The notes under the pieces: generated by a model
The model's input: the letters and a program-made list of their open reading frames with translations, nothing else
Told to the model about the DNA's origin: nothing
The model's database searches: none
Position numbers and translations under genes: made by a program
NCBI GenBank assembly: GCA_029266335.1
Contig: JAQSXC010000015.1
Location: 1-55,585 of the forward strand
DNA: 55,585 bases
Direction of reading: 5' to 3'
From: Eubacterium sp.
GTDB taxonomy: Bacteria > Bacillota > Clostridia > Acetivibrionales > DSM-1351
In this document: positions 1 through 55,585 of the stretch, in pieces
Layout of the letters: each line of letters opens with the position of its first letter
Numbering within the stretch: position 1 is the first letter of the stretch

Positions 1-2
1 GT

Positions 3-137
3 TTCAGAGTAATGAAGAAAAGATATTATTCAAAGACATATTTATTAGATGAAAGCTATAAAAAATACTTGCTGGAAATTTTAGATTCAGAAGACAGGCA
101 GAATATATATTTAAAGAATTTTTTGTCGGTGATTTAA
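3..137 (+). CDS. C-terminal fragment of an unidentified protein cut by the window edge
   Basis: An open frame runs in from the left edge and stops with TAA at 135-137, giving about 44 residues rich in Lys, Tyr and Leu. It contains an internal ATG at 12-14 but no convincing ribosome binding site can be judged so close to the edge. I do not recognise the family. It may be the tail of a real gene or simply a chance open frame in AT-rich DNA. Confidence 0.3.
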   Translation, partial: FRVMKKRYYSKTYLLDESYKKYLLEILDSEDRQNIYLKNFLSVI

Positions 138-510
138 ATTATAGCAGTAACTGCAATTTTCTAAAGGGTGAGCTACTTTGTGATTTCATATTTCTAATTC
201 TATGGTTGCTTTCCTTTTAATTTTCATTTACTTTATCGACGATTATCGATATACCAAATTTGAAATGAACAGTCCAATTCCATTCAAAACTTCTTTTATA
301 TAAGACGGTATTTCAATAACAATATTGTTCATGATTTATTTCGAATCCTTCAAATCCCCTCCGGAAGCCAGAAGGGTATGCTAATGACGTCGCGCACCAC
401 ACACCTTCATTTACAGTGCCGGACTCATACTCAAGTCTAACTCCCCGCCGGGAGGCCAGAGGGGCATACGGGGAGACTGGTCTCACCCGTAAGGCGCTTC
501 GCGTTTTTGT
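138..510. other. Gene-free stretch before the tRNA-Arg unit
   Basis: About 370 bases with no supported gene. The open frames here have no ribosome binding site and run into the tRNA, so I treat them as chance. The right half is GC-richer than its surroundings and carries the imperfect repeat listed at 355-469. The rest is plain AT-rich sequence. Confidence 0.6.
355..469 (-). repeat. Two imperfect direct copies of a 27-28 nt GC-rich motif
   Basis: Bases 355-381 and 442-469 are related, sharing in minus sense a CATACCC-type start, a TCTGGC core and a GGGGA end, about 87 bp apart. The right copy sits inside a hairpin with CTCCCCG/CGGGGAG arms (441-475). Both lie downstream of the tRNA-Arg terminator. 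Function unknown; they could be remnants of a structured RNA or a dispersed repeat. Confidence 0.4.
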
Positions 511-550
511 AAAACAAAAACGCTTGTGTTTTCCGAAGAAAACACAAGCG
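511..550 (-). terminator. Terminator of the tRNA-Arg transcript
   Basis: Bases 521-550 form a perfect 13-bp stem whose loop, read on the minus strand, is the very stable C(UUCG)G tetraloop. It is followed in minus sense by TTTTTGTTTT (520 down to 511). This is a textbook intrinsic terminator placed 5 bases after the CCA end of the tRNA. A second small palindrome (498-521) overlaps the T-tract. Confidence 0.85.
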
Positions 551-554
551 CCAG

Positions 555-631
555 TGGCGTGCCCATGGGGATTCGAACCCAAGACCTACGGCTTAGAAGG
601 CCGTTGCTCTATCCAGCTGAGCTATGGGCAC
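555..631 (-). tRNA. tRNA-Arg (anticodon UCU)
   Basis: Read on the minus strand the sequence starts GTGCCCATAGCTC, has a D-arm, an anticodon loop CTTCTAA (anticodon TCT), a GGTTCGAATCC T-arm and a closing ATGGGCAC acceptor strand. The CCA end is encoded (555-557). The body is 74 nt and pairs fully in the acceptor stem. UCU reads AGA/AGG, the main arginine codons in AT-rich clostridia. It is transcribed from the promoter at 722-750 and ends at the terminator at 511-550. Confidence 0.96.
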
Positions 632-646
632 ATATTAAATTTTTGA

Positions 647-669
647 TGGAGCCATTGAACTACACCCGC
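647..669 (-). pseudogene. Remnant of a tRNA-Gly gene (5' part joined to its 3' tail)
   Basis: In minus sense 669-652 reads GCGGGTGTAGTTCAATGG, the standard beginning (acceptor strand and D-arm) of a bacterial tRNA-Gly(GCC), as I know that gene. It is followed at once by CTCCA, matching the usual 3' end of the same tRNA. The anticodon arm and T-arm are absent, so the gene has lost its middle. It lies just upstream of tRNA-Arg in the same transcript, suggesting an original Gly-Arg tRNA operon. Confidence 0.65.
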
Positions 670-721
670 ATATACCCTGGTACATCAGCTTTGCAAGTGT
701 TTTCGCCAGCCGACTTTTAAT

Positions 722-750
722 ATTATACAGGGTAGTTTTTTATTTGTCAA
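722..750 (-). promoter_or_regulatory. Consensus sigma-A promoter of the tRNA unit
   Basis: Minus-sense TTGACA (750-745), 17-bp spacer, TATAAT (727-722): both hexamers match the consensus exactly. Transcription would begin near 715 and run through the tRNA-Gly remnant and tRNA-Arg to the terminator at 511-550. Perfect hexamers fit a stable-RNA promoter. Confidence 0.9.
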
Positions 751-842
751 CACATAATACTATATTTTTTATGTAATTTTATAATATTTTTTGATAACAG
801 TTTTAAAAATAATATTAACCATGATCTTACAGCGGTTTCAGG

Positions 843-1322
843 TCAAACATAGTATATATCCGCGTTTGCTTTACCGTCGGAAATATCCATGATAACATAG
901 GATTCAGGTTTACTGCTTCTGGACTCACTCATACTGCCCGGGTTTATTACCAGTTTATTGTCAACATAATCAATGACAGCTATGTGTGTATGGCCGAATA
1001 AAACAACCGATGCATTTTCAGCCTGTGCCTTTGCCAATATACGGTTATAATCCCATTTAACACTGTATTTATGCCCATGTGTCATAAATATGGTGATTCC
1101 CTCAAGTTCAATTGTTTTTTCGGCACTTATACTGCCTATTCCTATATCGCAGTTGCCATATACATACTCAAATCTAATATTCGGATACAACTGGCTTAAT
1201 TGAGCGGCATCTCTGCAGTAATCTCCAAGATGCAGCACCACTTCAACTTCAGGATGTCTGTCCAAAGCCTCCTTTGCGTTGAATATATAACCATGAGTAT
1301 CACTCATTACAAGCACTTTCAT
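843..1322 (-). CDS. YfcE/MJ0936-family metallophosphoesterase
   Basis: A 159-residue cytoplasmic calcineurin-like phosphodiesterase. The metal-binding blocks appear in order: DTH near residue 8, GD (LHLGDYC) near 35, GNCD near 60, THGH near 84 and GHTH near 110. The ATG at 1322 is preferred over the upstream TTG because AAGGA lies just before it. It is last in the run amidase-gerM-rph-rdgB-yfcE, 40 bp after rdgB; the same rph-rdgB-yfcE order occurs in Bacillus subtilis (rph-ysnA-ysnB). The family cleaves phosphodiester substrates in vitro; the physiological substrate is unclear. Confidence 0.88.
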   Translation of the reverse strand: MKVLVMSDTHGYIFNAKEALDRHPEVEVVLHLGDYCRDAAQLSQLYPNIRFEYVYGNCDIGIGSISAEKTIELEGITIFMTHGHKYSVKWDYNRILAKAQAENASVVLFGHTHIAVIDYVDNKLVINPGSMSESRSSKPESYVIMDISDGKANADIYYV

Positions 1323-1362
1323 TCTGTCCTTCCCCCATAGAGTCAAAATAACAATAAATAAA

Positions 1363-1956
1363 CTACAAATAATCTACGATTTTTTCTGCCATCTTTTCTA
1401 ATGCTTTAGCACGATGACTTATTTTATTTTTAATATCCATACTTATTTCTGCCATGGTTTTATCATATTCAAGGACATAAAAAAGCGGATCATAACCAAA
1501 ACCATTATCACCTTTGCAGGAAAAAGCCACATACCCCTCACAGGTATCCTTTACAACAAATGATCTACCGTCTGGAAACGCTACTGCAATTGCACATACA
1601 TATCTGGCAGTCCTTTTTTCAAAGGGAACATCATTCAACATTTGCAACAGCTTGACGTTTCTATCATCATCCGTAGCATCGGGACCGCCGAATCTAGCCG
1701 AATAAATTCCCGGTGCTCCATCCAGATGATCGACCTCAATCCCGGAATCATCTGCAATTACAACTGTATTGCAGATATTGCATATTTCAACAGCCTTCTT
1801 AAGAGAATTCTCCTCAAAGGTTTTTCCATCCTCAACTACATCGACTGTTATGCCTATGTCACCCATAGATATAACTTCAAAGGGCATTTCTTCAAGAACT
1901 TTATTTATTTCTATAATCTTACCCTTGTTTTTTGTTGCTACGACCAGTTTCTCCAT
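1363..1956 (-). CDS. rdgB: Non-canonical purine NTP pyrophosphatase (RdgB/HAM1 family)
   Basis: A 197-residue housecleaning enzyme that hydrolyses dITP, ITP and XTP to monophosphates and so keeps deaminated purines out of DNA and RNA. Seen here: TKNKGK near the start (nucleotide-binding loop), SGIEVD with DGAPGIYSARF, GDNGFGYDPLF, and SHRAKAL near the C-terminus, all family signatures, and full length. The ATG at 1956 is chosen because GGGGAG sits just upstream and overlaps a GTG that would add four residues. It follows rph with a 42-bp gap and belongs to the same operon. Confidence 0.95.
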   Translation of the reverse strand: MEKLVVATKNKGKIIEINKVLEEMPFEVISMGDIGITVDVVEDGKTFEENSLKKAVEICNICNTVVIADDSGIEVDHLDGAPGIYSARFGGPDATDDDRNVKLLQMLNDVPFEKRTARYVCAIAVAFPDGRSFVVKDTCEGYVAFSCKGDNGFGYDPLFYVLEYDKTMAEISMDIKNKISHRAKALEKMAEKIVDYL

Positions 1957-1998
1957 ATTTCTCCCCACTATTTCAGTACATCTCCACTTGCAAGATAT

Positions 1999-2721
1999 TT
2001 AAGGCTGCTGCAGTGCCTCTTTCTGTATTTCAATCAATTGCTCGATTCCCTTCTGCGCAAGGATAAGAAGTACATCAAGCTGGCTCTTGCTAAAGCTTGC
2101 TTTTTCCCCCGTTGCCTGCAATTCGATAAATTCACCCTTGTCAGACATAATCACATTCATATCCACTTCTGCTGCACTATCCTCTGTATAGCACAAATCC
2201 AGCAGTTCCTGGCCGTCTACTACTCCAATACTGGTAGCAGCAACAAATCCGGTAACCGGCATTTTAGATATGAGACCATTATCAAGAAGTTTTCGACACG
2301 CATCCACCAATGCAACATATCCTCCGGTTATGGAAGCTGTTCTGGTGCCACCGTCGGCCTGAATTACATCACAATCTATTGTTATGGTTCTTTCGCCAAG
2401 AAGCTTTAAATTAACTATGGTTCGTAAAGATCTTCCAATAAGTCTCTGTATTTCCTGTGAACGTCCATTTAGCTTCAATTTGGATATATCTCTGGAATTT
2501 CTTACTCCGGTTGCTCTTGGAAGCATGGAGTACTCAGCAGTGACCCAACCCTCTCCTGAATCCTTCTTAAAAGGAGGAGTCCTCTCTTCAACAGATGCTG
2601 TACATATTACCTTTGTATCTCCTACTTCAATAAGAGCAGAGCCTTCTGCGTGTTTTATATAATTTCTGGTTATTTTTACAGGTCTAAGCTGTGAATGAAT
2701 TCTTCCGTCCTGCCTTAACAT
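1999..2721 (-). CDS. rph: Ribonuclease PH
   Basis: A 240-residue phosphorolytic 3'-5' exoribonuclease that trims the 3' ends of tRNA precursors and acts as a hexamer. The N-terminus has the RxDGR motif (RQDGR), the core has [17 protein letters not shown] and [12 protein letters not shown], and the usual phosphate-site arginines are present. Length is normal for full-length bacterial RNase PH. A GGAGG box precedes the ATG by 5 bases. It lies between gerM and rdgB, the conserved Firmicute order. Confidence 0.96.
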
Positions 2722-2840
2722 AAATCCTCCATGTATGAATGATGTAAAAATAATATCTTAAAATTCTCCAAAAATCATCAGCTTATTTAGATAAATAAAA
2801 TGATAAAAACTTATCTGTTTTGTATATTGTAACTAAAAAT

Positions 2841-4019
2841 TTATTTATCCACAACATTGTTAAAGGTAGCAGGAAGTGTTTTTGATATGGCTACTTCAGA
2901 TCCTTCTGGCAATGTAGTTTCCTTTCCGTCCACCAGTATCTTGGTTTTAGCAATTCCTTTAAGCTGATTCATCGTATAGTATATCTGATTAAGCAAACTG
3001 TTTTCCTTTTCGTTTCCACCATTATAATTGGTTAATTGAGCCGAGAAGTCCAGTACAGCCAAATCATTCTCCATATTGCATGAAAGTAATTTTGTTCCTT
3101 CAGGTATAGATGTAAAAACCTTGCTGTCACCTGGCTTTTTGCTTAATTCTGCAAACAGAACACCTGGCAGCTGGCTGTCCTCTACCTTTTGAACAAGGGT
3201 TGAAACAGGAACCATGTAGTTATACTTATCATTCCCTGCAGTCATATAATACAGATCACATTTGACAAAGCCGTCTTTAAGCTGGGTTTCATTGGTATTT
3301 ATAAATGTATTGTTCCGGCTTTTGGCACCTGAAATATCTGTTCCGTTACTAAGTGTATTTATGTCCCTGCCTTCTACTCTTATATTTACATCCGATATTG
3401 TTTTAAAACCGGTTAATGTATAAACAACAGCTGTAACAGCCACTTCCTCATCCTGTTTGTTTGCCAGTTCCATAAACTCCTTGGAAAAGTCTATCACCGC
3501 ACTCCCATTTTTAATGGTCATACCTTTTATCTTAGTTCCCTGCGGCAGTACCGGATACAGTCCATAATAATCCAGTTGTTCCCTTGTGACAGCCTCGTCT
3601 ACCAGCCCGCTTACAGCAGCCTTGGCCATACCTTCCTGTTTGATAACATTTCTTGTAACGGGAATTAATAAACCATCCTTATCCCTGTAGTACAATGTCA
3701 TCAAAATGCTGTTCTTATCACTGGTATTGGCAGTAACACCCTTCCCTGTACCATTGTCAATTAAAACATTACTTAACAGGTCTTCAGTATTATCGCTTAC
3801 AGCGGAACTTGAAACTGTTGAGGCTTCTGCCGTTCCACTGTTTGCACTGCTTCCGGTTATTGAGGCGGCAGCCGCATTTGACTGAATATCCTGACCATTG
3901 GTTGTATCCATAGCAACCGGTATAATGGGCTCATCGTCATTGGAATTCTTCTGACCTATAAATGAACAGCCGGTCATGAGAAGCATAACAACTAAAACTA
4001 TACTCAAAATTCTTTTCAT
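2841..4019 (-). CDS. gerM: GerM-type spore lipoprotein with two GerMN domains
   Basis: A 392-residue predicted lipoprotein. The N-terminus is a hydrophobic signal ending in a lipobox (LMTGC, Cys near 18), followed by a Ser/Thr/Ala/Asn-rich linker to about residue 100 and then two GerMN domains (about 105-215 and 245-375). Each has the repeated pattern of YYRD- or YYMT-type strands and an AVIDFS/AVLDFS motif. GerM proteins act in sporulation and germination at the outer face of the forespore membrane. The neighbouring cell-wall amidase (139 bp upstream) and rph downstream match the B. subtilis gerM-rph context. Confidence 0.85.
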   Translation of the reverse strand: MKRILSIVLVVMLLMTGCSFIGQKNSNDDEPIIPVAMDTTNGQDIQSNAAAASITGSSANSGTAEASTVSSSAVSDNTEDLLSNVLIDNGTGKGVTANTSDKNSILMTLYYRDKDGLLIPVTRNVIKQEGMAKAAVSGLVDEAVTREQLDYYGLYPVLPQGTKIKGMTIKNGSAVIDFSKEFMELANKQDEEVAVTAVVYTLTGFKTISDVNIRVEGRDINTLSNGTDISGAKSRNNTFINTNETQLKDGFVKCDLYYMTAGNDKYNYMVPVSTLVQKVEDSQLPGVLFAELSKKPGDSKVFTSIPEGTKLLSCNMENDLAVLDFSAQLTNYNGGNEKENSLLNQIYYTMNQLKGIAKTKILVDGKETTLPEGSEVAISKTLPATFNNVVDK

Positions 4020-4160
4020 AAAAAATAGTCCTCCTTATTTTAGAAAAAATTTCCATAAAATAATTATAGACTATATAAGCAGTTTTTATTATTTCCCGAA
4101 AACTTTAAGCGTCTGGCGTTTCAGCCGGTTTATCAGCGATTTATATCCAGAGCATCAATG

Positions 4161-5978
4161 CTACTCTGTAGCTTGTTCGTCAGCAATGTCTTCAACTGTT
4201 GCTGCATTGGGATCGGGCTCAATATTGCTTTCATTTTCCAATTTATCTTCGGTCTTTTTTTCAGCCTCCATTATATCCAGAGCTTTGAGTATAGCTTCGT
4301 CTAAGGCCTCTGCTGCCTTTTGCTGATATTCCGGGTTAATTAGATTTTTCACCTCGGCAGCATTAGTCAAAAAACCTATTTCAGCCAGTATAGCCGGCAT
4401 TTTTGTATACTTCAGCACAACCAGTCCTGGTCTTTGTACTGTCTTTCTATTCACAGACTTTAGCTTGCTTATCAATGAATCCTGTACCAGTTTTGCAAAT
4501 TTTTCTCCGGTAAAAGCCGGATCTCCTTTGGTTTCCGGGTAGTACAGGGTTTCTGTTCCGCTGGTCTTTGCACTGTCTATGGCATTACTGTGAATGCTGA
4601 CAAATAAGGTTGCATTCAGGGCATTTGCTATGTACGGCCGGTCATATAACCCTACAAAAGTGTCATCCTGCCTGAGCATAAAGGTTTTAATGTTTTTTTC
4701 CTTTAAAAGAGCTTCCAGCTTCAAAGCAATAGCCAGATTGATATCCTTCTCCAATATCTTCCCGTTATTAGCTCCCGGATCCTCACCACCGTGTCCCGCA
4801 TCGATAACTACAAGAGTTTCACCCTCTTTTGCAGGAGTCAGCAAATCTATTTCACTTTGCACGCGCTTGTCATTATAGGAGGTGAAATATACAAACTCCT
4901 GTTTGGCATTAATTATTATCTTAGTATCCTGAGTTTCCTTATCTCTGAAAATTTCAACAGTACTGACCCGTGAGTCATTAATATTGTAAACCTCGTCCTT
5001 TAAACTAAGAGAGGAGGCAGCATCTATTGTAATAGTGTATTTAAAGCTCTCAGCGTCATATTCATGCTTGTACCTCTCTGCGATAAAGCTTCTGTTATTT
5101 TCTTCTTTAATATCTGCAAGCTTTATATTCTTCAGCGAAAAATACACCCTGTCAAAACTGTTATCATAAGAAAGATTTGTATTTATAGGTTTTTCTATTA
5201 TTATTTTGCAGCCATCCTGTATATCGGCCACAGTAAAATTAGCCATTTCATTAAGGTTTATTATTACTTTGGTTGAATTCTCAGACAGTGCCTCGACATT
5301 TATGCCGTTAATCTGATTTGAAGATGTCTCTATTGCTTTCTGATCTGATTTTATATTATTAAATTCTACAGCTATCCGGTTTGGATTTGTAAGGCGGTAA
5401 TATTTATAGCCTTTATGATTGTCCATTTTCAAAGTGACTAAGGTTTTTTCCCCGGAATCCGTACTGCTTATTTCCTTCACAGAACCGAGATAATTAGTTG
5501 AAAGCTTTATTACATTGGCTTTAGTATCAGTTGTAAATACCAGCCCTTTAATGTTTTTCAGGAAGTCAACGGGAACAATAAGCCTGTCATTTATCTTCTT
5601 CGCAGGTGAAGTCATTTTTATGCTCGTGCCATTGATTTTTGCATTTGAACTGTTATTCTGAAATTGATACTTATCACCTTTATATGTAATATCCATTATT
5701 TGAGTTTTGCTGTTCCATATTACAGTTCCCCCTAATCCCTCGAACACTGGCCTTAGTGGAAACATCGTTACTTTATTGAACACTATTCCCGGAAAATCTG
5801 TTTTTACTTCTTTGTCATTAATAGTTATTTTGTACGAAACGCCTGAATAATTAACTGACTTGTTATCATATTTTAGTGTTAATGGCTGTGCAGCAAAAAC
5901 CACACTTTGCGATAGGAGTATTATACAGAATAAAATAATACCCGTAATAAATTTCTTCAAACTTGCTCTTTTTATCAT
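4161..5978 (-). CDS. N-acetylmuramoyl-L-alanine amidase with stalk and AMIN domains
   Basis: A 605-residue secreted amidase (Amidase_3) that cuts the bond between MurNAc and the stem peptide. Order: signal peptide (about 1-30), copper-amine-oxidase-like N-terminal domain (about 38-155), AMIN-like domain (about 165-260) that targets peptidoglycan, a second beta-rich region, then the catalytic domain (about 390-575). The zinc site is complete: DAGHGG, an ILEKD Glu and SIHSN, with the catalytic Glu in LAEIGF. The tail is acidic and low-complexity. It heads the run with gerM, so a role in sporulation or cell separation is plausible, but that is inference. Confidence 0.9.
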   Translation of the reverse strand: MIKRASLKKFITGIILFCIILLSQSVVFAAQPLTLKYDNKSVNYSGVSYKITINDKEVKTDFPGIVFNKVTMFPLRPVFEGLGGTVIWNSKTQIMDITYKGDKYQFQNNSSNAKINGTSIKMTSPAKKINDRLIVPVDFLKNIKGLVFTTDTKANVIKLSTNYLGSVKEISSTDSGEKTLVTLKMDNHKGYKYYRLTNPNRIAVEFNNIKSDQKAIETSSNQINGINVEALSENSTKVIINLNEMANFTVADIQDGCKIIIEKPINTNLSYDNSFDRVYFSLKNIKLADIKEENNRSFIAERYKHEYDAESFKYTITIDAASSLSLKDEVYNINDSRVSTVEIFRDKETQDTKIIINAKQEFVYFTSYNDKRVQSEIDLLTPAKEGETLVVIDAGHGGEDPGANNGKILEKDINLAIALKLEALLKEKNIKTFMLRQDDTFVGLYDRPYIANALNATLFVSIHSNAIDSAKTSGTETLYYPETKGDPAFTGEKFAKLVQDSLISKLKSVNRKTVQRPGLVVLKYTKMPAILAEIGFLTNAAEVKNLINPEYQQKAAEALDEAILKALDIMEAEKKTEDKLENESNIEPDPNAATVEDIADEQATE

Positions 5979-6119
5979 TTGTCACCCCGTCAAACTTTTC
6001 TGTCAAATTTTATTAAAAACTGTTGCTATAAATCAATTATACTATTAGTTGCCGGAGTGATATACATATTTCTGGAGTTTTAAAAAAATTGTAATTGAAT
6101 TGTAAAAAAACTGTCAGTC

Positions 6120-6632
6120 TTAGCCATTTATCGACAGTATGCAGCCGCAATACTTTTGTCTGTACAGCCCCATTTCTTTTGCCATTTGCTGTCCATGTCT
6201 GAAACCCGGTCTGAAATCACGGTATGCAAAAACAATCCCGTATTTTTCAGCATAAAAATCTCCAAGTTCTTTGATCAGCTCATGTTTTTGATAGGGACTG
6301 ACCAGAAGGCTTGTTGAAAAGGCCTCGAAACCATTTTCAGAGGCATAGCGTGCAGCCTCCTCCATTCTCAGGCTATAGCACATGTTGCATCTGGAAGCAC
6401 CTTTATCCTCAAGGCTTTCCCACTCCTGCTGTCTGAAATCGTCATTATACACAACAGGTATATTGGTAATAGAGCTCAATTTTTCAACATTTTCTTTTCT
6501 TCTTTTATGTTCCTCAATGGGATGTATGTTCGGGTTATAAAAAAACCCCTGTATTTCAAAGCCCTCTTTCAGCAATTGCTGTACAGGATAGGTTGAGCAA
6601 GGTCCGCAGCACATGTGTAAAAGTAATTTCAA
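6120..6632 (-). CDS. queH: Epoxyqueuosine reductase QueH
   Basis: A 170-residue iron-sulfur protein for the last step of queuosine synthesis in tRNA, reduction of epoxyqueuosine. It is unrelated in sequence to the B12-dependent QueG. Seen: HMCCGPC at the N-terminus, NPNIHP, CNMCYSLRMEEAA in the middle and KYCGC at the C-terminus, the cysteine pattern of QueH (DUF208). The start is probably the TTG at 6632, with GGGAGG seven bases upstream; the ATG at 6650 has no ribosome binding site. It follows ruvB, a common clostridial arrangement with ruvCAB and queuosine genes. Confidence 0.88.
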   Translation of the reverse strand: MKLLLHMCCGPCSTYPVQQLLKEGFEIQGFFYNPNIHPIEEHKRRKENVEKLSSITNIPVVYNDDFRQQEWESLEDKGASRCNMCYSLRMEEAARYASENGFEAFSTSLLVSPYQKHELIKELGDFYAEKYGIVFAYRDFRPGFRHGQQMAKEMGLYRQKYCGCILSING

Positions 6633-6704
6633 ATTAACCTCCCATTCCATATTATGGCTTTAAGCCACCGCAGGGCAACCACAATCTGTATTAAAATTCA
6701 TATC

Positions 6705-7706
6705 CTATTTATCCTCAAATTCCAGTCCAAAATGACTGTAGGCATTCTTTGTTGCCATTCTTCCCCTTGGAGTTTTGTTTATAAAACCCAATTGAATAAG
6801 ATAGGGTTCATAAACATCTTCTATTGTTCCAGGGTCTTCTCCAATGGAGGCTGCAAGGGTATCCAGCCCAACCGGTCCACCACTGAATTTTTTGATTATG
6901 CTGAGCAGCATATTTCTATCTACGCCATCCAGTCCTATTTCATCTACTTCAAGAGCATCCAGAGCATGTTTTGCCAGCTTCAGATCTATTACTCCGCCTC
7001 CTATAACCTGTGCAAAATCTCTTACCCTCTTTAGCAGTCTGTTTGCAATTCTCGGTGTTCCGCGGGATCTTCTGGCTATTTCATATGCGCCATCTTCTTT
7101 AAGCTCTATATTCAGTATTCCGGCAGAACGCTTGACTATTTGTTTCAATTCCTCGGGGGTATACATTTCCAGCTTGTTTATTACTCCAAACCTGTCTCTT
7201 AAAGGTGCAGTGAGCAGTCCTGCCCTGGTTGTTGCACCTATTAAAGTAAACTTTGGAAGGTCCAGTCTGATAGAGCGTGCACTTGGTCCCTTTCCTATTA
7301 TTATATCCAGTGCATAATCCTCCATGGCAGGGTAGAGTATTTCCTCAACACTTCTATTTAGTCTGTGTATTTCATCTATAAATAAAACATCATGAGTCCC
7401 CAGGTTGGTAAGAATGGCAGCAAGATCTCCGGCCTTTTCTATGGCAGGCCCAGAAGTAATCCTCAGGTTCACTCCCATCTCTGCAGAAATAATGCTGGCA
7501 AGTGTTGTTTTACCCAAACCGGGAGGGCCATAGAGCAAAACATGATCCAAAGCTTCTTTTCTTTTTTTGGCGGCTTCAATAAATACTGTCAGATTGTTTT
7601 TGGCCTTTGACTGGCCCACATATTCTTCCAGCCTCTTGGGCCTTAAGCTGACCTCATCAAAATCATCTGCCCGTGTTTCACTGTCTATTAATCTTTCCTC
7701 GGTCAT
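6705..7706 (-). CDS. ruvB: Holliday junction branch-migration helicase RuvB
   Basis: A 333-residue AAA+ motor that, as a hexameric ring with RuvA, drives branch migration of Holliday junctions. Walker [12 protein letters not shown], Walker B DEIHRLN, sensor 1 GATTRAG and the arginine-finger region RDRFG are all present, with the C-terminal winged helix (TPRGRMAT). The ATG at 7706 is preferred because GGAGGATAAA precedes it directly; the upstream ATG overlaps that box. It lies 129 bp after ruvA. A 7-bp palindrome (7747-7763) in that gap is not a recognisable LexA site. Confidence 0.97.
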
Positions 7707-7835
7707 TTTATCCTCCATGTCCCCAAATGCAAATCAATTGTCCAGGAGCGTTCTTAGAACGCTTTCGGCACTATGAAAAGTAATTCCAAAACTTTTATGG
7801 GGTATATTAGTCCCATATCTATTTACTGTTGATGT

Positions 7836-8441
7836 TTATTTTGATAGCGACTTTAATGCCTTCATTATCAATTCTTCTACCCCCATGCCTTCCTGATATG
7901 CCTTACTGACGGCACTTGAGGCTTCAAAGGAGCTATAGCCCAAAACCATCAGCGCGCTGACAGCTTCAGAAGCAGAAGACTGATTACCGCTTTCAACTGC
8001 CGGGATATTATCAGAAAGACTGCCGGCTGTCAGCTGCTCTTTCGAAATCTTGTCCTTCAGCTCCAATATAATGCGCTGAGCCATTTTGGGGCCAATCCCG
8101 GGAGCTTTGGACAAGGACTTGGTGTCCTGCGATACCACCGCCAGCGCAAATCTCGATGGCGACAGCGTTGAAATCATGGATATTGCCGCTTTCGGCCCAA
8201 CACCTGACACAGATATAAGCATGTCAAACATGCCCAGTTCCTCCATTGTATGAAAACCGTAGAGAGCGGCAATATCTTCTCTCACATAATAATGTGTATA
8301 AATCTTTACAGTTGAGGACAGCTGTCCTACGCTGTTAATTGTCGATAAGGCGGTAAATATTCTGTATCCGATGCCGCCTGCTTCAACTATGATATTGTCA
8401 TTGCTCTTTGCCTCAAGTGTTCCTTTTATGTATGCGTACAT
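7836..8441 (-). CDS. ruvA: Holliday junction DNA-binding protein RuvA
   Basis: A 201-residue protein that binds four-way junctions as a tetramer and loads RuvB. The N-terminal OB fold begins MYAYIKGTLE, two helix-hairpin-helix motifs follow (VSGVGPKAA near 79, APGIGPKMAQR near 114), and the C-terminal helical domain that contacts RuvB ends the protein after a flexible linker (about 145-155). Length is typical. AGGAGG lies 7 bases before the ATG. It is between ruvC (78 bp upstream) and ruvB on the minus strand. Confidence 0.97.
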   Translation of the reverse strand: MYAYIKGTLEAKSNDNIIVEAGGIGYRIFTALSTINSVGQLSSTVKIYTHYYVREDIAALYGFHTMEELGMFDMLISVSGVGPKAAISMISTLSPSRFALAVVSQDTKSLSKAPGIGPKMAQRIILELKDKISKEQLTAGSLSDNIPAVESGNQSSASEAVSALMVLGYSSFEASSAVSKAYQEGMGVEELIMKALKSLSK

Positions 8442-8519
8442 ATTAACCTCCTATGCCATGTCATGGCTTTGAGCCGCATAGCAGCTACAAATATTTGTTG
8501 CAACAAAAGTCTATTAATA

Positions 8520-9020
8520 CTAATACGCCTTGTTGCCAAGCACTGCCCCCATCCTGTGGGAGTTGCCGTGACATATTGCAACAGCCAGAGCATCTGCCAC
8601 ATCATCGGGCTTCGGGATTGCGCTTAAGTTTAAAATTGCCTTTACCATCTGCTGTATCTGAGCCTTTTCCGCTCTTCCATATCCAACAACAGACTGCTTT
8701 ACCTGCAAGGGTGTATACTCAAAAATGTCTACTCCTGATTTTGCAGCTGCCAATACAGCTACACCTCTTCCATGTCCTACTGTAAGTGCTGTTTTTATAT
8801 TCTTGTTAAAAAATAATTCTTCTATTGATATGGCATCTGGCTGATATTTTGCAATTAAATCTTCAAGTCTGTTGTGAAGTATTAAAAGCCTCTGTGATAG
8901 CTTCATGCCTGCCTCTGTTGTAACAGCTCCATAATCCAAAACCGAAAATTTGTTCCCTTCATATTTTACAACACCATAGCCTGTAATTGCAAATCCGGGG
9001 TCAATTCCCATTATAATCAT
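8520..9020 (-). CDS. ruvC: Holliday junction resolvase RuvC
   Basis: A 166-residue endonuclease that cuts Holliday junctions bound by RuvAB. The four acidic catalytic residues can be placed: Asp in GIDPG near residue 7, Glu in [10 protein letters not shown] near 67, and two Asp in [11 protein letters not shown] near 138-142. It is first in the ruvC-ruvA-ruvB-queH run; the divergent argG promoter lies in the 254-bp gap upstream. The ribosome binding site GGAG is about 9 bases from the ATG. Confidence 0.96.
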
Positions 9021-9064
9021 TTAGGTTAGCTCCTTAAACTTTTTATGTATAAATATATAATGTA

Positions 9065-9093
9065 TTGCATATTTATGCATTGTGTTATATAAT
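9065..9093 (+). promoter_or_regulatory. argG promoter overlapped by an ArgR-like box
   Basis: TTGCAT (9065-9070), a 17-bp spacer and a perfect TATAAT (9088-9093) form a sigma-A promoter. The palindrome TGCATATTTATGCA (9066-9079) covers the -35 element and resembles one ARG box (TGAAT-W4-ATTCA type, one change per half). A weaker AT-rich half-match lies at 9046-9059. Binding there by an arginine repressor would block the promoter. The 5' leader is about 175 nt, with no T-box recognised. Confidence 0.7.
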
Positions 9094-9274
9094 ACATTTA
9101 TCGACTAAATATCGTCATTGTTACATGCAGCTATTTACCTGCAACGATTTCATAAGATGATATTTATTATATTTTAGCATACTTTTTAAATGTTTTTTTT
9201 TAATTCTTTATAATTTCTATAGTTTCGAGATTAGTTTCGAATGCTGAGTCGGATCAGCAGAAAGGGTGGTTAAA

Positions 9275-10492
9275 ATGAGTACTCAGAAGGAAAAAGTTTT
9301 ATTGGCATACTCAGGTGGACTTGATACTTCAATAATTATTCCATGGTTAAAAGAAAACTATGGCTATGAAGTAATTGCAATGGCTGGAGACGTTGGCCAG
9401 GGCGAAGAGCTTGAACCGTTACATGAAAAAGCAATGAAAACAGGAGCGTCCAAGCTTTACATAGAGGATTTGAAGGAAGAATTCATAACCGACTTTATAT
9501 ATCCAACACTGAAAGCCAATGCCGTATATGAAGGCAAGTATCTTCTCGGAACTTCCTTTGCAAGACCGATAATTGCAAAAAGAATGGTTGAAATTGCGCT
9601 GAAGGAAGGCTGTACTGCTATTTGTCACGGTGCAACCGGCAAAGGTAACGACCAGGTAAGATTTGAACTTACTGTTAAAGCTCTGGCACCGCACCTTAAA
9701 ATAATAGCTCCCTGGAGAATATGGGACATTAAATCCAGAGAAGATGCCATTGACTATGCTGAAGCAAGAAATATTTCAATACCGGTTACCAAAAAGGATA
9801 ACTACAGTATGGACAGAAACCTCTGGCATTTGAGCCATGAAGGCTCTGATCTTGAAGATCCCTGGAATGAGCCACAGTATGATAAAATTCTCAAACTGAT
9901 GGTATCACCTGAAAAGGCTCCAGATGTGCCTACCTATGTTGAAGTTTATTTTGAAAAGGGTATTCCTAAAAAAGTTAATGGTGTTGAGTACAGTCCAATC
10001 GAATTAATGGATGTACTCAACAAAATTGCAGGTGCCAACGGTGTCGGTATAATAGATATGGTTGAAAACAGACTTGTAGGAATGAAGTCCAGAGGCGTTT
10101 ACGAAACTCCAGGCGGAACTGTGCTTTACGCCGCTCACAGAGAAATGGAACTGCTGTGTCTTGACAGAGATACATTGCATTACAAGGATGTTATTGCTCA
10201 GAGATTTGCTGAACTGGTTTATTTCGGACAATGGTACACCCCTCTTCGTGAATCCTTGTCAGCTTTTGTTGATAAGACACAGGAAACTGTAACAGGAACG
10301 GTAAGAATGAAGCTTTATAAAGGAAACTGCATGCCTGCAGGGGCAAAATCAGAGTACTCCCTGTATAATGAAGCAATTGCTACTTTCAGCAAGGATGAAG
10401 TTTACAATCAAAAGGATGCAGAAGGCTTTATCAATCTGTTTGGCCTTCCCATAAAGGTAAGAGCTCAAATGCTTCAAAACAAAGATAAGTAA
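9275..10492 (+). CDS. argG: Argininosuccinate synthase
   Basis: A 405-residue enzyme joining citrulline and aspartate with ATP to argininosuccinate, the penultimate step of arginine synthesis. The ATP pyrophosphatase loop AYSGGLDTS is at residues 10-18, and [15 protein letters not shown] near 116 is the citrulline/aspartate-binding signature. The ATG at 9275 is preferred over the GTG at 9266 because the AAAGGGTGG box ends 5 bases before it. It is followed by argH after a 152-bp gap that holds two strong hairpins, so the two genes may be transcribed together with partial attenuation. Confidence 0.97.
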
Positions 10493-10521
10493 CAGTGTAA
10501 TATAATATGTAATGCTCATTT

Positions 10522-10551
10522 AAGGGGACAATCCGGATGGACTGTCCCTTT
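10522..10551 (+). terminator. Terminator-like hairpin after argG
   Basis: AAGGGGACA (10522-10530) pairs with TGTCCCTTT (10543-10551) with one G-U pair, and the loop adds a small TCC/GGA stem. The downstream T-tract is weak (CTTTATC), so it may terminate only partly or act as an RNA-stability hairpin between argG and argH. Confidence 0.5.
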
Positions 10552-10563
10552 ATCAGGTATAAT

Positions 10564-10615
10564 ATAACAAGGTAAGGAAACTTTTCTATAGTGAAAAATT
10601 TCCTTACCTTGTTAT
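10564..10615 (+). other. Long perfect hairpin between argG and argH
   Basis: A perfect 17-bp stem (10564-10580 with 10599-10615) whose 18-nt loop can pair further (TTTTC/GAAAA). No T-tract follows, so it is not a normal terminator. It lies 30 bases before the argH start region and may control mRNA decay or argH translation. Confidence 0.6.
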
Positions 10616-10644
10616 CATCATTAATGAACGTTGACGGAGGTTTT

Positions 10645-12024
10645 ATGAAACTTTGGGGCGGTAGATTTGAAAAAGGAACTGACAAGCTTGTGGATGATTT
10701 CAACTCCTCCATAAGATTTGACTGCAGAATGTACAAGCAGGATATACTGGGAAGCATAGCTCATTCCAACATGCTCGGTAAATGCGGGATTATTTCAATT
10801 GAAGAAAGCAAGCTGATTCAGGATACCTTGAAAGATATATTGAAGGATATTGAAGAAGGTAAAATCGAATTTGAGGTTGACGCTGAAGATATTCACATGA
10901 ATGTTGAAAAGATTCTCATCTCAAGGATTGGCGATACAGGTAAAAAACTTCACACAGGAAGAAGCCGTAACGACCAGGTTGCCCTGGATATAAGAATGTA
11001 CCTGAAAGATGAAATCACTCTTATAAGTGAAATGCTTCTGGCACTTGAAAATACCATTATTAACATATCGGAAGCAAATACCGATACAATTTTACCCGGC
11101 TATACGCATCTGCAGAGAGCTCAGCCAATAACTTTTGCTCATCATATGATGGCTTATTTTGAAATGTTCAAACGTGATTTTATGCGGTTAGCCGATTGTT
11201 ACTCAAGAATGAACATACTTCCGTTGGGCTCAGGTGCTCTGGCCGGTACCACATACCCCCTTGACAGATACATGGTTGCAAAGGAATTGGGCTTTAATGA
11301 TATTACACAAAACAGTCTGGACGGCGTCAGTGACAGGGATTTTGCCATTGAGCTTGCATCCTGCCTGTCAATTTTGATGATGCATGTCAGCAGGCTAAGT
11401 GAGGAAATTATTCTGTGGTCCTCCCATGAATTTGGTTTTGTTGAGCTTGATGATGCCTATAGCACCGGCAGCAGCATAATGCCTCAGAAAAAGAATCCTG
11501 ATGTGGCAGAGCTGGCAAGAGGTAAAACCGGCAGGGTCTATGGCAGCCTCATGACACTGCTTACAGTCATGAAGTCACTTCCACTTGCATATAACAAAGA
11601 CATGCAGGAGGACAAGGAAGCCATATTTGATGCAGTGGATACAGTCAAAATGTGTCTGCCGGTTTTTTCGAACATGCTGGCCACTATGAAGCTAAGAAAA
11701 GCAAATATGTACAAAGCTGCTCAGGGTGGTTTCACCAACGCAACTGATATTGCAGACTACCTTGTTAAAAAGGGTATTCCTTTCAGAAGTGCACACGAAA
11801 TTATCGGAAAAATGGTGCTTTACTGTATAGAACACAATAAGGCCATTGATGAAATGTGTATGGAAGAATTCAAGAGCTTTTCGGATAAAATCCAGGAAGA
11901 TGTTTATACTGAGATCAGCCTCGAAAAATGTGTTTCAGGCAGAAACCTTCCGGGTGGTCCGGCAGCAGAAACTGTGTCAGCGGCAATAAAAAATGCCCGG
12001 GATTTTATAAATTCAATAAAGTAG
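10645..12024 (+). CDS. argH: Argininosuccinate lyase
   Basis: A 459-residue enzyme of the fumarase/aspartase superfamily that splits argininosuccinate to arginine and fumarate. The start KLWGGRF is the family's typical N-terminus, and ACGGAGG precedes the ATG at 10645; longer upstream frames reach into the intergenic hairpin. Seen: [11 protein letters not shown] near 110, [14 protein letters not shown] near 155 and the signature [11 protein letters not shown] near 280 carrying the catalytic Ser loop. Full length. Followed by a strong terminator at 12037-12078. Confidence 0.97.
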
Positions 12025-12036
12025 ACTATTATAAGT

Positions 12037-12078
12037 AAAAACTCCTTATCAAGTCAAGCCGACTAATAAGGAGTTTTT
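12037..12078. terminator. Terminator after argH
   Basis: AAAAACTCCTTAT (12037-12049) pairs perfectly with ATAAGGAGTTTTT (12066-12078), 13 bp, ending in a T-run in plus sense and flanked by an A-run that would serve in minus sense. It starts 12 bases after the argH stop and may work in both directions. Confidence 0.85.
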
Positions 12079-12097
12079 AAATTCTATAAGTATTTAA

Positions 12098-12276
12098 GGA
12101 GCGATCAAATAATAACTTCCCATTTCTTGAGCGGTTATTTTCCGCCCTTCCTGCGTTGTCGAAAAGTACTGCTTCGCAGTACTTCGTTGCAATAAAGCAA
12201 TTATTGCGCCCTCCTCCGCCTTGAAATTACGAAAAATTCCTTGCTCAAGAATCTGGTTTTATTATTTGATTGTTCC
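12098..12276. repeat. 179-bp MITE-like palindromic element
   Basis: The outer 18 bases match in inverted orientation at 16 of 18 positions (12098-12115 with 12259-12276; core ATCAAATAATAA). A second inverted pair lies inside (TTCTTGAGC near 12125, GCTCAAGAA near 12243), and the centre contains AAGTACTGC/GCAGTACTT and GCAATA/TATTGC hairpins. There is no reading frame. It fills the gap between argH and a small minus-strand gene, whose stop codon (12276-12278) touches the element. The layout fits a non-autonomous mobile element or a folded repeat. Confidence 0.65.
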
Positions 12277-12458
12277 TAAGCCAATCTTTTGCTTCCATTT
12301 ATATAAATACTGAGAGAAATGTTATCGGTGTTTATTTGCATCTCTATTCCTGAAATCTGTATCCCTCTATTGCCCAATTGAATTTCTATTTCTCTTTTAA
12401 TGCTTTCCAGCAAATCATTGCCCTTTTCAAAAGTTTTTTTCTTTTGTTTCCAAAACAT
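12276..12458 (-). CDS. Small uncharacterised protein (60 aa)
   Basis: Sixty residues starting FWKQKKK, with a basic N-terminus followed by a mixed region (residues 17-60) of alternating polar and hydrophobic residues that could form a small alpha/beta fold. I do not recognise it. Support for a real gene: a GGGGGG box 5 bases before the ATG, and a 103-residue gene only 19 bp upstream on the same strand, with which it probably shares the promoter at 12862-12891. No membrane segment or cysteines. Confidence 0.6.
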   Translation of the reverse strand: MFWKQKKKTFEKGNDLLESIKREIEIQLGNRGIQISGIEMQINTDNISLSIYINGSKRLA

Positions 12459-12477
12459 ATTTTCCCCCCGAAACTTA

Positions 12478-12789
12478 TTAATTAATTTTTACTTTCTTCT
12501 CCAAGGCCTTACCCAAACTGTACCAGGAATCTCTTAGTTTAAATCTCATTTCTTCATCAAGAGTCCTTTCAATAATATCATTGAGACTCTTTCTCGCCTG
12601 GATATAATCTTTGATGTTAAAGTCTTCCTTTGCAATTATAATTTCTATTTCGGCCAGCCACTCCTTAAGGTGCTCGCTCCCCACATATTCGGAAGTAATC
12701 TTTTTCCTAATGTGAGCTACTACCTGTTTAATAGCTTTGCGCTTTACATCAGTATCGGTTTGTATTTTTTTTATTTGCCTTTGACTCAT
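12478..12789 (-). CDS. Uncharacterised helical protein (103 aa)
   Basis: A 103-residue, highly charged, probably all-helical cytoplasmic protein without cysteines or membrane segments. An AGAGGG box lies before the ATG. I recognise no family. It is the first gene of a two-gene minus-strand unit with the 60-residue protein, and a good sigma-A promoter sits about 75 bp upstream. The short spacing suggests the two products work together. Confidence 0.65.
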   Translation of the reverse strand: MSQRQIKKIQTDTDVKRKAIKQVVAHIRKKITSEYVGSEHLKEWLAEIEIIIAKEDFNIKDYIQARKSLNDIIERTLDEEMRFKLRDSWYSLGKALEKKVKIN

Positions 12790-12861
12790 CTCTATTCCCT
12801 CTCTCTTTTAATCATTCCTTAACACAAACTGTACAAATGCCATATCCAATATTTAACATTA

Positions 12862-12891
12862 ATTATATAATATTCCCATGCTTATTGTAAA
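12862..12891 (-). promoter_or_regulatory. Sigma-A promoter for the two small genes
   Basis: Minus-sense TTTACA (12891-12886), an 18-bp spacer and TATAAT (12867-12862). Transcription would begin near 12855, about 65 bases before the 103-residue gene. Confidence 0.65.
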
Positions 12892-12932
12892 CAATCTAAC
12901 GATGAAATATACCTGTAAACAGGTAAAAAAAG

Positions 12933-12988
12933 GCATATAAAAAACCTCGGCAGCAACATAATTTCAACGTCAGTACCGAGGTATATGC
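12933..12988 (-). terminator. Terminator of the polysaccharide deacetylase gene
   Basis: ACCTCGG and CCGAGGT (about 12943-12982) form the core stem, extended by GCATAT/ATATGC at the base; in minus sense the core is followed by TTTTTTATATG. It lies 28 bases after the stop of the gene at 13017. Confidence 0.75.
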
Positions 12989-13016
12989 TATAAATTTATT
13001 TGAAATAATTTAAGTC

Positions 13017-14186
13017 TTAATATGTTACCAATTGTTTCCCCTTCATCTTCGACATGTCCACATTTTTCTGCTTATCCTTTGGTACTGTGACAGTGTTGGG
13101 ATTGCCATCGCTTATATACTGAGAACTCCCCTTTTTCAATGCGTCCAGCCACCATGCCAAATCACATTCCACCTTTTTTTGTCCGGTAGATCTGACTCTT
13201 GGGAGTGCCATCGGATCAAATTTGGAAGAAACCGGTGATGGCGCCGGATTTGCTCCAACCAGTACAATGGCTGAATGTTTGTATTCCAGGCCTCCATAGT
13301 TCCCATGTATAACGTATTCCTTCAGATTCTTTGATGCATTTCCAAAAGGCAGTGAAAATGTATTAAATGAATATCCGGGTACAATTTCATTCATTAATAC
13401 CTGGTTTCCGCCAACCTCTTCAAGCATTTTCTGGGAGGTTTTCACTTGAGGTAAAGATACATGGGTTTTAGTATGATTCCCTATCTCAAAGCCTTTACCG
13501 ATAAGATAATTAAGTCTGTCAGCCATGTTGCCTGCGCCCGTAAAGGTTTTTACTCCAAGATTTACATAGAAGGTGCCTTCCAAACCAAAATCCGGATGCT
13601 TTTTATTAAATTCCTCCATTATTCCAACCGCTGATTTTGGATTGACTACCAGCTTTCCACCCTGTTCGATCAGATTAAACTGCCCTGAAGTGCCGTCATC
13701 AAAGGTAAATACTATAGGAATACACCCTGCCGGAACGTTAATGTTATTATTAAGCATATCTGACAGACTAACCGGTCTATAGTTCTTTTCATATAGTTCA
13801 GGCAACAGCTTCTCAAACTCAGAGAAAGTTGTTGTATACTCATTATTGCCTTTTGGATAGGTATCAACAAAGTTATGGAACATAACAACCATAATCTGTC
13901 CGCTCTCATTTGGTTTTACCTTGGCATAATCTATAACATCAATTTCTTTTGTATCAGATGCTTGAGCATCCTGTGTATTTTGGGAAGCGGAACTTTCTGA
14001 AGCAGTACTATCAGCAGCCGTATTCTCAGATACACTGTTATCAACCGGTTTGGTCTGTTCAGAAGGCTTGCTCTGGGTATTAACCGAATCAGCAGTAACC
14101 TTGCTGGAATAGAGGTTATTTGTACACCCGGTAAAAACCGATATTATTAGAATTAATGTCAGTATGATTAAATAATTTTTTTTCAT
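13017..14186 (-). CDS. Polysaccharide deacetylase family lipoprotein
   Basis: A 389-residue exported lipoprotein: signal segment with lipobox (VFTGC, Cys near 21), a Ser/Thr/Gln/Ala-rich linker to about residue 85, then a NodB-type carbohydrate esterase 4 domain. Metal and catalytic motifs: FTFDDG near 160 and the zinc-binding HTKTH near 242. Such enzymes remove acetyl groups from peptidoglycan or other wall or plant polysaccharides. The ATG at 14186 is chosen because GGAGATGG precedes it; nine further residues upstream lack a ribosome binding site. It appears to be a single-gene unit with its own terminator. Confidence 0.85.
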   Translation of the reverse strand: MKKNYLIILTLILIISVFTGCTNNLYSSKVTADSVNTQSKPSEQTKPVDNSVSENTAADSTASESSASQNTQDAQASDTKEIDVIDYAKVKPNESGQIMVVMFHNFVDTYPKGNNEYTTTFSEFEKLLPELYEKNYRPVSLSDMLNNNINVPAGCIPIVFTFDDGTSGQFNLIEQGGKLVVNPKSAVGIMEEFNKKHPDFGLEGTFYVNLGVKTFTGAGNMADRLNYLIGKGFEIGNHTKTHVSLPQVKTSQKMLEEVGGNQVLMNEIVPGYSFNTFSLPFGNASKNLKEYVIHGNYGGLEYKHSAIVLVGANPAPSPVSSKFDPMALPRVRSTGQKKVECDLAWWLDALKKGSSQYISDGNPNTVTVPKDKQKNVDMSKMKGKQLVTY

Positions 14187-14269
14187 ATTTCCATCTCCAA
14201 AATATATTTTCATTAGTTTTTCTTTATATCTATTTTATCCTGTTAGTGCTGTTATATAAAAAGAAATAA

Positions 14270-14557
14270 TTAACTTTCAAAATCTACAGCAACAATTGAT
14301 TCCTTAACTGTTTGAATATATTCTCCAAATTTGACATGCTCGGGATGAACCTGATAGGCCTGCATATCTTCTAAAGAATCAAATTTTGAATAGAGCACCA
14401 CATCATAGGATCTCTCTGTATGCAAAATATCTAAACCGACTTCAATCGATTTAATCAATGAAATTTTATCCTTTAAGGCAAGAAGATCAGCTTTTACTTT
14501 CTCAAGAGTCTCCTGACTTTTATCCTTTAATTTAAAAAAAACAACGTGTGTTAGCAT
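14270..14557 (-). CDS. Dabb (stress-responsive A/B barrel) domain protein
   Basis: A 95-residue protein covering a single Dabb domain: it starts LTHVVFFKLKD, has the central GLDILHTERSYDVVLYSKF strand-helix region and ends with HPEHVKFGEYI and a VAVDFE strand, all typical of this small ferredoxin-like dimeric family. Molecular function is usually unknown for bacterial members. GGAGG lies 7 bases before the ATG. It is 83 bp upstream of the deacetylase gene on the same strand and may be cotranscribed. Confidence 0.85.
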   Translation of the reverse strand: MLTHVVFFKLKDKSQETLEKVKADLLALKDKISLIKSIEVGLDILHTERSYDVVLYSKFDSLEDMQAYQVHPEHVKFGEYIQTVKESIVAVDFES

Positions 14558-14731
14558 TATTTTACCTCCAAAATATTTATAGTTTATTTAATTTTAACCT
14601 TTATAATAATAAATAGTCAAACATAAATAGGCAAATTAGGTTATAAATATAGAAAAAAATACTTTTTTATGGTAATATACTAATAGTTTAATCTTTTAAT
14701 AATTTATTATGATAAATTATTAAAATTATCC

Positions 14732-14760
14732 TTGAAAATTATGTAATAGTAGCGTATAAT
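14732..14760 (+). promoter_or_regulatory. Sigma-A promoter with no gene behind it
   Basis: Plus-sense TTGAAA (14732-14737), an exact 17-bp spacer, and TATAAT (14755-14760). No coding frame follows; instead a terminator lies about 100 bases downstream. This is the basis for the small-RNA call at 14767-14865. Confidence 0.7.
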
Positions 14761-14766
14761 TATACA

Positions 14767-14865
14767 ATAAACATGTGTAATAATACATTTAACTAAGCTT
14801 ATATCTATTTTTTGATAAATCCCTATTATTTAAGGGACTGACTTTTGTCAGTCCCCCTTTTTTTT
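14767..14865 (+). ncRNA. Candidate ~100-nt small RNA
   Basis: Between a good sigma-A promoter and a strong intrinsic terminator (GGGACTGAC 14834-14842, TTTT loop, GTCAGTCCC 14847-14855, then CC and eight T) lies about 100 nt without a real reading frame. The terminator's T-run faces the plus strand, while both flanking genes are on the minus strand, so neither needs it. I recognise no Rfam family. The candidate lies immediately beyond the 3' end of the YcdB/SLH gene and could meet its mRNA tail. Confidence 0.55.
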
Positions 14866-14888
14866 ATTTGATAAATTTTTTGAAAATC

Positions 14889-17030
14889 TTATTTGTTGCT
14901 GAGATAATTGTATATTGTAAGAAGTCCATCCAATCTTGATATTTTACTCTTTGGGTTAAAATTCTCTTTGCTGTCACTTATAGCTTTGAATCCTGTAGCT
15001 ATACATACATATCCCAATAAATCAGGACTAATTTTATCTGCATCCTTGTAATCAGATTTATATATGCCTTTAATTTCAGCTACCTGACTCAGTCTCAAAA
15101 ACTTAACAAAGTATTTTGCTGCTGCTTCTCTTGTCAATGCAGCTGTTGGAGCTTTTTCGGCCTTAGTAATGATTCCTGAGCTAATCAGATTGGTATACAT
15201 TTTTTCAACAGCTGTTTCCTTATCTATACTTGCATCAAAGTAGTATAAGTCATTCAGCTTGCTCAAGAGAATGAAATAATCCTTTTGCAGCAGCTCTTCA
15301 TTAGCCTTTAGTTCATTTTCAAAATATCTGATGGATAACTGAGTAAGGATTTTAACCTGGTTTTCAGCGGCCAAACCTTTAATATCAGTATAATCAGCTA
15401 CATTGTCTTCCTTAAATACTACACCTGAATAATTCAGAACTTCACCGGTATCTGCACTTATAATACATGGTTTGTTGTTGTTAACAAAGTATCCGAGTAC
15501 AGCATTCACCTTTACATTCTCAGCAGGTGTAGGAACTGCAATCTTGTTATTAGCAACGTAATCATTTATATATTCAATGCCATAGCCGATTTTGTCAAAC
15601 AATATCTCAGTTGCTTTGTCAACTGAAATGGCTTTCTTAGGATCATCAAATTTTAACTCTTTGGTCCAGTTGGTGTAAACGCTTGTTACATTTCCACTCA
15701 GATTGTCATAAGAGATAGTGATATAATCACCTGGAACCTCCAAGCCATTTTCAACTCTTACATATCTGAAGGCAAACTGGTTTTGTGACTCTTCATCATA
15801 AGTATAATAAGTATCATCATATTTTACCTTTGAATAACTTGAAGGAAATAAATCCTTAAGCATTTCATCGCTTATTTTCTTTGCCTCTTCCTTAGACTTT
15901 TGTGGTTTGGCACCTTCAGGAGAATAGAAATAGGTCCAGAAATCAATAATATCCCCGCTCTTTGCATCCACAGATATGGAAACTTCTCTGGTCTGATTTG
16001 TATCCTTATTTGTTACTTTTGTGTATCGCAGAGACCAAATCAAGGAATCCTTATTTCTCCAGTCTTTTCTCAACTCTGAGCTGGCAAGTGTAAATTCACT
16101 GTCAAGCTTGAATTGGCTTATGGCTCTCAATTTGGTATCCAGCACTTCTTTTGTCAACAAGCCTGACATACCTTTCACTGCATCCAATTCGTCAGGAGTA
16201 AGTACAACTGAAGCTCCGTCGGCAGCAGTGGCCATAGACATCTTTTCCATCATTGATCCGGTATAATTTATTCCAAAGCCGGTTGGAGTTTTTTCAACAT
16301 TACCGGTTATTGCATCAATATACTTGTTTGCATCTTTTGGAATGTAAGCCAGATATGAAACTACTTTATCTTTTTCCGATTTAACATTATAGACCAGTTT
16401 TAAACCCAGCTTTTCTGCAAAGGCCTTTTTAGCCTGCTCAAGGCTGATTATCTTTGAAGCATCTTCAAAAACTACATTTTTGTTGTAACCGCAATTATAG
16501 TTTGTTACCTGACCGGTAAAGTTATTAACATTTATTGAAATTGCGTTTCCATTATAACTAATACCGTTTACCTGTCTGACATAATTAAAGTTGTATTCTC
16601 TATCCTGGGAATTAGGATTATTTTCTACCAGTTTGAATTCAGACAGAAGTTTGGGGTTAAGCTTGTTAATGAATTTTTCAGCTGTTTCCTTACCCTGTTC
16701 CTTTGAGAATTTCGGAATTTTCTTATCATAATAAGAGGAGTACTGATATGATGAGTAGCTTGATATAAAGTTATTCTCATCAATTGTTACATTAATATAC
16801 TTTTGTGCTTCTTCATTACTCCATCCTAAGTTCCATATAACTGTGCCGTCCTGATTGTAGATATTGTAAGTAAATTTGTTGCAGTCTGCCGGAATTTCTA
16901 TTTTTTCCTTTACTGCCTTTATGGCATTTTCAAGCCCCTTATCTGTTGATGTAGAGCTGCTTGCCATTACCGGCGTCATAAATGTAATCAATAAAGTGAC
17001 TACAAGCAGCATTGAAATAATTTTCTTCAA
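14889..17030 (-). CDS. Secreted YcdB/YcdC-repeat protein with C-terminal SLH domains
   Basis: A 713-residue exported protein. A signal peptide (about 1-24, ending VMAS) is followed by two long YcdB/YcdC-type (DUF4901/PepSY-like) repeat regions, about 30-260 and 290-540, each with the recurring 'K..A...A..F' helix and 'F.Y.R...G..' strand pattern. The C-terminus (about 585-713) resembles two S-layer homology domains (LTREAAAKYFVKFL; ISRLDGLLTIYNYL) that would bind secondary wall polymer. It starts with TTG, supported by GAGGGGTGA upstream. PepSY-like domains are thought to inhibit or chaperone proteases, but no protease gene lies nearby. Monocistronic. Confidence 0.8.
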   Translation of the reverse strand: MKKIISMLLVVTLLITFMTPVMASSSTSTDKGLENAIKAVKEKIEIPADCNKFTYNIYNQDGTVIWNLGWSNEEAQKYINVTIDENNFISSYSSYQYSSYYDKKIPKFSKEQGKETAEKFINKLNPKLLSEFKLVENNPNSQDREYNFNYVRQVNGISYNGNAISINVNNFTGQVTNYNCGYNKNVVFEDASKIISLEQAKKAFAEKLGLKLVYNVKSEKDKVVSYLAYIPKDANKYIDAITGNVEKTPTGFGINYTGSMMEKMSMATAADGASVVLTPDELDAVKGMSGLLTKEVLDTKLRAISQFKLDSEFTLASSELRKDWRNKDSLIWSLRYTKVTNKDTNQTREVSISVDAKSGDIIDFWTYFYSPEGAKPQKSKEEAKKISDEMLKDLFPSSYSKVKYDDTYYTYDEESQNQFAFRYVRVENGLEVPGDYITISYDNLSGNVTSVYTNWTKELKFDDPKKAISVDKATEILFDKIGYGIEYINDYVANNKIAVPTPAENVKVNAVLGYFVNNNKPCIISADTGEVLNYSGVVFKEDNVADYTDIKGLAAENQVKILTQLSIRYFENELKANEELLQKDYFILLSKLNDLYYFDASIDKETAVEKMYTNLISSGIITKAEKAPTAALTREAAAKYFVKFLRLSQVAEIKGIYKSDYKDADKISPDLLGYVCIATGFKAISDSKENFNPKSKISRLDGLLTIYNYLSNK

Positions 17031-17153
17031 TCAAATCACCCCTCGTGTTTAATAAAAACCTGTATGTTTGTAAATCTTGCCAACATTGAATTAGACGCAG
17101 CCTTTTTCTGAAAGTTCCATAATTTTCTCAAAATCAAATTAATTATTTAAAGT

Positions 17154-17197
17154 AAAAAGCAGCCTGTGTCATAAGAGTGACCCCAAAAGCTGCTTTT
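17154..17197 (-). terminator. Terminator of the PP2C-LysM gene
   Basis: AAAAAGCAGC (17154-17163) and GCTGCTTTT (17189-17197) pair across a 25-nt loop; in minus sense the stem ends in TTTTT. It lies 26 bases after the gene's stop codon. Confidence 0.65.
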
Positions 17198-17222
17198 AAA
17201 CATATAAGAATGTACAATAATA

Positions 17223-18647
17223 CTATTTTAGTTTAGGTATTTTAAGTTCCTGACCAACATATAAGCTGTTATCTTTCTTTATATTGTTATACTTCATTAT
17301 AATGTCGTACTTATTTAAACTTCCATAGAATTTATTGCTTATTGCACTTAATGTATCTCCTGACTGTACTACGTATGTATCATATTCATCACTTGCATTT
17401 GGATTGCTATCCGTGCCTGAATTATTATCAGTACCGTTTCCGGTATTGTCCACATTTTTATCAGGATTATTACCGGAACCATTGTCAGGTGTACTATTGC
17501 TGTCCGGGTTATCTGACTGTGAATTCGTTGCAGAAGCGTCGGAAGCAGTAGTGTCACCTGATACGGTATCCTGACTCTGGGTATCTGCCGAGTTTTCACC
17601 AGTGTTTTGATCGGAGACACTTGACTGAATTGAATCTTTAGCCGGTTCTGACCCAAATATACCACTGTTTTTTGCAATCAGATATCCCATAAACAGGACT
17701 CCTGATATTACCAATACACAAACAAAGCCCAATATGTAATTAACAGCATTGCTTCCTGAACGTTCTTCCCTGTCATCTTCTTCCGGTTCATTGTCATAGT
17801 CCACCTGGGTGAGTTTTCTGTTTCCATATCCAAAAGCAAGGCTTCGGATTTCTTCCACCCGGATTATCATTACTGTTATTCCATCCTCGGCTCCGCTTTT
17901 AATCGCCTCCTGATACAGAACACTGGCCATCTTTGAGGTGTCGAAACCTGAATCTACAACTGCTTGAAGTCTGCTTTTGTTTATCCCGTTTAAAAAGCCG
18001 TCACTGCAAAGGATAATCAAGTCCTCCTCTTCCAGCTCGAAGCTTGGAGATAGCTTGATCTTGGTTTTGGATTCTTCTTCGGCAAGCTTGAGGATTTTAT
18101 CTGTATCATTATATATATCGGGAGTAGGGGGCGAAATTCCCAGACTTCTTAGTTTTTCAGACTTGCGTCCGCCATTTCTTGAGAATATCTCTTTTTGCTC
18201 ACCCTGTCTGAAAAGAAAAGCTCCGTTGTTGCCTAAATTCATTATGGAAGCTCTGTTATTATCAATGATAAGTGATGAAAAGCCTGTCATTCGTGAGGAA
18301 TTCTGGCTGGTAATAACTGATTGGCTGTATATCAGATTGCTCGAGAGTTGTACAGCTTCATATATTTTTTCTGAAATAGTTTCAAGGGAAAATTGCTGAA
18401 GCTTGGCACTTTCGTGGTATTTTTTTATTTCTCTGACAGCAGAAACTCCGCTGAATTCGCCATTTTCCAAACCCATAGAGTCTGAAACTGCGAAAATATA
18501 ATTATTTGCTGCTCTTTCAAAAGAGCATTGTATGCTCTGCGTGTTATGGCAGTTGGAAAAATTGCCGTTGAAATAGAAATCATCTCTGTCTGAGTCATTA
18601 CCCATACAGCTTATTACTGTAGCACTTAATCTTATATTCCCATCCAC
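17223..18647 (-). CDS. Membrane PP2C-type phosphatase with extracellular LysM domain
   Basis: A 474-residue membrane protein. Residues about 1-265 form a PP2C (PPM) Ser/Thr phosphatase domain, with AVSDSMG for the usual DGMG block, LILCSDGF, and EDGITVMII in place of the usual D-N motif. An acidic stretch precedes one transmembrane helix (about 301-325). A Ser/Asp/Asn/Thr-rich spacer of about 90 residues leads to one LysM domain (about 427-474, VQSGDTLSAISNKFYG), which would bind peptidoglycan outside. The start is GTG with GGGGTG upstream. The build suggests a phosphatase that opposes a wall-sensing kinase, but no PASTA kinase lies nearby. Confidence 0.85.
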   Translation of the reverse strand: MDGNIRLSATVISCMGNDSDRDDFYFNGNFSNCHNTQSIQCSFERAANNYIFAVSDSMGLENGEFSGVSAVREIKKYHESAKLQQFSLETISEKIYEAVQLSSNLIYSQSVITSQNSSRMTGFSSLIIDNNRASIMNLGNNGAFLFRQGEQKEIFSRNGGRKSEKLRSLGISPPTPDIYNDTDKILKLAEEESKTKIKLSPSFELEEEDLIILCSDGFLNGINKSRLQAVVDSGFDTSKMASVLYQEAIKSGAEDGITVMIIRVEEIRSLAFGYGNRKLTQVDYDNEPEEDDREERSGSNAVNYILGFVCVLVISGVLFMGYLIAKNSGIFGSEPAKDSIQSSVSDQNTGENSADTQSQDTVSGDTTASDASATNSQSDNPDSNSTPDNGSGNNPDKNVDNTGNGTDNNSGTDSNPNASDEYDTYVVQSGDTLSAISNKFYGSLNKYDIIMKYNNIKKDNSLYVGQELKIPKLK

Positions 18648-18824
18648 AGTATTTCACCCCATATCGTATTTTTAATTTAATTGAATGAAAAATTATATTT
18701 TATTTACTTAAAATTTTACCATTCAATGTAAAAAATTTGTCTTTTGTTGGCAGGATTAATTATCTAAATAATATCATACAAGCTAAGTTATTACAATATT
18801 ATAATGCTTTCGACCCCCTAAAAC

Positions 18825-18867
18825 AAAATTAGAAAACGAAAGGATATACCTTTCGTTTTCTAATTTT
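18825..18867. terminator. Strong terminator after the DUF948/YtxH-like pair
   Basis: A perfect 19-bp stem (18825-18843 with 18849-18867) with a 5-nt loop, one of the longest perfect palindromes in the window. In minus sense it is followed by TTTTGTTTTAGG, ending the 19592-18888 unit; plus-sense Ts also follow. Confidence 0.8.
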
Positions 18868-18887
18868 TAAACTTTTAATTATAAACT

Positions 18888-19268
18888 TTATTTTTTTGAA
18901 GAAAATGCGCCTATAATGGATTTAACAACAGTACTTGCTATATTTATTATGCTAAGTATGTTCTCTGCATTGAACGAAAATGAATCAATGGTTTCGGTAA
19001 CTGTATCTTCAACGGCAGTCACAACTGATGTAGCCTTATCCAAAGTACCTTTTGCACTTATAGCCAATTCATCAATACTTTTCACAGTTGACGGCAGTGC
19101 ATCAAGAGTTTCTCCAATACTTTCAGAATTGTTATCAAGTATCTTATTTACCTTGTCAACTACCTTCAGGCAATTTCTAAGGAGAATTATCAAAAATACT
19201 CCAATAATAACTGCGATACAGAAAATTATAAACCATGCCACAACACTAAGGTCTACAGTAACAGACAT
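18888..19268 (-). CDS. DUF948-like membrane-anchored coiled-coil protein
   Basis: A 126-residue protein with one N-terminal transmembrane helix (about 8-31) followed by a long helical region with heptad-like spacing of Val, Ile and Leu (about 35-120), resembling DUF948/YtxG proteins that accompany YtxH. The ATG at 19268 is better placed behind AAGGAAG than the TTG two codons upstream. It lies 36 bp after the YtxH-like gene, and this pairing is familiar in Firmicutes as a stress-related membrane pair. No enzymatic motif. Confidence 0.7.
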   Translation of the reverse strand: MSVTVDLSVVAWFIIFCIAVIIGVFLIILLRNCLKVVDKVNKILDNNSESIGETLDALPSTVKSIDELAISAKGTLDKATSVVTAVEDTVTETIDSFSFNAENILSIINIASTVVKSIIGAFSSKK

Positions 19269-19304
19269 ATACAACTTCCTTTCGTATTCAGCCGGTGCTT
19301 TGGT

Positions 19305-19592
19305 TTATTCTACTACAACTTCCTTTTCTTCAGTTTCTTCAACAGCCTTTTCTTTTTTAACTATCTCTTCAATTTTTTCCTTCGCTATGCTAAGGCCTTC
19401 TTTTACGGTTTCAAGTGTTTCTTTGGTTGTCTTTACAAGATCTTCCCTGGTTTCTTTGCCAGCTTTGGGAGCCAGTAAAACACCTGTTGCTACGCCCACG
19501 GCAGCACCGATTCCAGCGCCAATGGCAACATTTTTCGCAGTCTGTTTCTTAGTTGGTTTTTTCTTCTTTTTTAATAAATCCTTTAAGTCCAT
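19305..19592 (-). CDS. YtxH-like small membrane protein
   Basis: A 95-residue protein: a lysine-rich N-terminus, one short glycine-rich membrane helix (AIGAGIGAAVGVATGVLLAP, about 26-45), the APKAGKETRE motif that marks the YtxH family, then a charged helix with a Glu-rich end. The family is linked to general stress in Bacillus, with unknown mechanism. AGGAGG precedes the ATG. It is first in a two-gene unit with the DUF948-like gene, ending at the perfect terminator at 18825-18867. Confidence 0.8.
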   Translation of the reverse strand: MDLKDLLKKKKKPTKKQTAKNVAIGAGIGAAVGVATGVLLAPKAGKETREDLVKTTKETLETVKEGLSIAKEKIEEIVKKEKAVEETEEKEVVVE

Positions 19593-19866
19593 TTATCTGA
19601 CCTCCTTACAAAATAATTATACAAATAAATCTGCTTAATATGGTAAAAAAATTTCCACAGAATACCTATACAACATCATTATACGACAGTTAACTGGAAA
19701 ATGATATAAGTCCAGTGTTATTTTTTTTAATATTTTCAGTTTTTGCCTATTATTGGACAAGAAAAACCAGAATCAGAAATCCCCGGAATTATTGCTTGCT
19801 TATTGTAGCATTATTCAAATTCTGCTAAACTTAAACTATCTATTATCCATTGCTTAGGAGGTTTTT

Positions 19867-21315
19867 ATGAATAAAGTCCATGTTTTATTTGCTTCTTCCG
19901 AGGTTATCCCATTCGCAAAAACAGGGGGACTTGGGGATGTGGCGGGCTCACTTCCCAAAGCAATATCCGGGCTTGGGGCTGACATAAGAGTCGTCATGCC
20001 CAAGTATAAATGTATTCCCCAGCAATATAAGGATTCCATGGAGTTCCTGGGTTATATATATGTTGATTTATCCTGGAGACACCAGTACTGTGGCATTTTA
20101 AAGCTTGTTCAGGATGAAGTAACCTATTATTTCCTGGATAATGAATATTATTTCAACAGATCCGAACTATACGGGGACTATGACGAAGCTGAGCAGTTTA
20201 CCTTTTTCAGCAAGGCTGTACTTGAAATGCTGCCGCTGATCGGTTTCAAACCTGACGTAATACATTGCAACGACTGGCAGACAGGTATTATCAGTCTTCT
20301 TCTCAAAGCCAATTACAAGCAGGCTTTTTATAGCAAGATCAAGACTGTCTTTACAATTCACAACCTCAAGTATCAGGGGATATTTCCAAAGGGAGTTCTA
20401 TCCGATTTAATGAGCGTTGACTGGCAATACTTCACTTCCAACGGAATTGAGTTTAATGACTGTGTAAACTACATGAAGGCAGGTCTGGTCTATTCAGATT
20501 CCATAAGTACGGTAAGTCCTACCTATGCCCGGGAGATCAAAACGGATTTTTATGGAGAAGGACTCAAAGATACACTGCTTCAACGCTCGGGCGATTTGTA
20601 CGGTATCCTCAATGGTATAGATTATCAGAAAAACGATCCCAAAACCGACAGCAGAATTTATACTAACTTCTCAGCAGACAATATATCAATGAAATATGAA
20701 AACAAAAAGAAGCTGCAGGAAGAACTGGGGTTACCTTTGAGACCTGAAGTGCCTGTAATAGGAATCATTTCAAGACTCACTGCCCAGAAGGGCTTTGACC
20801 TTATAGAATATGTTCTGGAGGAAATACTCCGGCTGGATATTCAAATAGTAATTCTTGGCAAGGGAGACGAGCACTACAAATATATTTTTGAAAATGCAGC
20901 CCACTGGCACAAGGATAAAGTATCTGCAAACATAACCTTCAGTGATACTCTTGCCCAGAGGATATACGCCGGCTCAGATATGTTTCTGATGCCTTCCCTG
21001 TTTGAACCCTGCGGCCTTGGTCAGATATTCGGCTTCAGATACGGCTCAGTTCCTCTGGTTCGCGAAACAGGAGGCTTAAACGATACGGTCCTTTCCTACA
21101 ACGAAGATACCGGTGCAGGAAACGGCTTTACCTTCGCAAACTATAACGCACATGATATGCTCAATACAATCCGCAGAGCTGTTGACTTCTATCAGAATAA
21201 GAAAGACATCTGGAAGCTGATAGTTGAAAGAGGCATGAGAACAGATTTCAGCTGGGATAAATCAGCAAAGGAATACATGAAGATGTATCAGGAAACCATC
21301 CATAAACATGGATAA
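19867..21315 (+). CDS. glgA: Glycogen synthase (ADP-glucose type, GT5)
   Basis: A 482-residue GT-B glucosyltransferase that extends alpha-1,4-glucan from ADP-glucose. KTGGLGDVAGSLPKAI near residue 18 is the substrate-binding loop, and the C-terminal EPCGLGQ block near 379 carries the retaining-GT5 Glu. Full length. GGAGG is 5 bases before the ATG. It stands alone on the plus strand with no glgB, glgC or glgP here, facing a convergent minus-strand operon; the 88-bp gap holds a weak 7-bp CCGGTTT/AAACCGG pairing but no clear terminator. Confidence 0.96.
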   Translation: MNKVHVLFASSEVIPFAKTGGLGDVAGSLPKAISGLGADIRVVMPKYKCIPQQYKDSMEFLGYIYVDLSWRHQYCGILKLVQDEVTYYFLDNEYYFNRSELYGDYDEAEQFTFFSKAVLEMLPLIGFKPDVIHCNDWQTGIISLLLKANYKQAFYSKIKTVFTIHNLKYQGIFPKGVLSDLMSVDWQYFTSNGIEFNDCVNYMKAGLVYSDSISTVSPTYAREIKTDFYGEGLKDTLLQRSGDLYGILNGIDYQKNDPKTDSRIYTNFSADNISMKYENKKKLQEELGLPLRPEVPVIGIISRLTAQKGFDLIEYVLEEILRLDIQIVILGKGDEHYKYIFENAAHWHKDKVSANITFSDTLAQRIYAGSDMFLMPSLFEPCGLGQIFGFRYGSVPLVRETGGLNDTVLSYNEDTGAGNGFTFANYNAHDMLNTIRRAVDFYQNKKDIWKLIVERGMRTDFSWDKSAKEYMKMYQETIHKHG

Positions 21316-21403
21316 AATGCTTCATCTACATTCAGGCCGGTTTGACATATGGCATTAAAAGCAGACAGTATGCCTATCTGAAAACCGGCCGGCAACTCTG
21401 TAA

Positions 21404-21937
21404 TTAAAACTCAATTCCTCTTCTTGCTGCAATACCTTTATCATATGGGTGCTTTACGGCTTTTATTTCAGATACATAGTCAGCAGATTCAATCAGTAAT
21501 TCGGGAGCATTTCTTCCCGTAAGTATCAGCTCAGCCGTCTGAGGCTTGTTCCTTATCAGGTCAAGCACAGCATTGATTTCCAGAAAATTAAGGGATACTA
21601 CTCCCAAAAGCTCATCAAGTATAATAAGATCATATTTACCTTCATTTACAATATTTTTAACCTGCTCAAATATTTCTGCAGCTTCCTCGGCCGCACTCTG
21701 CAGTTCGGGAGGAGTCATGTTCCAGGCAAACTTTTTACAGTTGAATCCACGGATAACAGTAAAGTCCGGCTGAAGTTTTTTTATTATCTCAAGTTCGCTT
21801 GTATCCATGCTTTTAAGGAACTGTACCAGCAGTACCTTCATGCCGCTGCCGCAGGCTCTGATCCCAAGTCCTAGAGCAGCAGTAGTCTTACCTTTTCCAT
21901 CCCCCGTATAAATATGTACTAAACCTGTTTTATCCAT
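21404..21937 (-). CDS. cobO: Corrinoid adenosyltransferase (CobO/BtuR/CobA type)
   Basis: A 177-residue ATP:cob(I)alamin adenosyltransferase, which moves adenosyl from ATP to reduced corrinoid in making coenzyme B12. The modified P-loop GDGKGKTTAALG is at residues 12-23, and VLLVQFLKS, DLIILDEL and LTGRNAPELL follow as in the family. The start at 21937 is set by a GGAGGG box; the same frame extends upstream without one. It is last in the folate operon, 77 bp after folB-folK. No other cobalamin genes or B12 riboswitch are seen here. Confidence 0.9.
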   Translation of the reverse strand: MDKTGLVHIYTGDGKGKTTAALGLGIRACGSGMKVLLVQFLKSMDTSELEIIKKLQPDFTVIRGFNCKKFAWNMTPPELQSAAEEAAEIFEQVKNIVNEGKYDLIILDELLGVVSLNFLEINAVLDLIRNKPQTAELILTGRNAPELLIESADYVSEIKAVKHPYDKGIAARRGIEF

Positions 21938-22014
21938 TTTGCCCTCCATCTGCGCTATTTTTAAAATAGTCTGTTTAATAATTTTATTTATCACCTGTAT
22001 ATTTTTAAAAGGAT

Positions 22015-22845
22015 TTACTCCTTCAACAAGCTTTCATACAGCTCCCGCACCGTCTTCCCAGATACCGGATGCAAAGCCTGCGGAGCAAGCTCATTGAGAG
22101 GCTCCAATACAAACCTCCGTTCATGCATTCTGGGATGAGGAATTTTCAATTCATCCTTATTAATAATCTGATCACCATATAGCAATATATCAAGGTCTAT
22201 GGTTCTGGGACCCCAATGTATAATTCTTTCACGTTTCAGATCACTTTCTATATATGCACATGTCTGTAAAAGTTCGTCTGGAGGTAATGTGGTTTTGATT
22301 GCTACTGCTGCATTCAAAAAATCAGGCTGCTGCTCAAAGCCTACCGGAGCAGTATTATAAAATGAAGATAAAGCAGTGACCGTAATACCGTTCTTATGTC
22401 CCAGCATTTCTACAGCTCTTTTGAGATATGAAGCTCTGTCTCCAAGGTTTGATCCCAGTGCGATGTATGCTGTTACTCCATTTTGACCTCTGGTACGTTC
22501 CAGCTCAACAGCTGCATATTTAAGATGATGCCCCATAGGAGCCCAGGGTTTTTTCAATAATATTTTAACGGCAGAAGCATTTTTAAATTTTATAAAAATT
22601 CCCTCTATTATTTTTAATGCAGCCGTCTCTATCAAGTCATGCTTTTCAGCCCTTAAAACAGCTTGAACTTCATCACAGACTTCCGCATAATTTATGGTTG
22701 AATTTAAATCGCAATTTCTTGCGGCAGCATCCAGGTCCGCCAATATTTGAAGAGAAACTATAAAAAGCTGCCCCAGCTTTTTTTCCTCTTCTGCAATCCC
22801 ATGATATGCATATATCTCCAGGTCCTCTATTATAATCTTATCCAT
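22015..22845 (-). CDS. folBK: Bifunctional dihydroneopterin aldolase / HPPK
   Basis: A 276-residue fusion of two consecutive folate enzymes. Residues 1-118 are FolB (starts DKIIIEDLEIYAYHG; catalytic Lys region LLKKPWAP near 98), releasing 6-hydroxymethyl-dihydropterin. Residues 121-276 are FolK (YIALGSNLGDR near 130; GPRTIDLDILLYGD near 215), which pyrophosphorylates it with ATP. Both active-site regions look intact. The folP stop codon lies 3 bases upstream and supplies the GAGGTAG box, so translation is probably coupled. folB-folK fusions are common in clostridia. Confidence 0.93.
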   Translation of the reverse strand: MDKIIIEDLEIYAYHGIAEEEKKLGQLFIVSLQILADLDAAARNCDLNSTINYAEVCDEVQAVLRAEKHDLIETAALKIIEGIFIKFKNASAVKILLKKPWAPMGHHLKYAAVELERTRGQNGVTAYIALGSNLGDRASYLKRAVEMLGHKNGITVTALSSFYNTAPVGFEQQPDFLNAAVAIKTTLPPDELLQTCAYIESDLKRERIIHWGPRTIDLDILLYGDQIINKDELKIPHPRMHERRFVLEPLNELAPQALHPVSGKTVRELYESLLKE

Positions 22846-22847
22846 TT

Positions 22848-23672
22848 CTACCTCACCATGCTATCCATCATTTTGGCAACTCTCAAATTTTGTACTACAT
22901 CGTGTACCCTGACAATATCTACACCTTTTGTAATGCCAATAGCCGTTGTTGCCAGTGTCCCTTCCAGCCTGTCGGCAACCTCAAGCTCCAATATTTTACC
23001 AATAAAGGTTTTCCTTGAGGTTCCAAGCAAAACAGGGTAGCCGAGTTTTTTAAAAGCTTCCAGCTGCCGCATTACCTGTATATTCTGCTCCCAGGTCTTT
23101 GCAAAGCCTATACCCGGATCGATTATTATATTTTCATCTTTTATATTTGCATTTTTTGCAATTAAAATACTTTCTTCCAGTTCACATAATATTTCCCCTA
23201 TGAGATCCTGCCCGTAATCGGTTCCGCAGGTTCTGTTGTGCATAATGCAAACAGGCACATCATGTGCAGCAATAACAGCTGCCATTCCTGGATCATACTT
23301 CAGGCCCCAAATATCATTTATCATGTGTGCACCTGCTTTGATTGCCAGTTCAGCGGTTTCTGCCCTGTAAGTATCAACTGAAATAGGTATTCTTATTTCC
23401 CTGGACAGAGCTTCAATAATTGGTATTACCCTTTTGATTTCAACCTCTGCAGTTACTGGTACAGCTCCGGGCTTTGTAGTTTCTCCCCCTACATCTATAA
23501 TGTCCGCTCCCTCTTGGGTCATACGCACTGCCTGACCTATTGCAGCTTCACTGTTCATGTAGCTGCCTCCGTCCGAAAAGGAATCTGGAGTGACATTGAG
23601 AATCCCCATAATATATGTCTTTTTACCCCATTCCCATGTACCATCCGCTATTTTCATTATCTTCTGATTCAT
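22848..23672 (-). CDS. folP: Dihydropteroate synthase
   Basis: A 275-residue TIM-barrel enzyme that joins hydroxymethyl-dihydropterin pyrophosphate and p-aminobenzoate, the sulfonamide target. Signatures: MGILNVTPDSFSDGG near 23, DIIDVGGETTKPG near 60, IIDPGIGFAKT near 185 and GTSRKTFIG near 220. The start at 23672 is set by AAGGAT seven bases upstream; the open frame continues 17 codons upstream without a good site. It lies 54 bp after the HD-domain gene and touches folB-folK. Confidence 0.95.
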   Translation of the reverse strand: MNQKIMKIADGTWEWGKKTYIMGILNVTPDSFSDGGSYMNSEAAIGQAVRMTQEGADIIDVGGETTKPGAVPVTAEVEIKRVIPIIEALSREIRIPISVDTYRAETAELAIKAGAHMINDIWGLKYDPGMAAVIAAHDVPVCIMHNRTCGTDYGQDLIGEILCELEESILIAKNANIKDENIIIDPGIGFAKTWEQNIQVMRQLEAFKKLGYPVLLGTSRKTFIGKILELEVADRLEGTLATTAIGITKGVDIVRVHDVVQNLRVAKMMDSMVR

Positions 23673-23726
23673 TGATATATCCTTCTTATTAACAGACTTA
23701 ATTAAGCTCATATCCAAATGCAATTG

Positions 23727-24206
23727 TTAATACAATAGTTCAGGCTCTTTCCCATCAATATACCAATCGCATTCCTTTACCATGTTGCAATCAATACATG
23801 GACGGCAGGACTTGTCCCCGGCATAAAGAACAATACTTAAGGTTGAAGTGCCTCTGCCTTTTATGCGGTGGCTTCGTATGGCATCCAAAATCATTTCGGT
23901 ATCCTCTATATTAGTATTTAAATCCTCAAGAATTTCTCCTGCAAGTACGGCTCCCTCCGAAGCATGATCCACCTTCTCCTTATATTGCTTCCATTTTGCA
24001 ATGTCATGAAGAAGTGCCGCCGCATATATTATTTCCTTACTCAGGTCGTATCTATTTTCAAGTGCAATAATGTAAGCCACCCTTGCAACATCTAAAGCAT
24101 GCTGAAGGTTGTGGTGGCAAAAAATCCGTTCAACCTCTCTTGCTTTATTTAAACCTATATATTCAATAAATTTGGGATGCTTTAATATATTATTTACCAA
24201 ATCCAT
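23727..24206 (-). CDS. HD-domain phosphohydrolase in the folate operon
   Basis: A 159-residue HD-superfamily hydrolase. Metal ligands: His in HALDV near 37, HD in LLHDIAKW near 65, and a later HASEG/AIRSH His block near 78-107. The C-terminus has a cysteine-rich patch (CRPCIDCNMVKEC, about 138-150) that could bind a metal. GGAGAT precedes the ATG at 24206. It sits between folE and folP, where the enzyme removing phosphates from dihydroneopterin triphosphate is otherwise missing, so a pterin-phosphate role is possible. That is inference; HD proteins have many nucleotide substrates. Confidence 0.75.
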   Translation of the reverse strand: MDLVNNILKHPKFIEYIGLNKAREVERIFCHHNLQHALDVARVAYIIALENRYDLSKEIIYAAALLHDIAKWKQYKEKVDHASEGAVLAGEILEDLNTNIEDTEMILDAIRSHRIKGRGTSTLSIVLYAGDKSCRPCIDCNMVKECDWYIDGKEPELLY

Positions 24207-24267
24207 TTTAATCTCCACTCTGTTGCCATGCAGCAATCCAAACACTGATAGATAGCATTACTTCCTT

Positions 24268-24861
24268 CTATTTGTACAGCAGCATCAACCTGTTTGTAAA
24301 ATTGATGTCTGTATTGAATCTTCCTCTTAAGGTCGTACTTGTGGTCAATGCACCGGTATTTTTAATACCTCGCGTGGTCATACAAGCATGCTGTCCCTCA
24401 ATAATGACTGCAACATCCTCCGAATCGGTTATTTTCTGCATTATTTCAGCAATATCCGAACCTATCCTTTCCTGGAGCTGAAGCCTCTTTCCCACCATAT
24501 CGGCTATTCTGGCAATCTTGCTCAGGCCTAAAATCTTTCCGTTTGGTATATAGGCAATAGCGGCTTTCATATTATACATGAGTGCCAAATGATGTTCACA
24601 GTAGCTGAAAATATCTATATCCCTCACAAATACAATTTCCTTGTTGTCCTGGGGTATTACCAGATCCTCTTCAAAGGTTCTGTTAAACTTTTCAGCAATT
24701 TCATCATTTGTATAACACACACCTTCAAATATTTCTTCATACATTCTGGCTACACGTGCAGGTGTTTCTCTCAGCCCTTCGCGGTCAGGGTTTTCTCCTA
24801 TTGCTGCAAGAAGGCCCCTTATATGTTCTTCAACTTTTTTATTATCTATTGCCATTGGCAT
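24268..24861 (-). CDS. folE: GTP cyclohydrolase I
   Basis: A 197-residue enzyme making dihydroneopterin triphosphate from GTP, the shared first step of folate and (through QueD) queuosine synthesis. The zinc site is complete: Cys and His in YCEHHLA near 98-102 and Cys in [11 protein letters not shown] near 170; GLSKIARI and QLQERI are also typical. Two adjacent ATGs (24864, 24861) follow GGAAAGG; the second has the better spacing. It lies 51 bp after the QueG-like gene and begins the folate part of the operon. Confidence 0.95.
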
Positions 24862-24912
24862 CATTAACCTTTCCGGTTTGTAAAAATCAAACAAGCTTTT
24901 TACTTTTATTAT

Positions 24913-25599
24913 TTAATCATGCCCATATTGGGGACAAACTTTTATACAAATTCCGCATACCGATCCGCGGCCTATACTTTTAAATTTTTGATTCATATAT
25001 TCCGAACAGGCTCTGGCATCAACAATATAATCCCTTTGTACGCCCAGCCTCCACTCATTACCCGAGAGAGCCATGGCAGGACAGGCGTTGACACACCTGT
25101 TACAGGTGGAGCACTTACTGGTCAAAAGCTCATTTTCACATGGTAATTCCATATCAGTAAGAACAGTACCCAACCTTAGCCGCGGCCCTAATTCCTTATG
25201 AATAAACAGGCCATTCTTTCCTATCCATCCCAGGCCCGCTTGAACCGCACCTGTTTTATGAGGAATTACTCCGCTGTAAGGGACAGCAGCAGTAGGAATG
25301 CTTTGGGATGCGGCGATTGAATAGGCTTTGAACCCCTGTTGACCTATTGCTAAAACAATCCTGAGCGAAATCTGATCTATCAGGGCATTCACCGAACGAT
25401 AGTGGTTAAAATAGGTAAAAGTCGGCTTATCGTCTATTTCATCAATAATAGCATCTGATAATCTCACTCCGAAAGTTATGGCAAACGGATATTTTTTAAG
25501 CTGTTCCGGTAGGAATTCTCCAATGTTTGAGAAACCTGAAAAAGAGCCTCCCATATTTGTTATAAGCGTTTTTATGTCATGCTCCATACTTGTGTTCAC
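24913..25599 (-). CDS. QueG-like double [4Fe-4S] protein, short form
   Basis: A 228-residue iron-sulfur protein of the COG1600 (epoxyqueuosine reductase-like) group. Residues about 95-150 carry the GLGWIGKNGL block, and the end has two ferredoxin-type clusters (CSTCNRCVNACP near 162; CGICIKVCP near 214). It is much shorter than QueG (about 310-390 residues), lacking the C-terminal HEAT-like repeats and part of the N-terminal region, so I do not call it queG. The start is GTG behind GGAGGTAAT. It is upstream of folE on the same strand. A QueH is present at 6120-6632, so this protein may do another reduction. Confidence 0.7.
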   Translation of the reverse strand: MNTSMEHDIKTLITNMGGSFSGFSNIGEFLPEQLKKYPFAITFGVRLSDAIIDEIDDKPTFTYFNHYRSVNALIDQISLRIVLAIGQQGFKAYSIAASQSIPTAAVPYSGVIPHKTGAVQAGLGWIGKNGLFIHKELGPRLRLGTVLTDMELPCENELLTSKCSTCNRCVNACPAMALSGNEWRLGVQRDYIVDARACSEYMNQKFKSIGRGSVCGICIKVCPQYGHD

Positions 25600-25704
25600 A
25601 TTACCTCCATAAATATCAGTGCGGTCCCTTGTCCAAAATAATGACTAAAGATTGTATCAATTTCCAAAATGGTAATTTGTTGCGGCTATTTGTCAGCTAT
25701 AATT

Positions 25705-25755
25705 ATATTCTCAAAAGTCTAAAAACCGGTTAAATCTTTAGCCTTTTGAGAATAT
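25705..25755. other. Long hairpin in the divergent QueG-like/DUF4364 intergenic region
   Basis: ATATTCTCAAAAG (25705-25717) pairs perfectly with CTTTTGAGAATAT (25743-25755); beyond one mismatch CTAAA/TTTAG adds 5 bp, closing a 13-nt loop containing ACCGGT. No T-run follows on either strand, so it is not a terminator. It may be an operator or a leader hairpin. The rest of 25600-25911 shows only the promoter at 25794-25823. Confidence 0.5.
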
Positions 25756-25793
25756 ATTATTTATGGTAGATTATTGTGCCGCATTTCGCTGCC

Positions 25794-25823
25794 TTGTCAG
25801 CTTATGCCGGACTATGTTATAAT
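25794..25823 (+). promoter_or_regulatory. Sigma-A promoter for the DUF4364 gene
   Basis: TTGTCA (25794-25799), 18-bp spacer, TATAAT (25818-25823), giving a leader of about 80 nt before the ATG at 25912. Confidence 0.65.
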
Positions 25824-25911
25824 TAAAAATATTTTTAAAATAGTAAATTTATTATAACATAAATGAATCATCAATATATTTACTAATTTTTTAAATTATT
25901 CAGGAGGTTTT

Positions 25912-26448
25912 ATGAATTCAATTGAGAGCAACAGAGAACTTGCTGAAAACAAACTCATTCTACTGTATATCATTAATAATATGGAAGCCCCGGTATCGAA
26001 CCTGCTCATAACTAAAATAATACTCGAAAACAAATTAATGAATTATATATTTTTGCAGCAATATCTTGATGAGCTTTGTGATGGTAAGTTTTTGGAAAAA
26101 ATTGATCCTGATGACAAAAAATCATACAGGATTTCATCAGCAGGAAAACAAGGTTTGGATTATTTTATATCATTGATACCTGCAGGTACAAAATCCCGTA
26201 TTGATGAAGCCTTATCCGACTACATAAAACGTATAAGGAATGAAACCAGCATAGTTGCCGACTTTGTAGCAGTAAATGAAAATGAGTATATTACCAATTT
26301 AAAAATTTGTGAAGGCAGTTTTACTTATATTGATCTTAAACTTACAGTAGGAAGCAGAAATGATGCCAGAAAAATATGTAATAACTGGACTAACAATTCC
26401 GAAAAGCTTTATAAAAAGATAATGGCGGCCATAACTGAAGAATCATAG
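25912..26448 (+). CDS. DUF4364 family protein (winged-helix-like)
   Basis: A 178-residue cytoplasmic protein matching the clostridial DUF4364 family: an N-terminal winged-helix-like half (about 10-85; LILLYIINNME, then a recognition-helix region and a basic wing near 65) and a C-terminal half ending in a SEKLYKKIMAAI helix. The fold suggests a transcription regulator, but target and ligand are unknown. GGAGG is 6 bases before the ATG. It stands alone with its own promoter and a bidirectional terminator at 26463-26502. Confidence 0.8.
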   Translation: MNSIESNRELAENKLILLYIINNMEAPVSNLLITKIILENKLMNYIFLQQYLDELCDGKFLEKIDPDDKKSYRISSAGKQGLDYFISLIPAGTKSRIDEALSDYIKRIRNETSIVADFVAVNENEYITNLKICEGSFTYIDLKLTVGSRNDARKICNNWTNNSEKLYKKIMAAITEES

Positions 26449-26462
26449 CACATATTATACAT

Positions 26463-26502
26463 AAAAAAGCAATACTTTGAGCATGCATAGTATTGCTTTT
26501 TT
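26463..26502. terminator. Bidirectional terminator
   Basis: AAAAAAGCAATACT (26463-26476) pairs with AGTATTGCTTTTTT (26489-26502), 14 bp with a 12-nt loop. It ends the plus-strand DUF4364 gene and the convergent minus-strand gene at 26525. Confidence 0.9.
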
Positions 26503-26524
26503 ATAATTGTTGAAAGGCTCCCGG

Positions 26525-26794
26525 CTAAATAATGTGCAAGCCGTGCTTTAAGCCCCTTGCAAAGCATTCCCTGATAAGAAGCTCCAGCTGGTAGCTTACA
26601 ATATCCACTCTCAGACCGGCAATTTTTTTCTTGCCATAATCATCCTTAACATCTGATAAATAAATCTCACTCAATCTCAAGAATTCATATGTTTTTTCAA
26701 CCCTGTTCAGCAGAGTATTATCGCTTACCTTCCTGATATCTTCACTATCTAAATAATCATATTTGTAGTCGTTTAAATTGATTCCTTCTTGCAT
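26525..26794 (-). CDS. Uncharacterised small protein (89 aa)
   Basis: An 89-residue, mainly helical and acidic protein with no membrane segment. I do not recognise its family. Evidence that it is real: GGAGG five bases before the ATG, a terminator placed for its 3' end at 26463-26502, and a composition like its neighbours. Its upstream region is the MITE-like element at 26863-27106, which may have displaced or supplied its promoter. Confidence 0.6.
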   Translation of the reverse strand: MQEGINLNDYKYDYLDSEDIRKVSDNTLLNRVEKTYEFLRLSEIYLSDVKDDYGKKKIAGLRVDIVSYQLELLIRECFARGLKHGLHII

Positions 26795-26862
26795 ACATAC
26801 CTCCGGTAATGCTAATTTCTGAAATACTTATATTATATTCCCAAGAAAATCCTCTATGCACA

Positions 26863-27106
26863 TTTTTTAGTGAACAATCCAATAAGGCAAGCAAATTTTC
26901 TTGTTCGCTATGGGGAGCTACTCTCCACTTCGACGAAATGCTCCGCATTTCTGAGCACCCTCTCTGGACCGGGAAGAGGATTCACCCCTTTCCAAACCCC
27001 GCATATAGGAATTTCTATATTTGATATTTTTTAGTGTACTATTGTAACATTAGCAATGCCAGCACTTATATGGTAAAAAATATATAAATTCCTATACACT
27101 AAAAAA
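26863..27106. repeat. 244-bp MITE-like element with TTTTTTAGTG ends
   Basis: The ends are perfect inverted 10-mers, TTTTTTAGTG (26863-26872) and CACTAAAAAA (27097-27106), with a third copy of the 10-mer inside (27027-27036). The right third folds on itself (TATAGGAATTT near 27005 with AAATTCCTATA near 27086-27096). The middle is GC-richer, with GAAATGC/GCATTTC and GGAG/CTCC hairpins. No reading frame with a ribosome binding site lies inside. It fills most of the 366-bp gap 26795-27160. Alternatively it could be a structured leader of the small gene at 26525. Confidence 0.55.
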
Positions 27107-27160
27107 ACATTTCATTCCCAGGATATGTAATTTGTATGCAAAAGTGACATTATTTTTTTA

Positions 27161-27451
27161 TTACGGTAACTCTATTACCGGGCTCTTTTCCGATTCCCTG
27201 TAGAGAACAAACTTGTTCCCGATTACTTGAACCAGCTCAGCTTCTGTAGATTCAGCCATTTCCTCGGCAACTGTTCTGGTATCACATTCAGCATTTCTGA
27301 GGACGGTTGCCTTGATTAGCTCTCTGGCTTCCAAAGCATCAGAAATCTGTTTGACCATATTATCATTTATTCCGCCTTTTCCGACTTGAAAAATGGGCTG
27401 CAGATTGTTTGCCAGTGACCTTAAATAGCTTCTTTGTTTTCCGGTTAACAT
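27161..27451 (-). CDS. yhbY: YhbY-type CRM-domain RNA-binding protein
   Basis: A 96-residue protein made of one CRM domain: LTGKQRSYLRSLAN at the start, then the diagnostic FQVGKGGI loop near 27 and ELIKATVLRN near 55. YhbY/YqeI proteins bind pre-50S ribosomal particles. GGAGG at the correct distance fixes the ATG at 27451 rather than the frame 15 codons longer, which would overlap obg. It is last in the rplU-prp-rpmA-obg-yhbY run, 28 bp after obg. Confidence 0.92.
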   Translation of the reverse strand: MLTGKQRSYLRSLANNLQPIFQVGKGGINDNMVKQISDALEARELIKATVLRNAECDTRTVAEEMAESTEAELVQVIGNKFVLYRESEKSPVIELP

Positions 27452-27479
27452 ATTATCCTCCATCAAGTGCACAGCGCAC

Positions 27480-28790
<1,311 letters not shown>

Positions 28791-29001
28791 TTACGCCACA
28801 TACTCCATCTCATGCACTTCACGTTTATAAAATATTAATTTAAAATACTTTTTAATATTTCACTGTTTAAAATAAATGAACTGTTAACCAGTTGCATCAA
28901 TTGTGTTTATTATACCCAAGTATAGAAGTAATTAATATAAAAACTTTTTATCTATGGAATTCCCTGGCATCAATTTAATTAACCATACAAAAAAAAACAT
29001 T

Positions 29002-29038
29002 AAAAAAGTAGAAAATGCATATCACATTTCCTACTTTA
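29002..29038 (-). terminator. Terminator after rpmA
   Basis: AAAGTAG-AAAATG (about 29005-29017) pairs with CATTT-CCTACTTT (about 29024-29037) around a short loop; in minus sense it is followed by a T-rich stretch (TTTAATGTTTTTTTTTG). The remaining gap to obg (28758-29001) holds only AT-rich sequence and a small GCGTAAA/TTTACGC palindrome near 28778-28797. Confidence 0.75.
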
Positions 29039-29061
29039 ATAATTATAATGCGATAAATTTC

Positions 29062-29340
29062 TTACTCGGCAACAATCATAACCTGTTTCTTATCTCTGCC
29101 AAGTCTTGCAAACTTAACCTTTCCATCCTTAAGTGCAAACAAGGTATCATCTGAACCTATTCCAACGTTTACGCCAGGATGAATCTTTGTACCTCTTTGA
29201 CGAACAAGAATGTTACCGGCTAATACGAATTGACCGTCAGCCCTCTTAACGCCAAGTCTTTTAGCCGCACTGTCACGACCGTTTCTTGAACTACCAACAC
29301 CTTTTTTATGTGCAAAAAGTTGTAAATTAATCTTTAACAT
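29062..29340 (-). CDS. rpmA: 50S ribosomal protein L27 with cleavable N-terminal extension
   Basis: A 92-residue L27. It begins [13 protein letters not shown]: the residues before AHKKG are the Firmicute-type extension that must be removed after LQLF by the Prp protease so that the L27 tail can reach the peptidyl-transferase centre. The rest is typical ([21 protein letters not shown]). The ATG at 29340 lies just beyond the prp stop, whose last codons hold the GGAGGTG box. It is followed by the terminator at 29002-29038. Confidence 0.97.
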
Positions 29341-29344
29341 GAGA

Positions 29345-29680
29345 TTACACCTCCTCATCCATTACCTTTACATGTTTGGGGTAAGCAAGCTCTATCTGCT
29401 TAAAACCTATCTCGGCAGTAGCCATAATTACTTCGGCATCATGCTTCATTTCAGGCGAAATATCCACGTCGATCGAGCATGTCATAAAACCATGCCTCTC
29501 TTCAAAATAGTCTTTTATCCCGACCAGGTCTCCAAGTGCGCCGGCTGCAGTATACGCAACAGCAGAAACCGCCGCACATACTATATCCCTGCCTTCTTTT
29601 GAAAAACCTGCATGTCCCTTGACAACAAACCTTTTAATATTTCCTGCGTTATCCCTGCATATATTTACATTAACCATCAT
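29345..29680 (-). CDS. prp: Ribosomal-processing cysteine protease Prp
   Basis: A 111-residue cysteine protease (YsxB family) that clips the N-terminal extension of L27. The catalytic dyad is visible: His in VKGHAGF near 22 and Cys in [11 protein letters not shown] near 34. Full length. It is encoded between rplU and rpmA, 10 bp after rplU and 4 bp before rpmA, the standard Firmicute order, next to its substrate. AAGGG precedes the ATG pair at the start. Confidence 0.95.
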
Positions 29681-29690
29681 TCATTAACCC

Positions 29691-30002
29691 TTACGCGTTA
29701 ATCTTTTCAATCTGAACCTTTGTATAAGGCTGTCTGTGACCTTGCTTATTTCTGTAGTTCTTCTTTGCCTTGTATTTGAAAACAATAATCTTTTCACCTT
29801 TTCCATGGCTAAGAACTTTACCACTAACTGTTGCAGCATCCAATATTGGAGCTCCAAAGTTCACTTTACCTTCTTTTGATACAGCAAGAACCTTGTCAAA
29901 AGTAACAGCTGAACCTTCTTCAGCAGCGAGTTTTTCTATGAAAACTACATCGCCTTCCTGAACTTTATACTGTTTTCCACCAGTCAATATAATAGCGTAC
30001 AT
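29691..30002 (-). CDS. rplU: 50S ribosomal protein L21
   Basis: A 103-residue L21, full length: starts [17 protein letters not shown] and ends in the conserved [15 protein letters not shown] block that contacts 23S rRNA. GGAGG is 8 bases before the ATG. It heads rplU-prp-rpmA. Its upstream region (30003-30294) holds the repeat at 30101-30260 and small hairpins near 30040-30070 (CATATCA/TGATATG). An L21 leader is common in Firmicutes, but I cannot confirm one by eye. Confidence 0.97.
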
Positions 30003-30100
30003 GATACACCTCCTACTAACAGTCTCGCCGACTAAATGACGTATTCATATCATGGTGATATGTTCATCACAGGCAATAACCTTATTAAAACCAATAATGG

Positions 30101-30260
30101 GATTATAACGCCTCAGTTCAGAAAAAATTTTTCTGTTGTAGGAAAATTTTCTCCCATCAGCGGCGTTTCAACGAGACGAGGGCTATCCTCATCGTCTGAA
30201 ACCCAAAGCCGACCTCACCACTTATAGAAGCGAGGCACATTTTTATTGGCTCGTTATATT
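30101..30260. repeat. Dispersed inverted-repeat element, copy A
   Basis: One of three related elements in this window. It starts GATTATAACGCC and ends GGCTCGTTATATT, an inverted pair. Inside it has TTCAGAAAAAATTTTTC, TGTAGGAAAATTTTCT and GGCGTTTCAACGAGACG in the same order as copies B and C, then a variable hairpin (GACGAGG/CCTCATCGTC). It lies between rng and rplU. Read on the minus strand, its end gives TATAAT pointing at rplU. No coding capacity. Confidence 0.75.
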
Positions 30261-30294
30261 TGAAAAGCCTTGGCCGAGCGGCTACCGATATATT

Positions 30295-31791
30295 TTAGCA
30301 CAGCAAGGAATCCTTGTCAATCTCTTTAATCCTAAGTCCTCCGGCTTTTAAATCACTAACCGGATAGACCGCTATACTTACACCTGAATTATTTTCATAT
30401 TCCTTTGCAAGCATTTCAGCATGGTTCTCTACAATTGCAGCTACAGAGGTATGTACCTCAACCTTTATTGACTTCGCAGCTGTTGTTTTAAGGTATTCCC
30501 TGATTTCCTTCAATATATTCATGGCATGAGTATCGGTTGTATACACCTTCCCAGTTCCGTCACAGCAGGGACAGTCACAGTTCATTACGGTTGAAAGCTC
30601 CTGTCTTATCTTTTTTCTTGTCATTTCAACCAATCCCAGTCCGGTCATGCCAAGAACAATAGTTTTTGTCCTGTCGCCTTTCAGGCTTATTCTTAAGGAT
30701 TCCAATACCATCTGCTGATGTTCGGCATCATTCATATCGATAAAATCTATAATTACAATTCCGCCAATATCCCGTAGTCTCAGCTGTTTAGCGATTTCCT
30801 TTGTGGCCTCAATATTGGTTTTTAACACTGTTTCCTCAAGATTGTTATCTCCCACAAATTTGCCGGTGTTAACATCTATTACTGTCAGTGCCTCGGTCTT
30901 GTCAATTATGATATAACCTCCGCATTTGAGCCATACCTTTCTAGCAAGAGCTCTTTCTATTTTTGTCTCTATCTGATAGTAATCAAATATGGCATAATCC
31001 TTCTGAAATAATTCAACCCTGTTTTTTAGAACAGGTGAAATCATTTCTACCAGCTCAAGGACTTTGAAGTATTCTTTTTCATTATTGATAATGAATTTAT
31101 CTACGTTCCAGGTAAACAAATCCCTGACCGACCTGTATATAAGGTTGATGTCTTTATGAATACACCTTGGAACAGGGCCGCTATTTTCCGATTGTTTAAT
31201 CCTGGCCCAAAGCTTTGTGAGAAAAGCAACATCCTCTACAAAATCAGACTCTTCCTTCCCCTCCGATACTGTTCTGACTATTAAACCCATATTTTCTGGT
31301 TTAAGCTTTTCAGCTATCTTTTTAAGTTTCTGTCTTTCATTGTCATTTTCAATTCTGCGAGAAATACCGACATAATCGGCATTTGGGAGCAATACCAGAT
31401 TACGTCCGGGAAGGGTTATGTGAGTGGAAACTCTCGGCCCTTTTGTCCCGATTGGTTCCTTGATAACCTGGACTGTTATCTCCTGACCGACTTTTAAAAT
31501 GTCAGCTATATTATACTCTGTATAATCTCGATAAACTTCTATTTCGTCATCGGAATACTCTTTTTGCGGTATTGCATCTCCAACATACAGGAAGGCATTC
31601 TTTTCATAGCCTATGTCTATGAAGGCCGCCTGCATTCCGGGCAGAACACTGCTGACTTTGCCTCTGTATATATTCCCTACAAGGCCCTGGTGATTTGTTC
31701 TCTCAATATGAATTTCAGCAAGTTCTTTATCTTCAAGAATACCAACTCTGATTTCTCCGGGGTTGACGTCCACAATTATTTCGTTAACCAT
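30295..31791 (-). CDS. rng: Ribonuclease G/E family endoribonuclease
   Basis: A 498-residue Rne/Rng-family ribonuclease. An S1-type RNA-binding domain lies at about 35-125 (NIYRGKVSSVLPGMQAAFIDIG), then the RNase H-like and DNase I-like catalytic region with DIGGIVIIDFIDM near 345, and the zinc-link CDCPCCDGTG near 405. Length matches RNase G rather than RNase E, as there is no scaffold tail. GGAGAT precedes the ATG. It follows the DUF2344 gene and repeat copy C and precedes rplU, the usual clostridial order. Likely role: rRNA and mRNA processing. Confidence 0.93.
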   Translation of the reverse strand: MVNEIIVDVNPGEIRVGILEDKELAEIHIERTNHQGLVGNIYRGKVSSVLPGMQAAFIDIGYEKNAFLYVGDAIPQKEYSDDEIEVYRDYTEYNIADILKVGQEITVQVIKEPIGTKGPRVSTHITLPGRNLVLLPNADYVGISRRIENDNERQKLKKIAEKLKPENMGLIVRTVSEGKEESDFVEDVAFLTKLWARIKQSENSGPVPRCIHKDINLIYRSVRDLFTWNVDKFIINNEKEYFKVLELVEMISPVLKNRVELFQKDYAIFDYYQIETKIERALARKVWLKCGGYIIIDKTEALTVIDVNTGKFVGDNNLEETVLKTNIEATKEIAKQLRLRDIGGIVIIDFIDMNDAEHQQMVLESLRISLKGDRTKTIVLGMTGLGLVEMTRKKIRQELSTVMNCDCPCCDGTGKVYTTDTHAMNILKEIREYLKTTAAKSIKVEVHTSVAAIVENHAEMLAKEYENNSGVSIAVYPVSDLKAGGLRIKEIDKDSLLC

Positions 31792-31863
31792 TTAAATCTC
31801 CATTTCCGACGTGGAATCAGTATTATCACACGTTTTCGATTTCGTTAAGCGCTTGGTAAACAC

Positions 31864-31985
31864 ATTATAACGAGGCGGAGAGCATATCCATGGTGACCCT
31901 AAGCACATTTGCCTCGCTGAAACGCATTTAAGGTAATAAAATTTTTCTACAACCTAAAAGTTTTCTATTTAACCTATGCGTTATA
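31864..31985. repeat. Dispersed inverted-repeat element, copy C (reverse orientation)
   Basis: Read on the minus strand it begins TTATAACGCATAGG, then TGTAGAAAAATTTTATTACC, TGCGTTTCAGCGAGGCAAA, and ends CCTCGTTATAATG. These blocks match copies A and B in order and spacing, with a shorter variable part. It starts inside the stop codon of the DUF2344 gene (31981-31983), and its far end gives TATAAT pointing at rng. Confidence 0.75.
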
Positions 31986-32691
31986 AAACCTGAGTATCCA
32001 TGGGCTCCAATAATTCATCCTGAGTCTTGACATAAAGTTTTGACCTGTGAATTCTGTCAATATCAAAGTCAGAAGCTAACATGGCAAACAGGGCTTCCAA
32101 AAGAAGCTCAGGCTTCAAATTGGCCTTACTGCCCGCACTAACCAGCATTGTAAACTTTATTATATTAAGAGCTCCGAAGGGTTGTAACTCGAAAGTCAGG
32201 TCATAAATCATATCCTTGATATTTGTGTCTTTTATACCGCTTTTGGTTTTCTTTTTTACCATGATATCTGCCTGCGAAAGGAATTTAGCGATACCGGACC
32301 TGAGACTTTTATCAGAACATTCCAGCTGCGTGCCTGCAACAACTATATATTCCGAAGCGGCAATTGTAGCCATGATATTCTGCTTTGATTTTCTCGGCTT
32401 TGCTGCTAAAATTTCAAGACCTTGAGGCAGCTGGGCATTAAGCCTTTGGGAAAATTCATCCATTGAGAGACTATCATCTGTAATTTCAAAATCGCCATAT
32501 TCAGCCTCACTGGTAACCCCTACACTGAGCGGCAGTCCGAAAACCATGCCAGGATGCGGATTAAACCCCTGAGAGTAAGCAATAGGCAGCCTGGCTCTTC
32601 TGATGGCACGTTCAAATACCTTCATAAGATCCAGATGCGAAATAAATTTAACTTCTTCACCACGCCTGAATTTAACACGAATATTAACCAA
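31981..32691 (-). CDS. TIGR03936-type (DUF2344) radical-SAM partner protein
   Basis: A 236-residue protein of the DUF2344 family, which accompanies and sometimes fuses to the TIGR03960 radical SAM protein: N-terminal RVKFRRGEEVKFISHLDL and GFNPHPGMVFGLPL are diagnostic. The start is probably TTG at 32691, with GGAGG supplied by the end of the upstream gene; the two genes are joined by a stop/start junction, so translation is coupled. Function unknown, but the constant association with rng, rplU and obg suggests an RNA or ribosome modification. The stop codon overlaps repeat copy C. Confidence 0.88.
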   Translation of the reverse strand: MVNIRVKFRRGEEVKFISHLDLMKVFERAIRRARLPIAYSQGFNPHPGMVFGLPLSVGVTSEAEYGDFEITDDSLSMDEFSQRLNAQLPQGLEILAAKPRKSKQNIMATIAASEYIVVAGTQLECSDKSLRSGIAKFLSQADIMVKKKTKSGIKDTNIKDMIYDLTFELQPFGALNIIKFTMLVSAGSKANLKPELLLEALFAMLASDFDIDRIHRSKLYVKTQDELLEPMDTQVL

Positions 32692-32692
32692 T

Positions 32693-34537
32693 TTAATTAC
32701 CTCCACAAATACCGCTTTTAAAGCCTGCTGCCCCACAGCCTCCGCAGTCTACCCGGCAGTTTGGCGTCACTTTTTCTTCCAGTGCTTTTTTATGTTCAGC
32801 TATCAGATATTTCTTTGACACACCAATATCAACATGATCCCAGGGTAAAACCTCATTATATTCTCTTTTTCTTGTGGCATAGAAATACGGATCAACTCCG
32901 CATTCTTCAAAGGCTTTCATCCAAACATCATATTTGAAATGTTCACCCCATCCATCAAATTTACAACCAGCCGCCCACGCCTTGATCAGAACCTTACAGG
33001 TCCTTCTGTCCCCGCGGGCAAATACTGCTTCCATAAAACTCAGCTTATTCTCGTGATAGTTATATGTTATCTGCCTGGAACGTATTTTGTCCTTCAGACG
33101 CATTTGTTTCTGATTTACATTATCAATGCTGTCCTGAGCTTCCCATTGAAATGGTGTAAAGGCTTTGGGCACAAAAGTTGCAGTGCTCACAGTGACATTC
33201 AGATTCTTTCCCCTCTTTTCCTTAGGAACATTTCTGTATACGTCAGTCACCTTGTAAGCCAGATCAGCGATACCTTCCACATCTTCAATTGTTTCTGTCG
33301 GAAGACCCAGCATAAAGTATAGTTTTACTCCGCTCCAACCCCCATTAAAAGCAAGTGTAACTGCATTCAGAAGGTCATATTCCGTTACACCCTTGTTTAT
33401 AACATCCCTCAGTCTCTGGGTACCTGCTTCAGGAGCAAAGGTAAGTCCGCTTTTACGAACTTTTTGTGCCTTTTCCATCAAATCCAGTGAAAAGGAGTCT
33501 ATTCTCAAGGAAGGAAGCGACAGATTTACCTTTCTCTCTTCCATATCGTCCAACAAACCTGTTGTCAACGGCTCCAGCCCTGTATAATCACTTGTACTTA
33601 ATGAAGTAAGAGAAATCTCTTCATAACCGGTACTTTCCTCAAGCTTTCCGGCCAATTCCAGAAGCCTTTCATGGCTTTTTTCGCGGACAGGTCTGTATAT
33701 AAAGCCTGCCTGGCAGAAACGGCAGCCTCTTGTACATCCCCTGAAAATTTCAAGCATAATTCTGTCGTGAACTATATCGGTATAAGGGACAATTATCTTT
33801 TCAGGGAAATAAACCATATCCATATCTTTTATAATACGCTTCTTTATCTTTGTAGGATAGTGAGGTTTTAAAGGTTGAAAGTTTTTTATGGTACCGTCTT
33901 CATTATAGGTAAATTCATAAAAGGAAGGAACATAAATACCCTCTATTTTCATAATCTCTTCAAGGAAAGCCTGTCTGGGTTTCCCGGTACCCTTCCACTG
34001 TCCGTATACATCCATTACTTCATTTATTATTTCTTCACCCTCACCCATCATGAAGAAATCGACTATATCGGCCAATGGCTCAGGATTGTATGCACATGGA
34101 CCTCCGGCACAGACAAAGGGAGCCTCCCCCTCTCTCTCTTCAGATAAGATTGGAATTCCGGCAAGGTCGAGCATGTTTACTATATTTGAAAAGCTCATTT
34201 CATATTGAAGTGTAAAACCAACAAAATCAAAAGTCTTTATAGGATCTTTTGTCTCAAGAGAATAAAGCGGAATATTATTCTCTCTCATTTTGCTCTCCAT
34301 GTCTGTCCAGGGTGCAAAAACTCTTTCGCAATAGCAATCCTGTCTTTCATTGAGGAGATGATACAATATTTTCATTCCCAGATGGGACATTCCGATTTCA
34401 TAAGTATCGGGGAAGCAAAAAGCAAATCTTATATTAACGCTTTTAGGGTCCTTTATTATACTGTTCCATTCATTACCTGTATATCTTGATGGTTTTTCAA
34501 CACTTTTCAATAATGCATCCGAAAGTTTTATCCCCAT
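32693..34537 (-). CDS. TIGR03960-type radical SAM protein
   Basis: A 614-residue radical SAM enzyme. The N-terminal part (about 20-200) has the B12-binding-like Rossmann region, with GMSHLGMKILYHLLN near 50. The [4Fe-4S] motif CTRGCRFC lies near 270, followed by the SAM-binding barrel (LTSLSTSDY, TFAPEAGTQRLRD). The C-terminus has a cysteine-rich end (CRVDCGGCG...CGG), probably another metal site. Reaction unknown. It is first in the unit with the DUF2344 gene, rng and rplU; a promoter candidate lies at 34796-34824. GGAGAT precedes the ATG. Confidence 0.9.
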   Translation of the reverse strand: MGIKLSDALLKSVEKPSRYTGNEWNSIIKDPKSVNIRFAFCFPDTYEIGMSHLGMKILYHLLNERQDCYCERVFAPWTDMESKMRENNIPLYSLETKDPIKTFDFVGFTLQYEMSFSNIVNMLDLAGIPILSEEREGEAPFVCAGGPCAYNPEPLADIVDFFMMGEGEEIINEVMDVYGQWKGTGKPRQAFLEEIMKIEGIYVPSFYEFTYNEDGTIKNFQPLKPHYPTKIKKRIIKDMDMVYFPEKIIVPYTDIVHDRIMLEIFRGCTRGCRFCQAGFIYRPVREKSHERLLELAGKLEESTGYEEISLTSLSTSDYTGLEPLTTGLLDDMEERKVNLSLPSLRIDSFSLDLMEKAQKVRKSGLTFAPEAGTQRLRDVINKGVTEYDLLNAVTLAFNGGWSGVKLYFMLGLPTETIEDVEGIADLAYKVTDVYRNVPKEKRGKNLNVTVSTATFVPKAFTPFQWEAQDSIDNVNQKQMRLKDKIRSRQITYNYHENKLSFMEAVFARGDRRTCKVLIKAWAAGCKFDGWGEHFKYDVWMKAFEECGVDPYFYATRKREYNEVLPWDHVDIGVSKKYLIAEHKKALEEKVTPNCRVDCGGCGAAGFKSGICGGN

Positions 34538-34795
34538 TTTATCTCCAATTCCGCAACGGAATAAATGAATTACCCCTTTTCAGAATTGGGATAAAATCGA
34601 TTTATTACCCGTACCACAAATAAGTTTATATATCTAATTTTTTTAAATTCAATTAATCAAAAAGCCAAAAAAAAAGAACAACATACAGGCATTTTGTCCT
34701 TGACGAAAATCATCTCGCCAAATACGGTGTTTATTGTTTAATCATGCCTAATTCCTTTTAAGTACAAAAATGTATTCTAACTATTGCCAGAATTT

Positions 34796-34824
34796 ATTAT
34801 AGCAGAACAAACCTAATATGATAA
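34796..34824 (-). promoter_or_regulatory. Candidate promoter of the radical-SAM/rng/rplU block
   Basis: Minus-sense TTATCA (34824-34819), 17-bp spacer, perfect TATAAT (34801-34796), leaving a leader of about 250 nt to the ATG at 34537. The rest of this 339-bp gap (34538-34876) shows no gene or clear terminator, only AT-rich sequence with an A-run at 34668-34676. Confidence 0.55.
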
Positions 34825-34876
34825 TACAATTTTTTCAAACAGACTAAATATTACAATATATAATATACCCTATATT

Positions 34877-35159
34877 TTGTTTTTAAAATCAAATACGGTT
34901 GAAATCAAGTCTGACATTACTGTCTGGCACGCATACGTATGTATTATCAGCTTATTTTATCCGTATGTCAAGCGTTTACAAACAGTTGCAAGCATAAATA
35001 GAAAGGGGCATCAATATGCTAACGCCTTAATGGAGTCATATTTTCCGACAATTAAAAGAGAGCTTATTCAGGATACTAATTTGAAACACCCGAACAAGCT
35101 CAGAAGGAAATCTTTAAATATATTAAAATTACTTTACAACTATTTTGGAGCTTTCCGGC
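34877..35159 (+). pseudogene. Remnant of an IS3-family transposase (OrfB C-terminus)
   Basis: The plus-strand frame encodes, at about 34997-35146, a segment like the end of IS3-family OrfB: RKGHQYANALMESYFPTIKREL, corresponding to the usual 'RKGNCYDNA-MESFF-LK-E' block with the last Glu of the DDE triad, then YNYF. A few residues before it (SDIT) may match the DDE-domain start, but the rest is missing. No OrfA, terminal repeats or ribosome binding site are seen. It abuts the RpiR gene's 3' end. Confidence 0.65.
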
Positions 35160-36005
35160 TTAAAGCTTATATTCGGAAAGAATCTTCTCAGGCTTATCTG
35201 CACTATTTGCAATTATTTTTTCTTCATTTGTGACAAAGTGTAGCAAAGCATCTATCACAACTGTTTCGTTCAACCGGGAATAGCCCTTGTAATAATCAAA
35301 TGCCTGTCCCGAAACATTTGATAATAAAACACAATCTGACAATTTTGAGACCGGTGAATATTCTGCCCCAGTAATGGCAATAACCTTAAGTCCCTTTTCC
35401 TTTGCAAGCTCCAAGGCTTGCACTACCTGTTTGGATTCACCCGACCTGGAAATTGCTACGACAATGTCATCAGAATCGGCAAGATTTACATAGTTCATCC
35501 AATATTCAGGAATCATACTGGATGTGCACTTAACGCCAAGGCGTCCCAGCCTGAAATCCATATACATTGCAAGTGGGCTTGTATTACCGACTGCAACAAT
35601 ATGAACCTGTCTGCTGGTTTTTATCAGGTTCGCACATTCCAATAATTTGTCTTGCTCCAAATTTTTGCCTATTGCCAGTATACGGGAAGAAAAAGACTGG
35701 AATAAACCGCTGACAGTATCCATCTTAATATTCTCCATATCAACATCCCATACCTGTTTACGCCCTAAATCTCTTGATAAATCAATCCTCAACTGGTAGT
35801 AACCCTGATAACCTATGTGTTTGCACATTCTTATGACAGTGGCGTCACTTACACCGCTGTAGTTTGCCAACTCTGACACGTTAGCATTTACTGCTTTTTC
35901 AGGATTTTCAAGAATGAAATCCGCCACTTTCTTTTCTGCATGAAATATATTATTATAATTTTCTTTAATGGTTTCTATTACTGTCATTCCTTGATTAGTC
36001 TCCAT
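35160..36005 (-). CDS. RpiR-family transcription regulator (HTH + SIS)
   Basis: A 281-residue sugar-phosphate-responsive regulator. The N-terminal HTH_6 domain (about 1-75) has VSELANYSGVSDATVIRMCKHIGYQGY, and the SIS domain (about 105-250) has IVAVGNTSPLAMYMDFRL and DIVVAISRSGESKQVV, where the phosphosugar binds. GGGGGG precedes the ATG. It is downstream of the sugar operon on the same strand, separated by a terminator and 320 bp, so it is probably transcribed on its own and regulates that operon (inference). Confidence 0.9.
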   Translation of the reverse strand: METNQGMTVIETIKENYNNIFHAEKKVADFILENPEKAVNANVSELANYSGVSDATVIRMCKHIGYQGYYQLRIDLSRDLGRKQVWDVDMENIKMDTVSGLFQSFSSRILAIGKNLEQDKLLECANLIKTSRQVHIVAVGNTSPLAMYMDFRLGRLGVKCTSSMIPEYWMNYVNLADSDDIVVAISRSGESKQVVQALELAKEKGLKVIAITGAEYSPVSKLSDCVLLSNVSGQAFDYYKGYSRLNETVVIDALLHFVTNEEKIIANSADKPEKILSEYKL

Positions 36006-36271
36006 ATTTTTTCTCGTCCCCCCTAACTTAATTTCAAATAATTTAAAATTAATGTCTTCTGGTAATTGAAGATATTATATAGTAATTTTACTGATTTGGT
36101 ACTTTATTTAATTTCAGCTATAAAATAATATATCATATAAACCAGAAATAAAAGTACCCTTAATTTTGAGAAATTTTAATAAATTGGTAAATGCCATTTT
36201 CTCCGATAATTAATATTTGTATGTTAAAACCTCTAATACCAGTAATAAGGAGTCCAAGTAAACCTAAATGT

Positions 36272-36317
36272 AAAAGCAGAAGGATTTCGAATGTACATCC
36301 GAATACCTTCTGTTTTT
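36272..36317 (-). terminator. Terminator of the sugar operon
   Basis: AAAAGCAGAAGG (36272-36283) pairs with CCTTCTGTTTTT (36306-36317), with further partial pairing inside (TTTCG/CGAA). Minus-sense Ts follow. It lies just after the kinase stop at 36328. The rest of 36006-36271 is AT-rich, with no further feature seen. Confidence 0.8.
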
Positions 36318-36327
36318 ACTCATCATA

Positions 36328-37512
36328 TTATGAAGGAAGTGCCGGTAAAAAACCTCCGACAAATGCATCCCCAAGACCTATTGTTGTTACTTTTTTCTCT
36401 TCAACCCGCACAGATGGGATACAGCAAACTTTATCACCCAGAAGTATTTTTAATTCATTGGCAAAAACTGAGCCTTCTTCTTCCTGGCTAAGTCCATCCG
36501 TCTCCATGTAATTTTCTTCAGTAAAATCATCTCCAAATCGGAAACGTGTTGTCGCCATATTAACGCCGCCTTTAAGTGCTTTTGCTACACTCGTGGCATT
36601 TTCACCATAAGCAAGTGCCCAATATTTTGAATGAACAACTATTAAAGGTACATGTATTAATCCTCCTATATCCGCCAGTGCCTCCACCATATCCCGTGGA
36701 TTTAACAGATTCAGCTTTCTTCCCAGATAATGCTGCAGCTCATCTTCATTTAAACTATAAATATTGATCCGTCCTGCCAAAGCCACTTGAACCATTTTAC
36801 TAAAGCTGGAATCATAAAAGCAGGCATCCTCATAATAAACTAATGCATCCTGCGGAAGATTATTCATGATTTTCAGTAGAGCTTTCAGTCTTTGAGCAAG
36901 TAGGTCTTTGTTTTGCATTGCATTGAACCCGGAAATAAGAAACACCTTTGCGTGAGCTACAAGATCAGATAATTCCTCATTAAGTTTCATTAACATATTA
37001 TCATAATCGTTATTATATATTATACGATTTGCCCGGTTGGTGCAAATATCAATATCCCCGGCCCGGACTCTGGTATCCTTACTGAATTGTACAATTAAAT
37101 GAGGATATGAGCTATCTTTTATATTGCTGCACACATAGGGGCTGTCCTTTGGAAGCAGTCTGCGTACGTCATCATTTATAGTAACAAGATGAAGAGCAGA
37201 GGTATAACCCATTTTTTGCATTGCTATGGCAGCCCTTACAGCTGTTCCACCAAGCGTAACTTTATTCTCGAAATTTTGAGTAAAGCACTCAATAATTTCC
37301 GGTGAGGAGACAAAGCGCTCTCCGCCACTCTCAGACTTTAGAAATCCGAGGATCGAAATCACTAAATCACGCTCACTGGCTATCTCTATATTGGTGGATA
37401 ATTCAAAATCCCGGATGTGGTACCTGAGTATCATACCCTCGATAACGTCAGAATCCCACACTATTTCATAATCGATATTATCCCCAAGACCCAAAACAAT
37501 CTTTTCCTTCAT
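36328..37512 (-). CDS. ADP-dependent phosphofructokinase/glucokinase-like kinase
   Basis: A 394-residue ribokinase-fold sugar kinase resembling the ADP-specific PFK/glucokinase family rather than classical PfkB: the GGTAVRAAIAMQKMG block near 88, a long middle region with FLISGFNAMQ near 195, and the catalytic TIGLGDAFVGGF near 377, where Asp is the base. This family is best known in archaea and rarer in bacteria. It lies 42 bp after a class II aldolase in a sugar ABC operon, so it may phosphorylate a sugar phosphate before aldol cleavage. Nucleotide donor and substrate are inferred, not shown. Confidence 0.75.
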   Translation of the reverse strand: MKEKIVLGLGDNIDYEIVWDSDVIEGMILRYHIRDFELSTNIEIASERDLVISILGFLKSESGGERFVSSPEIIECFTQNFENKVTLGGTAVRAAIAMQKMGYTSALHLVTINDDVRRLLPKDSPYVCSNIKDSSYPHLIVQFSKDTRVRAGDIDICTNRANRIIYNNDYDNMLMKLNEELSDLVAHAKVFLISGFNAMQNKDLLAQRLKALLKIMNNLPQDALVYYEDACFYDSSFSKMVQVALAGRINIYSLNEDELQHYLGRKLNLLNPRDMVEALADIGGLIHVPLIVVHSKYWALAYGENATSVAKALKGGVNMATTRFRFGDDFTEENYMETDGLSQEEEGSVFANELKILLGDKVCCIPSVRVEEKKVTTIGLGDAFVGGFLPALPS

Positions 37513-37554
37513 TATTTAGCCTCCCCTATGTAATTATGCACCCTGGATAAATTA

Positions 37555-38415
37555 CTAATAGAGCTTTGCTTTATCTTCTGCATTGAAGAGTGCTATCTTC
37601 TGATAGGCAACCTCTTTCATAGCAGCGATACAAGGAGGATAAATTGAATTTGGTTCTCTGAGCACAGGATTAGCAAGAACTTCACGGCATTTCTTATAAA
37701 ATGCATCTTTGATATCACTTGAAATATTGATCTTATTTATTCCCAATTTAACCGATTGCGCAATTTCACTGTCTTTATTGGCAGAACCCCCATGGAGTAC
37801 CAATGGGATATTTACTTTTGACTTTATTACTTTAAGTAACTCCAGCTCCAACTCAGGCTTCATATCTTTTGGATAAATTCCATGAGAAGTACCAATCGCA
37901 ATTGCTAAAGCATCAACACTTGTAGCTTGAACAAAAGCTACTGCATCTGTAGGATTTGTATAGATAATCTTTTCTGCACCTGCTTCAGCTTCCGGGCCTG
38001 TAGTACCAATGGTTCCCAATTCGCCCTCTACAGAAACATTCACAGCATGAGCGAGTTCTGCTACTTTTCTGCAAATTACTATATTATCTTCAAGAGAATG
38101 AGTAGAAGCATCTATCATAACAGATGTAAAACCACTCTGTATAGCCTCCATAACCTGATCAATTGTTGATCCGTGATCCAGATGGATACATACAGGAACT
38201 GTTGCCTTATGAGCCTCCTCAATAACTGCCTTTACAAAGGAATCCCGTACAAAGCTCAGTTCATCAGGATGGATTGCGATAATAACCGGAGACTGTTTTT
38301 CTTCACAAGCCTCCATAATACCTCTCAGAATCATATTACTGCTTGTGTTGAATGCCGGAACAGCAAAATAATTAGTATTTGCAACGGCAAGTAAATCTTT
38401 CATATTCATTAACAT
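37555..38415 (-). CDS. Class II fructose-bisphosphate-type aldolase
   Basis: A 286-residue zinc aldolase of the FbaA/GatY/KbaY family that splits a ketose bisphosphate to dihydroxyacetone phosphate and an aldehyde phosphate. Zinc and active-site motifs: HLDHGS near 81, GELGTIGTTGPE near 132, IGTSHG near 176 and VLHGGSAN near 205. The ATG at 38415 follows GGAGG. Whether it acts on fructose, tagatose or another sugar cannot be told. It lies between the MalG-type permease and the ADP-dependent kinase-like gene, suggesting that the two enzymes act in sequence. Confidence 0.88.
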   Translation of the reverse strand: MLMNMKDLLAVANTNYFAVPAFNTSSNMILRGIMEACEEKQSPVIIAIHPDELSFVRDSFVKAVIEEAHKATVPVCIHLDHGSTIDQVMEAIQSGFTSVMIDASTHSLEDNIVICRKVAELAHAVNVSVEGELGTIGTTGPEAEAGAEKIIYTNPTDAVAFVQATSVDALAIAIGTSHGIYPKDMKPELELELLKVIKSKVNIPLVLHGGSANKDSEIAQSVKLGINKINISSDIKDAFYKKCREVLANPVLREPNSIYPPCIAAMKEVAYQKIALFNAEDKAKLY

Positions 38416-38472
38416 ATAAACTACCTCCATAAATATATTTTTATTGTAAATAAAACAACAATAGACAAGTTT

Positions 38473-39315
38473 TTAACTTTTAACAGCACCAGCGGTCATA
38501 CCTGCAATAAAATAACGTTGCAGGAACAGGAAAAGAATAAGAACCGGCAGACAACCAAGTATACTCATAGCCATCATTTCATTCCATTCATAGGAATGCT
38601 GACCCATTAGCAACTGTATGCCTATCGGGACAGTTCTCATCTCATTTGTTTTTGTCAGCGTAAGTGCAAACAGATACTCATTCCATGCCTGCATAAATGT
38701 GTAAATTCCAGTAGAAACTATACCTGGCAAGGAAATTGGTACAAGTACCTTCCACAATGAGATAAAAGAGTTGCCTCCATTCACAAGTACAGACTCATCC
38801 AATTCTTTAGGCAAAGTATTAAAATACCCTGTCATCATAATAATTGCGTAAGGAAGAGTAAAAACCATATATGTAAATACTAATGCAAAATAAGTATTAT
38901 ACATCTTTAGTGTAACAATAAGGCCAAAGTAAGGAATTAACAGTGTAATTGGCGGAACAGCCTGTACATTGATAATAATCATATTCAGTGGTTTTTTAAA
39001 TTTGAAATCGTACCTGCTGATACCATATGCCGCCAGAATTCCGACAATCAGTGTAAGAATAGTGACCAGAGTAGAAACCAGATAACTGTTTATAAAAAAC
39101 CGCACCTTTGCCGAGTCGGTAATAATCGACTTATATGCTTCAAAAGAAAAGGATTTGGAGATAAAACTCGGTGGATACGCAAAAATTTCAGGGTTGGGCT
39201 TAAATGAACACACTGCCATCCAAACAACAGGAAATCCGGCATAAACAGCACCAATCAAAAGAGCAATTATAATCAATACTTTGGTAATCTTTTCTTTGAA
39301 AGGTTTTGAAAACAT
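38473..39315 (-). CDS. Carbohydrate ABC permease, MalG type
   Basis: A 280-residue inner-membrane permease with six predicted helices and the EAA-type loop ESVLVNGGNSFISLWKVL near 185 that contacts the ATPase. It is of the MalG/SugB type. The start at 39315 follows GGGGGATTA. It overlaps the end of the MalF-type gene by a few bases, so the two are translationally coupled. No ATPase gene is in the operon; a shared MsmX-type ATPase elsewhere is likely. Confidence 0.9.
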   Translation of the reverse strand: MFSKPFKEKITKVLIIIALLIGAVYAGFPVVWMAVCSFKPNPEIFAYPPSFISKSFSFEAYKSIITDSAKVRFFINSYLVSTLVTILTLIVGILAAYGISRYDFKFKKPLNMIIINVQAVPPITLLIPYFGLIVTLKMYNTYFALVFTYMVFTLPYAIIMMTGYFNTLPKELDESVLVNGGNSFISLWKVLVPISLPGIVSTGIYTFMQAWNEYLFALTLTKTNEMRTVPIGIQLLMGQHSYEWNEMMAMSILGCLPVLILFLFLQRYFIAGMTAGAVKS

Positions 39316-39316
39316 T

Positions 39317-40240
39317 CTAATCCCCCGCTTTCTGATACTTGACATAGAACAACGCCATACACATTGATATAATCAAAACTATGACTGCACTAGCTGATGC
39401 TTTGGAAAACTCATAGGAACTAAATGCCAGCTTGTATGTGAAAGTACTCAGCATTTCAGTAGAATGAATCGGCCCACCACCAGTAGTCATCCATACCAAC
39501 GGAAATTGTTGTATTGTCCATATAAAATCCAACATGGCCATACTGACGATAATTGGCTTAAGTTTCGGGATTGTAACATATCTGAAGCTTTGAACATTAT
39601 TTGCACCATCAATAGTTGCCGCCTCATAAAGTTCATTAGGAATACCCTGAAGACCGGCAAGAAGACTTATCATGAAGAAAGGATAGCCCGACCAGATATT
39701 TATATATGTAAGAGCATGTAGTGCAAATTGACTTGAGCTAAGCCATTCTATTTTACTGCTCACAATGTCAGCTGAAGTGATTATGTAGTTAACAATACCA
39801 TTGGGATTTAACATTAATCTCCACAATATTGCAATGATAGTTGCTGTAAATACCCACGGCAGCACGTAAATAACCCTGAAAATCGACTTGGTAACGGGTT
39901 GAAGCACCCTTGTATTTAAAAGCATTGCAAATGAGAGTCCAAGTATAAAGTGGAAAATAACACTCATCACTGTAAAATAAAGTGTATTAAAAATTGCCTG
40001 ATGAAAAGTACTGTCTGAAAGAATATCTGTATAATGCGAAATTCCTGTAAAAACCGGGTTTTTACTCATTATTACATTGTCTTTAAATGAATATAGAATT
40101 ACCATTATTATAGGAATAAGCATCAATACTGTCATTAAAATAATTGTTGGTGACAAATAGGCGTACGGAGAAAGTTTTTTTATTACTGCCTGCAGCGTAC
40201 TTTTCTTTGATTTTTTAGCAATACTGCTATCTATTATCAT
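39317..40240 (-). CDS. Carbohydrate ABC permease, MalF type
   Basis: A 307-residue permease with a basic cytoplasmic N-terminus, about six membrane helices, and the EAA loop EAATIDGANNVQSFRYV near 205. It pairs with the MalG-type gene that follows. The ATG at 40240 follows AAGGAGAAGG; the frame runs 26 codons further up without a good site. It comes 87 bp after the binding-protein gene. Substrate not predictable from sequence alone. Confidence 0.9.
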   Translation of the reverse strand: MIIDSSIAKKSKKSTLQAVIKKLSPYAYLSPTIILMTVLMLIPIIMVILYSFKDNVIMSKNPVFTGISHYTDILSDSTFHQAIFNTLYFTVMSVIFHFILGLSFAMLLNTRVLQPVTKSIFRVIYVLPWVFTATIIAILWRLMLNPNGIVNYIITSADIVSSKIEWLSSSQFALHALTYINIWSGYPFFMISLLAGLQGIPNELYEAATIDGANNVQSFRYVTIPKLKPIIVSMAMLDFIWTIQQFPLVWMTTGGGPIHSTEMLSTFTYKLAFSSYEFSKASASAVIVLIISMCMALFYVKYQKAGD

Positions 40241-40327
40241 AGGAAGCCTTCTCCTTTTCAGTAGTCTTGGGATTGGAAATTGCACGGCTGTTACCGCCGT
40301 GCAACTCCGGTCAAACAACGAATATTA

Positions 40328-41659
40328 CTAGAAGTTCTTTTCCCAGTCAGTTTGTGCTTTCTTAAGAGTATCTTCGATCGACTGCCTGCCGTCCAGCAGC
40401 AGTTGTAACTGCTCGTCAAAGGATCTCATTAGCTGTTCAGCAACAGGCAGACCTACAAACTCATTTGCAGGATATCCTGCCTTATAGGTAGCAAATGCAT
40501 TTGCGAATAATTCATCTGTTCCTGTGAAATCAGGACTTGAATTAACATTTCCAGGAAATGCATTTGCTATTGTTGAGAGCTTTGAGTTTACACTTTCACT
40601 CATAAGGAATGAAACGAGTTTCCAGGCTTCATCCTTGTGCTTGCTGTTTTCAGCAACACCAATACCCCATGATGCATATGGCATACCTCTTTTTCCTGTA
40701 TAATCATCCTTAGCAGGAAGAGCAGTAACTACGAAGTTCAGATTAGGATTGCTCTTACGGATAGTCTTAATGTGAGCCAGAGAGTCAACCATCATACCAA
40801 CACGTCCGTTCGTAAACTCTTCAACCTTGTCCTGTTCGGCCATCGTGAATGAACCGGGAGCAATTGAACCATCATCATACAAGGCCTTAACAAACTCAAT
40901 GGCACTTTTAACATCTGCATTGGTCAAATCAGGCTTTCCGTCTTTCAGCATACTTGCCCCTGAGGCCCATGCCCATGACATAACATCATTCTGAATACCG
41001 TTAGGAGCTTCTAATGAAAGTGGAAGAATCCAACCATAAACATTGTTTTTAGCATTTGTGAGTTTCTTGGCAGCTTCACGGAATTCAGTTCTGGTAGTCG
41101 GCATCTTTGTGATTCCTGCTTTGTTCATAAGGTCCTTATTGATGAAAACAGGGTAAACATAGTTTACTACCGGAATCATATATGTAGCATTGTTTAATTT
41201 GACTTGTGATGCAAGCTGACTATCATCATAATTATTCTTCTTCATCAAATCTGTGAGGTTGGCGATAGCTCCCTGCTTAACAAAGTCACTAACCCAAGCT
41301 CCATCCAAACCAACAACATCAGACATCGTTCCTGCAGCAGCTCCGGCAACAACCTGCTGCTTTGTAGAAGCATACGGTCCACTGATAAGTTTAACTTTGA
41401 TGCCTGCATTTTCTCCTTCAAATTCGTCCATAAGTCCTCTTAATGCATTCTCAGCAAGTTCTGGTTCCCACCATTGAGCAAACTCAAGGGTAACCGCGTC
41501 TCCCGAACTAGCTACTGTCGAGGCTGCTGCCGTTTCTGTAGAGGATGGGGTACTAGTTGAAGAATCTGTTCCTGCTGAACTGCTACTGCTGCCACAACCA
41601 GCTGCCAGAGCAGCAACCATAGCCGCAGATAATAAAAGTCCTAAAATTTTTCTTTTCAT
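40328..41659 (-). CDS. Sugar-binding lipoprotein of an ABC importer
   Basis: A 443-residue family-1 extracellular solute-binding protein: signal segment with lipobox (LAAGC, Cys near 22), a Ser/Thr/Ala-rich tether to about residue 55, then the two-lobed binding domain (LEFAQWWEPELAEN near 55; WGIGVAENSKHKDEAW near 333). It captures a sugar or oligosaccharide outside and hands it to the MalF/MalG pair. It heads the operon behind a strong sigma-A promoter. In the full operon it is followed by two permeases, an aldolase and a kinase. Confidence 0.93.
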   Translation of the reverse strand: MKRKILGLLLSAAMVAALAAGCGSSSSSAGTDSSTSTPSSTETAAASTVASSGDAVTLEFAQWWEPELAENALRGLMDEFEGENAGIKVKLISGPYASTKQQVVAGAAAGTMSDVVGLDGAWVSDFVKQGAIANLTDLMKKNNYDDSQLASQVKLNNATYMIPVVNYVYPVFINKDLMNKAGITKMPTTRTEFREAAKKLTNAKNNVYGWILPLSLEAPNGIQNDVMSWAWASGASMLKDGKPDLTNADVKSAIEFVKALYDDGSIAPGSFTMAEQDKVEEFTNGRVGMMVDSLAHIKTIRKSNPNLNFVVTALPAKDDYTGKRGMPYASWGIGVAENSKHKDEAWKLVSFLMSESVNSKLSTIANAFPGNVNSSPDFTGTDELFANAFATYKAGYPANEFVGLPVAEQLMRSFDEQLQLLLDGRQSIEDTLKKAQTDWEKNF

Positions 41660-41707
41660 TACTTCATTCCCTCCTTAAATTAAGTATGTTTACTAGGTTC
41701 TAAAATC

Positions 41708-41736
41708 ATAATAGTCCTTCCAAATTGATTTGTCAA
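41708..41736 (-). promoter_or_regulatory. Sigma-A promoter of the sugar operon
   Basis: Minus-sense TTGACA (41736-41731), exactly 17 bp, then TATTAT (41713-41708). The leader is about 45 nt to the ATG at 41659. No CRE-type palindrome was recognised. The rest of the 41660-42021 gap is AT-rich and ends in the terminator at 41931-41969. Confidence 0.85.
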
Positions 41737-41930
41737 GAAATAAAATTTTATTTTGCAATATAAATTGTTAATTTTACCATTAAATATTATATATATTGAT
41801 ATATATTTGTGCTATTTTGCTAAATACCATTGTGTTTTGCTCTATTTTTAAATCATTTATGTAAAATTTTATTTCTTCATGAAATTTTATGTTTTGTATT
41901 GAGGTAGTATTAGAAGAAAAAAGAGTATAA

Positions 41931-41969
41931 AAAAAACACACTGCATCATATAAAATGGTGTGTTTTTTT
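41931..41969. terminator. Terminator after the pyrimidine-degradation genes
   Basis: AAAAAACACAC (41931-41941) pairs with GTGTGTTTTTTT (41958-41969) across a 16-nt loop. It is read in minus sense after the gene ending at 42022, and also has a T-run in plus sense. Confidence 0.85.
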
Positions 41970-42021
41970 CTATACAGAATATTTTTATTTAAGTATTAAG
42001 GGACAGCTAAATAATAACCCA

Positions 42022-42438
42022 CTAAATCTCTGTGGGATGATAACAGTTTCTTAATAAATTCCAGACATCTTCGACTGAGACTATGAATTGTCTTTCCATG
42101 GTTTTACTGCCGTTTTCAAATACTACCAGGAATTTATCCTTCCAATCGTATAAGGAAATATGCCTCTTTTCATACTCCTCAGCCATGGAGCCTGAAAATA
42201 TATCCTTCAGCTTTTCATTATCATGTACATACCCGTAAATATACATCATCCCATTATAAAATGCCGGTAAAACTGTTTTAAAAAAAGTAGATTCTTTAGA
42301 AAATTCAATTACCACACTTATTTCAGGTCTTCCATGTGGTACAGCACGCAATTCTGGTACTATGGTACGGAAATGATTTGAAGGTATATAATCATTCAGA
42401 GCTATGTGCGGTATATCACTATGATCTTGTTTGACCAT
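42022..42438 (-). CDS. Uncharacterised protein (138 aa) at the end of the pyd-type cluster
   Basis: A 138-residue soluble protein with mixed alpha/beta character and one Cys near the C-terminus. I do not recognise a family and see no catalytic motif. A GGGGGGAG box precedes the ATG, and it lies 58 bp after the iron alcohol dehydrogenase and just before a terminator, so it is probably the last gene of that unit. It is not an amidohydrolase, so it does not fill the missing ureidopropionase step. Confidence 0.6.
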   Translation of the reverse strand: MVKQDHSDIPHIALNDYIPSNHFRTIVPELRAVPHGRPEISVVIEFSKESTFFKTVLPAFYNGMMYIYGYVHDNEKLKDIFSGSMAEEYEKRHISLYDWKDKFLVVFENGSKTMERQFIVSVEDVWNLLRNCYHPTEI

Positions 42439-42496
42439 GAACTCCCCCCTCTCCTGCCGGGTGCAAAAACATAATTACCTTTATTAATATCCGGTT

Positions 42497-43501
42497 TTAT
42501 TTTATTTTCTCATCCATAGAAATGCTTTCCTTTTCTCCAAGCAAATCCTCCAGTACTGAGGAGAATTCTTTTACCGCGGACAGCTTCATACCCGAAAGAA
42601 TAGTTCTTACCCTGTCCGGAAGGCTTTTTTCAACAAAACCCAGAAAGGCTGCCAGTAAAAGGCCATTTGCCCTTCCATGATCTATATCCTTATAATAAGT
42701 GAGGGAATAACCCATTGCATGTACTGCAGTTGTTCCGGTATTTGCAATAACCATACCGGCCAGAGTTGAAGCATACAGCAGGCTTTCACGCTGTTCCCGT
42801 GTCAGTGACCTGTTCTTCAATGACTCAAAGCAGGAAGCAATCAATCTTATGCTTTCCATGGCAAGGCTGTCAGAGATTGTGGATGCCCTGTTGGACAGCA
42901 TCCCCTCCACTGAATGGGAAAGGGCATCAATTGCGGTATTTATTGTGGTTGTATATGACAGTCCTTCCATATACCTTGCATCAAGGAAAGCCAGCTTTGG
43001 AAAAATGACCGGGGATGCTATGCTTGTTTTTGTTTCAGCCTTGTGGTTTGTGAGTATGGAATACTGGGTAACCTCCGAGCCTGTACCTGCAGTTGTCGGT
43101 ACAAAGGCCATGGGAAGAACATCTCCGGAATAAACACCGGAAAACAGGTCCTCTTCCCTTATGTCCTGCCTGGCCAGCAGTGCCATGGCCTTTGCTGCAT
43201 CCATTGGTGAGCCGCCGCCAATGGCTATAACAAAGTCGGCCGAGTTTTCTCTGGCAAAGGCTGCACCGGCATATGCACATTCTATGGTGGGATTTGCCAT
43301 TACACTGTCGAAAATGACATATTCCTGTTTATTGGCATTCAATACAGCTATGACATCTACAAGAGAACCGTTAGCCTTTGCAGAATGCCTGCCTGTGACT
43401 ATGAGAGCTTTTTTTCCCATATCGGCCAGCAGCCCGCTGTTGGCGGCGATGCAGCCGTTCCCCATAATTACCTTTGTCGGCATATAGTACAATTTACTCA
43501 T
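42497..43501 (-). CDS. Iron-dependent alcohol dehydrogenase, C-terminally short
   Basis: A 334-residue group III alcohol dehydrogenase. The NAD(P) site (IAIGGGSPMDAAKAMA near 85) and all metal ligands are visible: AIDALSHS near 182-186, VHAMGYS near 250 and DIDHGRANG near 264. The protein ends about 45 residues earlier than the usual 380, with no matching tail in other frames. Beside a beta-alanine-type aminotransferase, the likely substrate is malonic semialdehyde, giving 3-hydroxypropionate, as described for clostridial and bacillar reductive pyrimidine pathways (PydE role). The ATG at 43501 follows GGGGAT. Confidence 0.8.
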   Translation of the reverse strand: MSKLYYMPTKVIMGNGCIAANSGLLADMGKKALIVTGRHSAKANGSLVDVIAVLNANKQEYVIFDSVMANPTIECAYAGAAFARENSADFVIAIGGGSPMDAAKAMALLARQDIREEDLFSGVYSGDVLPMAFVPTTAGTGSEVTQYSILTNHKAETKTSIASPVIFPKLAFLDARYMEGLSYTTTINTAIDALSHSVEGMLSNRASTISDSLAMESIRLIASCFESLKNRSLTREQRESLLYASTLAGMVIANTGTTAVHAMGYSLTYYKDIDHGRANGLLLAAFLGFVEKSLPDRVRTILSGMKLSAVKEFSSVLEDLLGEKESISMDEKIK

Positions 43502-43702
43502 AAATATCCCCATGCCCAGCATTTTGCTCAAAACGCAATGATAGAAATGGCATGGGCACGGTACCTCCTTTATTTATTATTAAAATTTCTTTCAACCTTG
43601 ACCTCCTCAATAAGTGAATAGCTATGGCAGGTTTTCTTTTGCAAGCCTACATTAAATAATCCATAACTAATATTATATTTATTATATGATAAGCTGATAA
43701 TA

Positions 43703-45028
43703 TCAAAGTAATTCATTATCAACAACTGTCAAAACTCTATCCACTTTTGCCATTTCTTCACGAATTTGTTCAGGAGTGATAATAAGAGGAGGTGCTACAA
43801 GAATCATGTTTTCATGAGAATATGTCATAAAGCCCTCTTTACCCAGCTTTCCTATAATTGACTTCATAACAGCTTTTGGATCACTGCCGTAAGGAACCAA
43901 TGGTTCACGGGTTTTCTTGTCCTTTACCAGTTCTATTGCTGAAAACAAACCGATATATCTGACATCACCGACGCTTGGATGTTTTTCCTTCAGGGCTTCA
44001 AGTTCTTCACCCAGAACCTTTCCGCTTACATTAACATTTTCTAGTACATTGTTTTCCTGATAGAATTCCAGACAGGCTATTCCTGCTGCACAGGCCAATG
44101 GATGACCGCTGTAGGTCAGGCCGCATTTCAGCACATTTTCATCAAAGAATCCGGCTATCGGCTTGCTTACGGCTACACCACCCAGTTGAACATATCCGCA
44201 GGTGACGCCTTTTGCAAAAGTAACAAGATCAGGCTTGACATCCCAGTTTTCAAAGCCGAACATCTTGCCTGTTCTGCCAAAGCCAGCCATAACTTCGTCA
44301 CAAATGAGCAGTATTCCATAGTCATCACATATTCTGCGTAAACCCTTCAAATATCCGACCGGTGGAATAATTACTCCATTTGAACCTGTAATTGTTTCAA
44401 GCACAATGGCTGCAACATTATCCGCCCCCTCATATACCACCTGCTCACGAAGCTTTGCCACATAGTAATCCGAAGCTTCCTTCTCAGATGCAAAAGCAAT
44501 TTGTTCACGGTATATATATGGATCGAAGAATTTTACAAAGCCGGGAATACCGGGTTCTAAAGGATATCTTCTGGGCTCGCCCGTAAGATTTCCTGCACCG
44601 TATGTAGAACCGTGATAGCTGCGGTAGCGCGAAAATATTTTGTTACGTCCTGTAAACATGCGGGCCATTTTTACAGCATTTTCATTGGCATCTGCCCCAC
44701 CGTTGGTAAAAAACACTTTTCCCATATTGTCGGGCATAAGATCAATTATCATTTTAGCCAGCTTTGCCCGAGGCTCGCTTGCATAGCTTGGAGATATATA
44801 ACAATATTTTTCTGCCTGTTCCTTAATTGCATCAATAATTTTACGGTTTCCATGTCCTACATTTAAATTTACCAGCTGTGATGACATATCAGAATACCTG
44901 TTGCCGTCCAAATCCCAGAAGTATATACCCTCTCCCTTCTCGACAGGAATTGGATTCAAGCCTTTCTGTTTTGACCAGGACTGAAGGTTGTAATTTATTG
45001 ATAAGCTTTTGATTTCTTCCTTATTCAT
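43703..45028 (-). CDS. Class III aminotransferase, probably beta-alanine-type
   Basis: A 441-residue PLP enzyme of the omega-aminotransferase group: FFTNGGADANENAVKMAR near 105 (PLP phosphate site), YRSYHGSTYGAGNLTG near 138, LICDEVMAGFGRTG near 243, and the Schiff-base Lys in TFAKGVTCGY near 272. Full length. Position between iron ADH and PucR/PreA/dihydropyrimidinase genes suggests that it converts beta-alanine to malonic semialdehyde (PydD role). Acceptor (pyruvate or 2-oxoglutarate) unknown. The upstream gap carries repeat copy B, whose end offers a TATAAT towards this gene. Confidence 0.85.
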   Translation of the reverse strand: MNKEEIKSLSINYNLQSWSKQKGLNPIPVEKGEGIYFWDLDGNRYSDMSSQLVNLNVGHGNRKIIDAIKEQAEKYCYISPSYASEPRAKLAKMIIDLMPDNMGKVFFTNGGADANENAVKMARMFTGRNKIFSRYRSYHGSTYGAGNLTGEPRRYPLEPGIPGFVKFFDPYIYREQIAFASEKEASDYYVAKLREQVVYEGADNVAAIVLETITGSNGVIIPPVGYLKGLRRICDDYGILLICDEVMAGFGRTGKMFGFENWDVKPDLVTFAKGVTCGYVQLGGVAVSKPIAGFFDENVLKCGLTYSGHPLACAAGIACLEFYQENNVLENVNVSGKVLGEELEALKEKHPSVGDVRYIGLFSAIELVKDKKTREPLVPYGSDPKAVMKSIIGKLGKEGFMTYSHENMILVAPPLIITPEQIREEMAKVDRVLTVVDNELL

Positions 45029-45062
45029 AGTATGAGACCTCTTTTCTTTATAATTTTAGGTT

Positions 45063-45222
45063 GATTATAACGCATTTGTTCAGCGGAAAATTTTTCGACT
45101 GTAGAAAAATTTTCTTACCTTAGTCGCGTTTCAATGAGGCAAAGGTGCCCAAGTTTTCCACAAGGTGACCCCAAGGACACCTTGTGGACAGCAGCATGGA
45201 ATATTTATTGCCTTATTATATC
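45063..45222. repeat. Dispersed inverted-repeat element, copy B
   Basis: It begins GATTATAACGCATTTG and ends TGCCTTATTATATC, an imperfect inverted pair. Inside are TTCAGCGGAAAATTTTTC, CTGTAGAAAAATTTTCTTAC and GCGTTTCAATGAGGCAAA, matching copies A and C in order, then a variable hairpin with 10-bp arms CCACAAGGTG/CACCTTGTGG. It occupies the gap between the aminotransferase and PucR genes (45029-45346). On the minus strand its end forms TATAAT about 40 bp before the aminotransferase start. Confidence 0.75.
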
Positions 45223-45346
45223 ACTGGCAGCCGGCACATTATACGCTCTTAGATACAAAGATTTCTATGCCTCAGCCCAATAAAATTCCCTGGGCTCAGA
45301 TTATTAGTGCCAATTGTATATCACCGGATAAATCCCGATTTTGACC

Positions 45347-46510
45347 TTAAAGTAAATCCCGGATAAAAAAAGCCAGCATAAGTTTCAGCTTGTTTTCATA
45401 ATCAAAGTCACACTTCAGTATTTCTCTGATTCTTTTGATTTTATAGTTAACCGTGTTCCTGTGAACAAAGGTCATTTGAGCTACCTCCTGAACACTTGAG
45501 TTGTGCTCGAGATAACAGCGCAATGTTGTCATATAATCTGTTCCGTTTTTCTGATCAAACTCTTCAAGTTCTCCAAGACTTTCCCTATAGATTTCAGACA
45601 GAATATTGCTGTCGTTTACCGAAACAAGCAATTTGTATAATCCCATGGTCTGGTAATGAACACTTTTCTTATTATGGAGCTTTGCGATTCTAAGCCCCAT
45701 AACAGCTTTATTGTAGGCATCCGAGATAAAGAGATATCCTTTTCCGGTGGGACTGACTCCCGCATGGAGCTTGTACTGTACTCCATGCAGCTCGCATATT
45801 TTTTGCAGCATATCTATAAACTCATCTATTTGCTTTTCAGAATATTCCTGCAATATAACTATCATTTTTCTGTCGTAGAAAAACAGGCTGAACAGTCTTC
45901 CTGTCTTATTCAATAATCTTTGAGCCTGAAGCCGTAGATTCCTTGTTTCATCTTCGCTCAATACACTGTCATTATGGTAAACAGGCTCAAAGGCCACAAC
46001 TGTGTACATGGAATCAGGATAAAAACAGCGCCTTTCAAGTGTGGGTTTATAGACTTTTTCCTCCTGAGGCATAAAAATAAGATTTCTCATTGCTGTGGCC
46101 AACCCCATTTCTATTTCTTCACTTGCCACTATTCTATGGCAAAAGTCATAAGTAATATCTATGAGGCGTACCGACCAGGGTACGGTAAACAATGGGAGAC
46201 TTTGTTCCTCGCAGAATGCAATAACCTTATCAGGCACTGATTCTATATATGGACCAAGGTTCAAAACCAGTCCGCTGGCTTTCTTTTTCAGCACTGAGGA
46301 GGCAAACTCAAGCATCCAGTCATTCCTTAGCTGCTGAGCTATTCCCGTTGTAAAAACAAGTTCGTTACCATGCAGAAAGCTTGGTACCTCTCTATCCTCA
46401 ATCATATGAACCCATCTTACGAAGTTTTCCATGCCGGCAGCACCAGCCAGAAGCTTCATACCATAAGTAGCTTCAACATTTGCACATAGTTTTGCAAGAG
46501 TAATTGCCAT
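45347..46510 (-). CDS. PucR-family transcription regulator
   Basis: A 387-residue regulator. The N-terminal PucR domain (about 5-125; ITLAKLCANVEATYGMKLLAG, then ELVFTTG) senses purine or pyrimidine breakdown signals, the middle has a degenerate GGDEF-like region (about 160-290), and the C-terminal HTH_30 (about 330-387) includes VAQMTFVHRNTVNYKIKRI. It sits inside the cluster between the PreA-type and aminotransferase genes, so it is the probable regulator of both divergent operons. GAGGTGAGG precedes the ATG. Confidence 0.9.
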   Translation of the reverse strand: MAITLAKLCANVEATYGMKLLAGAAGMENFVRWVHMIEDREVPSFLHGNELVFTTGIAQQLRNDWMLEFASSVLKKKASGLVLNLGPYIESVPDKVIAFCEEQSLPLFTVPWSVRLIDITYDFCHRIVASEEIEMGLATAMRNLIFMPQEEKVYKPTLERRCFYPDSMYTVVAFEPVYHNDSVLSEDETRNLRLQAQRLLNKTGRLFSLFFYDRKMIVILQEYSEKQIDEFIDMLQKICELHGVQYKLHAGVSPTGKGYLFISDAYNKAVMGLRIAKLHNKKSVHYQTMGLYKLLVSVNDSNILSEIYRESLGELEEFDQKNGTDYMTTLRCYLEHNSSVQEVAQMTFVHRNTVNYKIKRIREILKCDFDYENKLKLMLAFFIRDLL

Positions 46511-46599
46511 AACCTCACCTCTATACCATTAATTTTTTAATGAGAATAAGTCTTTCTTTTTTTATTAAGCATGATAATCAGCCTTTATAAATCAATAAT

Positions 46600-48153
46600 T
46601 TATAATACGCTGGCAATGATTTTGTCCATAATGGGTTTATTAATGCGTTTGCCGGGAGTTATTGCACCATTTGGACAGACATGCAGACAAAGGTGGCAGC
46701 CGGCACATTTTTTACCGGAGAGGGCAGGCTTCCTTTTATCCGCTTCCCATATAATGGCCTGGTGTCCTGCATCATAACATGAGATATAGCAGCGTCCGCA
46801 GCCAACACATCTATCGCGGTCAAACTTGGGGTATACTATTGTATCTCTGTTAAGGAGTTCTGCCGGAACCATCTGCGGTAGTGCTTTACCGACCAGTTCC
46901 TCCACACTTTTATAGCCATTTTCTGCCATGAAGAAGGAGAAACCTTCAATAAGATCATCAATAATTCTATAGCCATATTGCATTACGGCAGTGGTTATCT
47001 GTATGTTGGCACAGCCCAGAAGGATAAACTCCAAAGCGTCACGCCAGGTTTCTATTCCTCCCATACCACTAAGGGGTATGCCCGCCAGGTCCTTATGCAC
47101 AGCCATATCATGTATGAAACGCAATGCTATAGGTTTTACTGCCTTTCCGGAATATCCCGATACGGCTGATTTACCATCAACAGCAGGGGTGGCAGCCAAA
47201 CCTGACAAATCTATGCCCGTAATACTTTTTATAGTATTTATGGCTGCAATTCCATCTGCTCCGCCCTCCACAGCCGCCATGGCAGGTATCTCCATATTTC
47301 CCAGGTTCGGAGTCATTTTCGCCAGTATTGGAAGCTGTGTACCTTTGCGGACACATTCTGTATAATGCTTTACCAAATCAGGGTTCTGGCCCACATCCGA
47401 CCCGAGATTTTCACCGCTCATATGAGGACAGGAAAAGTTACACTCAATAATATCCGCACCAATTTCGGTAACTGCCTTGGCAAGGTAAGTCCACTCTTCA
47501 TCAGTCTGTCCCATGATGGAAGCAACCAGTATCTTATTCGGATAATCAGCCTTCAGCTGCTTCATCCACATGAGGTTTTCTTCCAACGGATGCTCTGCAA
47601 TCTGTTCCAGATTTCTGAAGCCTATAAAAGGTGTTCCCTCTTTTCCGATGGTATCAAACCGGGGTGATACCTCTTTAGGTTTCAACACACCTATAGTTTT
47701 AAATACTACTCCCGCCCAGCCCATTTCAAGCGCTTTGGCACACATTTCATAATTGCTGGCAACTATTGATGAAGAAAGAAAAAAAGGATTTTCACATCTT
47801 ACTCCGCAGAATTCAATTGACAGGTCAACCTCCGGCAAAGCTTCAGGAGACTTAAAGTTTTCGGTTAAATAGCGTTTAATAGCTCCGATTCTGACCGGTG
47901 AGTCAGTTCTGATACAGGCTGCTTCACACTTCCCCTGAGCCGCAACCGCTGTTTCATTTGCTTCACAGTCGCCGGCACTCACCCTGGCAGCAGCACCCTT
48001 AAGATTATCAAACCGCAGAGCACGTATCATTCTTGCCGGGTCCTCCCCCGAGGTACAGGCTTCAGTACAGGGAGCTTCATGGCATAATAAGCATCTGGCC
48101 GCTTCTTCAACTACTGTTATCTTGTTTAATATGATTTTTTCTGATGAATACAT
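46600..48153 (-). CDS. preA: PreA-type dihydropyrimidine dehydrogenase with N-terminal Fe-S domain
   Basis: A 517-residue enzyme for reducing uracil or thymine. Domain order: an N-terminal GltD/DPD domain-I-like Fe-S region (about 15-105; CLLCHEAPCTEAC and GKCEAAC), the FMN TIM barrel (about 110-420; SIVASNYEMC, IECNFSCPHMSGENLGSDVGQ, KMTPNLGNM, GYSGKAVKPIALRF), and a C-terminal double [4Fe-4S] ferredoxin (CVGCGRCYISC, CAGCHLCLHVC). The FAD and NAD(P)H domains of mammalian DPD are missing and no preT gene lies here, so electrons must come from another protein. The ATG at 48153 follows AAAGGAG. It lies 18 bp after hydA. Confidence 0.9.
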   Translation of the reverse strand: MYSSEKIILNKITVVEEAARCLLCHEAPCTEACTSGEDPARMIRALRFDNLKGAAARVSAGDCEANETAVAAQGKCEAACIRTDSPVRIGAIKRYLTENFKSPEALPEVDLSIEFCGVRCENPFFLSSSIVASNYEMCAKALEMGWAGVVFKTIGVLKPKEVSPRFDTIGKEGTPFIGFRNLEQIAEHPLEENLMWMKQLKADYPNKILVASIMGQTDEEWTYLAKAVTEIGADIIECNFSCPHMSGENLGSDVGQNPDLVKHYTECVRKGTQLPILAKMTPNLGNMEIPAMAAVEGGADGIAAINTIKSITGIDLSGLAATPAVDGKSAVSGYSGKAVKPIALRFIHDMAVHKDLAGIPLSGMGGIETWRDALEFILLGCANIQITTAVMQYGYRIIDDLIEGFSFFMAENGYKSVEELVGKALPQMVPAELLNRDTIVYPKFDRDRCVGCGRCYISCYDAGHQAIIWEADKRKPALSGKKCAGCHLCLHVCPNGAITPGKRINKPIMDKIIASVL

Positions 48154-48171
48154 ACCAACCAACTCCTTTCT

Positions 48172-49539
48172 TTATTTTCTGCAAACACGCTTAACGAATT
48201 TACCCCAGCCGGGCTCCCCTATAAAATCACCGTTATCATATACAAGTCTTCCTCTCGAATAGGTCTGAACCGGATATCCGTGAAGCGAAACGCCCTCCCA
48301 TATTGTATGGTCATAGTCGGAATGCATATTGTCACATTTAATGGTAAAATTCTTGTCCGGATCGTATATAACGATATCTGCATCGGCTCCGGGAGCAAGT
48401 GTACCCTTGCCGGAACAACCGAATATTTTTGCAGGATTTGCGGCACATACTTCAACAGCCTTGTTAAAAGTTATTTTTCCTTCATTTGCTGCTGAAAGCA
48501 TATAAGGATACATATTTTCAATACCGGCACAGCCGTTTGGTATTTTTGTGAAATTATCCTTACCCCAGTCCTTTTCATAGCTCTGGAACGGACAGTGATC
48601 GGTAGCAACAGTTGATATATCACCTCTTCTGATTGCAGCCCAGAGTGCGGCCTGGCTTTCAGTACCCTTCATAGGCGGTGAGCATACGAAATTGCGTCCA
48701 TCTTCTCTTTTATATACATCATTTGTAAAGTGTAGATACTGAGGACAGGTTTCTGCATAAACCTCATAGCCTTCATCACGGGCTTTTGTAACTGCCTCTA
48801 CACCTTCCTTGTTAGCAAGATGTACTATATATAATGGAGCGTTGTGTGCTTTTGCCCAGTGAATTGCACGATTGTCCGCCTCAGCCTCAACAAATTCTGG
48901 ACGGCTCATGTAATGGTACCAGGCTGAGGTTTTTCCCTGAGCAAGGAATTCGGAAATTCTTATATCTATCAGGTCGGGATTTTCGGCATGAACATTTGTA
49001 AGTACTCCGGTTTCCTTTGATTTCAACAGAATTCTGGCAAGTGTTCCGTCATCCACCATCATTCCTTCCTTTTTATAAACCATAAAACATTTGAAGCTGG
49101 GAACACCATACTCCACTGCTGCCTCGAATTCATCCAGAAGCGCGCCGTCTGCCAGATCTGTGATTGCACAGTGGAAGGCAATATCGACACAGGCCTCTGG
49201 TTCAGCCATTTTACGGCGGGCTTCAACAGTTTCAATTATTCCCTGACCTTTTCTCTGGATGGCATAATCAAAAACTGTTGTCGTACCTCCGCAGGCTGCT
49301 GCCCGGGTGCCTGCGAGATAGCCGTCGGCTGATACTGTTCCTCCGAAGGGCATTGCCAGATGTGTATGCACATCTATGGCACCCGGCAGAACCAGTTTTC
49401 CTGATGCATCAACCACTTTTGCGTTTACCTCGGGAAAGCCCTTTCCTATAAATGCAATCTTTCCGCCCTTAACAGCTATATCTGCCTCATAGCTTTCGGT
49501 TGGAGTAATAATGGTACCGTTCTTAATAATTAAGTCCAT
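48172..49539 (-). CDS. hydA: Dihydropyrimidinase (D-hydantoinase)
   Basis: A 455-residue amidohydrolase that opens the ring of dihydrouracil/dihydrothymine to N-carbamoyl-beta-amino acids, and can act on hydantoins. The binuclear zinc site is visible: DVHTHLAMPFGG near 56, the carboxylated Lys region SFKCFMVYKK near 145, VHAENPD near 175, VHLANKEG near 230 and VATDHCPF near 307. Full length. GGAGG precedes the ATG at 49539. It is the first gene of the minus-strand pyrimidine cluster, immediately upstream of preA, and faces the divergent ABC importer. Confidence 0.93.
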   Translation of the reverse strand: MDLIIKNGTIITPTESYEADIAVKGGKIAFIGKGFPEVNAKVVDASGKLVLPGAIDVHTHLAMPFGGTVSADGYLAGTRAAACGGTTTVFDYAIQRKGQGIIETVEARRKMAEPEACVDIAFHCAITDLADGALLDEFEAAVEYGVPSFKCFMVYKKEGMMVDDGTLARILLKSKETGVLTNVHAENPDLIDIRISEFLAQGKTSAWYHYMSRPEFVEAEADNRAIHWAKAHNAPLYIVHLANKEGVEAVTKARDEGYEVYAETCPQYLHFTNDVYKREDGRNFVCSPPMKGTESQAALWAAIRRGDISTVATDHCPFQSYEKDWGKDNFTKIPNGCAGIENMYPYMLSAANEGKITFNKAVEVCAANPAKIFGCSGKGTLAPGADADIVIYDPDKNFTIKCDNMHSDYDHTIWEGVSLHGYPVQTYSRGRLVYDNGDFIGEPGWGKFVKRVCRK

Positions 49540-49837
49540 ATTTTTACCTCCTGTCAACGTGATTCTACACGCATAAATACATATTTAATAAGTTATTTTG
49601 AAAATAGATTCTGACTGAAAGCCTAAAACGGCGTCTTTGCCGGAAAATCAACCAGGTGACTTTTTAGGTAGGTATAAAATTTATTAATACATAAACTTAA
49701 AGTAACAAAAGGGGTAAAGACACTCTTTATCAATAAGTACTTTTACACTTATTAGTATCAAAAAAATTTATCTCTCTCCAATTAAACTGTATTTGAAATA
49801 CTTATAGTCCATAAAATTTATACATTTCCTAGACAAT

Positions 49838-49879
49838 AAAAAAACAAAGGCACAAGGAGGTGACTCCTTTGCGCCTTTG
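49838..49879 (-). terminator. Terminator-like hairpin upstream of hydA
   Basis: CAAAGGCACAAGGAG (49845-49859) pairs with CTCCTTTGCGCCTTTG (49864-49879) with one bulge and a GTGA loop; in minus sense seven Ts follow. It lies 300 bases ahead of hydA with no supported gene before it. Its 13-base start (ATGCAAAGGCGCA, minus sense 49882-49870) recurs on the plus strand at 50305-50317, so the divergent region is flanked by related hairpins. Between it and hydA (49540-49837) I see only AT-rich sequence and a CCGGC/GCCG hairpin near 49633-49650. Confidence 0.65.
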
Positions 49880-50207
49880 CATCAGTTTATGTTATTATTA
49901 AATTCATTTAAAGTTATTTTTATTACAATATGATTGTTTAATTGTTTTGTATTTTAGCACGTAAAAAACCAAAAGTCAAATATGTAATTTAAATTTTCAA
50001 CCCGTTTTTTGTGGACATACACTGGCAGCCAATCTGATAAAATATCTTTATAAAGCCTTGGCAGCGTATACTTTATTAAAAAAGTACTGTTGCACTGCTT
50101 ACATATATTACTAAAGGCTCTCATAAATACGCATTTCATCTTCAGCACAATTAAACCCCATGTTTTTAATCCAAAGCATAAAAACCCTAAAGTTACGAAT
50201 TTGAGTA

Positions 50208-50236
50208 TTGCAACAAATGAATTAATGCTTTACAAT
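50208..50236 (+). promoter_or_regulatory. Sigma-A promoter of the pyrimidine ABC importer operon
   Basis: TTGCAA (50208-50213), 17-bp spacer, TACAAT (50231-50236). The leader runs about 125 nt to the ATG at 50367 and contains an AGGC/GCCT pairing near 50251-50274 and the terminator-like hairpin at 50310-50340. The part 49880-50207 shows no supported gene. Confidence 0.6.
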
Positions 50237-50309
50237 GTAAAACATCACAGGCAACCAAATTTAAAACAGCCTGGAGAGCTATAAAACTAAATATCAATTC
50301 AAAAATGCA

Positions 50310-50340
50310 AAGGCGCAGAGAATACATTTCTCTGTGCCTT
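50310..50340 (+). other. Leader hairpin, possible attenuator, before the ABC importer
   Basis: A 13-bp stem (50310-50322 with 50328-50340, one G-U pair) followed by ATTATTTTAT, ending 10 bases before the GGAGG of the ATPase gene. It resembles a weak intrinsic terminator, as in transcription attenuation. Its first 13 bases match the hairpin at 49838-49879 in the opposite orientation. No known riboswitch (TPP in particular) was recognised upstream. Confidence 0.55.
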
Positions 50341-50366
50341 ATTATTTTATCTTGGAGGTTGATAAT

Positions 50367-51137
50367 ATGTATGCACCGGAAATTCAAATAGAAAACGTAA
50401 GCATGTTCTACAAGGATAATAAAGGAAATGATATTCACGCACTTAATAATGTGAGCATCGATATACAGAAGGGTGAGTTCATTTCCCTTCTAGGGCCATC
50501 GGGTTGCGGTAAAACCACGCTTCTCAGGATAATTGCCGATCTGCTTGAACCCTCAAATGGAACAGTCACTGTCTGCGGACAGACTCCAAAGGAGACCAGA
50601 CTCCAGCAAAAGTACGGAATAGTATTTCAAAACCCGGTTCTATATGATTGGAGAACCGTAAAAAACAATGTAAGACTTCCATTGGAAATGATGAGGATAA
50701 ACAGGTCAGAACAAAACAACCGAATAGAAAAGCAGCTGGAGCTTGTGGGCTTGTCAAACTTTGCAAATCATTATCCGCACCAGCTCAGCGGCGGAATGCA
50801 GCAGAGAGTTGGAATCGCCAGAGCACTTGCCATTCAGCCTGAAATTCTGTTGATGGACGAACCCTTTTCAGCCCTGGATGAATTTACTCGTGAAAAACTG
50901 AATGAAGATTTACTGCGTATCTGGAGTAAAACAAATAAAACAGTAATCTTTGTAACTCATAATATATCTGAATCAGTTTTCCTGTCAGACAGAGTCTGTG
51001 TACTTTCTCCCCATCCGGGAAGACTTTCAGCAGTAGTAGATATTGATCTTCCACGTCCAAGGACAAGAGAAATTCGTGAAACACCTGAATTCTTCGCACT
51101 GGTTTCAAAAATACGGAACAGCTTCGAGGGGGTCTGA
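50367..51137 (+). CDS. ABC importer ATPase (SsuB/TauB/ThiZ type)
   Basis: A 256-residue ATPase: Walker A LGPSGCGKTTL near 42, Q-loop VFQNPVL near 85, signature LSGGMQQR near 133, Walker B ILLMDEPFSALD near 154 and H-loop VTHNISE near 190. It belongs to the nitrate/taurine/thiamine-precursor group. The ATG at 50367 follows TTGGAGG; a frame starting at 50334 begins inside the leader hairpin and is rejected. It is first in a four-gene importer operon divergent from hydA, so a pyrimidine or hydantoin is the likely cargo. Confidence 0.92.
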   Translation: MYAPEIQIENVSMFYKDNKGNDIHALNNVSIDIQKGEFISLLGPSGCGKTTLLRIIADLLEPSNGTVTVCGQTPKETRLQQKYGIVFQNPVLYDWRTVKNNVRLPLEMMRINRSEQNNRIEKQLELVGLSNFANHYPHQLSGGMQQRVGIARALAIQPEILLMDEPFSALDEFTREKLNEDLLRIWSKTNKTVIFVTHNISESVFLSDRVCVLSPHPGRLSAVVDIDLPRPRTREIRETPEFFALVSKIRNSFEGV

Positions 51138-51138
51138 C

Positions 51139-51927
51139 ATGAATAAAAATAAAACACTGGTATTGCTGGTGTGGTTTTTGGGTATTTTTGCGCTATGGGA
51201 GCTTGGGGCGTATTCTCTTGTAAATATTTTTCACGACAAGATGGCCGCTTCAAAGCTTCCCTATCCACACGAAGTAATAATTACCCTGATTAAAAACTGG
51301 CAGTCGCTTTCAGAGGCCGGTGCAGTTACATTTTCCAAAGCAGCCACAGGTTTTGCCCTGGGTGCTTCTATAGGTATAATTCTTGCAATTTTAATGAGTA
51401 TTTCTAAAATAGCAGAACAAATAGCTTTTCCTTACTTGATAGTTTCACAGATGATTCCGGTGCTTGGACTTGCACCCATAATTTTCAACCTTGTCAGAAA
51501 TATGGATGCATCAAGAATAATAATTGCAGCATATATAACTTTTTTCCCTGTAGCTGCCAATATGCTCAGCGGACTGAAAAGCGTTGATTTGGACAAACGT
51601 GAACTTATGTATTCCTATGCTGCTAAAAAACCAAGTGTTTACTTGAAGCTTATGCTGCCCTTTTCCCTGCCGTATCTTTTTGCAGGTCTTAAAATAGCTG
51701 CTCCGCTTTCCGTAACAGCCTCCATACTGGTTGATATGCTGGGTTCAAAAAACGGTATCGGAGTTAAGCTGTTGTACTCTCTTTACGGTGGAACTAAAGA
51801 TATATTCTGGGCTTCAGTTGTCACAAGTGCTCTAATGGGAATTATCAGCTATTTTGCAGTAATCATTGCCGAAAAAATATTAATTCCCTGGCAGAGCGAG
51901 ACAAAAATGAAAGCAGGTGATACCTGA
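51139..51927 (+). CDS. ABC importer permease 1 (SsuC/ThiX type)
   Basis: A 262-residue permease with about six helices and a BPD-type inner loop (MYSYAAKKPSVYLKLMLPFSLPYLFAGLKIA near 157) that docks the ATPase; only the core of that stretch is diagnostic. The ATG begins two bases after the ATPase stop, with GAGGGGG inside the end of the ATPase gene, so the genes are coupled. The importer has two different permeases, unlike the homodimeric SsuC systems. N-terminus is a single leading helix. Confidence 0.9.
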   Translation: MNKNKTLVLLVWFLGIFALWELGAYSLVNIFHDKMAASKLPYPHEVIITLIKNWQSLSEAGAVTFSKAATGFALGASIGIILAILMSISKIAEQIAFPYLIVSQMIPVLGLAPIIFNLVRNMDASRIIIAAYITFFPVAANMLSGLKSVDLDKRELMYSYAAKKPSVYLKLMLPFSLPYLFAGLKIAAPLSVTASILVDMLGSKNGIGVKLLYSLYGGTKDIFWASVVTSALMGIISYFAVIIAEKILIPWQSETKMKAGDT

Positions 51928-52700
51928 TGACAAATAAAATTAAAAGTACGCTGTGGCCTTTAAGCTTCGGAATTCTTTTACTGCTGGTATGGCAATTCGG
52001 AGGGTTTCATGCCCTATTGGATCTAAAGCCCTTCCAATTACCTGTTCCTACAGGCATTGTAACTACACTGGCAAAGAATATCTCCAAGGCATTAAGAGAC
52101 TGTGGTATCACGGTATCAGGCGCATTGATCGGAATGATAATCGGCTCGGCCATTGGTTTTCTGATAGCTGTAATCGCAACTGTGTTCCCGAAGTGGGGCT
52201 ATGGAGGTCTGATAGTTGTTTCTGCTTTTAATGCAATTCCCATTGTAGCCCTTTCTCCAATAATGAACCGCTGGTTTTCAACAGGAATGGGCCAGAAGAT
52301 AGGAGTTGTAACTATAGTGACAATGGCGGCTATGGCAATAAATGCATACCGTGGTCTCAATGATTTGAAGCCTTTTTCCCTGGATCTTATGAAATCATAT
52401 GCTGCAAACAGAAGAACCGTATTTGTAAGACTTCGTTTGCCCAACTGTCTCCCCAGTGTATTTACTGCACTGAAAATAAATATTACATCTTCAATGATTG
52501 CAGCCATAGTCAGTGAATATTTCGCTACTTCAACTTCAGGTCTGGGTTTCGGAATAAAGGATAATCTCCGAAAAGCGGAGATGGCAATGGGTTGGTCCTA
52601 CATAACCATTGCTGCCCTCGCAGGTATTATATTGTACCTGATTATATCCATGGTAGAACGTCGTGCCGTTAAATGGCACGCTTCACAAAGAATAAAATAA
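51927..52700 (+). CDS. ABC importer permease 2 (SsuC/ThiX type)
   Basis: A 257-residue permease with about six helices and the inner loop LMKSYAANRRTVFVRLRLP near 152. The ATG overlaps the stop of permease 1 (TGATG), so translation is coupled. It is clearly related to permease 1 and probably forms a heterodimer with it. It is followed after 30 bp by the binding-protein gene. Confidence 0.9.
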   Translation: MTNKIKSTLWPLSFGILLLLVWQFGGFHALLDLKPFQLPVPTGIVTTLAKNISKALRDCGITVSGALIGMIIGSAIGFLIAVIATVFPKWGYGGLIVVSAFNAIPIVALSPIMNRWFSTGMGQKIGVVTIVTMAAMAINAYRGLNDLKPFSLDLMKSYAANRRTVFVRLRLPNCLPSVFTALKINITSSMIAAIVSEYFATSTSGLGFGIKDNLRKAEMAMGWSYITIAALAGIILYLIISMVERRAVKWHASQRIK

Positions 52701-52730
52701 AAATTCATGAAAAGAAAAGAGGAGAGAATA

Positions 52731-53831
52731 ATGAAAAGATATTTATCAGTATTTCTTAGTATTGTACTATTATTAAGCTTCGCTCTTGCAGGATGCGGCA
52801 GCAGTAAGGAAGCCTCAACTTCCACTGCAAGCGCAGGTACTGCAGCAAGCGGTTCCACTGAGACAGCAAGCTCAAGCAGCAGTGAAAGCAGCACAACTCC
52901 AAGCGGTGAATTGGACAAAATCACCTTACAGCTCAAGTGGCTTCCTCAGTCACAGTTCATGGGCTACTATGTGGCAAAGGAAAAGGGATACTATAAAGAA
53001 CAGGGTATCGATATTGAAATCCTTCCCGGCGGAAGTGATATCATTCCTGAGCAGCAGGTTTATAACGGTGTTGCAGACATCGGTGTTACCTGGGTTTCAA
53101 GTTTGATGAAATATCAGGATCAGGGCTGGGGACTTGTTGAAGCAGCTCAGATCTTCCAGAAAAGTGCTCTCCTTTTAGTTTCAAAAGCCAGCGCAGGAAT
53201 CAAGACACCTGCTGACCTGAAAGGAAAGAAAGTAGGATCATGGTTTGGCGGCAATGAGTATGAATTATATGCACTGATTGAATCGGCAGGACTTGACAGA
53301 GAAAAGGATCTGAAGCTCGTTCAGCAGGACTACACAATGGATCAGCTTATAAATGATGAAATAGATGCTGCATCTGCCATGACTTACAACGAATATGGTC
53401 TTTTACTTGAATCGGGTATTAAAGAAACAGACTTAAACAAACTGGATATGAATGAAAATAACGTGGCAATGCTTGAAGACTGTTTATTTGTAAACAGTGA
53501 ATGGCTTGCAAAAAATGAAGATGTCTTTGTCCGTTTCTTAAAGGCTTCCATTAAGGGCTGGCAGGAAGCATGCAAAGATCCCGAAGCTGCAGGAAATATA
53601 GTTTACAACGTAGATAAGAGTGTATCTCTTGAACATCAGGTATATATGGCTAAGGAAGTTGCAAAGCTCGTAGTTCCTGAAGGCTTTGACGCAGCAAAAA
53701 TCGGCTTTATCGATACAAAAGCAATCCAGCAGACTGCCGATTATGCTTTGAAATACGGTTTGCTTACAAAGTCTGCTGATATTTCCAAATGTGTAAACTC
53801 TAAATATTGGGAACAAGCCGTTGCCAAATAA
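52731..53831 (+). CDS. NMT1/THI5-type substrate-binding lipoprotein
   Basis: A 366-residue lipoprotein: signal segment with lipobox (LAGC, Cys near 21), a Ser/Thr/Ala linker to about residue 58, then an NMT1/THI5-like domain (ITLQLKWLPQSQFMGYYVAK near 64; GVADIGVTWVSSLM near 112; DLKGKKVGSWFGG near 161). Such proteins bind hydroxymethylpyrimidine and related rings; next to dihydropyrimidinase and PreA the ligand is probably uracil, thymine or a relative. The ATG at 52731 follows AGAGGAGAG. Last importer gene of the operon. Confidence 0.9.
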   Translation: MKRYLSVFLSIVLLLSFALAGCGSSKEASTSTASAGTAASGSTETASSSSSESSTTPSGELDKITLQLKWLPQSQFMGYYVAKEKGYYKEQGIDIEILPGGSDIIPEQQVYNGVADIGVTWVSSLMKYQDQGWGLVEAAQIFQKSALLLVSKASAGIKTPADLKGKKVGSWFGGNEYELYALIESAGLDREKDLKLVQQDYTMDQLINDEIDAASAMTYNEYGLLLESGIKETDLNKLDMNENNVAMLEDCLFVNSEWLAKNEDVFVRFLKASIKGWQEACKDPEAAGNIVYNVDKSVSLEHQVYMAKEVAKLVVPEGFDAAKIGFIDTKAIQQTADYALKYGLLTKSADISKCVNSKYWEQAVAK

Positions 53832-53906
53832 TTTAAATAGTTAACTGTGCGGGACTTGCAATGAAACAATTGACATTATGGTCCCTCACATAGATTGGAG
53901 GTTGGC

Positions 53907-54365
53907 ATGAAGAAAATTTTGGTCAGCGGCTGCCTCTATGGTTGGCATTGCCGATACGACGACGGTGATATACCCTGTCTGGATGAAAGATTTTTGATTT
54001 GGAAGGCAGAAGGCAGATTGATCCCTGTTTGTCCCGAAGTTTTTGGAGGGCTGCCAACACCGCGTCCCGATTCACAGCGAGTTGGTGATAAAGTACTGGC
54101 ATGTACAGGGTTTGATGTTACGGCAGAGTATGAGGCAGGAGCTTTTGAGGCTGTAAGACTTGCAAAGGAGAATGACATTTCCTTTGCCATAATGAAGGAG
54201 GATAGCCCCTCCTGCGGCAGCAAGTACATCTATGACGGCACTTTCACAGATACAAAAATCGAGGGTCAGGGCAGAGCTGTACAGCTTCTCAGAGAAGCTG
54301 GCTATCAGATATTAAATGAAACTATGTTGGATCAGGCCGAAAGACTTTTAAAAGAAGTTGAGTGA
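53907..54365 (+). CDS. DUF523 family protein
   Basis: A 152-residue cytoplasmic protein of the DUF523 family. Conserved elements: KILVSGCLYG at the N-terminus with a nearby CRYDG-type turn, CPEVFGGLPTPR near 46, and EDSPSCGS near 102. The Cys residues near 8, 14, 46 and 105 could bind a metal or a thiol cofactor. Its biochemical function is unknown. GGAGG fixes the ATG at 53907. It lies 75 bp after the binding protein and before the terminator at 54474, so it is probably cotranscribed with the pyrimidine importer. Confidence 0.88.
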   Translation: MKKILVSGCLYGWHCRYDDGDIPCLDERFLIWKAEGRLIPVCPEVFGGLPTPRPDSQRVGDKVLACTGFDVTAEYEAGAFEAVRLAKENDISFAIMKEDSPSCGSKYIYDGTFTDTKIEGQGRAVQLLREAGYQILNETMLDQAERLLKEVE

Positions 54366-54473
54366 AAAGTACGTATTATTTTAAAGAAAGATTTTATGAA
54401 AAGAATGTTTTTGTTAAAAGAACGTATTTTGAAGTAAAAGCAATTGAAAACTTGAATTTCGGGCTTTCAGCGG

Positions 54474-54505
54474 GACGCGGCAGAGAATTCTGCCGTGTCT
54501 TTTTT
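54474..54505 (+). terminator. Terminator of the importer/DUF523 operon
   Basis: GACGCGGCAGA (54474-54484) pairs with TCTGCCGTGTC (54489-54499), one G-U pair, GAAT loop, followed by TTTTTT. It lies about 110 bases after the DUF523 stop. A classical intrinsic terminator. Confidence 0.9.
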
Positions 54506-54571
54506 GAATTAGTATATTAACTTTAACCTTAAAAGGAGTTTATCCTTTCTGTATGTGGGAAGCTGCCTGAC

Positions 54572-55531
54572 TTAAATCAATATTTGCGGTGGGTTCTTAA
54601 TGTTCCCGATAATTCCGTCTTTAAGTCCCGGCTCGGTGTTTAGCCAATCCTGCATGCAAGTAAATAAAAGTAACCTTCTATAATTAATAAAGGTGGTAAT
54701 TTCCTTGTACCAGAAATCTGCAAGGTGGTTTTCTTTTTCATAACCATTTACAAAGCTGTCAAAAAATCGTTTTAGTCTTGTAGAATCATGTAAAGGCGAC
54801 AACATACCTCCCGTTATATCAAACATAATTCCCTGTGCGGGTGTTGTAATATCCTGTATAAAAAACTGTCTGCCTGCACAGTCAAAATCAATGATTGTAA
54901 TGTTTCTGTTTAACACCAGTATATTTCTCTGATGATTGTCATTATGAATGAAACCATAGTCATCCTGACTTTTTGGCAGTGTGTCCAGATAGTCTTCCAT
55001 TTCGGACCACGCTGCTTTTACAAAGGAGTCCTTACACCAGTTCTTAAAGAATGCCAGTTCCGATTTGCAGGTAAGATTGCTGTCACTATTCCCCTCTGAA
55101 AAATTCTTTGTCAACTTATGAGACTTACCAATAATTTTACCCCATTCTGTTGCTAACTCATCAGTTAACTCAGGACTTTCCGGATTCCTTCCCTCACAAA
55201 ATTCCATAATATATGCAATATAAACATGTTTGTTGTCCAGGCTTGTTTCATATAGATTTCCGTTCTTATTCCTGACAGGATATGCAAGTTTAATGCCGCT
55301 TTCTCCAAGATGATTTGCATATCTGACACGAATCTCAAGGGACTGCAGCTTATCAGATTGATTTTCAGGTATTGCTAGAATTTTTACTACCCTCTTACTG
55401 TTATTAGAATTATAAGTATACACCGTTCCATCCGAATCTTCACGACCACCACCAAGAAATACAAGTTCTTTCGGGTCAATTGAAAGCTTATCACATATTT
55501 CAAACATTGCCTTTTCAGTTATTTTTATCAT
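54572..55531 (-). CDS. APH-family phosphotransferase
   Basis: A 319-residue kinase-like protein of the aminoglycoside/choline kinase (APH) family. The N-lobe has VVKIL near 48 (ATP-binding Lys), the catalytic loop is FIHNDNHQRNILV near 195 (Asp as base; HND where HGD is usual), and the metal site is TIIDFDCAG near 213. Substrate unknown; similar genes include antibiotic kinases but also metabolic ones such as homoserine, methylthioribose or fructosamine kinases, so resistance should not be assumed. GAGG precedes the ATG. It converges on the importer operon's terminator and looks monocistronic. Confidence 0.8.
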   Translation of the reverse strand: MIKITEKAMFEICDKLSIDPKELVFLGGGREDSDGTVYTYNSNNSKRVVKILAIPENQSDKLQSLEIRVRYANHLGESGIKLAYPVRNKNGNLYETSLDNKHVYIAYIMEFCEGRNPESPELTDELATEWGKIIGKSHKLTKNFSEGNSDSNLTCKSELAFFKNWCKDSFVKAAWSEMEDYLDTLPKSQDDYGFIHNDNHQRNILVLNRNITIIDFDCAGRQFFIQDITTPAQGIMFDITGGMLSPLHDSTRLKRFFDSFVNGYEKENHLADFWYKEITTFINYRRLLLFTCMQDWLNTEPGLKDGIIGNIKNPPQILI

Positions 55532-55585
55532 ACTGTTTTCCTCTTTAAGCTTATATTAAATTACCATGACTCATTCCTTATTTTA

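Follow-up and report, generated by a model that had tools for sequence, protein, structure and literature searches.

The textbook candidate for the mobility of single-strand hairpin elements is a nuclease of the Y1/HUH type. Folding of a single strand is also a property of the attC sites of integrons, which end in TTATAAC..GTTATAA and form arrays with a common box, as the attC repeats of Vibrio do, while replication-directed target choice is known from Tn7 with TnsE. Closest to the present case are the REP-like hairpin elements, which are described as bearing a GT[AG]G tag and having a RAYT as partner (PMC3116915, PMC3733652). The repeats analyzed here are a counterpart of these elements that differs in its tag, has no transposase linked to it and is clearly polar relative to replication. 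Our literature search, mostly confined to papers outside subscription, found no such element named; in its available part, PMC2267715 has a table naming C. perfringens and C. tetani.

A sequence-only reading of the window, by which we mean the whole stretch of 55,585 nucleotides of Eubacterium sp. that was analyzed, had proposed three related inverted-repeat elements. Matches to R1, the covariance model of the element family used here for match scores, place all three where they had been claimed, with ends differing by 1-2 bases:

30103..30259, + strand: copy A, whole element, 157 nt (R1 match 132.3 bits; element-free site in relatives)
30107..30167, + strand: copy A, hairpin H1, AACGCC..GGCGTT (sequence, alignment A2)
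30170..30255, + strand: copy A, hairpin H2, AACGAGAC..GGCTCGTT (sequence, alignment A2, DNA fold)
31865..31986, - strand: copy C, whole element, 122 nt, of opposite polarity to A and B (R1 match 91.7 bits)
31921..31982, - strand: copy C, hairpin H1, AACGC..GCGTT (sequence, fold)
31869..31918, - strand: copy C, hairpin H2, AGCGAGGC..GCCTCGTT (sequence, fold)
45065..45221, + strand: copy B, whole element, 157 nt (R1 match 108 bits; fold z -5.3)
45069..45130, + strand: copy B, hairpin H1, AACGC..GCGTT (sequence, fold)
45133..45217, + strand: copy B, hairpin H2, AATGAGGC..GCCTTATT (sequence, fold)

The blocks said to be common to the three copies are indeed present, namely TTATAACGC, the GAAAA/TTTTC palindromes, TGTAG-AAAATTTT, a GCGTTTCA..GAGGC-like block and the closing TTATA, even if the 9-mer TTATAACGC by itself is not enriched in the window (15 occurrences vs 12.5 expected, one mismatch allowed). 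The order of the element is TTAT, hairpin H1, TC, hairpin H2 and ATAA. H1 is conserved and the interior of H2, which corresponds to the variable central hairpin of the earlier description, differs among copies and in many of them contains further small hairpins (alignment A2). Both hairpins have TTAT at their outer foot, H1 on one strand and H2 on the other, and the arrangement TTAT-H1..H2-ATAA is that of REPIN/BIME elements, in which a tetranucleotide flanks a pair of inverted hairpins at their outer feet. All three copies are intergenic, as had been noted, except that the TTATAA of copy C overlaps the end of the ORF at 31981-32736, forming its last six bases, stop codon included. Copy A lies in a gene leader, upstream of the L21 gene.

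Copies A, B and C are members of one large dispersed family present in many Clostridia. The expectation of many copies was borne out by a profile search of the same genome and its relatives: at least 107 matches were found in the genome of the window (R1, E <= 0.01, 150 of 2232 candidates scored), which leaves more than 100 beyond the three, and the closed genome G007, from the same genus, has at least 114. Blastn with copy B in its own genome returned, besides the self match (9e-79), others from 3e-21 to 2e-7 at worst, among 40 places scored of 104 candidates, copy A lying outside those 40. Within the genus the copy number ranges from 0 to more than 100, these per-genome counts being lower bounds that rest on scoring 150, 75, 40 or 10 candidates in each genome. 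G118, which belongs to another family, carries at least 40 copies with 88-100% identity, a similarity indicating that the family has been recently active. The element is small and gene-free, with two hairpins in ~65-230 nt, and its copies are dispersed, mostly between genes, with recent amplification in at least one lineage. Among 20 short forms read from the H1-model matches listed, a GTTATA end is reached after 62-71 nt in 8, and the remainder either have no GTTATA end, are stopped by the end of a contig or are longer; no autonomous long copy with a gene was seen among the same listed matches. Blastn against plasmids and phages gave no match to the element, and the exact 28-base core is absent from IMG/VR viral contigs. 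The 15-mer GCGTTTCAACGAGGC does occur in 55 IMG/VR stretches, which we take as chance since none of the 55 has an R1 match.

The hairpins are maintained by compensatory changes. Double changes were found in 19 of 24 pairs in one covariation test (62 cells vs a shuffled mean of 18) and in 18 of 24 in another (86 cells vs 36 shuffled), pair counts that lean towards the model because alignments A3, A6 and A8 were fitted to it. The resemblance of the shared blocks therefore exceeds that expected by chance, given this strongly covarying fold. The numbers of G.U and A.C cells are close to each other in two alignments (45 : 39 and 67 : 46), pointing to pairing in DNA rather than RNA. Folding of individual copies gave a mixed picture: copy B folds with a z of -5.3, but the minimum-energy DNA fold of copy A departs from the consensus, preferring other pairing outside the inner H1 hairpin. 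When the G118 element is folded as RNA, the best structure pairs the two outer ends with each other instead of forming two separate hairpins.

The element occupies a TTATA-like site of five bases, as observed in two site pairs. Empty-site tests covered copy A, copy C and eight G001/G009 copies; two of these ten filled sites have a readable empty counterpart, each with a single 5-base TTATA-like target. Where copy A lies, GAA-TTATA-TTT without the element is found in five of nine relatives, and decayed element remnants were seen in relatives of this region. The other case is a G001 copy whose counterpart in G009 has exactly 5 nt between the flanks, the empty pentamer being CTGTT vs TTATT on the filled right side. 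When the joined flanks of the eight G001/G009 copies were compared, this was the one clean empty site, one copy was shared by both genomes, one had a one-sided match and five had no counterpart; copy C has no readable empty site among the 9 aligned relatives. Since duplication of a target and a TTATA carried by the element predict an identical empty site, these sites do not separate the two models. The 33 G118 copies that were read have unrelated flanks, with TTATA on the left in 32 and on the right in all 33. Among 54 copies of the window's genome, TTATT forms the right end in 10 and the left end in none, an asymmetry that does not recur in alignments A3 and A8. Copies also form head-to-tail arrays with one common TTATAA: all 21 neighbour pairs within 400 bp in G007 have the same orientation, 16 overlap by exactly 6 nt, and the 15 junctions read comprise 9 with TTATAA and 6 that deviate from it by one base.

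The polarity of the copies is related to replication. Pooled over three genomes, 118/136 copies are oriented against leading-strand synthesis, as are 37/41 of those between divergent or convergent genes; these counts omit five of 54 G007 matches, all of the other polarity (three weaker ones on the opposite strand over a counted copy and two below 33 bits), and become 118/138 and 37/42 with the two weak matches included. In G007, where dnaA is at base 1, polarity about the midpoint holds for 96/114 matches, 74/92 clusters and 56/59 matches at >=60 bits. The corresponding values are 44/54 for the genome of the window, in which copy C is of the minority polarity, and 28/33 for G118, with fork direction in these draft genomes taken from local GC skew (up to 16 kb and ~3 kb per locus, respectively), and 13/18 for G012, about a midpoint without a located origin. 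Against an assumed gene co-orientation of 0.85, the polarity of G007 is not higher for all 114 matches (p 0.79) but gives p 0.03 at >=60 bits. Because the all-match value falls within co-orientation, it is the variety of gene contexts, defined by a simple ORF script rather than annotation, that argues against transcription; the 37/41 in divergent or convergent gaps indicate that polarity follows replication, and transcription was set aside as its source. Orientation is thus tied to the lagging-strand template, as in IS200/IS605 elements, and such mostly one-way polarity suggests movement as single-stranded DNA.

We consider it probable, on balance, that these are non-autonomous mobile two-hairpin DNA elements that an enzyme acting in trans moves as single strands on the lagging-strand template. 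The element would fold while single-stranded on this template, the folded strand reading target-ATAA/CGAGGC-H2'-GTTGAAACGC-H1'-GCGTTATAA; the enzyme would cut at both TTAT/ATAA feet and link the element to a TTATA elsewhere that is exposed on a lagging-strand template. Movement of this type would be expected to produce a circular single-strand junction, ..GCGTTAT/AACGAGGC.. A narrower proposal, which we put forward only tentatively, is that they form a TTAT-tagged single-strand hairpin class spread through several Clostridia families, moved on that template by an enzyme outside both the RAYTs and the IS200/IS605 transposases.

Neither a search of Y1 gene neighbourhoods nor ORF clustering near element loci found a mobilising enzyme. 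Clustering of 614 ORFs near 146 element loci, in search of a gene travelling with the elements, was followed by Pfam analysis of nine members of the larger shared clusters and three of the largest G118 cluster, which were transporters, regulators, sensors and housekeeping genes, with no transposase. An alternative is a classical MITE, in which a DDE transposase acts in trans on double-stranded DNA, TTATA is a 5-bp target duplication and replication-directed targeting or selection orients the copies. TTATA on both sides of 32/33 G118 copies, the exactly one 5-mer in empty sites and the few copies whose two ends carry the same base change (CTATAA on both sides in one MAG copy) agree with it, but altered bases are mostly mismatched between the two ends, almost no inverted repeat lies inside TTATA (ACG../..CG), no transposase with such ends was found and the polarity requires an extra assumption. 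Apart from the hairpin feet, the two ends have little in common except TTATA, itself the target, and the polarity better fits single-strand movement; a strict MITE is therefore doubtful and, in our view, rather unlikely. The folded dispersed repeat of the sequence-only reading stands, supported by the further copies and the covarying fold. Somewhat less credible is a true REPIN mobilised strictly by an IS200/IS605 or RAYT enzyme, its Y1 gene lost or residing elsewhere in copy-rich genomes. Architecture and polarity would suit it, a RAYT-size gene in G014 has an element copy 121 bp past its stop, and long Y1 genes outside the window's genus occur in 18/26 element-bearing vs 7/21 element-free genomes (counted by eye; Fisher p 0.02, ignoring kinship). 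However, the tag is TTAT instead of GT[AG]G, no RAYT gene flanked by copies was found, and no long (RAYT-size) Y1 gene was detected in the 11 genomes of the window's genus searched; Y1 transposase matches in the window's genome are partial, and G007 has one IS200-size gene. Around Y1 genes, short and long, an element is present in only 1/30 and 0/35 stretches, two pairs of which overlap, and RAYT was consequently rejected as a linked partner. The IS200 transposases of the order were likewise rejected, their ends being unlike those of the element (one aligned pair and seven further loci), and no resident TnpA element with matching ends was found.

The ends, folding and arrays would also be compatible with a folded site of the attC type that a tyrosine recombinase mobilises, a reading rendered highly improbable by the absence of cassette genes between copies and by dispersed single insertions at TTATA. 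We regard as very unlikely, too, that the element is a polar sequence useful to the host, in replication, chromosome organisation, transcription control or as RNA, and retained for its orientation. Polarity, covariation and the gene-leader position of copy A speak for such a role, against which stand the range of copy number within the genus, the coexistence of filled and empty sites with decayed remnants, and the RNA evidence. The element matches no Rfam family at the gathering score: the window yields one tRNA and nothing else, loci L051, L384 and the copy A region yield nothing at threshold (the best match in L384, E 0.035, lies outside the element) and four relatives have no match at E <= 1. 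An RNA function was set aside on these grounds and for want of a strong G.U excess. Copies in gene leaders, such as that upstream of the L21 gene, may nevertheless change expression. With its near-identical copies, the G118 lineage offers a direct way to test which strand, intermediate and enzyme are involved.

In comparison with known systems, the family resembles REPIN/BIME elements, as presented in the available text of PMC3116915 and PMC3733652, in being short, gene-free and mostly intergenic, in having two head-to-head hairpins with a conserved tetranucleotide outside and a variable middle, and in forming tandem clusters and single-hairpin forms; it differs in its TTAT tag, in hairpins H1 and H2 that are larger and dissimilar to each other, and in having no linked RAYT. 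Unlike REPs, species-specific according to the part of PMC6006769 available, one element family is common to several families of a class. With IS200/IS605, IS608, ISDra2 and their non-autonomous derivatives it shares terminal hairpins and a short AT-rich target, and with IS200/IS605 an orientation fixed to the lagging-strand template (PMC6006769, same part), whereas its two ends are mutually complementary, its hairpins begin right at TTAT, where a separate guide tetranucleotide was not seen, and no transposase sharing its ends was found as a partner. Folding, TTATAAC..GTTATAA ends and box-sharing arrays recall integron attC sites, from which the element departs in its lack of cassette genes and its dispersed TTATA insertions. 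BOX, RUP, ERIC and similar bacterial MITEs are likewise modular intergenic repeats of 100-200 bp (see PMC3049150), although their hosts differ; the comparison covers size, modular build and intergenic position. The family is thus an abundant counterpart, in Clostridia, of REP-like elements, one that is tagged by TTAT, is clearly polar with respect to replication and has no transposase linked to it.

The three copies in the window could be aligned end to end, and they belong to a family dispersed through their own genome (5.52 Mb in 356 contigs). With copy B as blastn query, at least 40 places were scored among 104 candidates in this genome. A covariance model made from 23 copies, with which 150 of 2232 candidates were scored, found at least 107 matches (E ≤ 0.01).

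30103-30259, plus strand: copy A
31865-31986, minus strand: copy C
45065-45221, plus strand: copy B

The gap that holds copy A (window 30003-30294) has the L21 ribosomal protein gene (29691-30002, minus strand) on its downstream side and an RNase E/G gene on its upstream side; blocks of this gap are conserved in nine relatives, and an Rfam search of it recognised no leader. The TTATAA of copy C (31981-31986) contains the stop codon of a DUF2344 gene (31981-32736).

Read from its conserved hairpin, H1, the element consists of TTAT, H1, TC, the internally variable hairpin H2 and ATAA, H1 being AACGC..GCGTT enclosing GAAAATTTTTC-GRYTGTA-GAAAAATTTTC and H2 being AACGAGGC..GCCTCGTT. The full form of about 155 nt carries extra small hairpins within H2, where other forms are nearly empty, and 8 of 20 short H1 matches read finish in GTTATA after 62-71 nt, as if H1 and the right end were sufficient. 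In Acetivibrio mesophilus, five H1 matches (L304-L308) each end at model position 58, immediately past the inner hairpin, and four of them miss the right end. Some copies of two genomes have small palindromes of about 18 nt inserted in one H1 arm, by which hairpins seem to be gained or lost as units:

L015, 1463-1572: copy with H1-arm palindrome
L054, 6360-6470: copy with H1-arm palindrome
L030 and L053: further such copies

The expected two hairpins are found in the fold of copy B (z -5.3); copy C gave z -2.4, copy A z -2.9 but with a different best fold, and an A. mesophilus copy -55.4 kcal/mol (z -6.7). The best RNA fold of the element of G118, a genome of another family, joins the two outer ends, so that a two-hairpin and a closed form may compete. 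Paired cells amount to 92.5% in 54 own-genome copies (slid control 46-56%) and 84.8% in 54 matches of G007, a closed genome of the same genus (control 36-49%). Unlike what is expected of RNA, G.U cells barely exceed A.C cells (45:39 and 67:46, respectively).

Thirty stretches of an 84,980-species collection contain an exact core; they come from Ruminiclostridium cellobioparum (two subspecies), A. mesophilus, Sinanaerobacter chloroacetimidivorans and Clostridia or Bacillota MAGs. Model matches were found in 21 of the 40 genomes of the relatives search, own included, and class-wide in at least 24 of 291 genomes and 16 of 180 genera, under strict filters with 10 candidates scored per genome. Within one genus, copy number ranges from none (G003, G010) to over 100 (own genome, G007). 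The own-genome copies are old, since the highest pairwise identity among 54 is only 0.87; in G118, at least 40 scored copies of 128 candidates are all 88-100% identical to the query, which marks a recent burst.

The element is almost certainly a mobile family. Its 33 G118 copies have sharp ends and unrelated flanks (N/TTATAACAAG..GCCTCGTTATA/N). The copy A site reads GGGA-TTATAACGCC..GGCTCG-TTATA-TTTGA in the own genome and GAA-TTATA-TTT, without the element, in five of nine relatives; G003 lacks the element and differs in sequence, and decayed pieces remain in G001, G009 and G004. A second site is empty in G009, with five bases, CTGTT, between the flanks, and filled in G001, with TTATA and TTATT at the element ends. 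All 21 G007 neighbour pairs closer than 400 bp share one orientation, 16 with an exact six-base overlap, and the 15 junctions read have TTATAA (nine) or one base off it (six); it therefore looks as if fresh copies insert at the TTATA of resident ones.

Most copies share one orientation with respect to the replication fork. In G007, a single contig starting with dnaA whose GC skew is opposite in sign between halves, 96 of 114 matches run against leading-strand synthesis about the midpoint, as do 74 of 92 collapsed clusters (p = 3e-9) and 56 of 59 matches of at least 60 bits. The same polarity is seen in 44 of 54 own-genome copies, judged by GC skew, in 28 of 33 in G118, and about the midpoint in 13 of 18 in G012, whose origin was not located. 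Transcription rather than replication could mimic this pattern, since G007 genes run with the fork, but elements in divergent or convergent gaps still lie against it (14/14 in G007, 12/14 in the own genome, 11/13 in G118; 37/41 in all, p = 1e-7). Five weaker G007 matches, each with the opposite polarity, do not enter the gene-context count. Three of them are shadows, on the other strand, of copies already counted; the remaining two score below 33 bits, and including these two brings the totals to 118/138 overall and 37/42 in such gaps. A link of polarity to replication is therefore well supported. On the lagging-strand template, the element is left as the strand TTATAACGAGGC-H2'..H1'-GCGTTATAA.

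No enzyme was found for the element. Around Y1 transposase genes it lay in one of 30 stretches and in none of 35 more, no long Y1 gene was found in the 11 genomes of its own genus searched, and the IS200 ends inspected showed no correspondence with it. Several IS200 copies of the order directly follow a stem-loop, often with a T-run (L198-L202, L218, L219). One genome, G212, has five long, RAYT-size Y1 genes of equal score, which is odd given that RAYT genes are described as single copy (PMC3116915); no element was found in six G212 stretches around Y1 genes, two overlapping.

G212:C1 585538, long Y1 gene
G212:C1 598380, long Y1 gene
G212:C1 1646042, long Y1 gene
G212:C1 4801926, long Y1 gene
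G212:C1 4811394, long Y1 gene

Hairpins formed in DNA, a single short AT-rich target and an orientation fixed to the fork characterise single-strand transposition on the lagging-strand template, as documented for IS608 and ISDra2 (PMC6006769), and the element likely moves in this way. With REP dimers and REPINs it has in common the plan of a head-to-head hairpin pair plus an outer tetranucleotide (PMC3733652, PMC3116915). Because no enzyme was found, we describe it as acting like a REPIN, without classing it as one.
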